A stretch of DNA of 64,000 nt from Arctopsyche grandis (taxonomy: Eukaryota > Arthropoda > Insecta > Trichoptera > Hydropsychidae). Positions 1 to 64,000 of this stretch are shown here, piece after piece; positions within the stretch are counted from its first letter, which is position 1; every line of letters begins with the position of its first letter. The DNA lies in assembly GCF_051622035.1 (NCBI RefSeq), contig NC_135355.1, positions 6,560,001 to 6,624,000 on the forward strand. Reading direction: 5' to 3'. A model generated the notes under the pieces. That model was not told the origin of the DNA. It saw nothing but the letters and a program-made list of their open reading frames with translations, and searched no databases. The position numbers were made by a program, and so were the translations under genes.

Positions 1-743
1 TCAAGCAACACCTTTGTAAACCAGTGCATCGTCCCCAGATGCCAGTGAGCTTCAGGAACTCGACCTAGCTCGTTCCAGTGAATCCTTTACCTACTTCGCT
101 GTACATACAAATAAACCTGTATTAATCGAGTAATAAAGATCCTCTTCAAAATTCAACTGAATTTCCATAGGCTGGGAAACGGTCCAAAACCTTCAACCCC
201 CCCCTATACTATTTAGAAACTGGTTATGGAAAAATTCCTAAATATCGGGTGGATCGGGTATAGATATCGGTAGTGTAAACGTAGCCATTCGTTCATCCCC
301 TATAGAACTATCGGTCGACTAGTCGCGTCACGTTGTGTATAAATTTTACGTAATTCATCTAGAGTTAACAACTCGAGAATGTTGACGATCAACTACTTCT
401 GTCATTACTGCTCACTGCATCTTTCATTCTGATCTTGGAACTTAATTGTTATAAAAAAAAAGTTTTTTTTATTTTTATACCTTATCGGTGCATTGAATAT
501 TTTCTCTTAATTTTCACCGATTCGCATGTGTAAAAAAGTTTGAAAGAGAGCGGAGTAGTAGAATTGTTTGATATATTTATTTCGAATTATCGAAGCGTCG
601 GTACATGGACGTATAATGATAGCGTTGGTAAAAGTGTCATACGGACCGGCTGCAGACTGCAGAGTGTCGCTCGCCTTTGAAGGATCGTGCGTGGGATTCG
701 TTCGTTCGTCTGTTCGTCTGTTCGTCTGTCATTGACAGGTTCA
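1..743. other. Upstream region of SUGP1, no gene seen
   Basis: I find no coding exon here with splice sites or recognisable protein similarity. The last ~60 bases before 743 hold a short GTTCGTCT-type tandem run (about 694-735) that is probably SUGP1 5' leader. The first ~200 bases may belong to an unrelated repeat or gene end, but nothing supports a name. Confidence 0.4.
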
Positions 744-764
744 ATGGATGCAGAGCTAAAGTGA
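744..764 (+). promoter_or_regulatory. Short uORFs in the SUGP1 5' leader
   Basis: ATG at 744 opens a six-codon uORF ending TGA at 762-764. A second ATG at 748 opens a three-codon frame ending TAA at 757-759. Both close just before the main start at 775. The same TAA is in frame with the main ORF, so translation cannot begin further upstream. A role in limiting translation is inference and depends on the real transcription start. Confidence 0.4.
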
Positions 765-774
765 AATTGTAAAG

Positions 775-3700
775 ATGGGAGGCGGGACTCCTCTGAGCGC
801 TCGCTGGGCGCAAATGGACCAGCAGAGGCGAGAGCTCGAGCGCCGCAAACAGCTCTATCTTCAGAAACAACTGTCGCAGCCCCCGCCGCCCGCCAACCCC
901 ACGCCCACCCCCACACCCACCCCCACACCCAACCCCACCACCTCCACCTCCACCTCCTCGCCCACTGTCACTGCTCAGTAATACCCCATTATACTAAATA
1001 CATGTGCAATAATGCGACCCTATCGTTATCTGCAGTTTCGTGTATTTATATTTCAGTAGATCAGCACCGAATCATAGCGCTGATGCCGCGAGAATGGCCA
1101 TGGTGAACGCCTTCTCTAACGATGGCTCGTTTTTAGACAAGTTCAAAAAGATGTCTGAAACTAAGAGCAACTCTAAACTGCCCAAAGTCACTAAACAGTT
1201 TCACAACAAGCAGGATTCTGAAAAGAAAAATGATTTTAAAAGTAAACATGAAAAGGAAAGCAAAAGTGTCCAATCGGACAAACACAAAAGAGACTCTTCT
1301 AACTATCATCGCAGCAGAGATAGAAGTAGAAGTACCAGCCGAGATAGAGATAAAAAATATGTTAGACGGAATAAAAACGATAAAAGCAGCCATCGGTAAT
1401 TTTTTTATTTCATTGAATTGAGTTCATCTCCATAACTATGTAATTTGCTTATCTTTATCATTTTTTTTTTAAATCAACAATTGAATTGATCCAATTTTTA
1501 TTGTTATTTACAGAGATCACAAATTCAATCGTTGGGAATCTGGCAGTCGTGGTTCACGAAGACGTTCTTTTTCCCCTTGCACACCTGTCGTCGAAGATAT
1601 GCCCCATCGGAAACCATCCCGATTTGCAAACATCCTACCGCTCAATATTTCCAAGTCGACTTCGTATCCCGTGAATTTGCATGCGAATCAACCCAAAGTC
1701 TTCGGCAATCAAAACAATCTACAAAATCAAATTAACTTCCCAATCTTCCCCGATCAAGTCCTGAACAACCCCATAACGAAGCAGATAAATCTGAACCTGC
1801 AGTCTATATCGAATCCGGCGATCAACACTCAAATGCCACCTCCGATCACAATTCCCCCTCCAAACATACCCCCACCGATGCAAATGAATCAAAACTATAA
1901 CAATCCTATGATGCAAACTACGTTGCCAAAGAACATGAACGTTTCGATACCGCCGTACGTTGAAAATTTAATGGCGAATAATTTTCTACCACTGTCGAAT
2001 CGAATTTGTACCTCGATTCCTCCACCTTTGATTAATGACCGTATTCCTCTGATGATGCAGCCACCGATGACCATGCTGCGACTGATCGGCGAAAATTTTA
2101 CTCGGCATATGCCACTGCATGCGATTCCGGAGCCGAAGCCGATCGATACTGTATCTATTCCACCACCTAAACCTTTGGACACTATAGCCATTCCTCCGCC
2201 GAAGCCTTTGGACGCTATCACCATTCCTCCTCCGAAGCCGATGAATCTCCACACTATACCTCCACCGTCTCCCATCTGTCTAACGCAAATTCCCAAACCG
2301 AAAGAATTGGATTTGTGCTCGATACCACATCCGCCCATTTCAGGTAAGATATATATTAAGACTACACATTTAAAATGATTTTCATTTTAAGTGTGTATAT
2401 AAGGAATAGGCAAATGGATCAAAATTTGTATTGAAAGTACGTCCGTATTATACGTTAACGTGTCTTCCAATCCTGTAATCAAATTTTTTTTTTTTTTTTG
2501 TGTAAATATCTATGCACCACTTTGTCTCTCTTTCCTCACATACTCTCTAAGATCTTTGTATACGGAAAAGAAACCATGGAAAAGTTTTCAGCTCGAGACC
2601 ACTTTACATTTAAAATGTGATTTGGATCGGTAGTGTTCAGTGTTCAGTTCAATATGTGTGGTAATCGTTGTTGTACTTCAAATTCTTTATAAATTGAGGG
2701 CCCATTTGTTGATTAGTGTTGTGTAGTTCTCTCAACAGATGGTTGTTTGTCGGCGACAATGGAAGCTACAGCCAATCAGGTGGCTCGAATCGGAGATGTC
2801 TGGGAGCTCACGCTGAAAGCGCAAAGCACAAATGCTGACATGTGGTAATATAGCTACCTGCGACTTACAACCTATTCACTTAAATTTGCTGAAAGCAAAC
2901 AGTTGCGGGGGAACACTGTATTTATTATATACATATATATATATTATATTCAAACATTATTCATGTGTGTATAAATTCGTACCGACACGCCGTACGACAT
3001 ACGAATTTATATCCAGTAAAAATATGCATGTATAAACCGTAATCATCTGCAATGGATAATAAGTGCTCATTTTTGAGCAATGATAAGTACTTGAATTTAT
3101 TAACAAAAGTAATTGCACAGTTTATAATTTGGACTAATTTATTTTTTTGTTTACTCTTGTATTAATATCACTGAGCGACAAAAAAAAAAAACACTTTTTT
3201 TCTCTTACCGGAGCCGAGATTAATCAATTTTTAGTAAATTTGACCCACTAAATTCATATATGACAATGATTTTTGGTGGTTTTTTTTCGTCGTTTATGAG
3301 ATATGAGCCTTTAAAAAAATGCGCAATGGTCTTTAACTCAAAATATAGTATTGCTGTGCCTAAAGTAAGTATTGGAATTAATAATCAGATGGTTTTTCTA
3401 TTGATTGTGAGTTTTTATTATTACTTTAAAATACGTATAATTAATTATTTAGCGAATTTTAAAAGTCAAAAATATTATATTATTTTTTTTCTCGAGCTAT
3501 CATGAATTTATTGGACCGGTTCTATATTTCACTACGTTTGCTAGGGTTGGTTTTCAATTCCAATATTTTTTTTATTTTATCTGGTAAATGATTCGCACGG
3601 GCTACATATAAACGTTTGAATACAGATTCGCCATTAGAAGAAGAAATGATTTTATAGTGAAAAATATGAAATATCATCGTTCGTAAGTTTCGGTATGCAA

Positions 3701-6700
3701 ACGTGAGCGAGTGAGATGGAGTGATGCGCTCTCCATTCTTTATGTCGCTCTTGACATGCGTATACAGTATATTCCTTGGCTCAATTTAAAATCATTTACC
3801 GCATCTATATAATAAAATAAAAAATATTGAGTTAAAAATCCAATCCTTAAATATGTAGTGTTGGGATTGAACGAAAGGCTGATGTATGGGCTATGGCTGA
3901 GAAAGGGTATGTTACGACCGATTGTAGAGAGGGGATGGAAAAGCGGCAGAGGGCGCGAAAGGACCGCTATTTTACAGTTAGTAGAAGTTAACCTTCCACT
4001 GGGGGCGGTTGGTCGTTAAACCACCGCGTGGTGTCGTTTTAATAAACAACATGACTGAAAACGCACGTGTTTGATCTTCAATTCCACCGCCACATCCCAT
4101 CGTGGTCCTGAATAGCGTCATCTATTCAGGAATTCCACCCACAATTGGAGGCTCGTCCGGGATTAGGCGGCAGTTTGAAGACCACGTGCTACAATGTATC
4201 GGAGGAGGAGGCCGACATCTGGTCGTAGGACGTCGAGAGGGGTTCGGGAGAGGGCGATAGAAGAGCCAGTCGCCAGCCGAGCCAAGCTGACTTTCCAAGA
4301 CATGGAGGGCGCCGTCCCCATTTTCACCGGAAACGACGACTATCCGGTAGAAAAGTGGGTGGCGCAGATCGAAGAAGTCGCACACTCGGCAGGTTGGGGC
4401 AGCATGGAAAAGCTGCTGTTTGGGAAACGCCTGGTCAAGGGGGTGGCCGAGAGGTTCCTGCGCATACAAGATGGGGTCTATTCGTGGGAGAAACTCAAAA
4501 GCGCATTACTGGAGGAGTTCGCTCGGATGGTGAGTGGGGCGTCAGTCCATAGGAGGCTGTCCAAGTCGCAGAAAACGTCAGAGGAATCGGTCAACGAGTA
4601 CTTTTACCGGATGCGGGAGATCGCGAGCGTGGGTTCGATCGAGGATCGCGACCTCATGGAATACGTCATCGACGGGATCCCTGGCAGGTCTTCTATGAAG
4701 GGGATGCTGCATGGTGCCCGCAATTTGAAGGAGTTCAGGGACAAGTTGAGCGCCTTCGAAGGGCTGGTGGAAAAGGTAAAGGCAGAAGAAGCAGCCGCAA
4801 CCGTAGCCACGGCCAAAGCAGTGCCCGCACCCTCAACTGGAGGCAGCTGGAGACCCAAGGCGAGGACGCCGGCACTGATCGACACAGGCAGTGAAGACAA
4901 CCTCGCCGGCGAGAACTTCGTACATCGATGCGGCATCATCACTAGTGAAAGTGTTCCTGTGGTAAGAGACCAATGTAACAGCTCCGGTGCCATTCGTAGA
5001 AAAGCTGCGGAAGGAGTAAGGAGGGCTGATTCGGACTTGAAGGATGGAGAGCAAGAAAAAATCAAAGTGGAACGCGATAAAACGTCAAAACCACGAGTTC
5101 CGATCGAGGTCAAGTTGGAACAGAGTCTGCGGAGGGAAAAAGAAGAACGGGCTTCACAAGAGATGTCTGCTCATGCAGAACCCAACGATTCCTGTTCAAG
5201 CGAGGCTGATGGAACATCAAACATGTCACATGGTCAGATGGTGAGGACCCCCTTAGAGCCTCCAGCGTCGCCGTCTCGAGCTCATCTGGACTATTCTTCA
5301 GTGCGACCGAACACAGAAAATCGATCATCAACCACAGATTCAATTAGGATGAAGAATGATGAAAGTAAGCATCGCAAACCATGTGGAATAGACGTTTCCA
5401 ATAATGAAGAGGACGGTGTAGACATGAGTGATCGAAGTGAGGACACGGGTAATGGAGGCCTGGACATGGGTGATGGAAGTATGGACGGTGATGGTTTGCA
5501 TATTGGAAGGCTTTGGGACAACGGAGACATGGCGTTTTCAAATAAAGATGAACCGCCCGATGGTCAATTCAGTAAAGGGTCTCATGGTCATTCGAAGAAT
5601 CCTAAAGATGAAGACGAAGAAAATGGGAAACATGAAGAAAAAGATATGGATAAATCACCAGAAGGAATAAGAGACCCAGTCAAAATTTCAACACCAAAGG
5701 ACAATGTATTCACTTTCAAGCTCGGTCGTAGTCAGATTGATGTTACTTTAATGGAAAATAAAATAAGACCATGGATTAAGAAGGGAGTTTTTGGATATAT
5801 CGGTGAACCAGGAACGATATTGGTCAACTTCATATGTGGCAAGATACCATATGGAAAGCCGTGGGGCGACGGGAGGTCCATCGCGGACAACATCATCGGA
5901 CAGCCGCGTGGAATCGCGACTGGCATCGGATAGTGTTTAGGTTGTGCCGATTGAAGTGAAGTGTGTGTCAGTGAATTAGAGAATAAGTGGAGTACCCGGA
6001 GGGGTTTTAGTTAAGCCTTACATCATATTTGATTATTGTTTTATTTTGTTAGTAGTTATGATTTGAAATATTGTTAATGTTTTATTGATTATTCTAGTGT
6101 TTTCATGTTTTGGCGAGTGTTTGGTATGTTGAATAATGTTTTAATTTGGTTACATGCCTAGAAGAATATGAGATAATTGTATTGAAATGTAATTCTAGTG
6201 ATGTTTTAAAATGTGATTTGTTTCCGATGTAAAGGTGTTGATTTTAATGCTATGTAATTCTTGTAATGGTTTTAAAATGTGATCTGTTTCCGATGTGAAG
6301 GTGTGGATTTTAATGCTATGTATTTCTTGTAATGATTTTAAATTGCAATTGTGATGATTTATGTGTAACTTTAATTGTGATAATCTGTGTGTAACTTTTT
6401 TTGAAGATTGAATTGTATTGAAACGTGAAAAATTTGATATGATACTGAAATATGTTTAAGATTACTGTGGAGTATGTTTGAGATTATTGTGGAGTATGTT
6501 GAAGACTACTGTGAAGTATGTCTGGGATTATTCAGAAGTATGTCTGAAAATTATGTGTAGTATGATTGAGGAATGACCCGGCAGGTGAGAGAAACCTGAG
6601 GGCAGGTTTGTGGTCAGGAAAGGCCGAGTTGTAGTGTTGGGATTGAACGAAAGGCTGATGTATGGGCTATTGCTGAGAAAGGGTATGTTACGACCGATTG

Positions 6701-9700
6701 TAGAGAGGGGATGGAAAAGCGGCAGAGGGCGCGAAAGGACCGCTATTTTACAGTTAGTAGAAGTTAACCTTCCACTGGGGGCGGTTGGTCGTTAAACCAC
6801 CGCGTGGTGTCGTTTTAATAAACAACATGACTGAAAACGCACGTGTTTGATCTTCAATTCCACCGCCACATCCCATCGTGGTCCTGAATAGCGTCATCTA
6901 TTCAGGAATTCCACCCACATATATATATATATATATGGTTAAGTGACAAATTAGCGAAATAAGCTCATAATATTACAGGGAAAAAAAGTATATTTTTGAC
7001 TTTTAAAATAAGTTGATAATTAATTATAAGTATTTTAAAGTAATAAAATATCACAATCAATAGAAAAACATCCGAATATGGATTCTAATATTCATTTTTG
7101 GCACAGCAATACTAGATTTTGAGTTAAAGACTGCAAAAGCCAAAAATCTGTAAAAATTGCGCTTTTTTTTTTTTAAGGTTATATCTCATAACTGAGAAGA
7201 AGCCAACAAAAATCAGTGTAATATTCGAATTCAGTGGATCAAACTTAGTATAGATTGATTTTTTTTCCGCTCCAGGAATTTTTGTTGTTGCTCAGTGAAT
7301 TTAACCCTTTTAATCCCAAGCTATTTTGCGAGGTACATGCGAAGAATCCCAAAACATTTATTTGAAAAAAGTGGTAGTCTTCATTTTCTTATTTATCTCA
7401 GCTAATTATCAATTCTCGGTATCAATTTTTTTTTGTGATGTCATCTCCATTATTAATAAGTAATATTTATTTATAGGTGTAAAGCAAATAAATGAATACA
7501 AAATTTTTATTTTGAATATAGTGATTTTTCAGTTTGAATGTTGAACGACTTTTGAAGTAATACTTAATATTATTTGTAAAATAAAAATCAAGTACCAAGA
7601 AATTCTAAAAATAAATGTTGGTTATCTCGATATGTTGAATATGCAGTAAGGATTTAAATTTAACAATTTTTGTATAGTAAATAAATAAAAAAAATTGCGA
7701 CAAAATGTGTTCGAAAACGGGTGCTGATAAATCAATCAGTCCCATGGGATTAAAAGGGTTAATTCATATCAGTGGCGTATACTTCTTAGCTAATTTTCAT
7801 TTAGTAAATTCGCGACACGCTACTGTTTCTTTTTTTTTTGCTAAATAGTCGATTCTAAAAATTATGCAAAGTTTTCATTTAAAAATTATCCATCGTCGAC
7901 TCATATTTTGCGTATCATCTTACAGGTACTTTTGATGAACCTTTTTATTGGTGTTGTTTGCGCATTCCTTTTATTAATTTTATGCTGAAACTTCTACTTT
8001 TAAAGGTTTCTGCCTGAGGTCAAAAATGCAGACTGCAAAATGTCTAGGGATGTGAAATATTATAGCGGAAACGATAATTTGACTTGCGTACAACAAAAAA
8101 TATCCGACGACGAAAAATACGAACCGGAATTCAGTCTGCGTGACGATTCCAGCTCTGACGGAGAAGACTATGCACCTCAGAACAAAGTGCATTCTTCCGA
8201 CGATCAGAATTGTTCAATGTCGAATCCGATCATATTGCATTTCGAAAAGAATAAAAGCGAACAAAAAGACATAAGCTTGTCAGCGTCGAACAAGTTCAAA
8301 AATGATTTAGACAACGATTCCGATTCGGGCAACAATTCGGCCGTCGTTAAAAAGAAGGAATTGAAAAGGAAAAAATCAAGATGGGGCGATTCTTCGGCGC
8401 CAATTGTAGTTAATAATGTAGGATTACCCGGAGTAGCGACTATCAGCAGCTTGGGAGGTAACTTTGCTCAATTACAAATGCATTATATGATGAAAATTAT
8501 TCATTTTTTAAAACTTTTTACATATGTACGTTTGCATAGGACTCATCAACGTGAATCATGTACCGACATTTCCTCTAAATTCGCAACCGCAGCTTACAAA
8601 AATCACTAGACAAGACTCTGGACTCATTCAATACGCTATCAAAACGTACGGTAATGTTAATCTTTCGGAAGAAGATTGGAAGAAATGCGAAGATCATTAT
8701 AAAATCAGTATACTCTATCAGGTAAAATGGTCACCTTTATCGCTTTAAAGCAGTGTTTAATTGTAAATACTAAATGTGAACATTTTATAGGAAATGTTGA
8801 AAAAACGTCGCGAAATTGAAAAATTGATGTCATCAGGTCGATTTAAATACGAGTACGATTCGGATGAGGAGATCGACGAGCACGGAACTTGGGAGCATAG
8901 ATTGCGTCAGCAAGAAATGGAAGCCACTCAACGCTGGGCTTGTGAGCTGACGAGACAAGCTAGCGGAAAACATCACATTGGAGACTTCTTACCACCGGAT
9001 GAACTTAAAAAGTGTGTTTTCAATTGAAGTATGTATGTATGTGTGTGTGTGTGTGTGTGTGTGATTATTCCTAATTTTAATTCGTGTAAATTTCAGATTT
9101 ATGGAAAAGTATTCTTCAGTCAAAAGCGGCAAAGAGCCAGATCTCAGTGATTACAAAGAATACAAATTGAAGGAAGATAATATAGGTAAAATATTATGTA
9201 CATGTTACGTACTCGCTCAATATTGAAACAAGCAGTTGATCCTATCGGTGTTTAAATGTTTTAGGTTTCAAAATGCTTCAGAAATTGGGTTGGAGCGAAG
9301 GGGAAGGTCTAGGAGCTGACCGATCTGGTATCACAGACCCTGTCAATAAGTATGTGAATGTTATATAACATTTAGCCTTGATGAATTTTGTTTTTGAAGG
9401 TTGTTTGTACGTGTATATGTATATATGTTTTAATTGATTGTATTGTTTAATATTTCAGAGCACCTCAAAGAGATTCTAATCACGGTTTTGGAGTTGAAAG
9501 AGTTGATAATTTAGCCGAAGGTGACGATGAATTTGATGCCTATCGTAAGCGAATGATGTTAGCTTATAGATTTAGGCCAAATCCTTTGGTAAATATGTTT
9601 TATATACATATTTTTAGAATCACGTATAAAGAGAATGCTTATACCTTTTGAGCCAAGTAAATTATTCGGAACATGCTGTAGTAGATAAGCACATTGATTT

Positions 9701-9840
9701 TTTATTACAAAATTAAATTCACTTTGATTATTAAATTATTGTAGGATTAATCATATTTTATGTAAGTTTATAAGTTTCTCAATGTTTTCATTCGTTTTTG
9801 TATTTATTTTCAGAATAATCCTAGAAGACCTTACTATTAG
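775..9840 (+). CDS. SUGP1: SURP and G-patch domain-containing protein 1
   Basis: Spliceosomal protein; the human orthologue works with SF3B1 and U2AF2 in branch-site recognition. Coding exons: 775-977, 1057-1395, 1514-2343, 2739-2844, 8006-8457, 8540-8721, 8791-9011, 9097-9185, 9265-9349, 9459-9588, 9814-9840, about 887 residues. What is visible, in order: an N-terminal NDGSFL motif, an RS/K-rich stretch, a long proline-rich region with IPPPKPLD-type repeats (about 2150-2270), one SURP module split between exons 4 and 5 (WFLPEV, then SRDVKYY), a [11 protein letters not shown]-ligand-like motif, the [15 protein letters not shown] and [13 protein letters not shown] blocks, a G-patch ([15 protein letters not shown]) and the diagnostic C-terminus [11 protein letters not shown]. 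An in-frame stop at 757 supports the start. Intron 4 (about 5.2 kb) carries an LTR element. Human SUGP1 has two SURP modules; I see one. Confidence 0.95.
3163..3497 (+). repeat. Interspersed repeat, copy 1 of 3
   Basis: About 330 bases beginning near an ACTGAGCGACAAAAA tract and ending in an AATTTTAAAAGTCAAAAATAT tail. Diverged copies lie at about 6954-7295 (opposite strand) and 51147-51420 (same strand). There is no coding capacity. The class is unknown; a MITE or truncated element is likely. Confidence 0.7.
3854..4143 (+). repeat. 5' long terminal repeat
   Basis: A 290-base LTR that begins TGTAGTG and ends CACCCACA (TG...CA). AATAAA at 4041-4046 is its probable polyadenylation signal. It matches the 3' copy except for G versus T in GGGCTA(T/G)GCTGAG... 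context near base 47 of the repeat. Confidence 0.93.
4146..4163 (+). promoter_or_regulatory. Primer binding site, tRNA-Pro type
   Basis: TGGAGGCTCGTCCGGGAT starts two bases after the LTR end. It differs at one base from the well-known tRNA-Pro primer site of murine leukaemia virus, TGGGGGCTCGTCCGGGAT. Position and sequence together make tRNA-Pro the likely minus-strand primer. Confidence 0.85.
4194..5933 (+). CDS. Chimeric gag-protease-RBM25(PWI) ORF of the LTR element
   Basis: A 579-codon uninterrupted ORF. Residues ~30-190 look like a retrotransposon Gag capsid region ([15 protein letters not shown] near the start, a [18 protein letters not shown] segment later). At ~227-240 comes [11 protein letters not shown], the active-site start of a retropepsin, but no CCHC zinc knuckle precedes it. 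After ~residue 255 the GC-rich codon use changes to AT-richer sequence encoding a charged, acidic, low-complexity region. Residues ~497-551 (5682-5846) match the first half of the RBM25 PWI domain: [12 protein letters not shown], then YIGE, then LVNFICGKI. The last ~29 codons are GC-rich again and look like element sequence. Gag would package the RNA; the function of the captured part is unknown. Confidence 0.85.
   Translation: MYRRRRPTSGRRTSRGVRERAIEEPVASRAKLTFQDMEGAVPIFTGNDDYPVEKWVAQIEEVAHSAGWGSMEKLLFGKRLVKGVAERFLRIQDGVYSWEKLKSALLEEFARMVSGASVHRRLSKSQKTSEESVNEYFYRMREIASVGSIEDRDLMEYVIDGIPGRSSMKGMLHGARNLKEFRDKLSAFEGLVEKVKAEEAAATVATAKAVPAPSTGGSWRPKARTPALIDTGSEDNLAGENFVHRCGIITSESVPVVRDQCNSSGAIRRKAAEGVRRADSDLKDGEQEKIKVERDKTSKPRVPIEVKLEQSLRREKEERASQEMSAHAEPNDSCSSEADGTSNMSHGQMVRTPLEPPASPSRAHLDYSSVRPNTENRSSTTDSIRMKNDESKHRKPCGIDVSNNEEDGVDMSDRSEDTGNGGLDMGDGSMDGDGLHIGRLWDNGDMAFSNKDEPPDGQFSKGSHGHSKNPKDEDEENGKHEEKDMDKSPEGIRDPVKISTPKDNVFTFKLGRSQIDVTLMENKIRPWIKKGVFGYIGEPGTILVNFICGKIPYGKPWGDGRSIADNIIGQPRGIATGIG
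5682..5846 (+). other. Captured partial PWI domain of RBM25
   Basis: Fifty-five codons align without gaps to the segment of RBM25 that leads into and covers the first half of its C-terminal PWI domain (from memory of the human protein). Shared are the KI.T.K start, F.(F/Y).L, (I/V)D..LME, the signature IRPWI, YIGE, and LV(N/D)F.C.K. The second half of PWI, with the KMWRLLIYE helix of RBM25, is missing, so the fold is truncated. There is no intron, as expected if it was copied from mRNA. Confidence 0.85.
5934..6629 (+). repeat. Non-coding 3' internal region with direct repeats
   Basis: AT-rich sequence between the ORF stop and the 3' LTR. It holds two or more ~70-base direct repeats built on AAAATGTGATTTGTTTCCGATG and TTTTAATGCTATGTA (about 6185-6345). 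A second set of ~28-base repeats (GAAGTATGT/GGAGTATGT at about 6450-6570) follows. No long clean polypurine tract is visible; GTCAGGAAAGG just before the LTR is a weak candidate. Confidence 0.6.
6630..6919 (+). repeat. 3' long terminal repeat
   Basis: A 290-base copy of the 5' LTR, TG...CA, with one substitution by eye. It is followed immediately by a (TA)n run, which hides any target-site duplication. Confidence 0.93.
6954..7295 (-). repeat. Interspersed repeat, copy 2 of 3
   Basis: Inverted relative to the copy at 3163. The shared core includes GGCACAGCAATACTAGATTT and the long AAAATAAGT..TAATTATAAGTATTTTAAAGT block. With copy 1 it brackets the LTR element, which is probably coincidence. 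Confidence 0.7.
7301..7762. mobile_element. piggyBac-like MITE with TTAA ends
   Basis: It starts TTAACCCTTTTAATCCCA and ends with the inverse, TGGGATTAAAAGGGTTAA, so it has ~15-base terminal inverted repeats inside a duplicated TTAA. It is 462 bp with no coding capacity. TTAA duplication and CCCTTT termini are typical of piggyBac-type non-autonomous elements. Confidence 0.75.
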
Positions 9841-9926
9841 CGGATTGAAGGCCGCGTTTTACATATATTTGTATTATTCAATGTATTGAAAACTCAATTA
9901 TCATAAAATTCAGTGTAGTTGATATC

Positions 9927-9964
9927 AATAAAAACCACAAAGTAATCAAGAAAAGCATTTTATT
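9927..9964. other. Opposed polyadenylation signals of SUGP1 and NARS1
   Basis: AATAAA on the + strand at 9927-9932 suits SUGP1, 87 bases after its stop. AATAAA on the - strand (9964-9959) suits NARS1, 66 bases after its stop. Cleavage downstream of each would make the two 3' UTRs overlap by a few tens of bases. Confidence 0.6.
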
Positions 9965-10029
9965 ATGTGGATATTTGATCCGATAAACATTGACCGTGCG
10001 TAAATGAATACAATGATATATATAATAAA

Positions 10030-13000
10030 TTAGGGTTTACACCGTTCTAAGAATCTGGGATACAAGCACACGTCTCTGATGTGATGACGTGCGAGTAACC
10101 AGCACAGCAGTCGCTCCAGACCCAGGCCGTAGCCTCCGTGAGGGCAAGTGCCAAGCTTGCGCTGATCAGTATACCAGTAGTAAGGAGCTGGGTCTATGTT
10201 CTCTCTCTTATATCCTAAAAAAAAACATCGGCAACATTAAAATAACAATTTTAGTCACGTTTGTTACACTTTTTAGTATAGAATTCAAACCCTCAAGCAG
10301 CTCGTCGTAGTCCCATATCCTCATTGAACCGCCGATGATTTCTCCCACGCCCGGCAAGAGCACGTCAACCGACTCGGTCAACTCGCGATTTTCAGGACAA
10401 CGAGACATGTAAAATGATTTAATGTTCACCGGAAACCGGCAGAGCATGATAGGCTCATTGATTTTATCAGTCATCTTGCGCTCAGGCATTTCAGGAATAT
10501 CCTAAAAAGAATCTCGATATAAGCTGATGTTTAAATCAAACAATTTAAAATTATATAATTAAAATTTATCACCTCTCCGAATTCATAAAACGATCCATCA
10601 TCTTTAGTGATGTTGTTTTCTTTTAAATATTTAATAGCATCTGTGTAGTCCATTCGCTTAAATGGCTTCTTGGGTACCTAGAAATTTTAAAATTTAATAA
10701 ATCGGTTTAATATTCAATCGATTATATATGATTATAAATTATACCTGAAAATCGGGATTCAATTCAAGGACTAAATCTCCGATTGGAGACGCGAGCACTC
10801 GCTCGACAACATCCACTACCAAATCCTCCAGTCTGTTCAGCAAGTCTTCGTAAGAGATGAATGGACATTCGGCTTCTACGTGACTGTATCTATAGAGACA
10901 TTTTTATTGAATTAGTAATCATTGTGTAATTGATATGGAAACAAATGGTAAAACATTTATTATATAAGAACATACTCGGCTAAATGTCTTCTGGTTCGGC
11001 TCTGTTCCGCTCGATAGCTTTGTGCGATACAATAAACATCACCAAGTGCTGGTAAACACGTTTCCAAGTACAACTGAGAACTTTGTGTAAGATAAGCTTC
11101 CTCACTAAAATATGTAGTTCATATTAGAAGATATAAATTATTATACAACGCAAAAATACTTGTTATTTCATATAAAATTTTGAATTAATTATAATGAATT
11201 AATTAACTATTCAATGAATCAATACGATATAAAGTACATAATAGTGAATCATTTGTTGAAATGTAAACAATTCGGATGTGACCAACCCATGACCATTTAT
11301 TTGTGTATGTAAGATGTATAAAAAACGAAATTCGATATTGATAATAACACATACCCCGGCTATGAGCATTTTCGATACAAGTTTGAGCGCTATTGTAAGG
11401 AAACGCACTCAAGACAGAAGTTCTACTTCCAGTTGTCAGATTTTGTTGCTTTTTTTATTATTAATTAATAACACCATAAATATTACAAGCGTAAAATATC
11501 AAGAAGATAAAAATAATTTAAAAGGACAAAATAAAATGATTAAATATTGTTTAAAAAAATATTATTACTTCCGGTTTTCAAAGCACGCATATTTTATATA
11601 TAAGGGTTGAAAAAAATAGTGGAAGAAAAATCGAACAAGATTAAACTGCCACTTCCGGTTGACGGGCGTAGACCAAATTTTATATATAACTTGGTATTAA
11701 ACTTAAACTTCTGTATATGAAATTTAAGTTCAATACACTTAAAGATTTTTAACCCTCCCTCACCGAAGTGGGGTATGCAAGTGGCCCAATTTTTACGTTT
11801 TTCGTAATAACTATGTGGTTTTCAAAGCTATATGTACACCCTATATTTCTTGTATTCCTAGAATGAACAAGAAATTTATTTTAATAGATTTCGTATGATT
11901 TAGAAAAGGGGTACATTGTAAAAAATACATTTCTACATTCCAAAATATGATTTAAAGGCGGTATCGATAAGTCATGTTTTTGACTGTTCGCTTGCATATT
12001 CTTGTTGATCGATGAATCAATGTGAGAGAGACAGCTATATTTTCGTCGCTTTTGGCGCGTGGCTATTGAGTCATGCAGTCGCCTGTTGGCCTTACCTATG
12101 TGCGTTTGCATGTCGATGCTTGTTGTTATTTTTTAATACAAAAATAGTCAAAAACATGCTATAGGACTAAAACTTTTTATGTTGATGTATAAAATGATTA
12201 ATAAGATATATATTGAATCCATTTGTATTGAGAAAAGCTTTATTTTGATTAAAAAACACTGGGGTCTTACTAGACCACGATTCGGGACACTCGTTCGATC
12301 TCGACGCTCCGTTCCTTGAAAGGTTAATATGCCATAACCCATGCGATGATATTTCATCGGGCACAATATTAGTGTAAAATAAATTCAGTTTGATCTGTTG
12401 AAGGGTTTGGGATAATTGAATCAAAAACTTAAGAAAAAGGACACCTACATATAAGTGGAGGTACCATTTCCAGTCAACTGAAAAATTTGAAAACAAATTA
12501 ATGTCTCATCGATAAGCATTTTAATAACCGATACTAAGTTTCAATTCGATAGGACTAACAGTGTTCCCAATTCCCAAAATATACAGACACATTTTTTCTA
12601 GACAATGAAAACGTGATCAGTGATCGACTCCGAGTTCGAATCAGTCAAAATCTTGAGTTCGAATTTTCGCACGATTACAAAACTTCATCTATTGTTACTA
12701 CTGTTGCGTAGGGGTGGGTGGAGGATCCAAGTAAAAGGCCAAAGTCGTTCCACAGCATTTATTGGTGATTGAGGAGATACACGCACTGGCAGTGATCCGT
12801 CAAGAGTGTCTTGATATCGCCTAAGTACCGCCTTATAACGGATCGGTCGCTCAGGGCATCTTCGACATCCGGTTACTTCCCTATTGTTTAGGCATATACC
12901 CGGATATGTACTCCCACGGTATCGATCACTTCTGAGAAGGGACCAATAGCGGCCAATTCGGTGGCCATTGTTTAGCCTACATGCACTTAGTCTAGAGATA

Positions 13001-15219
13001 ATCTTTGAAACCAAGTCTCTGGGATGCTACTCGGCCTAATCCAATTGCACTTAATAGGCGGTGTACGTAACACACTAGATATGTAGATAAAGTAAAAAGT
13101 ATATGTGTGGGCATGCATTTATAAGTCACAGGTTGCCACTCTCTTATCTAATCTTTCAGTAGTTGCATTTTACGTACATATACTTAACGTCAAAAACATA
13201 TTTGTAGCTGGGATTTATTATTATCATAAAATAATTCGTATTTGGTCATTAAACTAACCAAGGAAAGTTGTACATATACACATGTATCATTGTTGATGGA
13301 TTTATATTCTTATCTAATTAACTCACCCGAAATAATTCAATTTAAACAGCGTCGATCCACCTTCAACTTGAGTTTGCACCAGAGTTGGTGGACACACTTC
13401 AACATAGCCTCGGGATTCATAGTGTTGACGGAAGGCAGCTGTAACTGCACTGCGAACACGTAGCACACGAGACGTGTTCTCACCGCGGATCATAATATGC
13501 CTGTAAATTGTTCACGGTAATTATTTTATTAACCGTTTGCCCGCGGCCGTCTTCTATGGAAGCTTTGAGCGACAAGTCTGTAGCGCGGCTGTCAGCCATA
13601 GAATTTCTGAACTTTGCACGGGATTTTGAGGCTTATATGCGCCTATTTCAACTGTTTTAAGGTTCAAAATTGGTTGAATATATTACTGAGAGTTGAATGC
13701 CATCTATTCAATTTGTTTAAAATGAATATATACCAGTCAAAATTAGTTTTTTGTGGAACCATACTGAAACCTCGTTTATGTGACGTCACGTCTTCATACA
13801 ATTGAAACGATACATCACAATTGTATGAAGAATGATTATTTGACAATTAAGCCAAAACTACGAGATATGTTATGTATTTTATTGTTTAAAATAATACTTT
13901 ATGTGTTAATTAATATATCTGGTTACTTGAGTAAATATTAAAATCTGTATTTAAGGTCGAAAACTCGATTGCCAAATTTGCGAAAAAGGTGCAGCGTACA
14001 GGGGTTGTTCGCTATATGTATTGCCGCGGGCAAAGGATTAAATTAAACTTCGGCAGAAAGAAACGAAGAAGCTACCTATTATCAAGTTGAACATCGGGAA
14101 GGGCATCTTCATTCAAAATAGTATCGGCACCACCTGGAGGAGCCAAACCAATAACTTCCCAGAAATCAACAATCAGCTCGTGTCCTCCTGGAGCCTATTG
14201 AAAACGTTCGATATGATTATTCTATACTTGATGGGATATTAAAGGTGATTTAAATTAAATGTAATTACACTTTTGCCTTCGGGAACTGGAACCAACTTTC
14301 CGAACAGTTGTACGGTGGACTCCGTCGTTAGTGTAACAGCATCGATACACTGGCAAAGTTTATCTTGCAGAACGCATTGTAAGAAGCCTGTACCATCACG
14401 CAAAGACATGAACATGAGGGCTTTGCCTTGACGCCTCAACCGATGGACCCAACCGAAGATTCGGACACGTACATCGCGACTATTTTCACCTAGTAATAAT
14501 ATGAACATGTTAAAAATGATATCAATATAAAATATGTAATAGTATGGTAATTAAGTACCATCTTTAATTTTGATCAACTTTGCTTCAGGCAGACTGGGAT
14601 CTTGAACGATCACGATTTTTTTGGCATCTTCGATGTTTTGTATATGTTTTTCGGTGTTCTTTTCTTCTTTCTTAGCCTTATCATTGGCTTGATGCTGCTC
14701 TCTTACCCAGATTTTGTGCTGCTTTTTTAGTTGAGACTTGGAGGCTACTTCATACTTGGTACCATCTTCTTTATCGTCCGTGTATATTGTGGGAAACGGT
14801 TCTTTGCCGGCTTTTCTCATGGCTTGAAGGACAGTTTTGAGAGGATTTTCTTTGGTGCCGTCGCCAGTCGAATCGTCTCCTCGGGTATCGGATGTATAAA
14901 TTTCATCTGAAAACATGAGTTAAAAATTGCATATAAGATAAGGCTGTACAGTGCCACATGGCTGATGCAATAAAGAAATCGATTTGCATGGTGATTTACG
15001 CAGTATTACAAATTGTTTGGTAAAGATTTGAGATAAATCGTTCTTGCCAATTATACATGAGATATAAGATATATATGCATGCGAGCTTGGTTTGCAATAT
15101 TTGCACAATGGTTTTGTGCGACCGGCTTTTTAACATTGGTGTCAGAATACGGTTGGAATAATTGAAAGTTGACACTCACTGATGGTGAGACCGGCGAGAG
15201 AGGTTTCCGTGGCTGCCAT
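10030..15219 (-). CDS. NARS1: Asparaginyl-tRNA synthetase, cytoplasmic
   Basis: Class IIb synthetase that charges tRNA-Asn with asparagine in the cytosol. Exons in transcript order: 15219-15180, 14906-14559, 14489-14269, 14194-14076, 13500-13327, 11104-10976, 10889-10745, 10677-10573, 10501-10291, 10214-10030; 558 residues against ~548 in human. Visible: the eukaryote-specific lysine-rich N-terminal extension ([11 protein letters not shown]), the OB-fold anticodon-binding domain ([17 protein letters not shown]), the [13 protein letters not shown] linker, [16 protein letters not shown], motif 2 ([14 protein letters not shown]), and motif 3 ([11 protein letters not shown]) followed by [11 protein letters not shown]. 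The first exon encodes only 13 codons. Intron 4 is almost entirely one MITE. Intron 5 holds a ~1.4-kb repeat and a solo LTR. Confidence 0.96.
11272..12680 (-). repeat. Long interspersed repeat, copy in NARS1 intron 5
   Basis: Shares its two ends and several internal blocks with 18237-19212 in the opposite orientation: GGATGTGACCAACCCATGA at one end and the TTCGAACTC..GATTTTGACTGA block with AACGTGATCA at the other. Several CTTCCGGTT-type motifs recur inside. No transposase is readable. The family is unidentified; this copy seems to contain extra inserted sequence around 11880-12400. Confidence 0.7.
12702..13072 (-). repeat. Probable solo LTR
   Basis: Read on the - strand, the segment starts TGTTACGTACACCGCC and ends CTACGCAACA, giving TG...CA with short inverted termini. 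An AATAAA lies near its 3' side (reverse of 12759 area). It is much less AT-rich than its surroundings and has no ORF of element type. A perfect target duplication is not visible, so this rests on termini and composition. Confidence 0.5.
13529..14041 (-). mobile_element. piggyBac-like MITE filling NARS1 intron 4
   Basis: 513 bp flanked by TTAA, with termini TTAACCGTTTGCCCGCGGC and GCCGCGGGCAAAGGATTAA. It is an inverted copy of 29701-30213 over its full length. The intron is only 575 bases, so the element makes up nearly all of it. Confidence 0.85.
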
Positions 15220-15964
15220 CTTCGGTACGTTGACAGTTGTCTAATGCTGGAGACAAATATCAGTAGAATAAAAAAAAGAACACCAGACCCACAACCACCA
15301 CGCGGCAACGCACGTGTCAAACTGACGCAATGCGACCACCACTACCACTTGAATTCATTTTTTTTATTGATTATGCCCATAACAGCACGTTACGTTCAGT
15401 TCCATTTCATAACACTAAAAATCGATAAATAACGCCAAATAAACGGTAAAAATATTTTAAATGATAAAATTACGATTTTTGTGTCTCTATTTTATTGATA
15501 GATTTCATTGTTTTCTTTTAATTTGATCCTAAGTTTACTCATAAATGTCACTAAAATTAATTATGTAGTAAATTTGAAATTATTTTGATCTAATATTCGT
15601 AATTATAAACGATAGTCTATTATAACCTATTTAACTAATTTTGATTGAGTGGTTATAAAAAATAAATATATGAAGTTCGTCAACAAAATTATTGACGATA
15701 ATGAATAAAATGGACAATAAAGTTGTTTGGTCATTTACCCCCCCCTCCTTCCACAGGCTCTTTAAATTATTTTTATTATTTTAACATATGAATGTGTATA
15801 CATAAATAATAATTAATTGGAAAAATTAAAAAAAAAATGGTAAACTATTTAAGCAAATATATTTTCCAAACCACAAATTTTTCATAACAATTTAAATTAA
15901 AAATAAAAATATTTAACAAATTCAACTTATAACTATGAATTAATGTTGACTTGTGTCAATTTAT
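15220..15964. other. Spacer between AGXT2 3' end and NARS1 promoter
   Basis: AT-rich sequence with no convincing exon. The right half should hold the AGXT2 3' UTR (minus strand); the left ~150 bases should hold the NARS1 5' leader and promoter. No TATA box or other site stands out. Confidence 0.5.
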
Positions 15965-18900
15965 TTATTTATTTTTCTCCAAGAATACATATTCAGGACG
16001 ATTTCTTTTGGCATGTTGAGCGTAAGTTTTTATTGAGTTGTCTAAAACTTTCACCGTAAAATCTGCATCTTCTTTGGTTATACACATCGGAGGCTTTATG
16101 CGCAATACCTAAATATAGTTGTTAAATTTTTATAGTAGCTTAATTTCTTATTTCAATATTGATTTAATGTAAACGATACTTACGTTGCCATTCATCCCAC
16201 CCTTTCCTATTAGCAAACCCATATCTTTGCATTGCTCTACAATATGTGACATAAATGGCACTCCAAGAGGAGTATTCTTTGAATCCTCTACCAATTCCAC
16301 TCCGATCATCAAGCCCTTTCCTCGAACGTCTCCAATTACCGACCACTTATCTTTTAACTTTTCTAATTCTTTCAGCAAATACGTTCCAATATTTTTTGAT
16401 CTCTCTTGGGTTTTTTCTTCTTCAATCACCTAAAATGAAGTGAAAGTTTTGCCTTTTTTTAAATATGTAGATATACAAAAAGCATACATATTTTAACAGA
16501 TAGGTAAATTTGTTTACCTCTAAAACTGCTTGTCCAATGGCACAAGCAACAGGATTTCCTCCAAATGTATTAAAGTGCAATGCTCTGGTCAGGCATTCTG
16601 CAATTTTAGGAGTTGTAACAACAGCAGCTAAAGGGAAACCGTTTCCTATTCCTTTAGCCATCGTTACAACATCGGGAATTACTCCATGACCTTCAAAGCC
16701 CCAAAAATGCTCCCCAGTTCGTCCAAAACCTGTTTGCACCTGAATTTAAAACTTTAAATACACAGGAATAACGTTTCTCATGACAATTATAAATAAAAGC
16801 ACATCAATTTACTTCGTCGGCAACATAGAGTCCTCCATTAGCATGGATTAGTTCTTGGGCTTTTTTCAAATATTTTTTTGTGTATTGTATGGCACCTCCG
16901 ACACCTTGTATAGATTCAGCAAACATTGCTGCTACTCTACCTTTTGGAAGCGAGTATTTGAATACCTGTTCATAATTTAAAAATCGTATTAAAAATTATT
17001 GCGATTATTTATAAGAAATCAGACGGTAGTTACATTATCAGTCAACAGTTAATTTAACTAACTAAATGACGCTATCTTTTCCCTATATTTAGTTGCCTTG
17101 AAACCGGGTTTGGTGCAAACGATCGACAAGCGCCAGACAGACTGAACCACAGATTAACTGGATGGCTGCTTTAAGCGCTCGACTTCACGAATGATAGATT
17201 GCACATCAGATGACGAGTAACCTTTCGATGTGCACAGATGCAATTATTAAAATGGTAATTATTAAAATTGAGTTGGATCTTTCTGGTGAGTTTAATAAGG
17301 CAAAATTCGGAACTCAAGTATCAGAAGCACAGAACGTATACAGGGTAGGTATGTCGGGACTTCGGGTAGATTTCGCTTAGTGTAGGTGCGAGCAATGCGC
17401 ACGCATAAGGTACACGTGTCGTTAATCTGTGGTTCAGTCTGTCTGACGCTTGTCTAACACTAATAAAAAGTTTTGCAATTGTGCAAAACACTATTTTAAC
17501 GTATGTACATATATATATGTACCTCTTCCAATTGATCGTAGTACATATCAGTAGCTTGGCACTCGTCACCTTCGCAATCACACTTTCGACTAGTTTGCAC
17601 TGGAGAATCCCTACATTTCGCACCTCCCCACAGGCCTTTAAATGGATCTGGATTCATAACCTTGAATGAAAATATCGCAAAGAATTAAAATATAATTAAA
17701 TGAAATTTATCAATATTGATTGAAACGTACATGATGTATGCCATTATTTGCAGGAACATGATACCTCCATGTGGACTGAGCCGTAACTCCCATGGTGTGG
17801 TTCGTCATCCCATGATAGCCATTCCTCAAAGATATGATGTCGAAGTTTCCAGTGTGGAGTCTTGCTATCAACATCGCCAAATCATTCGCTTCGGAACCAC
17901 TATTTACAAAATATACCACCTAAAATCAATAGAAATTAAATACCAAACGAGTAACTTGATTTTATACATACATACCTATGTACATATATAGTATAATAGA
18001 AACTAAATCGTGATTGTGAAACTTTCGGATGAGTAAATTTTATGCGAAGATCACGACCGCCCCGATGTCTTCGTGATGCAAAATAATTTTTAGAATATGT
18101 ACTTTCACTTAACTATTAAATACACACATATAATGCAATATATGTATGTATACTCAATTACGGAGATATATTGATCTTTGAAGACTTTTTATTTCATCTA
18201 CATATGTACGTAGTAACAATACATAAACGAAGTTTTGTGATCATGCGAAAATTCGAACTCGAGATTTTGACTGAATCGAACTCAGAATCGATCATTGATC
18301 ACGTTTTCATGATCTAGAAAAAATATGTGTGTCTGTGTGTGTGTGTTAGTATGTGTGTTTGTGTATTTTGGGAATTTTTTGAACACCGTTAGTCCTATCG
18401 AATTAAAACTTAGTATCTGTTTCTAAAATGCTTATTGATATGACGTAAAATTTTTAAGCTGACCTGAAATGGTACCTTCCTTTATAGGTGTCCTTTTTTT
18501 AGGTTTTTTGATTCAATTAACCCAAACAAATTCATTTAACTCAACAAATCAGACTGAATTTATTTTACATGTAATAGAAATTATAAATTTTATACACTAA
18601 TATTTTTAAAATGTTTTTATCTCAACCGGAAGTAGTACTTTTATTCTAGAGAATCGAAGCTTTTTATGTTTTTCTCAAAAACCTTTTAATGTATTGAACT
18701 GAAATTTCATATACAGAAGTTTAAGATTAATACCAAGTTGTTTATAAAATTTGGTCAGCATCCGTCAACCGGCAGTTTACTCTTGTTCGATTTTTCCTCT
18801 TCACGAAAGAAATCATGTATCAATGTGATGAAAATAAAAAAATAACTAAATTTAATAAACCGGAAGTGGGTTTTTTCCTCTTAGAAAAGTCAAATATGAT

Positions 18901-21900
18901 GTGAACACGATTCTTTACACACCCTTGAACGTATCAAGCTGAAAATTTGTATTTGTATTCTTTATGTACTAACTTGGAGCTGGTAAGGTTTTGGTCAGAA
19001 TTCGTAAACTGGAAGTAGTATTTTTTTTTTAAACAATATCTAATTATATTATTTTGACCTTTTAAATACGAATTGAGCGTAAATGCGCTCAATTTGTATT
19101 AAAAATGCTCTCATAGCCGGTATGTATGTTTAATTGTCGAATTTTGTTTTGTGACCTTATGTTCCTCAAAAACATAAAAACAAAGTCATGGGTTGGTCAC
19201 ATCCGATTTTTTTTTATAGAAATTGGACTTTTTATTTTATTATATACAAAGTCAATATGAACCTTTAAATCTCCTGGAAGTTTCTCTGTCAATTTTTCTG
19301 CATACTCGTGAATATTTGGATGCAAGTAAATGTTTGAAGTGTGCCATAATTTATTTATTTGTTTAGTAGCAACATCGACCACTTTTCTGGAACAAAAAAA
19401 ATACATCAGGTCAAATTACCAAATAACCTTTATAAATTTACAATGGAAATATTCAACCGAATTCGATACATTGAATACGAATTTTAAATGTGAATCTCGT
19501 TACAATATTTTATCGTGAAACAAGTAAAAAAAAAATAGCTATTTCACACAAATAAGAGTCCAATGAAAGAATACAGTCATTGATATTTTACAATTTCTAG
19601 TGAAAAATTGCAACTGAAAGTACTCATACAAGGAGAAATTTGTCGTCAGAAATGTCTATAGATCACACAAGAAACGAAATGAGAAACTTTTGTCAAAAAA
19701 AAAAATTATTTGCTAAATGGAATTTTGGGATCACATTAACAAAAAAGGGATATTTCACCAAGAAAACGCCGAGGCGAGCGCAGTGGGCGATCAATGCCAC
19801 TGAACATTTAGGGCGATTGACGTCAGGAAGAATCTCGACGGTCAGATTACAATTGTGTCTTACACGATATTTTTGCACCATCGGAATGGCGGAGGATCCA
19901 TTTACTTATATTGATGACCAAAATGAGCAATATGGCAAAGTATGAAAACGATTGGATAAGAGGCAAACTTTTTCCTGAGTTGTAATCGTAAGTGAAACGT
20001 AAAAGAGGTTTGTAATAAAAAAGGTGAACTTCGTCATTACATACATATTGAACGTTCATCAAAAATGGTAAAACTCATTGTTACAATAAAGTTTAGTTTA
20101 TTATTTAATATGATAGCAACGAGCACAACTAAGATCACTCGACTAAGGAGTACTTCTAAATCAACAATTATACGATGCTAATTCACACTCTTTAGGTGGA
20201 CCCTTAAAATTTAATTTAATCAGCTTACGGATGACAGTGACCGACTGAAACTGTAACTATTCCTCCAAACATATCCAAGTATCTCTTTCCTTTGTGGTCG
20301 AATAACCACTGCATATGCCCTTGATTTATGACGATCGGTTTCTTGAACATGGCCGTGATGCAAGGTGCCAAATGACGTTGTCTCAGCTCTTGCATACTTG
20401 CATAATCTTTTCCCTAGAATCATATAAATATACATATAATACATAAGTACAAAATTCATAGTTTACGTAAAAAATGATTATTGAAACATATGTTTTGTTA
20501 ACATTACTTTATATACGTACATTGTACTTTTCTGGTACAAAATCACATCGAGGCATTTCAGGTACATCGACGGAAAAGTGTCGACATATTCTTGATGCTT
20601 TTCTCACACCTGCAACAAAATAAATAAGAACAAGCGTCATAAAAAATAAGTATGCTCCTAGATTTTGATTTGGGGGGTGGGAGCATTTTTTTAAAGAGAT
20701 TTTTTTTTATTTAAAAAAATTCATTCAAATATTTATACAATTCTTTTCTTATTAACAAACAACACCGTCTTCAAATATTTCGCAAACTTAGACGTGTTTA
20801 TTACGATTATTTTTCACCATCGAACTATCAAAATCGATTAAAATTCCCATCGTTCACCAAACCGCGCAAAATGGCAAAGTTTCAAAACGATCGGAAGAAT
20901 GTAGGAATTTCAGCAAATCGTTTGCGAAGTGAAACATAGAAAAGCCTTGTAATAAAGGACACGCCAATGGATAAATGTATTACATTCCTACGGCATTAGT
21001 CAATCTAATTATACACAATATATGTAAGTACATATATATGTAAATATATGCATTATCTACAACGAAAACACATTGCAATAGGTGTGTGTTGATTTTCATA
21101 TTTATAAATGATGAAAACGATTTTATTAATTGCGGTTCAACAAACTAAAATAATCAAGGTCATTTTTAAATTGCCTATTAATAGAGATAACAAGTTTCAA
21201 TAATAAGTTCAAAACACAGAAAAGATTTAGCAACATAAATGTTTATTTAAAAAATAAGCGATAATAATTTACGTCAAACAGCGTATTTACTTCAAAAAAA
21301 ATGGTTTTAATTAAAACTTTTTGATTTTTTTTTATCGAATAAAATTTAAAAAAAGGATACATGGTACATAAAGTATTTAATGTTCTAATATTTTTAGCAG
21401 ATTTAGAGAAAATTGTAAGAAAATTTTCGAAAATCTTTTATTTAAACCAAAAATATTAAAGGCAAATACAGAAAAGTTTTAATAAGACTTGTAATAATGA
21501 TTTCATTATTCAATAACGGGCTATGTATAATTATTTATACTAGCTTTTAGCAACTAATGAATCAGTTGATGGTATTTAATTATTTAATAATACTTGCTAT
21601 GACCATACAATAGTTTTTTACTTTATTTTTATTTTATATAATAATTTTTAAATTTATTTCAGTAAATATACATATGTACCAAGTTGAAGAAATATAATAA
21701 TTGTAAATAGGTTTTTGAGCTCTTTTTCCTATTATGCTGTACATTAACATTAGAATAATATAATACTATGATTACTAACCAAATAAAATAAAATTGCTAA
21801 ATATAAAATGATCAGTAGATCAGTAGCTATTAAAATAGATATAAGATGTATTGTGAACATAATTTCGTAATAATAAAAAGCATTTAAAAATCCAAAGTTG

Positions 21901-22020
21901 AAGAAATACCGCTGCGACCCACGAATAAATAAAATGATATGTTAAAAACTGTTCACGATAAAATCATATAACATTGGAATAACAAAAAAAAGGTCAGTAC
22001 TTACTGATTTTCTTTAGCAT
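15965..22020 (-). CDS. AGXT2: Alanine-glyoxylate aminotransferase 2, mitochondrial
   Basis: Class III PLP aminotransferase; the family transfers amino groups from alanine, beta-aminoisobutyrate or dimethylarginine to glyoxylate or pyruvate in mitochondria. Exons in transcript order: 22020-22005, 20609-20521, 20413-20229, 19386-19263, 17919-17731, 17660-17523, 16965-16813, 16739-16518, 16429-16184, 16108-15965; 501 residues against 514 in human. The first residues, [17 protein letters not shown], are basic and hydroxylated, as expected for a mitochondrial presequence. Visible: [27 protein letters not shown] (PLP phosphate contact), [24 protein letters not shown] (PLP-binding Asp) and the Schiff-base Lys in [13 protein letters not shown]. 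Exon 1 has only 16 coding bases, so the start depends on that small exon; splice sites and phase fit. Confidence 0.94.
17105..17460 (-). mobile_element. MULE-like MITE, diverged copy in an AGXT2 intron
   Basis: Copy of the element at 61312-61684, sharing GGTTTGGTGCAAACGATCG at one end and CTGTGGTTCAGTCTGTCTG at the other. These form ~45-base terminal inverted repeats. The right terminus here is degraded after GACGCTTGTCTA. Confidence 0.75.
18237..19212 (+). repeat. Long interspersed repeat, copy in an AGXT2 intron
   Basis: Counterpart of 11272-12680 in opposite orientation. It opens near GCGAAAATTCGAACTCGAG and closes at CATGGGTTGGTCACATCCGA. Contains (GT)n and recurrent CCGGAAGT motifs. No ORF of note. 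Confidence 0.7.
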
Positions 22021-23412
22021 GTTTACAACGCGTTGTCTAGTGATGATTCAAATTAGTAAACAACACACTGTTGCGACAAATGATGCGATCTGAACCACAC
22101 TAATCAGATCCAATTGATTCTTTGGGCCTGGTGTCCGTTCTGGTTCCGAACTGAAATACGAATGAATTATGCGGTCGGTTTATGTTGATTTATTTAAAAA
22201 TGTGTAACTCCACGGGTCACAAATTAAACACTATAGATATATAAGTATTTACATACATATTATACATACCCATAATCAGTTTTCTTCCGCTTACATGGAC
22301 GTTATCGTACCCATCGTCGTTCGACGATTCTCGAGGACTAATCTGTAGTTGTTTTTTTTAATATTCATATGGTATAATTTTTAATAGAATATTTATTTAA
22401 TTTTCCACTGCTTAGTTCATATTATATTATGTGTATATTATGCACTGTGTAATAATAACAATATAAAGGTAGGAGTTATTCCGCGTAGAACTGGTTTTGT
22501 TGTTGTTTGCAATGATAAACGTATGTATTTAAATGGAGATGTGAACATATATGTACATGTGACGACACACTAAGAATAATACGATTAACTGTTCGATTTT
22601 GTTTGATGACAATCATCGACAATCAAAACAATTACTACATTTATGAATGTAAGTACATATGCATGTGTGAATGTTAGTAGTACTTACTAAGTACATACAT
22701 ATGTAAAATGTATTACGGAAAGACCACTGACATGATTTTTTTTTCCTTATTTGGTTACTATAATTTTACATAAATATACGTATAATCCCTATATTATGGT
22801 TTTCATATTTAATTTTTTTCTAATTCAAATAGTTCATTGTCACGTTTCGTAGGTCATAAAGTCAATAATAATATTGATAAATAAACTATTTGACTCTGTA
22901 GATAAGAATTTTTATAAGATGCCTAGTCGGCCTCGATACTTTTTATTATTATTTACATACCTCCTTATTTTTTTTTAATTTCTCTACTAGGATTCTCGTT
23001 TCCCGAAATTCGCTAACTGAATTTAACGTATGCCTTCACAAAATCCGTTTGAGTTTTGGTTACGTGGAAGATCTTTCCTTCAGAATCGACGTTCATCCAG
23101 TTTCTAATACTTTTTAACCGTGAAATATTTCTCCCGACACTGAGCCTTAAATTTATTCAGATACGTCATTTCAGGTTTTTCATGAGGGGGGGGGGAGCTG
23201 GCTAATTTGTGTTTGTATCTTATAAGTAAAGCCCGGACCCTGAAGGGGCTGTATATTGTTCAAATGTTGTAAATGCATTGTTAAAGGTTTGCCGAACATT
23301 TTTTACAAAGGATTTACAACAATTGAACAATAAAGAGCACGCTTCCGGTCCTACCTCTACTTATAAGACTTTTTTTCTTAGGAGAAGCTTCGGATCGCCA
23401 TGTAAAGCTCTA

Positions 23413-23590
23413 ACCGCACTATGCGTCTGCGACACGAACGGCAGCGTGCGGCCAAATATTGTTTGTATGAAATTGTATGAGATATAACACACCACGCGTC
23501 ACGCGACGTAGTGCGTTATATCTCATACAATTTCATACAAACAATATTTGGCCGCACGCTGCCGTTCGTGTCGCAGACGCATAGTGTGGT
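23413..23590. repeat. Near-perfect 76-base inverted repeat
   Basis: Arms 23413-23488 and 23515-23590 are reverse complements with one mismatch by eye, around a 26-base GC-rich loop that is itself partly self-complementary (CGCGTCACGCGACG). The outer ends read ACCGCACTATGCGTCTGCG, and part of this (CAGACGCATAGTG) is repeated once more just outside, at ~23592. Confidence 0.9.
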
Positions 23591-24604
23591 CAGACGCATA
23601 GTGCGGTCAGAACTTATTGCAGCTTCTGCTGGCCTAAACTTTTAGTAACGAATTATTGAATTGTCGTTTCATAGTATGCAATTCATCACAGTTCCTGGTC
23701 TAGCCAGATCTGGGGGGTTGCAAATGCCCCCACCCCCCGCCAATAATTTCCCTGAATTTATTGCGAGGAAATTTGAAGTGAATTAGTGGAAATTGTTTGC
23801 AATATTGTCAGTGTAAGCTTTTAGTTACGACTGAAATGAAGAAATTCTACTTCAAATTGAAAGATTGTGTAACTCGTTTATTCCATGGTACATATAATAT
23901 TTGTTCTATAGTTGGTTAGCTATAGAAAGACACGTTGGAAAAACTTACTTGCTGTCTCTTACACCGCCTCTCGACCAATAGCATTTCGTGCAAACAGTGG
24001 AATATTGTACGCGTGAAATGTTATTTGTCGAAATGAGGTGTAAGCAGTGGCGAATCAAGTAAATTAGGGGCCCCAGGTGCATTTGCCCAGAGGCCCCCCA
24101 CTTCAGTAAAATAAAATGCTGTCATCGTTTTTTACCATGCTTTTCAATATATAGTTTTTCATTACGATTTTATAAAACCATATTTTTTTATTTATCTACA
24201 ATATGTATTTGAAACAGTTTTTGGAAGAAAATAGGTACTATTTTAAAATACTATGTAAAAAAGTTATTAATTCCATTTATTCTTGGTTTACAAACGTATT
24301 GTGAACAACGGTAATAATTTGTAAGTTGTAAATTTTGGTAGAAAAGGCCTATTTTGAGGCCACTAAGATTAGGGGGTCCCAATCGTGCGGTTATTTTCGA
24401 TGTATGATAAACTGGTGCTGGGTGTAAAGGACAGCTTGTGCGTTTTACCTTGTCTTTTTACAGCGTATAGATTTTAACTGGACATTTGTCGATTCCAATT
24501 CTCATTTTCTTAATTAGAACTTTTCAATTCTGTCCGTCGACCTCCTACTATTTTTACTAACCTCTTCTTATTTAAGAAATATTATACATACATATATACT
24601 TACT

Positions 24605-24974
24605 GCGGGTCTACCTCACGGGACCGAAAATGAAACTCCCGAAAACGCAAATAAGATGTTAAGTCGAACGATAAAAAAAGGGTCTCTCCCCCCCGTCGTA
24701 CATACTCACTTAATTTGCGCGAGCAGGATACAACAGGAACAAGAGGAATAGGCTTTTCCTCCCGTATTCTGCGCGCGCATATTATACAAGGCTGTATGAC
24801 AAAAAGAGAGATAATTTCACCGCATGCCACTCATATATATTTTACATATATACATAGTACCGTTTACCATGCACCTTTTTTTTATCTTTCGACTTAAGAT
24901 CTTTCGATTTTCGATCTTTGCCTTCCGATATTTGCGTTTTCGGGCGTTTCACTTTCGGTCTCGTAAGGGAGACC
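24605..24974. mobile_element. Foldback MITE family, copy 1
   Basis: Termini CGGGTCTACCTCACGGGACC and, inverted, GGTCTCGTAAGGGAGACCG. Inner arms carry AACGCAAATA and GATCTTTCGA(CTT) blocks. The centre carries a conserved module around GCGCGAGCAGGATACAACAG and CTTTTCCTCCCGTATTCTG. Related copies are at 39551-39880, 51429-51813 and 53580-53831. No coding capacity. Confidence 0.85.
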
Positions 24975-25194
24975 GACTTACTGCACATATAAGAATTAAA
25001 ATATTTTTCATAAAATATGTAATAATTTTCGTATTAGAATATGAAATAATTGAAAGTGAATAGATATACAGAATTCAAAATTCCCGAAGGGACAAAATAA
25101 AACGCAAATTTACACATCCGCTTATGGTCGTGCAAAGATGTCATTACGATTATCACCGGAGAGGTTTTAAGCTAACTTCAAACCGAACGTCAAA

Positions 25195-25206
25195 ATGTAT
25201 TGGTGA
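25195..25206 (+). promoter_or_regulatory. Three-codon uORF overlapping the ENTR1 start
   Basis: ATG at 25195 reads three codons and stops at TGA 25204-25206. That TGA shares its A with the main ATG at 25206 (TGATG). Overlapping stop-start sites can couple termination to re-initiation. Whether this ATG is in the mRNA depends on the transcription start, which is not known. Confidence 0.5.
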
Positions 25207-28037
25207 TGGCGCAGGAGGACGAGGCGGGGCCCAGCGGCACCCTCGCCCCCACCCCCACCCCCATGGCCCTGCAGCCCCCTCAGCCCCCTCAGCACCCGCC
25301 ACCCCCTCAAACCCTCCCCACTGCGGAGCCTCCGCCCCCCGCACCCGCCCTCACCCCCGCCGCCCCCGTCAACGACTTTGACACATCTAGTAAGTGACCC
25401 AACCTCAACTCGCACATTTAATAACAATTCGTACCCCACGTGAAATATGACTTGATTCATACATATTACTTATGACATTATTGTTAATTTAGTATAAAAA
25501 CAATAAATCAAATTTTCAATAGAATTTTAACCTAAAATTATTATAAAGAACCTCATACTTAAGAAACAAGTGATTCATTTATTTATTACTCATCGTTTTT
25601 GAATATTCTCTAATTTTTGAAAATTTCTATATCTGTATGTATTATTCCTTATATAATTTTCTTTGTTCTTTCATTATTGACATTTTTATTTACCAAATTG
25701 TAAATATACTTAGCCAAAATTAGTAATTACTGAGGTCAAATAATGAACAACTACATATAGATATATATTGCATTATATGCGAGTATGTTTTATATACTTT
25801 ATATACTCATAATAGTTCAAATACATATCGAAAAATATGTATTAAAAAAAACCAGTATTTATCATAAAACTAGTATGTATATATATGTTGTGAAAATTGT
25901 TTTAATTTATTTTATAACTATGGCTATTATATATATTCTGATAACTATCAGTTATCGATACATTGCTAATAGACTATTAATGCATCATCTATTGCATTTA
26001 CGACGTTGTGTTTATTTACTCGATATACTTGACACACTCTTTTGACGCCTTCAAGTTGGTTTATGTTTGCAAATTTCTTAAAAATAATATTGATATTTAT
26101 CAAAGTGATGTTGAAATACATTACATTGTTTTGATTTCAGAAACTACCCAATCTCGTAAAGAAGAGAGTCCGTTTTCGTTCAAGCACTTCCTGAAGCGAG
26201 ATCTGTCTTTGCCAACCACGTCTAGTTCGTACGAGAGCACCGGAGCCAAGCCAAAGATATACGCGAACACGGTTCACCCGTCGCCGGCCAAGGCGAATTT
26301 GCATCAAGAGTTTCGCAAAGATGCCAAAATGTCGTCCAGAGAGAGCTGGGCAGGTCCCAGCAACGCCTCATCCGATAGTTCCATAGAATTAATATTAAAT
26401 ACAAACACAGCGACGGAATCAAAAAAAATTCTGGAAATTGACAATTGTGACCTGTCGTTTAGGAGATCTCACACGTCCAGCGACGTTTTAGGCATGCCGT
26501 CTTTGCCCGACTTCGTACAGGACCACCTGCTGGTCGAGCAAGCCTATCTGGGCTCCAACGGGCCGTTCACGGTCGACTTTGACAATCTCCCCGACTTCAC
26601 GCTGAGCTCCAATACTAACTATGACAACGCCCAATCGTCGCACGACAAATCTGATGATTTGAATTACAATGCAAACGCATCAAAGATTGGAAGTTGTAGA
26701 TCTGTACCTTTAGACTTGCCGAGCTTCGTCGAAGATAGATTGGAGGCCGGCGAAAGGGTTGAAAGACGGTGCAGGCCGTCGCCGCTAGATTTGCCCAACA
26801 ACCTTTCACTAGACTTGACGGACTCGTTGAATCACACAAATCATCGGAATTCAAACCAAAGATTACCATTTCCCTTAGATCTTCCGAGAAATGAAAATTC
26901 CACCGGTATATATCGTCTACATGTATGCAATCAACAACTGATACTTGAAATGAATGCTTGTTTTAATTTTATATCCATTGATTGTTGACAGCTGGCGAAT
27001 CTCTCAGACTTCCTGACTTTTTACCAACACAAGTTGGTTCGAGTAACACTGGGCCTATAGGAATTATACCGTCGAATAGAGATGAATTAGCTGAAGAAAG
27101 AAGACGACGAACTGCAGCTGAAAGAGAGTTACGTTCAGCTCTTCAGGTAATATTCGGCTGGATGCTTGTTTTTTTAATAAAGCAATATCATTGTATCAAT
27201 TTTTCTTTACAGACCTCGACCCAACTTCGTAGGGAATTAAAAGCCGCTAAGAACGCAGAGCAAAATGCTCGTAGAGAATTGTTGGAAGCTAGAACTGCTA
27301 ACGCAATATTGGCGCATCAGTTGAAGAGTCGAACCAATCGAACGGGAGTTGCTGGTCCTAGTACTAGTTCAATGTCGGCTTCACACTCTCCAAATTTATC
27401 AGAAGAAGAAAAATTTGCTTCGGTGTGTTTAATACAAATTATTTTAAAAACATTTTAAATTTCTTGATTGTCCTTTGTATGAGAAAAAGTGGAATATGAC
27501 ACGTTCGTGAAAAGTAATGTATTACGGTAGTTTAGTAAGATTTAGAAAATAATCAAACAAAGCAGCATGCTGTTTTTAATGTTGTTCCAAGAATAATAAG
27601 CCTTATCAGCAATTAATTGCATTGAATTTTCTCATAATATTGATTAAATCTTTGGTTTGTTATAGAAATCATTCAGTACTAATGAAAGTAACGTTAATTT
27701 AAAGGCACGAGTTTCTCAACTGAAGGTACTTTATAATCAATTAATGTACTGTATATAAATTTTTGTAAAAAAATTTAAATTGTTTGTATTGTAGGAAGAC
27801 TTGGCTGCAGCTCGCAGGGAAATTGAAGAATTGCGCGGGATCCGTCGAGGGGCATCAGAATCTTTGTACTTGGCTGCAAATACGGCAGAAAACTCGCTTA
27901 GGTAGGCTTTGATAGTCGTATTAAATTGTCGATGAATTATTTCTCAATATGTATATGTATATTTTTCATGTTTCAGAGAGCTTCTGTCTGGTTTAGAACA
28001 GTTACGAGGCCTCGCTTCTTCTCTGAATCCTCCATGA
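25206..28037 (+). CDS. ENTR1: Endosome-associated-trafficking regulator 1-like protein
   Basis: Exons: 25206-25389, 26141-26905, 26992-27146, 27213-27422, 27666-27725, 27795-27901, 27977-28037; 513 residues against ~435 in human. Exon 1 encodes a proline/threonine-rich low-complexity head. Exon 2 opens with SPFSFKHFLKRD, matching the NPFSFREFLK block of human ENTR1 (SDCCAG3), and then has repeated LPDF/LPSF motifs such as PSLPDFVQDHLLVEQ. Exons 3-6 form a coiled coil rich in R, E, L and A. The C-terminal SLYLAANTAENSLRELLSG helix parallels VALQNLRVVMNSAQASIKQLVSG of ENTR1. Human ENTR1 acts at endosomes and in ciliary and cytokinetic trafficking. The name rests on two short blocks plus architecture, so orthology is likely rather than certain. 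Confidence 0.75.
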
Positions 28038-28785
28038 TATTGATTCCGCTGTAAGGATGTGCTCAGTGCCTAGTGATTGAACGTAATCGAGGCAGCCTGT
28101 ACGAGCTTTAGATACTAACCGTTGTCGATCTGTAATTCGCATGACATTTACAGTGCCTCTTGTGTTTACGAACGTTTTAATCAATTTTATTTATATAATT
28201 TTAGTAGTGTGGTATCTATGATATTTTTACTAAATAATAGACGATAAAATAATATAATGATCAAATATTTATGTATCATTTTTTTCGTGTTTTATTTTAA
28301 ATGTAAAGTAAATTAGGTTACTGTTGAGAGGATAATTATTAATTTATAAAGCAAATTGTCTGCATAATGGTTTTTTTTTTTGTGTATTTTATCCTTTTAA
28401 ATTTAATTTGAAATATTTTCGAAATCTCTGTATTGATTTGTTGAATTAAAAACACTCATATTTTATATGTATATAAATAGTGATATTTTTTAAATACAAA
28501 TTAATCGAACATACATATAATAAATATTTATATAAATTGCACACAAATTAAAATAAACTTCATAAAATAACAGACCTTCAAACGTATATAACTTTAAAAT
28601 TCCAATATTTGTATAAATATGTAAAAAATATATACAAATACATATGGTAAATAAAATAACAAAGATTAATATCACTTTCGAATTATCGATTTCCACTAAT
28701 CTATATCTATGTAGTTGAATCACAATTGAGTATCACTAAATTTTATGCAAATAGTTTTATATTTTTCTAAAGTTTATTTAATTTG
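28038..28785. other. Tail-to-tail spacer between ENTR1 and PIKfyve
   Basis: AT-rich, with no exon. It should contain both 3' UTRs. No canonical AATAAA is obvious for ENTR1; GATAAAATAA at ~28241 is a possible variant signal. Nothing else is identifiable. Confidence 0.5.
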
Positions 28786-31700
28786 CTACGTATCAGTGAT
28801 GTTACATATAAGGCCTTTATCCATATCTTCCCACTGGTTGGGACTTTGTAAAAAGTATTTTTTCATCGCGTTGCAAAACCTCGATTTGTACTGTGCCGGT
28901 GAAACAATCGTCGGCAATCCAGATCCGAGGCCCTTTTTGACTATGTGTTCCAACTTTTTATCCCATGTAAACGTCCTAATATAATCTAAACAAAAACAAT
29001 CAAGTTTAATTACATTCTAAATTGTATATAATACATATTGTGTCGAGATTTGTTCTCACCAATTATTCCTAGGACGAGTTCGTGCTTATCCTCATCCAAA
29101 CCGACCAAAAGAGAATAATCCATGACATCGTGCGAGGATAGAAATTTTGTATCGCGTTCCACAGCCGCCCATAACACACCTGCAGAATGCGATTGTAGAT
29201 ACAAAGGACTTTCCCACCGTACTGTAAAATATATTGAACAGGTTAAAAATTCAAGTAGCTACTTTTAAATAAAATATGTGTACACATGTGGAAATTACAA
29301 TTGAGTAAATTTTCATCGAGAAGCACTACGTCGGGCGATCCTTGTTCAGCTAAACGGTTTCTTTGGGCGCCTTTCAAGTCAAAACGTCTACTCAAGTCGC
29401 ATCGACCGTGCCAAAGATTCTCCATTACTAAAACTCCTCCGCCTCCTTCCACTCCTCCCACACGATACACTCCGACAATTCGTCCTTAAATTTTAGTTTA
29501 AAAAATTATTTGTAAATTACTTTGGCTTTCGTTTTCTACAAGTGTTTTACCTACTGGTATTTCAACGGGTAGTTTTGGAAAGGAGTTGTACATAATTTGA
29601 AATTATAGTTAAAATCAGGGCTGTGGAGACGTAGTCGTAGCATTTCAAGCAGAGTCAGAGCCGTAAAAAATCAACCGACTTCGACTCCTTTTTATTTCCT
29701 TTAACCCTTTGCCCGCGGCAATAAATATAGCGAACAAGCCCTGTACGCGGCACCTTTTTCGCGAATTTGGTAATCGAGTTTTCGACCTTAAATACAGATT
29801 TTAATATTTACTCAAGTAGCCAGATATGTTAATTAACACAAAGTATTATTTTAAACAATAAAATACATAATATGTCTCGTAGTTTTGGCTTAATTGTCGA
29901 ATAATCATTCTTCATACAATTGAGACGTATCGTCGCCATTGTTCAACAGACGTGACGTCACATAAACGAGATTTCAGTATGGTTCCACAAAAAACTAATT
30001 TTTGACTGGTATATATGAATTTTAAGCAAATCGAATAGATGGCATTCAACTCTCAGTAATATATTCAACCAATTTTGAACCTTAAAACAGTTGAAATAGG
30101 CGCATATAAGGCTCAAAATCCCGTGCAAAGTTCAGAAATTCTATGGAAGACAGCCGCGCTACAGACTTGTCGCCCAAAGCTTCCATAGAAGACGGCCGCG
30201 GGCAAACGGTTAATTAATAGTATGGCGGTATGTGTAAACTAGACTCCAATTTAATTGAAATAAATTGAAATTTAATAATCATCACATATATATAATATCG
30301 CTATTCTGTCTCTCTGTCTGAAATAACGCTCGCCGTACTACATATAATAGTCGTTTCGATTCGACATACATATGTATGTACATCACAGCCAAACCACTGC
30401 CAAAACGTATATACGAATACAATAAAAAAAGAAAAATACTTCTATATATACTATTGGTTACCAATGTTTCCTCTTGGCAGAGAATTTATCGCCATCTATT
30501 GAAAAATTATTTAATTAATCTTACTATTGGTGTTTTATATTGTTTACAAGTAGGTAGGTAGGTAGTTTTTAATTTTTTTTCATATTAAACAATTAAATAT
30601 AAATATGTTTAAAAGGTATTTGAAAAAAATTCAACTGTGTGGCGATCGAACACATGACTGACGACACATTTCTTTTAATTTTTTTTTATTTAATAACTTA
30701 ATATGCCAACACCCATGCGATGATATACCATCGGGTACAACACTAATTTCTTTAAAAAAAATTATGAATTAAATTATATTATAAATAAATCGTTGAATTG
30801 CACGTATTTTGATGTGTTGTCGCCAAAACCGATTGTTTTCTCCCTCTCATACTATTTTAATTTAATTTTTTGTTAAATTGATTTGTTTGTGTATAAAATT
30901 CATACACATACACTATGAATGTAATTACTTTTTATTTGTACCTATCTCATTGCCAATAATTCAATAAATTGGGTTACATGTCAATTTTTATTAATTGTTT
31001 TAATCCCTTTAATTTGTTATGTTTTGAAAATCGCTACTATTTGTATTACTAACAATTTCATACATTGGCAAGAAAAATCGATTTTAATAAAATCGTTCAA
31101 ATCAGAGTCGAATCATAAGATAAAGTCAGAGTCAGTAAATTTTGAAGCAACTCCACAGCCCTGGTTAAAACTTACAACCTTAGTACATTGTATTGAGAGA
31201 AATAAGATGTGATTTTAAAAAGTGACTAGTGTTTAAATAGGAAGAGAATTGCATTAGCAACTTAATTCAGTCCGTATGTTCTAATATATTAAACTTTTTT
31301 TCATATTTATCATGGTGCCATTACAGGTTTCCCCAAGGCGACATCTATGACCAAAATTGTACTATAGAGGGTAGGTGGTCAATTTGGTGAGGAACCGTTT
31401 CAACAATGAAATCAGATAAATTGGCAAACTCTGATAGGAAACAATCGACCTGGAGTCACATATCCATGGTCTGGCCAACAACACCGCTGGGCCAGAGATC
31501 GAACCCATGACCCCTCAGTTGTGGGTTGATACCCACCGAGCTATGCTATTTGTAATATACATATGTTAAATATCTTATACGTACATATCTAGCAGGCGGG
31601 GTCCATATGTTGTTCATGCAAAACTCAAACCGAATCTAACATGGACGTTTTTCAAGTGTCAATGCGAACGGAGTTAATGAAGGGTACTTCATATGTTGAA

Positions 31701-34700
31701 TTCAGTTTGAGTTTTGCATGAACAGCATGTATGGATAGACCGCGCCTAATACCTAGTAATGTGGGATAATTATTTTGAAGACAAGATTGAATGTACGCAA
31801 AATAGTGCGGGGCGAGGTCCACAAAAAGGTTGAGCTCTAATTTTGACATCTCCTTCAAAATGTAGCGATCATCTGCGAAAGAATATAAATAAAACGTTAT
31901 ACCAATTGCCATTCTAATATATACTGCTAAAATTAAAATGGCATGAGTGCCTGTCGTTTTTGAGAATGTAGATCCGGATTTGCCACCTCTGGCGGCCCAC
32001 GGTACGCAACGTGTCAATGATCTGATGAACGCCTCTTCGATCTCGTTAAACGACTCCAAGTTGCTGTTGACTTTTCCGTGATTATCTTTGGCGATTTTCT
32101 TGAATTTCTCCTCGGACAGTTTCTTAACGCCGAGAATTGGAGATGCTTCGACTGAACTTTCACGCTCATTTGTCATAGGCTGGTTGTGGTCAGAATCGGA
32201 TTCCTTTTGAGACAGCGGGCAATGATCAGCGCTCATGCTGAAATTACTCATTACATCTTCTTTACTCTTGCTGGCGTATTCATTTTGCTCGTTGGCTTTT
32301 AGCTCAAAATCGTTTACGATATCAGTATTGGATTTAAGCGGACATAGAAGTAGAGATCGCAACTTTAAGAATTGTATCGGATGATAAATACGGCAAAACA
32401 AACCGTCCTGAAATTAAAAACAGCCATTTAACATTGTATAATAAAATATATTAAACAAACATCCCCAAATTGTACAACAAACCTTCAACTGCACATCGAT
32501 ATGTTCGATGATGCGAGGATTTTTCGACTTGCCATCGCTTTCTACTTTTCCTTTAGCATTTCCTGCGTCCTTTTCTTCCAAATCGACGCAGACCCTAATA
32601 AATTACTTAAAAATAAGCCTGTAACATTTAAGAAATAGTAAATTGTATGCATTCTGTATTACCCTTTCATTTGTGATACTGAATGAATCTGCTGATGATA
32701 TTGTAAGGACGCTAGAGCGGCGGCTACCAACGAACTGACTTCACTAGCTATCACAACTACCGGAAGAACACCTCCACAAAGCACTACGCCATTCTGTAAT
32801 ACATAATTAGTTCATATATTATATCATATATAATATGATAATAACAATCTTTCTGCGCTTGAAAAATTATTTACTTGGTTTGATGGCTGCGAATTGCTCA
32901 ACAGTTGAGAAATAATCGTCCGTAATCCACGACGATCGGCTTTATCCTCCTCTTCTTCATCTGAAATTTTACTTTTACTATGTTATATGTACTACATATT
33001 TTAGTACTATGTATGTACATATTAAACGTTACAAACCTTGAGTTTCAACATCGCTTGAATTAGTCGATAACACTTTATCTATGAAAACGTCTACATTATT
33101 AACATCGGTCTGGGAGGAATCGTCCGATTCAATTTTTCCATCGACTGAAATAAAACATCAATAAAACAGTGTAAATATATTCTAGTTGGAATATATTCCA
33201 TCTAACCTGGTACCAACTACCTTTATAGTTGAAGCGTATTTTTGATCGTAATATATATATTTTGAATAGTTGGAATATATGCTGTGTAACCCACGTAAGT
33301 TGATTCATATGGCGAATTACATTCCAACTGGTCAAAATATATTACAACTGAAAATACAGCTCAACTATAAGTAAGATGGAGACGTTAGGTTTTCGTGAAA
33401 ACGTCACTTAACTAGTAAATTAAGTTTGAAAGTCACAATTTTAATTTGAATACATTCTTAGAGTTATCTTAATACGGCACTTGTTACCTTAATTCGTAAT
33501 ATCTAGCAAATATGAACACATATTGAATTCTAAAGCATTCGTATTAACATCAGATCTGTCAAAGCCAAACTATTATATTAAAACTGGTGCACATTATTGA
33601 AAGTGTATTTGCGCTTGTATATATAGAATTTACTAGTTGAATTGTATTCGAATATGAATGACCTAAAACGCCTAATACATTTCGACTAGGGGTTCCAAAA
33701 AACCGCCCGAAAGAAAAAGCCGGTTTTCGGTTTTTTTATAAATAAAAGCCGGTTGGCCGGCTTTCACCGGTTTTAGAAAATTAAGACTTTTTTTAAGTTT
33801 AAAATTTTTATATCGAAAAAAAAATGTAAATATATATTATATTATTCAAAAAAGATAGTTTTTTATGAATTAAATTGAGTTATAAACATTATGAACTTTC
33901 ATAAGATCATTATTATATATTATTATTACAAATATTACAAATAATACAATTTGTATTATATGTTTATCACAGCTGTAAAATGGAAGATCCTAAATACGCA
34001 CAAATAATTAAATGATTTAAATAAGCTACTATCAAGAATATATTATTAAAAAAATAAAGTGTAACCTCGCAGAAAAACTATAATTGTGGAATCGTGAATA
34101 GATATTAAGAACTGCTAAGATTCGCTCTGAGGTTCGTTCAACGTTGAAATATTTCCATCTTTCGTTGTTTTTACGCATCTGTTTTAGCTTAAAAATCCAA
34201 AAGCTTTACAAACCGTTGCAAATTTCGGAAACAAATTCATTGGCATATCGATATCACAAACACAATAATAATGTTTTCTACCTGAAGTTGGGTAGGTCAT
34301 TGAAACTACATACTTTCAATAATATTTTATCTTCGTCCATTACAAATCTCAAAGAAACTGCCAAGTACCTTTTTCAAGGTACTTGGAATATTCAAAGAAA
34401 TATACGCCTTTTACCTAAGAGAGTTTAGATATATAGATTTATTTTGATCTTTCATAGAAATTTTAAATTCGTAATTGTTAATTTTGAGGAAAAAATTATT
34501 AATTAAAGAAAACCTTAAAAAGCCGGTTGATCGAGCCAAAAAGCCGGTTTTCGGTTTTTTGAAAAATGTTTCGGTTTAAACCGGCTTGGAAGCCCTACAT
34601 TTCGACTATAACATATATACCAATATTATCTTGCTGTATTTTAGAATTTCCTTTTGGATTAGTCTGCACAGTCCATTTATCCAAAGCTTCTTGAAGCAGC

Positions 34701-37700
34701 TTCTCTCCGATAACAAGAGCGTCAGATATTCCCCATAACCAACGTACGACACCTTTAAATATTATATAATTTATTTAATATGACAAAATTTCTAAAGAGA
34801 AAAAAAACGATCACAAAACTTACCAGCATTTGAACTTTGTTCTTGTAACACTGATGAAGTGAGATTCAACTGAATTTGTTCTATATGCTGTTTAAAATTT
34901 ATTTGCTCCTTGTCTTGCTCACCTTCAGCAATATGACTGAATATTTCATGACCTTTAATTTAAAAAATAATCTTTAACTAAAACTACATAGACTTATAGT
35001 TATAATAATATTCTATACAAAAAATCAAACCTTTCAATACAAAATCATTGATTTGATTGATTAAAAATTCACGCATATTACGAGTATTGTAATGTGTAGT
35101 CAAACTGGACGGTGGAAGACAAATATCCCAAGATTTTATCTTGTTATATCTATGACAAATTACAAAAGTGAGCACTCAATATAAACACAATACATCAGAT
35201 ACATATACAAATTCAATATCACCTGAAACATGCGGTAACATTTCCGCATGCAAAATAGTGTGCGTAGTGTTGATGAAGGGAATGATGACAGGAACGATTA
35301 CGGGTATAGCGAGGAGCGTGGAGACGAAGCTCCAGATATTTAGCGAGGGATATGGCCAAAGATACGGGCCTCAGACACGAGCTTCCTCTTCCGCTGCCCC
35401 TTTCTCCGCATCCCATACATCGGCACCACCACATAATACTCTGATAAAAAATGCCGTCAGTAGTTTTGTGAACTTGATATGTACTATATTTAAAACATAT
35501 TGTATTATAACATACGGGCTTTCCTTCTTCGTCCATTAGCAACTTTGATGGCACTCCAACGGTGGAACTATTTTCAACGGAAACGCACGTCACAGTCACG
35601 CAACCATCTCCATGGACAAATCTAGATCAAAGACAAGTATTATAATGGGATTTTATTCAGAATTTATGTAAAATTATCAATTTTTACGCACTTTCTAACG
35701 TGATGCATGAGCGGCACTTGACACGATGGTGACGGACAAGCAAACTGTTGAGCGAAGCAATGTCTTTCAAGAAACTGTCCCAATGAAATATCATTCACAC
35801 CGTACATTTCCATACGAACGATCCTACAAAATGTTGTGTTTGTAAGTGAAATTTTGTTTATGTGTTATCTAGGTTTGAGATTTGAACATTTGTACAAAGA
35901 AACACTTACGAAGGATTGATGCAAAAGTTGGGAGCGTTCGAGGACCTAGCACTGAAACTGTAAAACAGCAAATACATTCTCTGGTGCTGTTCTGGATTCA
36001 GAGGATCGTCCTGGTTTGCCGTCTTCACTGTGTCGGACAAAGTATCCTGTTTTTCATCTGAATTTTTGGCAAAGCCAATCTTCTTCAATATGTTACCTGC
36101 ATGAGGATTTCCTCTCATTAATATTACACTTCATTAAAAAATTTAATCTTACATTGTAAAATAACCACCATTTAACAAACGACCGCCTATTGCTCGGTAG
36201 TTGGCCAACAGAGAACGAACCCCCGGGTCTTCCACAGTGTGTGATATAGCTTCAGTCACAAACTGATGAGCATCCTATTAAAAAACATACAGATACGTAA
36301 AACTTTCAACATTTCAAACAAATTGTTCAAAAAGCTATTAAGTACCTTAGTATAAATGTCACTGGGTACAGATTTGACACTTTGCTTTCGATTGGCCGCT
36401 CTCGGTGTCGGGGGAGCTAAAGGCGTAGGTGTGCAAAATAAAGGTGTGCAATAGTAATGCTTCAAAGAACATTGATGGCCTTCCTCGCTTTCCAAGTATG
36501 GAGCACAGATACGAACATGAGGAGACATCGACAGCACCGTTTCATCGGCGCTCCATCTTAAACGACCAAAACATTTTAATATAATATGCTATATATTTGT
36601 CAGAGAAATTCCAAGTCCAAAAAGGCGTCCGACAGGGATTCAAACTGTATCCTGATCTTTTTAATATATATGAGGATTACATAATGAGAAGTGGAATAAC
36701 AATAGGCGGCAGAAAGATTTCTAACATAAGATTTGCAGACGACACGATTTTAATGGCCAGAAATGAGGATGAAATGGCTGAACTATTCCGTAGAATAGAT
36801 ATATAGAGTAGACACCTGGGTCTAGAGATAAACAAAAATCTTATTCGTTGAAAAATTTGACTCATAAAATCCAACGCTCTAAAAGACAATGAGGAATTCG
36901 ACGACTTTATCTACATAGGTGCCTTGATCTCAAAGGAAGGAGGATGCCAACAATCCGCAGAATAGTAGGAATGGCGAAAATGGCGATGGTCAGTCTGGTA
37001 AAAATATAGAAGAACCGCTCTATTGTGAGATGATTTCTGGTGTTCTCCATTACATTGTATGGAGTCGAGATATAGACCCTGAAAAAGAGAGAAAGGGACA
37101 TTCTAAATTTGGTGTTGGATACCGCAAGACGCATGAACATCTCCATCCTCAAATAGCTCGCAGTTTTAGATAGACTCTGCACAACATGTCGGAAAAGGGT
37201 TCTTTCGTAATTTGGTCATATGGCAAGGAAGAATGTAGAGAGTCTGGAGAGATTGGTAGTCACCGGAACGCTGGAGAGAAAGGTCTCCCAAGAGATGGTC
37301 TGACCAAAGCAAAGAACAAGCAGGATCGTCCCTTAAGGCTGCCTTCAATTTGGCACAGAACTGGGAGGATTGGAAGCGGATCGTCCATCAAATTCAAAAT
37401 GACATCAATTGACCACAACGCTCAGCATTGAGTAAACGAAGAAGAAGATATGTGTATTTATATATACCAACGAATTTCAGAAAACTCTTTGTTGTGTAGA
37501 GGCGAGTTCAGGATCTAAAATTAGTAGACACCACTGCCTATAACTAGAACATAAATGAATAACATATTACCGATTTCGCAAGGTGTCCGATTGCGCATCG
37601 TAAGTGGCATTTTCAATTGCACTCTTCGGCGGCAGAAACACTTCATCGTCACCTGACATTTGTCTCGACCGGAGTGGATCACTAAAATCGTTTACAGTGA

Positions 37701-40700
37701 TGCCGCAGCTCATCGTTGGACCTTTTTCACTGTCGTTCTTCTTATGCGAAAGACCTGCCTTGTTAAAGACGTCTGAGGTGAGCGGATCGGTAACGGCTAT
37801 CGAACTAAAAAACAAAATTTCATATTATAATATTAAAAATAAACTATATTTACACGTTATATTTCATCAAATGCATACAGTTTGGATTCTTTGGAATCGA
37901 CGTTTGCTTTTTGAACTTCGATCGCATTGATGTTGTCGTCTACATTGTCGACTATGCCGCTGTCTAAGAAGTCGTTCAAATGATCGTTCATTTCATCTTC
38001 AATGTTGGCGTCCTTCTCCGGAGAATTGTCTTTGGAATTGTCGATGAACATCAACGAAGCGCTCGATATGGGAAGTGTCGCAGACATATCCTTGAGCAGG
38101 GAGCTCTCCAAACGCCAATTATAAGCCGCAAGTAGTACAAGACTAATCACTTTCTTCACACGAGCCAATTCGTCAGGAGGAGCGCCACGAAGAATTATAC
38201 TACAGCCTTTTAAATCTTTATCGTATCCCTCGATAACCATTAAAGTTTTACTTTCAACTGAAAATAAGTCACATAACGTACTTATTACCGATATACTACA
38301 GACATCTATTAACTGATATACATATTTTGTAAAATTATTATTATATATATAATGATGTTATTCTGTGTGTGTGTAGATAACGCTCAAAGAACATAAATTT
38401 ATAAAAAGCCCAAGCTTTGTATAATTTAATTCACCAGCCCAGCCAAGAGTGGAACTATTTAAATTCAACGACTTAACCACTAAGCCAACGTTGATTCTTC
38501 AAAAGGTCTTCTTTTTGTCAATAATAATCAAAATTGCTAACGTCACACCATATAAAAAATACGTTACGGTAATTTTATTTAGCGAGGTTTTGAACCATTT
38601 TTTTCCATTTTGAACCATTTCAACCAATATAATATTAAATCTATATATGTATGTATATAAAAATGAATGTCTGTGTGTGTGTGTGTGTCTCGAATAGGCT
38701 CCTAAACCACTGAACCGATTGCGAAGGAACTTTCAGGATTTGTTGTATGCATGTCCGGGAAGATTACTGTGAAAAAAAACGGTAAAAACGAGAACGGGAA
38801 TGGGTGTCATTGCAATGCTATAATTTCAAATGTTTTCGCATCGCAACCAACGTTTTCGCTGCCTGCGTTTTTCCGACAAGTGGGAACGGGAATGGAAACG
38901 GGAACGCGATAGGGAACGGGACGGGAATTGCATGCGTTATTGTGGCGTTGCAATGCATGCCGGGTTCAGCTAGATAATTATATTTTAAAGGTATTTGAAA
39001 AAAAAATACGACCACGATACAAATCGAAAACATGACAAATACATTTGCATTCATCTCTCGACCAAAAGCATTTTCACGAATATAAGAATATATAGCAGTA
39101 TGGTTCAGTGGTTGCGTTTATGTTCAGCACCGAGAGGTTACTGGGTTCGATTCCGTGCTAATATTTAATGCTGCTGGTTAGACTTAAATATTTGTGACTC
39201 CAAGTCGATCGTTCCCTATCAGAGTTTGCCAATTTATCCGATTTCATTGTTGAAACGATCCACCATCAAATTAGCAAAAACTATCCTACCCACTATGTCA
39301 CAAATATCTGAATTTGATTTATGTACAATATGTAAAAAATTATGTACAAGTCTAAATCATCAAGATTAATTCATTAATTAATTAATTCTTAATTTCGTGT
39401 TCTTCAGCCTCTCAAAATACAGCGATTTATGTAATAAAAAAATGCTGCAATGTTTGTAATTAATTGTCTAGGAAGGCGCATTGGGGTTTACCAGTTAGGC
39501 CTTTCTGGTATATGTATATCTATGTAAAAATAAAATAAAATATGTATATACGGGTCTACGTGACGAGTCAGAATGTTAAATTACAGAAAACACAAATATC
39601 GGAAGGCAAAGATCGAAAATCGAAAGATCTTAAGTCGAAAGATCAAAAAAAAAGGATGCATGGTAAACGGTACATACTAACTTAATTTGCGCGAGCAGGG
39701 TACAACAGGAACAAGAGGAACAGGCTTTTCCTCCCGTATTCTGCGCGCGCACATTAAGTGAGTATGTACCGTTTACCATGCATTTTGATCTTTCGACTTA
39801 AGATTTTTCGATTTTCGATCTTTGCCTTCCGATATTTGTGTTTTCTGTAATTTAACATTCTGGCTCGTCACGGAGACCGGTATGTACATATGTATAATGT
39901 GACCTATGATTTCGATTCCGATTTTTATTGAATAATTTAATATGCCATAACCCATGAGATGATATTTCATCGGGCTTATCACAAGTTGATTTATACATAA
40001 ATGCATTTGAATGAAATTTTGTAATATCTACATACAATAAAACTCGGAAAGTGACTTTGTGTGTATAAGATTTAGCTGACTTACAATTTTTTAAGTAAAA
40101 TGCTTTACAAGTGCCCAATCGGGGTGCTCCGACTCTTGCATCTATACTCGTGAGGATATCTGCATGTGTACACCGAGACAACCGATGAAGTGTGGGTGCG
40201 CGCACTCCAATCACCAATATTTTTCCATTGCGAAGAAGCTCTTCTTGGGCTATTCGCGATACGCTACCTTGCACAATGACAACGTCTGGTGACAGCGCTA
40301 AAATACGAGCACAACAGTTGCGGAGATATTCTTGCTCCTGAGAAAGGCAACAAAAATCAGAGCATTAAAATTATTCAGTTAGGCGTATGAGTTTGTCGAC
40401 AATTACCTGCATTATGACAGGCTCTAGCGAGATAAGTTTGCCTTCGTCTCGTTGATATACGAGTGAGCACCTCAGTAGAAGTATTCTCGGAGAAGTCAAG
40501 CAAGTAGGCATTCCTTTGTGTGCGACATTTTTGCTAAAAACGACACCACCAATAGCACTAGATTCACGCATAGATCCTCCAGCTACACGTTTGACCCGTA
40601 CGCATCGTCTAATATCCCATTCAGCACTTGTTGTATCTATAAGAAACACTCAAAATAAGTAAAACATTGAAATATGAAATCCACATGTATCAAAGCAATC

Positions 40701-43700
40701 CAAAATGATGAAAACGCAGATCGAAATAACCAATGAACGAATATGAAAACAGTAAATTCATACTACGAAGCAAAATTTTAGACAAATCAAGTTCGAAGGT
40801 TTGGATACCACTTTTTCAAAGGCTTTTGGAGTGCTGATGTATTATAAAATGAAAATAATAACCAGGTGTTATCATATTCGCAACTTGTTGACACAATGGC
40901 AATAATATAGGAGCCCATGCTAAATTCAAACCGGCTCGGGTTAGTCCTTGTACTAATAGAAGTCGTAAATGTTCCAATCCCGATGATGCGACACTTTCGC
41001 AACACGATTTAGTATCTTCGCCACCTAATTAATATGTTAAATAATAATAAAAGGTTAAAAATAAAATAATACAGTCGATTTAATCTCTATATAAAAATAT
41101 TACTACCATCTGATTGAAGCGGAACTTGATTTTCATGCTCGTTCATAATTTCATCGTGATTATCTAAAACGAAGCGATCAATAAATAAAATAAAATAAAC
41201 AAGAATAACATGAGATAAGATGAATCATTTAAAATTGTGTTACCAGGTCTTTGTCCTCTGACTAAGTGTGCTGAATTTTCTACCAGATTAAGATTCAAAC
41301 AATAAGAAGATGTACTGCCAGTCATCTTGCTGTCTTTTTTTTATTCATATGCAAAAACATCACACAGGATATAAATATACATACTAAAAACTTGTTAATA
41401 CAATTTAGACAATCATTGTACCTGAATCAGAAGCGGCCAAAATTGGAGGATTTATAGGTCTGTATAAAGCATAGTCAATGAAAGTTTGATGCTCCGTCAC
41501 GCATTCAATTAAACCTTCCCTCATCAATAATTGGCACAAATCACTCGCTTGTATCCTGCAATTTATCATGAAAATAATTTTCAAGTCAAATTTTCATTAT
41601 TGAAATAAAATACCACAAGACAATATTGACCTGGTAGGAATGTTTCCATGTTCTATAAGCCACTGTAAAATATCACCACCTCGCCAAACTCCGGTATATC
41701 GAACTAATCGGTATCTTTAATAAAATAACATAGTTAAAAATCATTTTCATGTTAAATAGAAATTAATTATGTAAGATGTATTTACTAATACAGTTTTTGC
41801 AAGCCTATTTCACCCTTTTGCAAATGAAATTCACCCTTTTGCAAATTAAATTCATCCTTTTGCAAATTAAATTCATTCTTTTTCAAATGAAATTAATACT
41901 TTTGCAAATTAAATTAATCCTTTTGCAAATGAAATTAACCCTTTTGCAAATGAAATTCATCCTTTTCAAAAATCGTATTAAAAAATAAAGAAACCGAATT
42001 AAACAATATGTGCTTTTTATGTATTTTAGTTTAAACTTATATTTATATTTGTACATACATACATACAAATTTATTTAGAAGGTGCAAATATTATTTTTAT
42101 TTTCAATTTTTATTCAGTTAATCAAGTTAATACATACATAATTCAGGAAATATGGTTATTAAAAGTATGTTGGACGTTCCAAGCTCGATGGCTTTATATT
42201 ATTTATATTATATTATAATTATAATTTTAATTTCAACTTTTAATAACCATATTTCCTAAATTATGTATGTATTAACTTGATTAACTGAATAAAAATTGAA
42301 AATAAAAAAATAAAAACAATATTTGCACCTTCTAAATAAATATGTATGTATGTATGCACAAATATAAATATAAGTTTAAACTAAAATACATAAAAAGCAC
42401 ATATTGTTTAATTCGGTTTCTTTATTTTTTAATACGATTTTTGAAAAGGATGAATTTCATTTGCCAAAGGGTCAATTTTATTTGCAAAAGTATTAATTTC
42501 ATTTGCCAAAGGATGAATTTCATTTGCAAAAGGATGAATTTCATTTGCAAAAGGGTGAATTTCATTTGCTAAAGGGTGAAATAGGCTTGCAAAAACTGTA
42601 TTGCAAAATGTGAAGACAGTAAGTAATACCTTTGTAACTGAAGAGGTAGAGATAAGCATAAATGTCTATATGTGTCTTGAAGTGATACTTGACGCGAAAA
42701 GCCAAGCTCACCGTTAGGATCGCCAACAACGGGACCCTCTTTAGCAGTTTCAACACCACCGCCTAATAGAAATCCTTGTTCAGATGCTTGAGTATTGTCT
42801 TTAGAATTTTTTTCCTAATAAAAAACAATCAAACAAAGTGAACAAATTTAAAATAGGAATATTTTCATATTATATTCAGCTATGAATTACTTTTAAATTT
42901 TCCTGCAACACTTTTAAATCAGCTGAAAGTACAGTTCCGCTGTCTACAGATTGTAAATATCCCAAAACTATTTTGCAACAATACGTGCAGACTCTGAGTC
43001 CACCTGCACAGCCACAAACGTGACCTGGTACCCGGTGGGAGCAACAGCGGGCGCAAAATATTTGACCGCAGACTCGGCAATGATGACGGCGACGAAAAGC
43101 ACTGAAACGAATGCCACATTCGTAACATTCTCTAGACACATAGTCTGGCATCCAATAACGTGCTTGCTCAGTGTCTGCGTAACGTGTGCCACTCTGAAAC
43201 AGAAAAGAAAATACCTAAGATCTGCATGTTACAAATGCACGTTTTATATACTGACAAATTAGCAGAATTCAAGCAACATCAATAATGATTGTGAGAAAAT
43301 ATTAGCTACTGCTAAAATATATATTTAATAGAAAACATATAACAGTCGCCAGAATTGAAAAAAAAGTTGTGTAAATAGACCTTCGTCCTCGTTGGTTTTA
43401 CAAGCAGAAAAATCAAGAAAAAAAGAAAAACCAAGCATGTTGGGAGGATGCATGATAACTAGAGAATATTTTTTGGAAATTTTAATTTCAACATACATAT
43501 AATGAATACTTTTGATACACAGCCAAAATTTTATCTATGATATTATACCAATACAACTTCATAAATTTAAAACAGCAATCATTCAAAAATAACACAATGA
43601 TGTATATTAAAAAATTCAATCCAATCAAACTTCAATCGTCATTCATTTGTATGGAGTAAAATTAGAAATTAGTCTTTAATTATTTGAAACCTTCATGCAT

Positions 43701-44092
43701 AAATTTTGTTCGCTAACGAAGTTGTGATATCCTATTTTGGAAAGGTGAGTAGTGTTAATATTACAAACCGAAGTCCGTAAAGCAACCAAGCTACTTATTG
43801 TCTTGAGTACTTTCTGAAGGCTGCGACCCTCTGAAAATTCATCAGAATATTGCGACGACGTTCCAGCCTCTATGTTGACCGAATCTTCTTGGGCGGGTCC
43901 ACCGCCAGTATTCTGCTCTTCTTGAGATTCTTCGGGCTTCGTCTTCGCAGTGACTGGATTGTTGTCTCCAGCGGCCAACCTTCCGAACTTGAACAATTTG
44001 GATATCAAAACGGAAACTCCAGTTTCATTTTCTTCTGGACTCAGGAGAGGGAAGTTCGTTATTTGGGAAACAAATTCCGATGGTTTTTCCAT
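28786..44092 (-). CDS. PIKFYVE: 1-phosphatidylinositol 3-phosphate 5-kinase (PIKfyve/Fab1)
   Basis: Makes PI(3,5)P2 from PI3P on endolysosomes. Thirty exons, transcript order: 44092-43769, 43193-42891, 42814-42630, 41714-41631, 41555-41422, 41333-41244, 41163-41107, 41024-40863, 40636-40407, 40337-40085, 38257-37879, 37804-37571, 36556-36346, 36274-36169, 36096-35910, 35823-35692, 35621-35516, 35440-35223, 35149-35031, 34952-34824, 34752-34621, 33144-33037, 32960-32875, 32793-32663, 32594-32483, 32407-31951, 31872-31753, 29484-29299, 29221-29060, 28985-28786; 1778 residues. Domains: FYVE ~122-183 ([17 protein letters not shown]); DEP ~250-335; TCP-1-like ~395-650; Cys/His-rich region ~810-1170; kinase ~1510-1778 with the GKSGSTF loop, YILKEM lysine, MDYSLLVG and [10 protein letters not shown]. 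Intron 26 is GC-AG. Introns carry many transposons. Confidence 0.96.
29701..30213 (+). mobile_element. piggyBac-like MITE nested in the hAT-like element
   Basis: 513 bp, TTAACCCTTTGCCCGCGGC to GCCGCGGGCAAACGGTTAA, flanked by TTAA. It is an inverted copy of the NARS1-intron element at 13529-14041, with a moderate number of differences. Non-coding. Confidence 0.87.
30275..30480. repeat. Interspersed repeat with TCTGTCTG..ATAACGCTC motif
   Basis: About 200 bases repeated at 50615-50830 and, cut by the window end, at ~63905-64000. All share ATAACGCTC(G/T/A)CCGTACT and CGTTTCGATTC. A class cannot be assigned. Confidence 0.65.
31311..31553 (-). mobile_element. tRNA-derived SINE (subfamily with GGGTTCGATCTCTGG box B)
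   Basis: On the - strand it begins with a tRNA-like head (ATAGCTCGGTGGG, then GGGTTCGATCTCTGG). It continues through a central domain containing ATCAGAGTTTGCCAATTTAT and TTTCATTGTTGAAACG, and ends near CCTTGGGGAAACCTG. It shares only the central domain with the SINEs at 39094 and 55257. A 3' fragment also occurs at about 51010-51060. Confidence 0.75.
31873..31950 (-). other. 78-nt GC-AG intron in the PIKfyve kinase domain
   Basis: Exon 26 must end ACAG and exon 27 must begin ATGATCGC to give the conserved [10 protein letters not shown] join. The intron then starts GCACTC and ends TTTATATTCTTTCGCAG, a good acceptor. It has a multiple of three bases and no in-frame stop. Retention would insert 26 mostly hydrophobic residues beside the catalytic lysine segment. 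Confidence 0.7.
33157..34612 (+). repeat. Interspersed repeat interrupted by a hAT-like insertion
   Basis: Pieces 33157-33686 and 34598-34612 form one copy of a family also seen at ~57428-58046 (inverted) and ~60265-60771, with fragments near 59715-59820. Typical blocks are AGTTGGAATATATTCC, GGCGAATTACATTCCAACTG, TCAAAATATATTACAACTG and AGTTGAATTGTATTCGAATA. The AACTG-type blocks recur in tandem at the ends. Confidence 0.75.
33687..34597. mobile_element. hAT-like element with direct flanking repeats
   Basis: Starts TAGGGGTTCCAAAAAACCG and ends AAACCGGCTTGGAAGCCCTA. The flanks CATTTCGAC (33678-33686 and 34598-34606) are identical direct repeats. Several AAAGCCGGTT(T/G) motifs cluster near both ends. 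A 94-codon frame at 34144-34428 resembles nothing I know and may be transposase remnant. Short TAGGG..TTCCAA inverted termini and an 8-9 bp duplication suggest hAT. Confidence 0.72.
36590..37450 (+). pseudogene. Degraded LINE reverse transcriptase fragment
   Basis: The frame near 36600 encodes [23 protein letters not shown] followed by [18 protein letters not shown], with the F/Y-ADD catalytic box of reverse transcriptase. Downstream, frame-broken sequence still shows [26 protein letters not shown]-type residues of the C-terminal region. It ends GTAAACGAAGAAGAAGAT. It lies antisense in PIKfyve intron 12, truncated and with several frameshifts. Confidence 0.8.
38641..38972. mobile_element. Possible Helitron-like repeat
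   Basis: Begins TCTATATATG..AATGAATGTCTGTGTGTG and ACTGAACCGATT, and ends CATGCCGGGTTCAGCTAG. A TC start and a CTAG end suit Helitron rules, and CATGCCGGGTTCAGCTAG resembles common 3' ends. The flanking base is A rather than the expected T. A palindromic TTGCAATGC is repeated near both ends of the GC-richer half. Confidence 0.35.
39094..39540 (+). mobile_element. tRNA-derived SINE with conserved central domain
   Basis: Head: TATGGTTCAGTGGTTGCG (box A-like) and CTGGGTTCGATTCCGTGC (box B). Centre: TATCAGAGTTTGCCAATTTAT and TTCATTGTTGAAACG. Tail: GAAGGCGCATTGGGG, GGCCTTTCTGGTATA and an AAATAAAATAAAA end. A diverged copy is at 55257-55680. It is followed at once by a foldback MITE. Confidence 0.85.
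39551..39880. mobile_element. Foldback MITE family, copy 2
   Basis: Clearest member. Long arms: CGGGTCTACGTGACGAG, AAACACAAATATCGGAAGGC and GATCGAAAATCGAAAGATC on the left, all present inverted on the right. TGCATGGTAAACGGTACATA flanks the central module on both sides as an inverted pair. The arms pair over more than 100 bases. Lies in PIKfyve intron 10. Confidence 0.9.
41789..42600. mobile_element. Foldback element with tandem 21-base repeats in both arms
   Basis: Left arm starts ACAGTTTTTGCAAGCCTATTTC and right arm ends with its inverse. Each arm carries about seven or eight copies of a ~21-base unit of the form CTTTTGCAAATGAAATTCATC. Next come paired blocks with AATCGTATTAAAAAATAAAG and TTTGTACATACATACA, then ATTATGTATGTATTAACTTG, and a short unpaired AT-rich centre at ~42160-42235. 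The whole 0.8 kb can fold back on itself. It is in PIKfyve intron 3 and codes for nothing. Confidence 0.88.
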
Positions 44093-45038
44093 TTTTGCAG
44101 CCACTAAATGACATCACATAGAGCATGAGCAAACACGAACTGTCACTTGTTGACATTTGGCAAATGTGCTGGGTTGTCAGATGAAAAAATTTTCAAATGT
44201 GAAATAAATGTCAAAACTTTAGTTGGTTGAAATTGTGCAAATTTTACTTTTACACACTGAACTTATTTTGAAAACGAATTATTAATTGCGGATAACGTGT
44301 TATAAAAGTATTTTTATTGTGTTGTTACGAAATTTGATAGACGGCAAGCAAGCGGGAGTTCGCATATTTGCGAGTGGCAACACTGCTCTAAAGTGCTAAC
44401 ACCTAACCTGCTTCGTGGCTGTCGATTGTCTCCGGGTTCTTCCCGTTCCTTGACATATCTTGAAGGCAAATTGCCTCGCTTTTCTCAGAATCTGCTGTGA
44501 GTATTTTGCATCAAAATCTGCCAAAAATACCTCACGTCTATATTCAATTTCAAACATTCGCTCTACTTTTCATATCACCAATTGTCCAATTGATCTTGCT
44601 TAGGTTATCTAGATATATATTCACGTGTAAGATGATTTCATTCTTTACCTTCGCACTCGCCCATTTCTGCTTAAATTATCATTTAGAAATGTCTTTGCAA
44701 AGTTTCGTAATTTGAATTTTGACATAAAAAAATTCGTACTGAATGTTTGACCCAGCTCTGGTTGATCCGTATGTTCCGTTTTTTGTTTTTTTTTTAGACA
44801 ATATCTATGCTTCGTTTCAGTTTATTTGGCAGTAGCAAGAAAAATACGCGATTCCTATTGATTAATTAATAGGATTCGCATATGTGAAAGGATCATAACA
44901 AAGCTTGTCGATCGATAGAAATCGACATCTATAGGTTGCTAGCTGCCAAGTTAACTGAACTGTTGTGATTTTCGTATAAAGATATTCTTAGAATAACTCA
45001 GTTTTTTTTTCCAGTGTTGTACAATAATATAGTTAATC
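44093..45038. promoter_or_regulatory. Divergent promoter region of PIKfyve and ZC3H15
   Basis: Head-to-head spacer of about 0.95 kb with no coding exon. A TTTTTTTTTCCAG acceptor at 45001-45014 lies 24 bases before the ZC3H15 ATG, so its 5' UTR is probably spliced. No TATA box stands out. A shared bidirectional promoter is possible but not shown. Confidence 0.5.
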
Positions 45039-46687
45039 ATGCCGCCTAAAAAAACATCGGCTCCCAGCAAAAAGACGGAACAGAAGAAGAAGGAAAAAGT
45101 CATTGAAGTAAGTGTGCAGTTGTTTCATCAATGGTTATTTTTATTTATGTATCACAATTAATTATTGATTTATTTTAACAATTAAGGACAAGACTTTTGG
45201 ATTGAAAAATAAGAAAGGCGCGAAGCAGCAAAAATTTATTCAACAAGTTGAAAAGCAAGTCAAGAGTGGGGGAATGCATCCTTTGACAACTGCTGATCTC
45301 GCCGCTAAAAAAGCCGAAAAGGATCGGAAACTAAAAGAGGAGCGAGAGCTCGGCTTGACGCCTAAAGCTGTGGCCACTCAAAAAGTCGATAAAGGTTCTT
45401 ATTGTCAATATACATATATTAGACGAAGCACAATATTGTTGCATTTTAAATTTGACGGGATACGATTGAAGTGATGTAATTTCCTAACAGGTACAGATCC
45501 GAAATCCGTGGTTTGTGCGTTTTTCAAGCAAGGACTATGTACCAAAGGTGATAAATGTAAATTTTCTCACGACCTGACCATCGAGCGTAAAGCCGAAAAG
45601 AGATCGCTCTACGTGGATATGCGTGATGATGAATTGGACACCATGGATAATTGGAATGAAGAAAAATTGCAAGAAGTTGTGGAAAAAAAACATGCAATGG
45701 CGAAAAATGTTCCCACGACAGATATTGTTAGTACATGCATGTGTAGTTTAATGTAGAACATTAAACAAACAAAAGTTTTAACATAGATATTTACTGATTT
45801 TATATCAATTTTTGTTTTCAGATTTGCAAACACTTTTTGGAAGCTGTTGAAAAATCAAAATATGGTTGGTTTTGGGAATGTCCGGCTGGAACTAAATGTA
45901 TATATAGGCACGCACTTCCACCTGGTTTTGTCCTCAAGAGGGATAAGAAAAAATTAGATGAAAAGAAAAACGAAATATCTCTGGTAGATTTAATAGAACG
46001 TGAGAGGGCTGCTCTTGGTCCAAAACAAACTAAAATTACTTTGGAAACATTCATTGCATGGAAAAAGAGAAAACTTCAAGAGAAGAAGGTAAATTATTTT
46101 CTTCCGAGTGATTGTCGAAATCAGGTATACTGAAATGGTTATTATAAACTAAATTTATACATAATACGGTTTTTATTATAGGACCAAATGACAAAAGACG
46201 AAGATCAGAAGCGTTCAGAATATCGTGCCGGTAGAAATATTGGCTTATCTGGTAGGGAAATGTTCAGTTTCAATCCCAACCTGGCAGCAGATGATGAAGA
46301 TGATGAGGAAGGTGGTCAAACTCTGGACTCGAGAAATCTCGCAAGAGATGATGAGGAAGATGGACAATATAAAGAATTGCAATTGGATTTGATCACCCTT
46401 GAAGCCACCGAGGTTCGTCGATAACTATATTTATATTAATTATTCATTTGAAGACATGTGACGATTTTAATATTTTCTTTCAGGTCGATGGAACTGGTAC
46501 AGTTGCTATTGACAATAGACTTCAAGAAACCAATAGAATCAATAAAGACGCGATGACGAACGGCAGTACTCATTCCTCGTCTGAAACTAGTGAGTCTCCA
46601 ACTGGGGACACTGGTCCTATTAATGAAAACCTTTTCTTAGATGATGACTTCGATGAAGAATTGCAGAACTTGGATCTTGATAAATGA
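45039..46687 (+). CDS. ZC3H15: Zinc finger CCCH domain-containing protein 15 (DFRP1)
   Basis: Partner that binds and stabilises the GTPase DRG1, which associates with ribosomes. Exons: 45039-45107, 45187-45394, 45491-45726, 45822-46088, 46182-46412, 46484-46687; 404 residues against 426 in human. The N-terminus [12 protein letters not shown] is lysine-rich, followed by [16 protein letters not shown]. The first CCCH finger (C-x7-C-x5-C-x3-H) is [19 protein letters not shown]. The second runs from [18 protein letters not shown] to CIYRH and is followed by [14 protein letters not shown]. Then come the DFRP block ([26 protein letters not shown]), an acidic tail, and [14 protein letters not shown] at the end. 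AATAAA lies at 46911, 224 bases after the stop. Confidence 0.96.
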
Positions 46688-47891
46688 AATTTGTTTAAAT
46701 TAGAATAATTATGAACTGTCACTGCAAAGAACTTTGGGTACCGATGTCAAAAATGGATATTAATGCTTCCAATTATTTTATTCAACATCAAAATGTGTAT
46801 AATTTAAAAAGAAATTCAACAGCACACTAACGTCAAAAGTAATTTTTTCGCAAATTACATAATACATACATATATAAAAAACATTAATGTTTTATATGCA
46901 TTATACATATAATAAATGAATGCAAACATCGAAATTAATTATTGTTTGATTTGATTACGTGTTTTGTATGGGGACAATTTAAATGCGCATTTATCGTACC
47001 TTCCATAAAATTTGTGTGAATTAAATATATTATATCATTTAAAAATATAAATGTACGATTTAAAAATATTTTTTAATATATTAAAGAAAACCAGCAATAG
47101 TAAAAATAGTTACACTTAAAAAAATAAGACTCATTTGAAAAACTACAAATACATTGTTTTAGAAAAACTACAAATCCAGCGGATGTCGCGCAAGTCACTA
47201 AAATCTCGATCACGGAACATCTGGCACCCAAAAACTCCATCAATTGAAATGCACACACGTCAAATATTAATAAACGAGAACATGAGTGCCAGATGTTGGG
47301 TGATCGAGATTTTAGTGACTTGCGCGAAATCGCTTTTTGCGGAATAATCTGTTTACCGTTTTAATTAGGTCGGCATTTGATAAGTTACTTTTACAGCAGA
47401 AAAATATAAAGCAAAGTAAAATGAATGAAATGCGCATTAACGCGTCCTATATGGGATCTCGCATATATTCACTATCGCGACGTGCCACGTCTCTTGAGCG
47501 TTATAATGACTAAGCGCCATATTTTTCATTTATCATTCAAAATTTTTTAATTGTTAAATGATTGAAACATTTTATTTCATACTACAAATAAAATATAATA
47601 TTACTTAATGTAACAATTTGTATTTAACGTAAATATATTAATTTAATGCGCAATTCCTTTTATTTGATGCGCAAATGATTCGTTCTAAGGAGTAAAGTTA
47701 TTTCTAAGTGCACCGCTAAATCTAAACCTGTTATTTTATTATTGAAATCTCTTTGTGGGGATCAAAATTTGATTTTCCAATGAATTGTTAAAATTCAAAT
47801 AATAAGCTTTAAACGAATAGTTATATATTGTTTTTAAAGATATGCCATAAATTTTGTAAATAAAACGCTATTTAAAATAAAAAAAACCAAA
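46688..47891. other. Tail-to-tail spacer between ZC3H15 and PTER
   Basis: AT-rich. The left part holds the ZC3H15 3' UTR with AATAAA at 46911-46916. A short inverted-repeat element lies at 47186-47327. Nothing else is identifiable. Confidence 0.55.
47186..47327. mobile_element. Short MITE with ~44-base inverted arms
   Basis: Arms begin TCGCGCAAGTCACTAAAATC and continue through ACATCTGGCAC, with about three mismatches between them; the 142-bp unit has a ~55-base centre. A diverged relative lies at about 54922-55067 (AAGTCACTAAAATCTCTATA and an inverted partner). Confidence 0.8.
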
Positions 47892-49732
47892 CTAAAATCC
47901 CAACCAATTTGCTGGATTTTTAATCGTTATTTGATCAATTTGTTCATCATCAAATCCTCTCATTTTCATTTTCGGCAAGACGTTATTGATAATGTGAGAA
48001 TATCCATGACCACCAAAATCAATCTGAAAAAAAACAATGCTTTTCAATAACACAAAATAAAATGTATCCATAATAGAATTGAAAACTGACCAATCTGTGT
48101 TTTGTATGAATATCATGCGACATTAATATTCTGTCAATTTTTCCTTCATCAACCAACTTCTTTATTTTTGAAATACGTTGAGCATCTGATGGCATGTCGG
48201 TTGGCAAGTGAAGCTGATAGTGAGAAACTTCCACACCGAAAAGATCCCATTGGCAATAACATCCAATCTTGCTGAATTCCAATACCGATTCATCATCTAG
48301 CAACGTCCCTGTAATAGTAATACACAGTTTACTTCCTACACATATGTATATTTGAATCCATAATCATTTTTAAAGAACTTGTTGTGTAATTTGGTTTCTG
48401 AAACCCTCATATAATACTCACTATCTATGTGAGACATGACAGCTTTGTTTGCTCGACCACCAGCTTCCAAATATAAACGCATAACTTCAAACGGTGCAGC
48501 TTTGTCTCGATGAGGATGAAAACTCACACCGCAGCCTAATTGTTCCTGTATTTCACCAGTTGCTTTGATTACACGCTTTTCAAACTCTGAAAGACGTTAA
48601 TTGATTCACATTCATACTTACTAAAACCTACTAATCGTATAACATAAAATGAATACCATGTATCGGCCAAACGCTGGCTATTTCTCCCATAAATCCTGCT
48701 TTAATAGATTTATCAACATCGTACCCAACAGTCAATTCCGTCATCATGTGCTCGTATATGTCCTCATTTTTCATTGACAATGTCGATTGATTTTGCAAAT
48801 CAGCTACATAAAAACCCGTACCGGCTACCACATGCACGTTAGTATTTTCAGAAACATTTTTCAACATTTGCACACTTCCATTTAAGCCGAATGTGGTATT
48901 TTCAACAATAGTTCCTGATGATGCGACAAATATAAAGTATGCATGTCTTAATTTGAATACGCTACACTTATCTAGTATTACAAACCTCCACCATACTTTT
49001 TGTAGGCTAATACATCATTCAAGACGGCTTCATTGGTAGCCGATCCGTCAAATTTGAGATTATCTTTGGACGAGTAAGGCATTTGCCTGATGAAGCCCAA
49101 GTTTTGTAATGAGATGCATCCCTCATAGCGACTCTGCAAATGAACTGGTGGCGGTTTGTAGAAGCAGGTGAAGTCCAAGGAAAAGTGCTCATGTGTTAAA
49201 GTCCGTCCTAGATCACTTGCATCCACGAGACCCAAAACTGCATTAAAATACAACGAAATTAATACAGAATGTTATATGATTTAAAAGTTAAAACAGCATT
49301 TGAAATGTAGATTTCTGTTTTCTATGGTCGGCGTCTCGTACATTCTTGGCGAAATAATTCATACTATTATTATATACGATAAATTTCGGTTTGTTCTATT
49401 TATGGTGGTTGATTTAATACACAAAGCCTAAGACAAAAATAGTCCTATGAAAGAACTTGGTAACCTTTCGAAAAAACGTATGTGTATAAAACAAAATTCA
49501 TTCAATCATTATGTCATAGATCATACACATACTCGTATACCTATTTCTATGTACATACCAATTCAATCACAAACACAAATTACAATTCGTTCATTTAATT
49601 TGAGACTAATAGATACATAGACGAGAATAGAAGGGGATTATGCAACGAATCAAAACAAAACTTTTTGACGTTTGAGAATTCGAGAAAGCAACTTACACAT
49701 GGAAGTGCATACTCACCAGTTTGCACTTTCAT
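47892..49732 (-). CDS. PTER: Phosphotriesterase-related protein (PTER)
   Basis: Metal-dependent amidohydrolase of the phosphotriesterase-like superfamily; mouse PTER hydrolyses N-acetyltaurine. Exons in transcript order: 49732-49717, 49237-48986, 48914-48657, 48586-48422, 48308-48091, 48023-47892; 346 residues against 349 in human. Visible TIM-barrel metal sites: TLTHEHF, the [10 protein letters not shown] segment where PTER-type proteins have Glu in place of the bacterial carboxylated Lys, [14 protein letters not shown], and [11 protein letters not shown], then GGHGYSHI and NPANWLGF at the end. Exon 1 encodes only MKVQT plus one base; splice phase and the [17 protein letters not shown] join support it. 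Confidence 0.94.
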
Positions 49733-49980
49733 TTTATAAAATGACACTTTGACGTTGCGCTCGCTCACGATCAGAATTGAAACTAGCGAGTCAAGTGGCA
49801 CCAACGAGAAGCTTATCTCACAAATAAGCAAACATTACTCTTCTGATTGTGAAAGAAAATAAACCAAATAACAAACTCCATTATCATACATGCTCGCTAA
49901 TATTATGTTGATAAAAATTATTTATGCAATTTGAATCTCGACTTTAAAACCACATACATACATACATATGTACACAGAGA

Positions 49981-50337
49981 AATGTAATAATATTAATAGA
50001 AGTGGTTTTAGGTGTTCTTTTGTTGTCAAGTGACATTCTGTCGACGGACAGATCTAAATAATTATAGCATCAGTCGTATTTGACGCTTGGTGCTAATTTC
50101 ATTTTAGCCCTTTGAATGCTGTGAAACAAGTTCATGAGCCTGAAATACGCCGATATGCGTTGTTTTTTGAGTATGTAAAAATAAACAAGAATACTACCCG
50201 CTAAGCCTTTCCAGAAAAAGAAATGTTATATTAATAGAAGTAGCTTCAGACGTCATATTGTTGTCAAGTGACAATTGTCCACAGACAATCCTAAATAATT
50301 TTAGCATCAGTCGTATTTGATGCTTGGTGCTCGACGT
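49981..50337. repeat. Pair of ~118-base direct repeats
   Basis: 49981-50100 and 50222-50337 share GTTGTCAAGTGACA, CTAAATAATT(A/T)TAGCATCAG and TCGTATTTGA(C/T)GCTTGGTGCT. They are diverged by roughly 15-20 percent and spaced ~240 bases apart. The class is unknown. Confidence 0.75.
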
Positions 50338-50614
50338 ATGTCCGATAAAAACTTCTCTGTTTGTTTATATTACTCGCTAGATGGGCAAGCATCGGTAAAA
50401 ATTGCACAATGCATTCAAAAACACACAATAAACAACATGGGATACATTTTTATAAGTAAATTGAGTATTGATCCGATTGTATTCCGTGCGATGTAGCGTA
50501 TTTATAGAGACGTACCGCGTAAAATTGACAACAATTATTTATTCGTAAGGGCCCCTCTATTCTTATTACATATCTCTGTATGTACATGAGCGTATCATCA
50601 TATCATCATTTTAT

Positions 50615-50830
50615 AATATAATATCGCTATTCCGTATGTGCGTCTGTCTGTCTGAGATAACGCTCTCCGTACTAGAATAGTCGTTTCGATTCAACATATG
50701 TACGTCACAGCTAAACCACTGCCAAAACATATATACAATACAATAACAAAATAAAAAAAACTTCTATATATACTGATCGCTACTAATGTTTACGGTTGGG
50801 AGCCATCTATTGAAAATTTGCGCAATAATC
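50615..50830. repeat. Interspersed repeat, second copy
   Basis: Matches 30275-30480 through ATATAATATCGCTATTC, GATAACGCTC, CCAAACCACTGCCAAAAC and CTTCTATATATACT. Non-coding. Confidence 0.7.
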
Positions 50831-51146
50831 ACCGAACCATTTAGCCCATTATCGGTGCTTCTTATCGATATCGATGTAGCCTACTGAATATGTTGTACGG
50901 AGTGCTGCAAATAAATAAACGAAACTACAAATTATTAATTTCAATTATGTTCAGAAATCGACTAAATAAATGTATCTCTCTTTGTATTATTATTTCATTT
51001 TTATCATGACAGGTTGCCCCCAAATCGACACTATGGCCAATTTTGTGTACTGTATACGGATATTATATGTATTATACCTATAATATCGACTATCGCTAAA
51101 AATATTTAAAGATGGAATTCATAAAAGTTCTCAAATCTGTATTTGT

Positions 51147-51420
51147 TTACACTGAGCAACGAAAAAAATATCGAAGCTGAAATTAAACAATATTTACTAA
51201 ATTTGCACTACTGAATTTGAATATGGCAGTGATTTTTGTTGTTTTTTTTTATGAGATATGAGCGTTTAAAAAAGTGCAATTTTTTAACTCAAAATCTAGA
51301 ATTGCTATGCCAAAAGTGAGTATTGAATAGTCAGATGTTTTCCCTATTGATTTTGTTTTTTTATTACTTTAAAATACTTATTATTAATTATCTAGCGAAT
51401 TTTAAAAGTTAAAAATATAC
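51147..51420 (+). repeat. Interspersed repeat, copy 3 of 3
   Basis: Same family and strand as 3163-3497, sharing TATGAGATATGAGC and the ATTTTAAAAGTTAAAAATATA tail. It ends directly at a foldback MITE. Confidence 0.7.
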
Positions 51421-51428
51421 TTTGTTTA

Positions 51429-51813
51429 CGGGTGCACCTCACGGGATCGAATTAGAAATGCACGAAAAACCAAATATCGGAAGGCAAAGATCGAAAATCG
51501 AAAGATCTTAAGTCGAAAGATAAAAAAAGGGGTGCATGATAAACGGTACATACTCACTTATTTTGCGCGAGCAGGATACAACAGGAACAAGAGGAACAGG
51601 CTTTTCCTCCCGTATTCTGCACGCGCACATTAATACGGGAGGAAAAGCCTGTTCCTCTTGTTCCTGTTGTATCCTACTCGCGCAAATTAAGTGAGGATTT
51701 ACGTGAGTATGTACCGTTTACCATGCACCCTTTTTTATCTTTCGATTTTCGATCTAAGCCTTCCGATATTTGGTTTTTCGGGCATTTATAATTCGATCCC
51801 GTGGGGTAGACAC
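51429..51813. mobile_element. Foldback MITE family, copy 3 (palindromic centre)
   Basis: Same arms as copies 1 and 2 (CGGGTGCACCTCACGGGATCG at the left, inverted at the right). Here the central module GGATACAACAGGAACAAGAG is present twice in inverted orientation, so the element is almost one continuous palindrome of ~385 bp. Confidence 0.88.
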
Positions 51814-52172
51814 TTTTTTTACACATTTTTTTCCCGTCATGTAATGAGTAGAGGTAGGATAGTCACAGTGCTATCCATTGTTCCATTGTTGTAAATCCTT
51901 TGTAAAAAAGGTTCGGCAAACCTTTAACAATGCATTTACAACCTTTGAACAATATCCGGCATCTTCTGGATCTGGTGACTAGTAATGAGCATATTTCGCT
52001 AATTTTTCACTTTACTAAATTTAAAATGATTGGTTTTCTATCTTAATTTTTTTTTATCCAAATGTGCTAATCCGAGCGGTAAATGTCTTTTAAATTTCAA
52101 TAATGTATAATAAATAAGATTGTTTAAAATTTAAAATTTAAATTATGTTAATGTTTATTTTATAAGAAACTA

Positions 52173-53175
52173 GTGGTTTTACCCGGCTTCGCTCGGTATT
52201 TGTAATGTAAACAGCTTAAACATGGCAAAACAATCTAATAGTAAACATTCATATGTTTTTTTTTACTAAATTTATTTGAATCGGGAAAAAAAGTGACACG
52301 TATTTTGTGAACGTCAGTTGATTTTTTTTAAATTTCTTGACAATGACTATATATTCCTGTAGCATCAGAACGAATGTACACATTACAGTGAATTATTAGG
52401 TACGTGGCTGTCGCTGTCCAACCAGAATAATCCTTTGTTCGAAGCCTTGAAGTCTGGACAACGTGCCGTGGATTTGAACTGTTTACGCGGGACCGATCGC
52501 GTAATAAGCAGGGATTCTTAGAACGCGGTTCGCATCAATTAATATTTCATCTTGTATTACACGATTCAATATGTACCCAATTGCAGATTAATACAATTAG
52601 TTTCATCCAGTTTACATTGTACATAACAGCAGTTTTTAACAACAAAAAACTTAATCCCTAAAAATAATTTATAACACACCCATATATGCTAACTTGAAAA
52701 AAACTGCATGCCATAAATAATATTCCGTTAGTTACAGACATTACTAACAAACTAACCGGTAGATTACATGACATAATCACTAATAACCATACTAACACAC
52801 TTGTGAAGAGTCTCGGTGATTACAACAAAATGTCTATACCCTTCAGGTATAACACACAGATTACCTAAACACAATCTGCTTTAGATCGTCGACTTTAGAT
52901 AGTCTTTAATTAATATTATGTATTAGATGTATTATGAGCATTTATAATAATTGTAAATAGGTTTTTGAGCTCTTTTTTCCTATTATGCTGTACGTTAACA
53001 TTAGAATATTATTGTACTAATAATGTACATTAACATTAGAATATGATTACTAACAAAATTAAATTAAAATTGTAAAATAGAAAATGTTCAGTAGATCAGT
53101 AGCTATTAAAATAGATATAAGATGTATTGTAAACATAATTTAGTAATAATAAAAAGCATTTAAAAATCAAACAAC
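52173..53175 (+). mobile_element. Unclassified ~1-kb repeat with ACCCGGCTTCGCTCGG start
   Basis: Begins ACTAGTGGTTTTACCCGGCTTCG, a motif common at the ends of several insect transposons. Its last ~220 bases (52955-53170), with TTTTTGAGCTCTTTTTTCC and AAAATAGATATAAGATGTAT, recur at 21700-21895 in AGXT2 intron 1. No ORF survives. Confidence 0.5.
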
Positions 53176-53579
53176 AAAAAACTCATTTATATATTTTAAG
53201 ATATAGTTCAATAGCTAATTTACAAGAAAAATTATATAATAAAAAAATAAAAGAAACTAATACAACAATAATAATAAACTATAAACTATAGTCAATTATT
53301 AATCCATATGGAGGTGTCGTTTCAGGGCTACCAGGAATCTAATATGTAAATCTAATCCTCTTACAAATTAAAATATTCAGGTAACATTTTCTTAACTAAC
53401 TTATAAATAAATACCAGCATACATACTTTCATTGCATCACTAGCATTCATCCTATTCAACATCGATTTAAATTTGATTTAATTCACAAATTGTCATCACT
53501 ACTTTTAATTATATGTATATGGCCAAAATCCCAGAAAAGCAAAATAAGCTTATTACAGGCCAGCAGCATTTTTAAATAT

Positions 53580-53831
53580 TGGAAAACGCAAATATTGTGG
53601 CATTCGGTGAAATTATCTCTATTTTTGTCATACAGCCTTGTTTAATGTGCGCGCGCAGAATACGGGAGGAAAAACCTGTTCCTCTTGTTCCTGTTGTATC
53701 CTACTCGCGCAAATTAAGTGAGTATGTACGACGGGGGGAGAAACCCATTTTTTTACTTCGACTTAAGATCTTGAGATTTTCGATATTTGCGTTTTCGGGC
53801 GTTTCACTTTCAGTCCCGTGAGGTAGACCCG
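53580..53831. mobile_element. Foldback MITE family, copy 4 (left end truncated)
   Basis: Contains the central module (GCGCGCAGAATACGGGAGG, CCTCTTGTTCCTGTTGTATC) and the right arm ending CCCGTGAGGTAGACCCG. The left terminus is missing or diverged. Confidence 0.8.
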
Positions 53832-53839
53832 TTTTTAGG

Positions 53840-55250
53840 TTATGTGACAAAGCCAGGACATTTTTTTTTAATAATGTTTCTAAATAACTGAGTTATTAAA
53901 AACACTAATTAACGTTAGAAAAACATGGATGGCATATCTATGAAAACATAAAAATCGATTTTAATATTTAAAAAAAGGCCCATTCCAAGGATTCTGCCAG
54001 GACAAATACCCAAAAAACCAGTAGTTTGCTGGTAAAACCAGTACGAATGGCCACCTACATCTAGATATATAACATTACAAATTATTGTAACTTTTATCGT
54101 GTGATTTTAATAAATTTTCAGCACTTTGTTCTATTTTTAAATTGGCCGTTGCCACTTGCATACTTACCCTCTGACCTTTCATCGATACAATCCTCGAAAT
54201 AAATAAAACCTTTTTGCGTATAAAAATGAAAAATCTGAAATATAGAATGCCGAAGCACGAATCGAGTCAGCTCAGAGAGGCATTCCAGTATTTCCTGTTT
54301 TATTACAATTTGTGTATTTATAGAACGAGAATGCCTCGTGTCAACAAGTTGTGGCGCATGGCGTATCAGCCAACAGCCGCCGTCTACTTGCGTATTTTTG
54401 GACTAAAACGATACTCCTTTTGTTTGCAAAAAAACACACATATATAATAAGCAAAAAAAATATAACGTCTCAGATGCGCCCATTTGCATAAAGCTGCACG
54501 TGCTACACCGCGACAATGCACAGAAATGTCCAAAATGAAGGCCGAACCATTATCAACATCATGATGATAATCGCGAACTAGTACATATTTATGTCATCTT
54601 ATTGTGATCTGCTAATAGTCCATAAGAGTGAACAAAAGAAGTATTCGGCTTTATAATATTATATCGTGACGCAATTTACGTCGACATTTTCAGGGGTCGC
54701 GCACTCGGTCACGCTCAATTGAGAATGATTAATCGACACGTTGCGTGATTAATTTTATTGCTTGCTAATTGATTTTAGATGAAATTAGCCGTACAGAAAT
54801 ATAAACTTGTTTTCGTAAACTAAACTAATGATTCAATATCAATCATAGGTTCTTCGTTTGAAATTATGCACAATACATACATACATATGTACGGTTCGGT
54901 GATTACTGGTCACAAATTACTCGTCACAAAGTCACTAAAATCTCTATAACGGAACATCTGGCAGCCGAAAAGTCCATCATACTAACGATAACTATCATAG
55001 TAACGAGAACTTGAGTGCCAAATATTGTGTGTTCGCGATTTTCATGGCAAAAATTGTCTTTGTGACCACCCCAATGTGACGAATAGTCCAATTACCCATA
55101 TGTACATAGCCACATACGAGCGAAATATTTATACATACATATGTACACAAATATTTATACATGAGTCCAGCTACACACAACATTTCAAGTGTCAGAAAAT
55201 TTTTCCAGAGAGATTTAAAAATGTTTAAATAATAATTAATGGATTATTTC
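53840..55250. other. Gene-free stretch with short repeats
   Basis: I find no supported exon. AACCAGTAGTTTGCTGGTAA and CAGTACGAATGGCC near 54020 look like transposon termini. A 77-codon frame at 54214-54447 has no recognised similarity and is not flanked by convincing splice sites. A diverged short MITE lies at ~54922-55067. Confidence 0.5.
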
Positions 55251-55256
55251 TTGCAA

Positions 55257-55680
55257 CATGCAGTATGGCTGTGGTTGCGTTGGTTATGTTTAGCACCGAG
55301 AGATTGCTAATCTTTAATACTGCCGGTTAGACTTGGATATTGGTGACTCTCAGTCTTTCGTTTCTCATCAGAGTTTGCCAATTTATCTGATTTTCATTGT
55401 TGAAACGGTTCCTCAAATTGTCAAAAATCATCTTACCCGCTGTCACAAATATCTGATTTAGATTTATGTACAATGTGTAAAAATTCTAAATCCATAGATG
55501 TCTCAATGAATTAATTAATTGTTAATTTGGTGTTATTCAGCCTCTCGAAACACATTGATTTATGTAATGAAAATGCTGCAATGTTTGTAATTAATTATCT
55601 AAGAAGGCGCATTGGGGTCTACCTGTCAGGCCTTCCTGGTATACATATATCTAAGTAAAACTAAAGAAATAAAATACTAT
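55257..55680 (+). mobile_element. tRNA-derived SINE, second copy
   Basis: Diverged copy of 39094-39540. The tRNA head is degraded (box B lost), but the central ATCAGAGTTTGCCAATTTAT, the GAAGGCGCATTGGGG tail and a terminal AAATAAAAT are retained. Confidence 0.8.
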
Positions 55681-57427
55681 AATTCTTCAGCGAACTATTA
55701 TAATTAGAGTCCGGACCCAAAGCGCGCCGTTTGTTGTTCAATTGTTTTTTTTTTTGCACTCTAGCTTTGTAAATAGAGCCAAACCACCCCGATTCCTGGA
55801 AAAATCACGCTCTCTATCCGCAGTCTAATTATAATCATTCAACAAGTAATCAATAAATATAAGATATTAGGAAAAAAATAACAAAACTTTTAGAGTGCCA
55901 TCCCTTGTGTCATCATTAAGTGCCAAAATAACGTTGTATGTACCACTTTCATGATAATAAAGAGACAGCTTAAATATCGTTGTCTTTCTCAAATCTCAGA
56001 TGTTACCCTGATCATAATGGCTGAAGATATCATCATCTTTTTGGTGTTAATCATCTCTTTAGCAATATTCACATGTTAAACTGACATTGCAATTAATAAG
56101 CAATATTAATTAAGGAATTTTCTATCAAGATTGGCAAAGATTGTCGCGTGCGAGATCGCCATGTGCGAAATTATCCGTTTACCATTTTGACTGATTCATA
56201 AAAAAGTTCGTTGACTGATTGAAATCCAGATCTAGGATTTGCTTTTTGCCAAGCCAATCGACAATATCAACTCATAGTTTGTAGTAAAGTATCATGGGAA
56301 AGGTTTTTTTAGTTTAATGAATGATATTCATATTTTGGTTTATTTATAGTACCTAATATTTTTATACTCTGTAACTTGATCGTTGATTTGCTTAAAACTG
56401 TTGATTGCATTTTAGAAATTTTAAATACAGTGTGTTAAAAATAATAATAAGAAATTCAATTAGTGTGGCATCGAAATAAAAACTTTGTTTAATGAATAGT
56501 TTTGTCAGATGTAATGGACAATAAAAGTATCTTCTTCAGAAAAGCATTGAATAGACGACTTTCGGCGCACAACCAATTACCTTACCTGAGAAGTGTGGCG
56601 CCAGTTAGGATTTTTTTGTCGCCACCTCGTTTATACGACTATAGGTATCGTCGGTAGGTTTTTATCCATGCCGGTGAAAACGTAAATGGTTAAAAGATGA
56701 ACCGTTCACTCGAAACACAATCGCTTCAAGGGGGCATTGTAAAGTCGAAACCATTTACTCGTAAATTACCCATGAAAGAAATTCTCAGGTGAATGCCACC
56801 GACTTACCGTGAATCCATTATAACGAGTGGGACACAAAAAATAAAAGATGTCTGGAACATCAGACAACATTTGACCGTATGCGTACGCACTGTGAAAACG
56901 ATTCGTAGTAAATAGTAGTGTAGCGCCGTAAAATCAGAAAAAAATAAGACAATTTTACCTGAGCTTCGGCTCTGTCTCACCTGTGTAAAAGGTTGACGGG
57001 TTTTTGTTGACTTTTATTTTTTATGACGATTTTTTCTCACAATTTCTTTACAATTTACCCGAGACATGTATGGATGTGTAAACGTTTCAGGTATCTAAAT
57101 TGCATTGCATTTATCGGTTATGTTTGATTTTAATACAAAATAATACTTTATCATTAGTCTATCGATATCACTCTGTATAATACATATGTATACTTGGTCA
57201 AAGTAAAAAAAATAAATTTTTGACTTTCCCGTAATACGTCCAGTTGCAGGGGACCCTAAAATGCGATCCGTGTTCATATTTTTTGAATATTCAATTCGCA
57301 AGAATCTCAACAATAATTGGAAAACATGATTCGAACATAATTTCCAGAAATTTTAATCTGGAAAAAGAAGTAGAATCAATCCAATCATAGAAATACAAAT
57401 TTTGATTTAAGTATGTAGTTGTAATTA

Positions 57428-58046
57428 CAGTGACATGCATCTATTATATTATACATTTAATACACACGCTACAGTCGAAATGTATTTTTAGTTTAAGGTC
57501 ATTCAATTCATATTCAAATACAATTCGATTAGTAAATCACATCTCTACAAGCGCAAATACACTTTCAATGATGTGTGCAAGTTGTAATATAAGTTATATT
57601 GTTATATTATATAACAGTTGAGTTTTGAAAGCTCTGATGTTTTAGAATTCAATAATGCGTTAATATTTGCTAGGTATTACGAATAAAGGTAATGAATACC
57701 GTATTACGATAGCTCTAAGAATGTGTTCAAAACAGAAATGGGACTTTTCAAGTCAATTTCCTAGTCGAATGACGTTTTCACGAAAACCTAACTTCTCTAT
57801 TTTACCTAGTACCAATTTATATTTGAACTGTATTTTCAGTTGTAGTATATTTTGACCAGTTGGAATGTAATTCGCCATATGAATCAACTTACGTGGGTTA
57901 GACGGAATATATTCCAACCAGTCAAAATACATATATTACAACTAAAAATACATTTCAAATATACCGGCACTTGGTATCAGGTTAGATGAAATATATTCCA
58001 ACTAGTCAAAATATATTACAACTGGAAGATACACTTCCACTGTAAA
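57428..58046 (-). repeat. Interspersed repeat family of 33157, second copy
   Basis: Inverted relative to 33157-34612. Right part has three or more tandem variants of an ATTCCAACTGGTCAAAATA/ACAACTGAAAATAC block. A related copy lies at 60265-60771 (+) and a fragment at ~59715-59820. Confidence 0.7.
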
Positions 58047-58525
58047 ACATACATAGGCAGGTTTCAAGATTATATTTTTAGTTTTTTTGGTACGTTTCAT
58101 TTTAATTTATGTTATTTTAATACTTTGCTAATATGTAGTATGGTTATCTGCACATACATAGATATATTGTGTGTCCATTTCTATAGAAAGAATACGTTGC
58201 GTGATTAGTTTCGGTGTGAATACGTGTAATAGATATTAGCAAACCTCTGCGAATGATTTTTCCTCAAAGGAGGACCCAGAAGCAGACAAAGGGATGCCGA
58301 GTGTATTAAATGGACATTTGGCGCCATTGTGTCCTCGTCCTTTTAACACGTTTACGTTACAAAAGCACTTCTAACAAACAAAATACATTGGGTTCTACTT
58401 TCGGGACAAACGTCGGTGGGCAAAACACTAAACAATAGCTTCACTTTTGGCAGGTTGTCTGAAATTCTCCTACGAATATGTTCCCATCGACAGCAAAAAA
58501 TACATTTCATTATGTAGGTACATAC

Positions 58526-59281
58526 TAGTGGCGTGCCATCATTGGACTAGAGGGACTAGGCTAGTTCCCTAAAATTTGAAAATATCAATAATCCAGTTGC
58601 AATAAATTCAAATCGTTGACCATATTGATATTTTTCACTCCGATTAGTGAAGTTGAGAAATCGACTCTACCCGAGATAGTGGTAGTGGTAGTGGATTGTT
58701 ATAGTATGGTCCACCGCGTCGTTCACTTGCACAGACTCTCCGTCTCCATTTTGTTCCTTTCGCAGTACTGTCGAATTTATATGTATGTATAGACGTTCCG
58801 TTAAAGACAAAACATTTTTAATTTACTCGTCTCTTCTAGCATTTATGGAATGCTAGAAGAGACGAGTTTATCATTTATTACTAAGAACATTCTAATTTGC
58901 GTCTCTCAAACATCATTCTGAACTATTTATTTTGTTAAAATAACACAAATTTACATATAACTTCTTGAGTAAAATTATGGTAAGGGACTCGGCTCACGAA
59001 ATGATTCCCTTAGAACAAACAGTGCGGAGCGCGCGGAATCAAATAACGAGGCCATGGAGTGTTGAATTCTAGATCAATTGTTCGACAAATTATTCAAAAG
59101 ATTATGTTTTGAATACAAACAAGATGTTTTTAAGAAAGGTATGCCATTTAGGATATTCCTGTTAGCACAGAAATTAAAAATTATACTCATCACTTCAAGA
59201 CAGATTATTATAATTCAAACGTTAAATATATATTTTTGTCCATACCTATTCCCCTATTTTAAAATTGACGGCACGCCACTG
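58526..59281. mobile_element. hAT-like element with AGTGGCGTGCC ends
   Basis: Inverted termini AGTGGCGTGCC (58527) and GGCACGCCACT (59280). Flanks GTACATAC and GTATATAT agree at six of eight positions, suggesting an aged 8-bp duplication. It contains a perfect 19-base-stem hairpin at 58825-58867. A short frame at 59078-59305 is not recognisable. Confidence 0.55.
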
Positions 59282-59820
59282 GTATATATATTCTTTCGAA
59301 AATAAGACAACTTTGATGCGCAGGTTATCTCCTGCACGAAACGATGAGTGAACGTGGGAGATGACTAATGAACTGAATTTGGTAGTAGCGTATTGATGAA
59401 TCATAACATAACACACCATAAAAAAGCCAAATGCTTAAATTAACTTATTGCAGCATTAAACAAATTCAGACAAACATTTTTCACAACATTGGATCGGGAC
59501 CAACTATTTTCTTTGTGCCATTAATCCAATGAACACAAATTTGTAAAGGAATAAAGGAAAAAGAGTAAGAGTGAACTGCTTTATGTAAAAAGGATTTTTA
59601 GTGAAACTTCTTACAATAGTGTAAGTAATGTGAACGAAACGAAAATTGAACCATTTATAAAATACAGTAGGGGAATGTGCGATGGGTAAATTAAGGCTAG
59701 TGTACATGTTACATTTGAAGTGTATCTTCCAGTTGTAATTTATTTTGACTAGTTAGAATATATTTCATCTAATCTGGTACCAACTACCGTTATAGTTGAA
59801 GTGAATTTTCAGTTGTAATC

Positions 59821-59955
59821 ACTAAAGCGCGGACCCAGAGCGCGCCGTCTATTGTTCAATTATTGTAAATGCTTTGTAAAAAAGCTTCGGCAAACCTTTA
59901 ACAATGCATTTACAACATGTGAAATGAACGGCGCGCTCTGGGTCCGCTCTTTAGT
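59821..59955. mobile_element. Short hairpin MITE with AATC flanks
   Basis: Ends ACTAAAGCGCGGACCCAGAG and CTCTGGGTCCGCTCTTTAGT pair as inverted repeats through GCGCGCCGT. AATC occurs directly on both sides. The centre pairs as well (TTGTAAATGC with GCATTTACAA). Relatives lie at ~23228-23360, ~51890-51965 and, at one end, ~55707. Confidence 0.8.
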
Positions 59956-60054
59956 AATCACTCTCTAGAGAGCAAAAAAAGGTTAACAATAGAAATTGAC
60001 AAAAGAAACCCATTTATTTCGAGCCGGCCCATCCAGGCGCCGCGCTTTAGTAAT

Positions 60055-60272
60055 CAGTGGTGTCACCCCAATTTTGGAACAACGGGTTTCCAAATTTTCT
60101 TTTAAAAAAAATATTTTGAAAAAAAATATATATATATGTATGTATACATTTTTTTTCGTCCAAGGCACTATTACATACGAGTTCATTAAATTTCTGACAA
60201 AAATTATATGAATTTTTAGATTAAATAATGGGTTTCCGGATACCCATGGAACCCATTATGGTGACACCATTG
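60055..60272. mobile_element. Short MITE with CA(G/A)TGGTGTCACC ends
   Basis: Starts CAGTGGTGTCACCCCA and ends GGTGACACCATTG. Direct GGGTTTCC blocks lie inside each end. Target duplication is unclear. hAT-type by terminal sequence. Confidence 0.55.
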
Positions 60273-60771
60273 ATTGTATTATATTTTGACTAGTTGGAAT
60301 ATATTCCGTCTAACCCAAGTAAGTTGATCCATATGGCGAATTACATTCCAACTGGTCAAAATATACTACAGCTGAAAATACAGCTCTACTATTAATTGGT
60401 ACCAGCTATAAGATGAAGAAGTTAAGTTTTCGTGAAAACGTCATTCGACTAGTAAATTGAGTTGGAAAGTGACATTTTTTTTTGTTTTTAACACATTCTT
60501 AGAGATATTGTAATACGGTACTCATTGCCTTAATTCGTAATACCTATCAAATATTAACGCATTATTGAATTCTAAAGCGTTCGTAAAAACATCAGAGCTT
60601 TCAAAACTCAATTGTTATATTTACAGCTTGCGCACATTGTTGAAAGTGTATTTGTGCTTGTAGAGATATAATTTACCAGTTGAATTGTATTCGAATATGA
60701 ATGACCTAAAACGTTGGTTGGAATATATTACAACTGAAAATACACTTCGACTGTAACATATGCACTAACCA
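60265..60771 (+). repeat. Interspersed repeat family of 33157, third copy
   Basis: Collinear with 33157-33686 from AGTTGGAATATATTCCGTC to GAATATGAATGACC and beyond. This copy is uninterrupted and shows the sequence into which the hAT-like element at 33687 inserted. Confidence 0.75.
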
Positions 60772-61311
60772 GCGAGAGTATATTTTATCGATATTTGACA
60801 CTGGCTGTAACATACACACATACATATATGTTTGTACACATACATATATCCCAAGTTTTCACGCAGTGTTCGATTATCCAACCGGTTGGATGTAGAGGTC
60901 GTGACCGGTCGTCGAGTACCTGCTGTTCGCTAATCAGAGATCGACACACCGTGTTACGCTACTGAAGAACGCTTCTCAACTTGATTTATATGTATGTCTC
61001 TATACATGTTTATGTATGTAGCCCTTCCATTGGGAAATTACTAAAAAATACATACAATTATGCCGAATAATTGGAGTTACATATGTATAAGATCCTTGCC
61101 GAGGATGAATGTTTTTCATTTTTTGTAAATACAAGTAGGAATCAATGCGTGAAGGGCACGTGGTATGTCCAATTAGCCTCAGTCAACTGTCGTATCAACC
61201 CAAGCATGCCAACTTTATATTTTGTCTAATACATACCTTTGTATCCTGCTCGCGCACACGTTAGTAAGGCTGTGCGATAAAAACAGAGAGTTCCACGGCA
61301 TGCCACTGATG

Positions 61312-61684
61312 GGTTTGGTGCAAACGATCGACAAGCGCCAGACAGACTGAACCACAGATTAACTGGATGGCTGCTTTAAACGCAATTCTCGACTTCACGA
61401 ATGATAGATTGCACATCAGATGACGAGTAACCTTTCGATGTGCACAGATGCAATTATTAAAATGATAGTTATTAAAATTGAGTTGGATCTTTCTGGCGAG
61501 TTTAATAAGGTAAAATTCGGAACTAAAGTATCAGAAGCACAGAACGTATACAGGGTAGGTATGTCGGGACTTCGGGTAGATTTCACTTAGTGTAAGTGCG
61601 AGCAGTGCGCACGCATAAGGTACACGTACAGTTAAACTGTGGTTCAGTCTGTCTGGCGCTTGTCGATCGTTTGCACCGCATCGG
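61312..61684 (+). mobile_element. MULE-like MITE with 9-bp target duplication
   Basis: Direct repeats CCACTGATG lie at 61303-61311 and 61685-61693. Inside are ~45-base inverted termini (GGTGCAAACGATCGACAAGC with CAGACTGAACCACAG). Long inverted repeats with a 9-bp duplication fit Mutator-like elements. Copy in AGXT2 intron at 17105-17460. Confidence 0.8.
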
Positions 61685-61709
61685 CCACTGATGCATGCAT
61701 ACATACTTA

Positions 61710-61853
61710 TACCGGGTCGATACAATGCGATTAGCTTGGACCAAGTAAGTTGGACGTCCAAGGCATTCAAAACGGTTGGATCACCTGTTGACACGCTATG
61801 CGTAACGACCAAGGCTACTTGGTCCGAGCTATTCGCATCGTGTTAGCCCGGTA
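61710..61853. mobile_element. PIF/Harbinger-like MITE
   Basis: Ends TACCGGG and CCCGGTA within ~40-base imperfect inverted repeats (ATGCGATTAGCTTGGACCAA against its inverse). TTA lies on both sides (61707-61709, 61854-61856). The 3-bp TTA duplication is typical of PIF/Harbinger. Confidence 0.65.
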
Positions 61854-62587
61854 TTAGGGCGAAATCACACAGGGAAGAACGGCACGTCGTGTGCTTGGCT
61901 CCCCGATGTGGGGGTTCTCCTACATCTCTTCAAATATGGGATACACCGTTATCGATCATTGTCAAGTAAGAATAAATTCAAGGATAACATTTTACCGAAA
62001 ACACTCCAGGGGGTGATTTTTGGACGGTGTGTGCTGGGCATGCCACATTTTTTTCGCATGTTTAAAAGTATCTAAAAAAAAACCACGTGCCACGTTCCTT
62101 GCTGTGTGTTTTTGCCTTAAGTTTGACAAAAGCCGGTCATAGGTCAAGATCATTATATGTACATCGTACATCGCTATATTTATATACACAGTGCCTACAT
62201 ATGTATATGTGTATATAACATTAGAATTTTTAAACATGTGGTCAAATGAACACCTCAGTTTTCCTCATGAGTCATTAGATTAACTTGGAACGATAAGGAG
62301 TACAAATTATTTTAATATTTGGTTTAGATTCTTAAATTAGTTAGCAGATACATAATAATATATGATAGTACGCTGCCCAACCGTCCGATATTATATGCGA
62401 ACCAGGTAGTATATGTCGGAGTATTTCATCAGGTAAAAGTCGAGTTAATTCAGGGCACGGCAATACTATTGGCATCGCAAAGAGTAGCCAATCACAGGAA
62501 GGAGCGAGTCGACCGAGCCTCGCTTCCGAGCCTAGAGGGTCCGCCCTGTCGAGAATTCAGACTTTTACCCATATTTACATATGTATA

Positions 62588-64000
<1,413 letters not shown>

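Follow-up and report, generated by a model that had tools for sequence, protein, structure and literature searches.

Retroviruses that have captured cellular genes, such as the acute transforming retroviruses and fish retroviruses, carry spliced host sequence and need a helper, and to our knowledge gene capture by long terminal repeat (LTR) elements has been documented mostly in plants and in vertebrate retroviruses. The maize element Bs1 has a Gag fusion and few copies. According to a review of gene capture by plant LTR elements, Bs1 carries segments of a plasma-membrane ATPase and of two other genes (PMC13317346), and the reference list of a further paper contains one title on captured cellular genes in retroviruses (PMC8672886). 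Literature searches returned no precedent for capture of RBM25 or for caddisflies. Here, we analysed a 64,000-nucleotide stretch (the window) from the caddisfly Arctopsyche grandis, in which positions 3854-6919 are a non-autonomous Ty3/gypsy-type LTR retrotransposon with a piece of RBM25 fused to its Gag. Like Bs1, it holds host coding segments within an LTR element, as exons without introns that are flanked by element sequence, while the parent gene persists in Arctopsyche; unlike Bs1, which has a plant host and segments of three genes, it draws on eight exons of a single animal splicing factor, and its cassette lies at 187 or more places and is shared by two element families. Gene-capturing retroviruses likewise carry spliced host sequence in a retroelement, whereas in the present case the carrier is of Ty3/gypsy type and belongs to an insect. 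Because a single animal genome shows the parent gene together with autonomous relatives, breakpoints, splice joins, numerous chimeric copies and an apparent transfer between families, one can retrace how capture led to spread, and both the recruitment of a host splicing-factor fragment into a Gag protein and the question of what allows defective elements to outnumber their relatives become open to test.

The window element contained a single long frame between near-identical LTRs, as the preliminary description had it (Table 1), with 289 of 290 LTR positions identical and the sole mismatch at 3895. Its reading of gag followed by a DTGS protease start was also borne out: Pfam matched Retrotrans_gag (E 4.9e-5) at 23.9 bits, slightly below the cut-off of 24.1, a 668-base alignment with gag from an autonomous relative, L061, showed 91.5% DNA identity, and the protease start read ALIDTGSE. 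The frame closes with 28 codons of pol origin that are out of frame with pol. Assignment to the non-coding TRIM or LARD elements was ruled out by the 579-codon frame. The putative primer binding site, TGGAGGCTCGTCCGGGAT, appears tRNA-Pro-like, with one mismatch to that tRNA; the 64,000-nucleotide window yielded no tRNA gene with ARAGORN for comparison, and the primer site of the second element family resembles that of the window element. A putative polypurine tract directly upstream of the 3' LTR was spotted by eye, and the flanks of the window copy, AATA and TATA, are inexact as a target repeat.

Table 1. Features of the chimeric element, in window coordinates
Feature	Position	Strand	Remarks
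5' LTR	3854..4143	+	290 bp, TG...CA; 99% identity to L061 LTRs
Putative primer binding site TGGAGGCTCGTCCGGGAT	4146..4163	+	just 3' of 5' LTR
Chimeric frame, 579 codons	4194..5933	+	Gag, protease stub, RBM25, out-of-frame pol tail
Gag (capsid) part	4194..4858	+	Pfam and DNA match to L061 gag
Protease remnant, DTGSE motif retained	4859..4970	+	alignment to L061
RBM25 exon E2	4985..5060	+	5' edge uncertain, 4971-4998; 51/79 identical over 4982-5060
RBM25 exon E3	5061..5142	+	66/82 identical
RBM25 exon E4, 3' part	5143..5200	+	50/58 identical
RBM25 exon E5	5201..5309	+	79/103 identical
RBM25 exon E6, short form	5310..5355	+	36/46 identical
RBM25 exon E8	5356..5547	+	112/150 identical
RBM25 exon E9	5548..5735	+	144/188 identical
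RBM25 exon E10, first part	5736..5845	+	N-terminal PWI part; 3' breakpoint within exon
Tail	5846..5933	+	parental pol end in another frame; stop TAG
3' untranslated region (UTR), AT-rich	5934..6629	+	97% identity to L061 UTR, 672 aligned bases
3' LTR	6630..6919	+	290 bp

L061 has an LTR pair of 100% identity and an open Gag-Pol frame with CCHC, aspartic protease, reverse transcriptase (RT), RNase H, H2C2 and rve domains in one frame, and no RBM25 match was found in it. Relative to L061, the window element has lost the zinc knuckle, part of the protease and nearly all of pol: 180 nt including the zinc knuckle are gone at about 4859, another 213 nt are absent from the protease region, where ACTAG microhomology occurs at 4941-4946, and the RBM25 insert is bordered at both edges by pol-derived sequence, with short microhomology at its 3' join. 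The domain order of L061 and the 4-bp repeats flanking sibling copies are those of insect Ty3/gypsy elements, from which the window element differs by having RBM25 and by lacking the zinc knuckle and the pol enzymes (RT, RNase H and integrase).

The host RBM25 gene was located in the same genome (G000:C3, near 10.887 Mb), and its last eleven exons were modelled with GT-AG borders and an open frame. Positions ~4985-5845 of the chimeric frame aligned collinearly to eight of these exons, at 65-86% DNA identity per exon. The stretch 4960-5680, previously called unrelated, is thus for the most part RBM25, and the PWI residues match the host gene, not retroelements only. At five of the seven joins, exon meets exon cleanly and the intron is gone, and the other two joins touch deletions; 72 nt of E2 are missing up to or near the exon end, and an 81-nt deletion takes out the E3/E4 join with the end of E3. 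Exon E7 is absent, as in an alternative splice form, and E8 carries a 42-nt insertion within a 21-nt tandem repeat. From the collinear exons, the absent introns and the missing exon, we conclude that the source of the captured piece is a spliced RBM25 mRNA. The earlier proposal, in which such an mRNA took over the position of pol while the reading frame stayed open, is supported by these joins and the pol-derived borders, and is further backed by the RBM25-free, open Gag-Pol of L061. A weak match of the middle stretch to human RBM25 (score 79; shuffles 51.7 +- 8.2, 2 of 300 as high) was resolved by the host gene alignment.

The captured sequence includes the beginning of the PWI domain but not its end. 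Residues 497-551 of the frame matched residues 20-74 of 119 in the human RBM25 chain 3v53_A (E 4e-11), confirming the assignment of codons 5682-5846 to RBM25, and the piece is cut before the final 45 residues of that chain; Pfam detected no PWI domain in the captured part. No element match to the exon of the N-terminal RRM was found, the matches starting far downstream at model exon E2, and most of the RE-rich region is missing. Binding of G-quadruplex RNA by RBM25 requires the RE domain, as stated in PMC10639069; compared with this RBM25/RED120 system, the element shares eight host-gene exons, has neither the RRM nor the PWI end and retains little of the RE-rich region. The earlier description of the fragment as a nucleic-acid-binding host domain is therefore weak. 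RNA binding by the captured PWI piece appears doubtful because the domain is truncated, and 'RNA-binding PWI' was rejected as a simple function, given also the missing RRM and RE-rich sequence. AlphaFold gave a mean pLDDT of 33.1 over the whole 579-aa frame and, from a six-sequence alignment, no confident fold over residues 481-579 (pLDDT 21-31).

The hybrid element has multiplied in the genome. Genome searches placed the RBM25 piece at at least 187 places on many contigs, in two element families, so that the supposed single chimera belongs to a large family. Among the matches listed, 33 places belonged to the window family, of which 22 were read, comprising the window copy, the degraded copy L027 and 20 siblings (L031-L050); seven other places were also read (L023-L026 and L028-L030). 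All 20 siblings had paired LTRs, identical in 12, and the chimeric frame was intact in 19. Matching 4-bp flanks occurred at 17 of the 20, as TATA in 10, a word cheap by chance in AT-rich DNA, and as other words in 7; together with the many copies, these flanks refute the suggestion of a dead-end fusion. L037 has three LTRs in tandem, and its 6 differences are those between the first and the last. Scoring 7993 protein candidates that shared the most words yielded 5 relatives, all from Arctopsyche, and a protein-database search with the region gave two Arctopsyche element proteins and no RBM25 among 6 candidates.

The sequences show that a spliced piece of host RBM25 lies within the pol region in an open Gag-RBM25 frame, that this hybrid multiplied and that one cassette came to reside in two families; we consider the account as a whole, with the single capture set out below, highly probable. 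These families, each with an autonomous relative (L061-like and L062-like), differ in gag, LTR and relatives, as would be expected had RBM25 been captured twice, but independent captures are very improbable and are refuted for the copies read: the 3' RBM25 breakpoint and the pol-derived tail are shared by 7/7 chimeras aligned, a 15-nt deletion in E9 is common to 9/9 element copies aligned (in L025 it falls inside a larger gap), and L028 also shows the E6-E8 join without E7. Between families, the cassette has a dS of 0.35, whereas pol of the autonomous relatives is saturated at synonymous sites (pS 0.92), which excludes co-divergence of the cassette with these relatives and from which we infer a single capture and a later transfer between families. 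The single capture would have come about through a template switch while a co-packaged RBM25 mRNA was being reverse-transcribed, and the cassette may have passed between families via recombination. A processed pseudogene is likewise intron-free and would give the same outcome in these comparisons, yet DNA-level capture from one, with no template switching on mRNA, seems improbable given the pol-derived flanks on both sides and the 3' microhomology; no separate RBM25 retrocopy was recognised in the part read of the best 150 of 220 candidates. The chance of an assembly or annotation artefact is negligible, since a piece recurring at so many places across contigs is no assembly join; its flanks differ, many with target repeats, and the protein database names close relatives (LOC143915612 and LOC143918420). 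Because LTRs, primer site and UTR are shared with the autonomous relatives, the chimeras probably depend on L061-like and L062-like elements for reverse transcriptase and integrase.

What the RBM25 part contributes is less certain. It may be mere filler for pol, inert as protein, with only Gag and cis signals mattering and the open frames reflecting recent bursts, a reading to which we give a substantial chance, short of even. The identical LTR pairs in 12 of 20 siblings leave little time for decay and the PWI is truncated, but indels in the captured part relative to the host are all multiples of three (6/6, omitting two alignment gaps outside it), and the 55-codon RBM25 piece is stop-free at 150/150 places scored among the matches listed, in families differing by a dS of 0.35. 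Variable sites are fewer in the captured part (45/903) than in UTR (58/719) and LTR plus leader (27/340). Along a spanning tree, which is no phylogeny and ignores recombination, changes per site were 0.084, 0.200 and 0.186, respectively, and the kappa-corrected omega of the captured part within the family was 0.51 (p 0.0035; L039, with a broken frame, left out of the within-family selection counts). Counting each variant codon once weakened the signal, as the inert reading would have it, to p values of 0.066 for the captured part, 0.089 for the PWI-like piece and 0.26 for gag. Seven diverged copy pairs gave omega 0.53-0.91 with all intervals including 1, but the window-L044 pair gave 0.18 with an interval below 1. 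Together, these sequence comparisons suggest purifying selection on the RBM25 part. A tentative alternative, slightly less likely than inert filler, is that the cassette acts as a functional accessory domain that can pass between elements and that, fused to Gag, gives a defective element an edge and so spread to a second family; such an edge, for example by bringing Gag together with its own RNA close to spliceosomes or inside the nucleus, would let chimeras come to outnumber their autonomous relatives. Least certain of all, the element may make use of the Gag fusion protein, its RBM25 part acting as an extension at the C terminus that targets RNA or the nucleus; in the window family this part might stand in for the lost zinc knuckle. 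The second family (L029, L030) retains two zinc knuckles, so the cassette is no zinc-knuckle substitute there.

Residues 497-551 of the window element's frame matched the human RBM25 chain 3v53_A (E 4e-11), and the host's own RBM25 gene lies on contig C3 near 10.887 Mb, where two adjacent exons matched the human PWI region at 65% and 84% identity, the first ranking top among 150 places scored. The modeled last eleven exons of this gene have AG/GT borders and an open frame, which also stays open in a form with a short E6 and without E7. Comparison of the element with the gene yielded nine collinear blocks (each E <=2.5e-6, identity 69-86%). The intron was absent and the join clean at E4/E5, E5/E6, E6/E8, E8/E9 and E9/E10; at E2/E3 the intron was absent too, with the join within an A-run bordering a 72-nt deletion, while the E3/E4 join is gone, inside an 81-nt deletion. 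Given this exon-wise match to the spliced host message and the absence of introns at the joins, the captured sequence is a spliced RBM25 message, starting inside E2 and ending inside E10. The window element lacks E7 and the end of E6, consistent with a splice form using an inner E6 donor, and all six indels of the captured part relative to the host (-72, -81, +6, +42, -9, -15) are multiples of three.

Features of the window element (window positions), host exon matches (identical bases, element versus spliced host message) and further loci
Feature	Position	Remark
Paired LTRs, 290 bp	within 3854-6919	sole difference at base 3895
Primer site	4146	presumably tRNA-Pro-like
Single frame	4194-5933	579 codons
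180-nt loss including zinc knuckle	~4859	join, versus L061
213-nt protease loss	4941-4946	join in ACTAG, versus L061
Pol loss	from ~4970	versus L061
Last ~30 codons of pol	resume near 5842	different frame, versus L061
E2		51/79
E3		66/82
E4		50/58
E5		79/103
E6		36/46
E8		112/150
E9		144/188
E10		105/149, count takes in sequence past the breakpoint
Flanking ~260-bp repeat	3222-3475, 6990-7260	inverted copies either side of the element, 74% identical
Third repeat copy	51150-51427	~51 kb
Frames of 326 and 158 aa	26008-27458	no Pfam match at E 0.001
Gag-like match	G000:C6:20948710-20949210	within a 2151-codon open frame, longest of the Gag-Pol frames listed
Second-family cluster	G000:C9:3090000-3287000	within 200 kb, eight places with the same 168-aa frame; eight gag matches, each with one TGA and one TAG
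625-codon frame	L023:6196-8070 (+)	NB-ARC and ankyrin-repeat matches; adjoins an old chimera copy

The genome (475.67 Mb in total; the window is G000:C1:6560001-6624000) was searched with the Gag part of the window element, and 149 of 289 candidates were scored. The autonomous relative L061, on C11, carries an identical LTR pair that is 99% identical to the window LTRs, and shares gag (91.5% over 668 bases) and the untranslated region (97%). Its open frame of 1264 codons holds zinc knuckle, protease, RT, RNase H and integrase domains, and the captured RBM25 part had no match in it. In the window element, RBM25 sits between both pol edges. Beyond the chimera class, the gag matches listed included C1:14629644, C2:31707450 and C3:27790069, at 66-83% identity.

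Searching the genome with the 55-codon PWI piece, we scored 150 of 225 candidates; all 150 matched, none with an internal stop. The window family accounts for 33 (93-100% identical), the second family and old relatives for 117 (64-69%). With 37 more among the matches listed by a second search, the piece occurs at no fewer than (at least) 187 places, host gene excluded. All 20 window-family siblings examined with flanks (L031-L050) have LTR pairs, identical in 12, and 19 retain a frame of 578-605 codons, L039 being the exception. Matching 4-bp flanks occur in 17 (ten TATA, seven other words; exceptions L037, L038 and L041), and the window copy is flanked by AATA/TATA, with no exact repeat. The matching flanks read TATA, TGTA, TACA, TGCA, TTTA and TGAG, and many copies lie within or adjoin (AT)n runs, as at window 6920-6936; this pattern suggests that the element favors alternating AT-rich sequence. 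L041 is a tandem of LTR, element, LTR and partial gag, ending abruptly inside gag.

The second-family chimeras L026, L029 and L030 have identical pairs of 177-204-bp LTRs, frames of 540-588 codons and a Gag that differs from the window Gag (31-34% amino acid identity where alignable), with two CCHC knuckles in each of the two scanned with Pfam, L029 and L030. They share the RBM25-tail-UTR block with the window element, and its RBM25 units are partly duplicated in them. An autonomous relative, L062, has a 1306-codon frame and is 88% identical to L029 in the 5' part of the latter; against RBM25 it gave nothing beyond a weak 30-nt match (E 5e-4). L028 is a decayed relative retaining more RBM25. 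The C9 cluster looks as if a segment holding a dead copy had been duplicated.

All seven chimeras aligned (the window element, L023, L024, L025, L028, L029 and L030) have the 3' breakpoint and pol-derived tail in common, and the 5' joins of the window element and L029 follow the protease at about equal positions. Five host codons are missing alike from all nine element sequences of the codon alignment, in L025 inside a larger gap. The captured cassette differs between the window element and L029 by a dS of 0.35, whereas the pol proteins of L061 and L062 are 58% identical, with a pS of 0.92, and each chimera's gag lies near its own autonomous relative (dS 0.09 and 0.18). By these distances the cassette long postdates the separation of the autonomous lineages and was transferred from one to the other, presumably by template switching or other recombination. 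The likely history is thus a single capture followed by transfer.

A spliced message was thus captured, pol was lost, the chimera spread and the cassette came to be shared between families; the chimeras would move with enzymes borrowed from their autonomous relatives. The close precedent is maize Bs1 (PMC13317346). Among the papers listed for RBM25 with retrotransposons, and among those listed for the genome of the hydropsychid caddisfly Arctopsyche grandis, no title or abstract start describes such a capture. Transposons sitting in caddisfly genes, as discussed in PMC8881205, represent the opposite direction to host-gene capture by an element.

Changes among the 20 open copies (the window element and 19 siblings; L039 left out) were counted on a minimum spanning tree. 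In the captured part, synonymous changes numbered 32 and nonsynonymous ones 44 (kappa-corrected omega 0.51, p 0.0035); omega was 0.35 at its PWI-like end (p 0.0097) and 0.78 in gag (p 0.26). Changes per site came to 0.084 in the captured part, 0.058 in gag, 0.200 in the UTR and 0.186 in LTR plus leader. With each variant codon counted once, p was 0.066, 0.089 and 0.26 for the captured part, PWI-like end and gag, respectively. Seven pairs of diverged copies, compared over 85-100 codons, gave omegas of 0.53-0.91 with intervals including 1; against the host, intervals lay below 1 for the window element (0.41) and L023 (0.26) and included 1 for L028 (0.57) and L029 (0.64). Constraint on the captured part is suggested by these values, not established. 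Speculatively, the element may put its RBM25 part to use. Simple RNA binding is doubtful, because the RRM is absent, along with most of the RE-rich stretch and the PWI end; G-quadruplex binding by RBM25 is assigned to the RE domain in PMC10639069. The RBM25 part could equally be a tether directed to the nucleus or the spliceosome, or simply a spacer.
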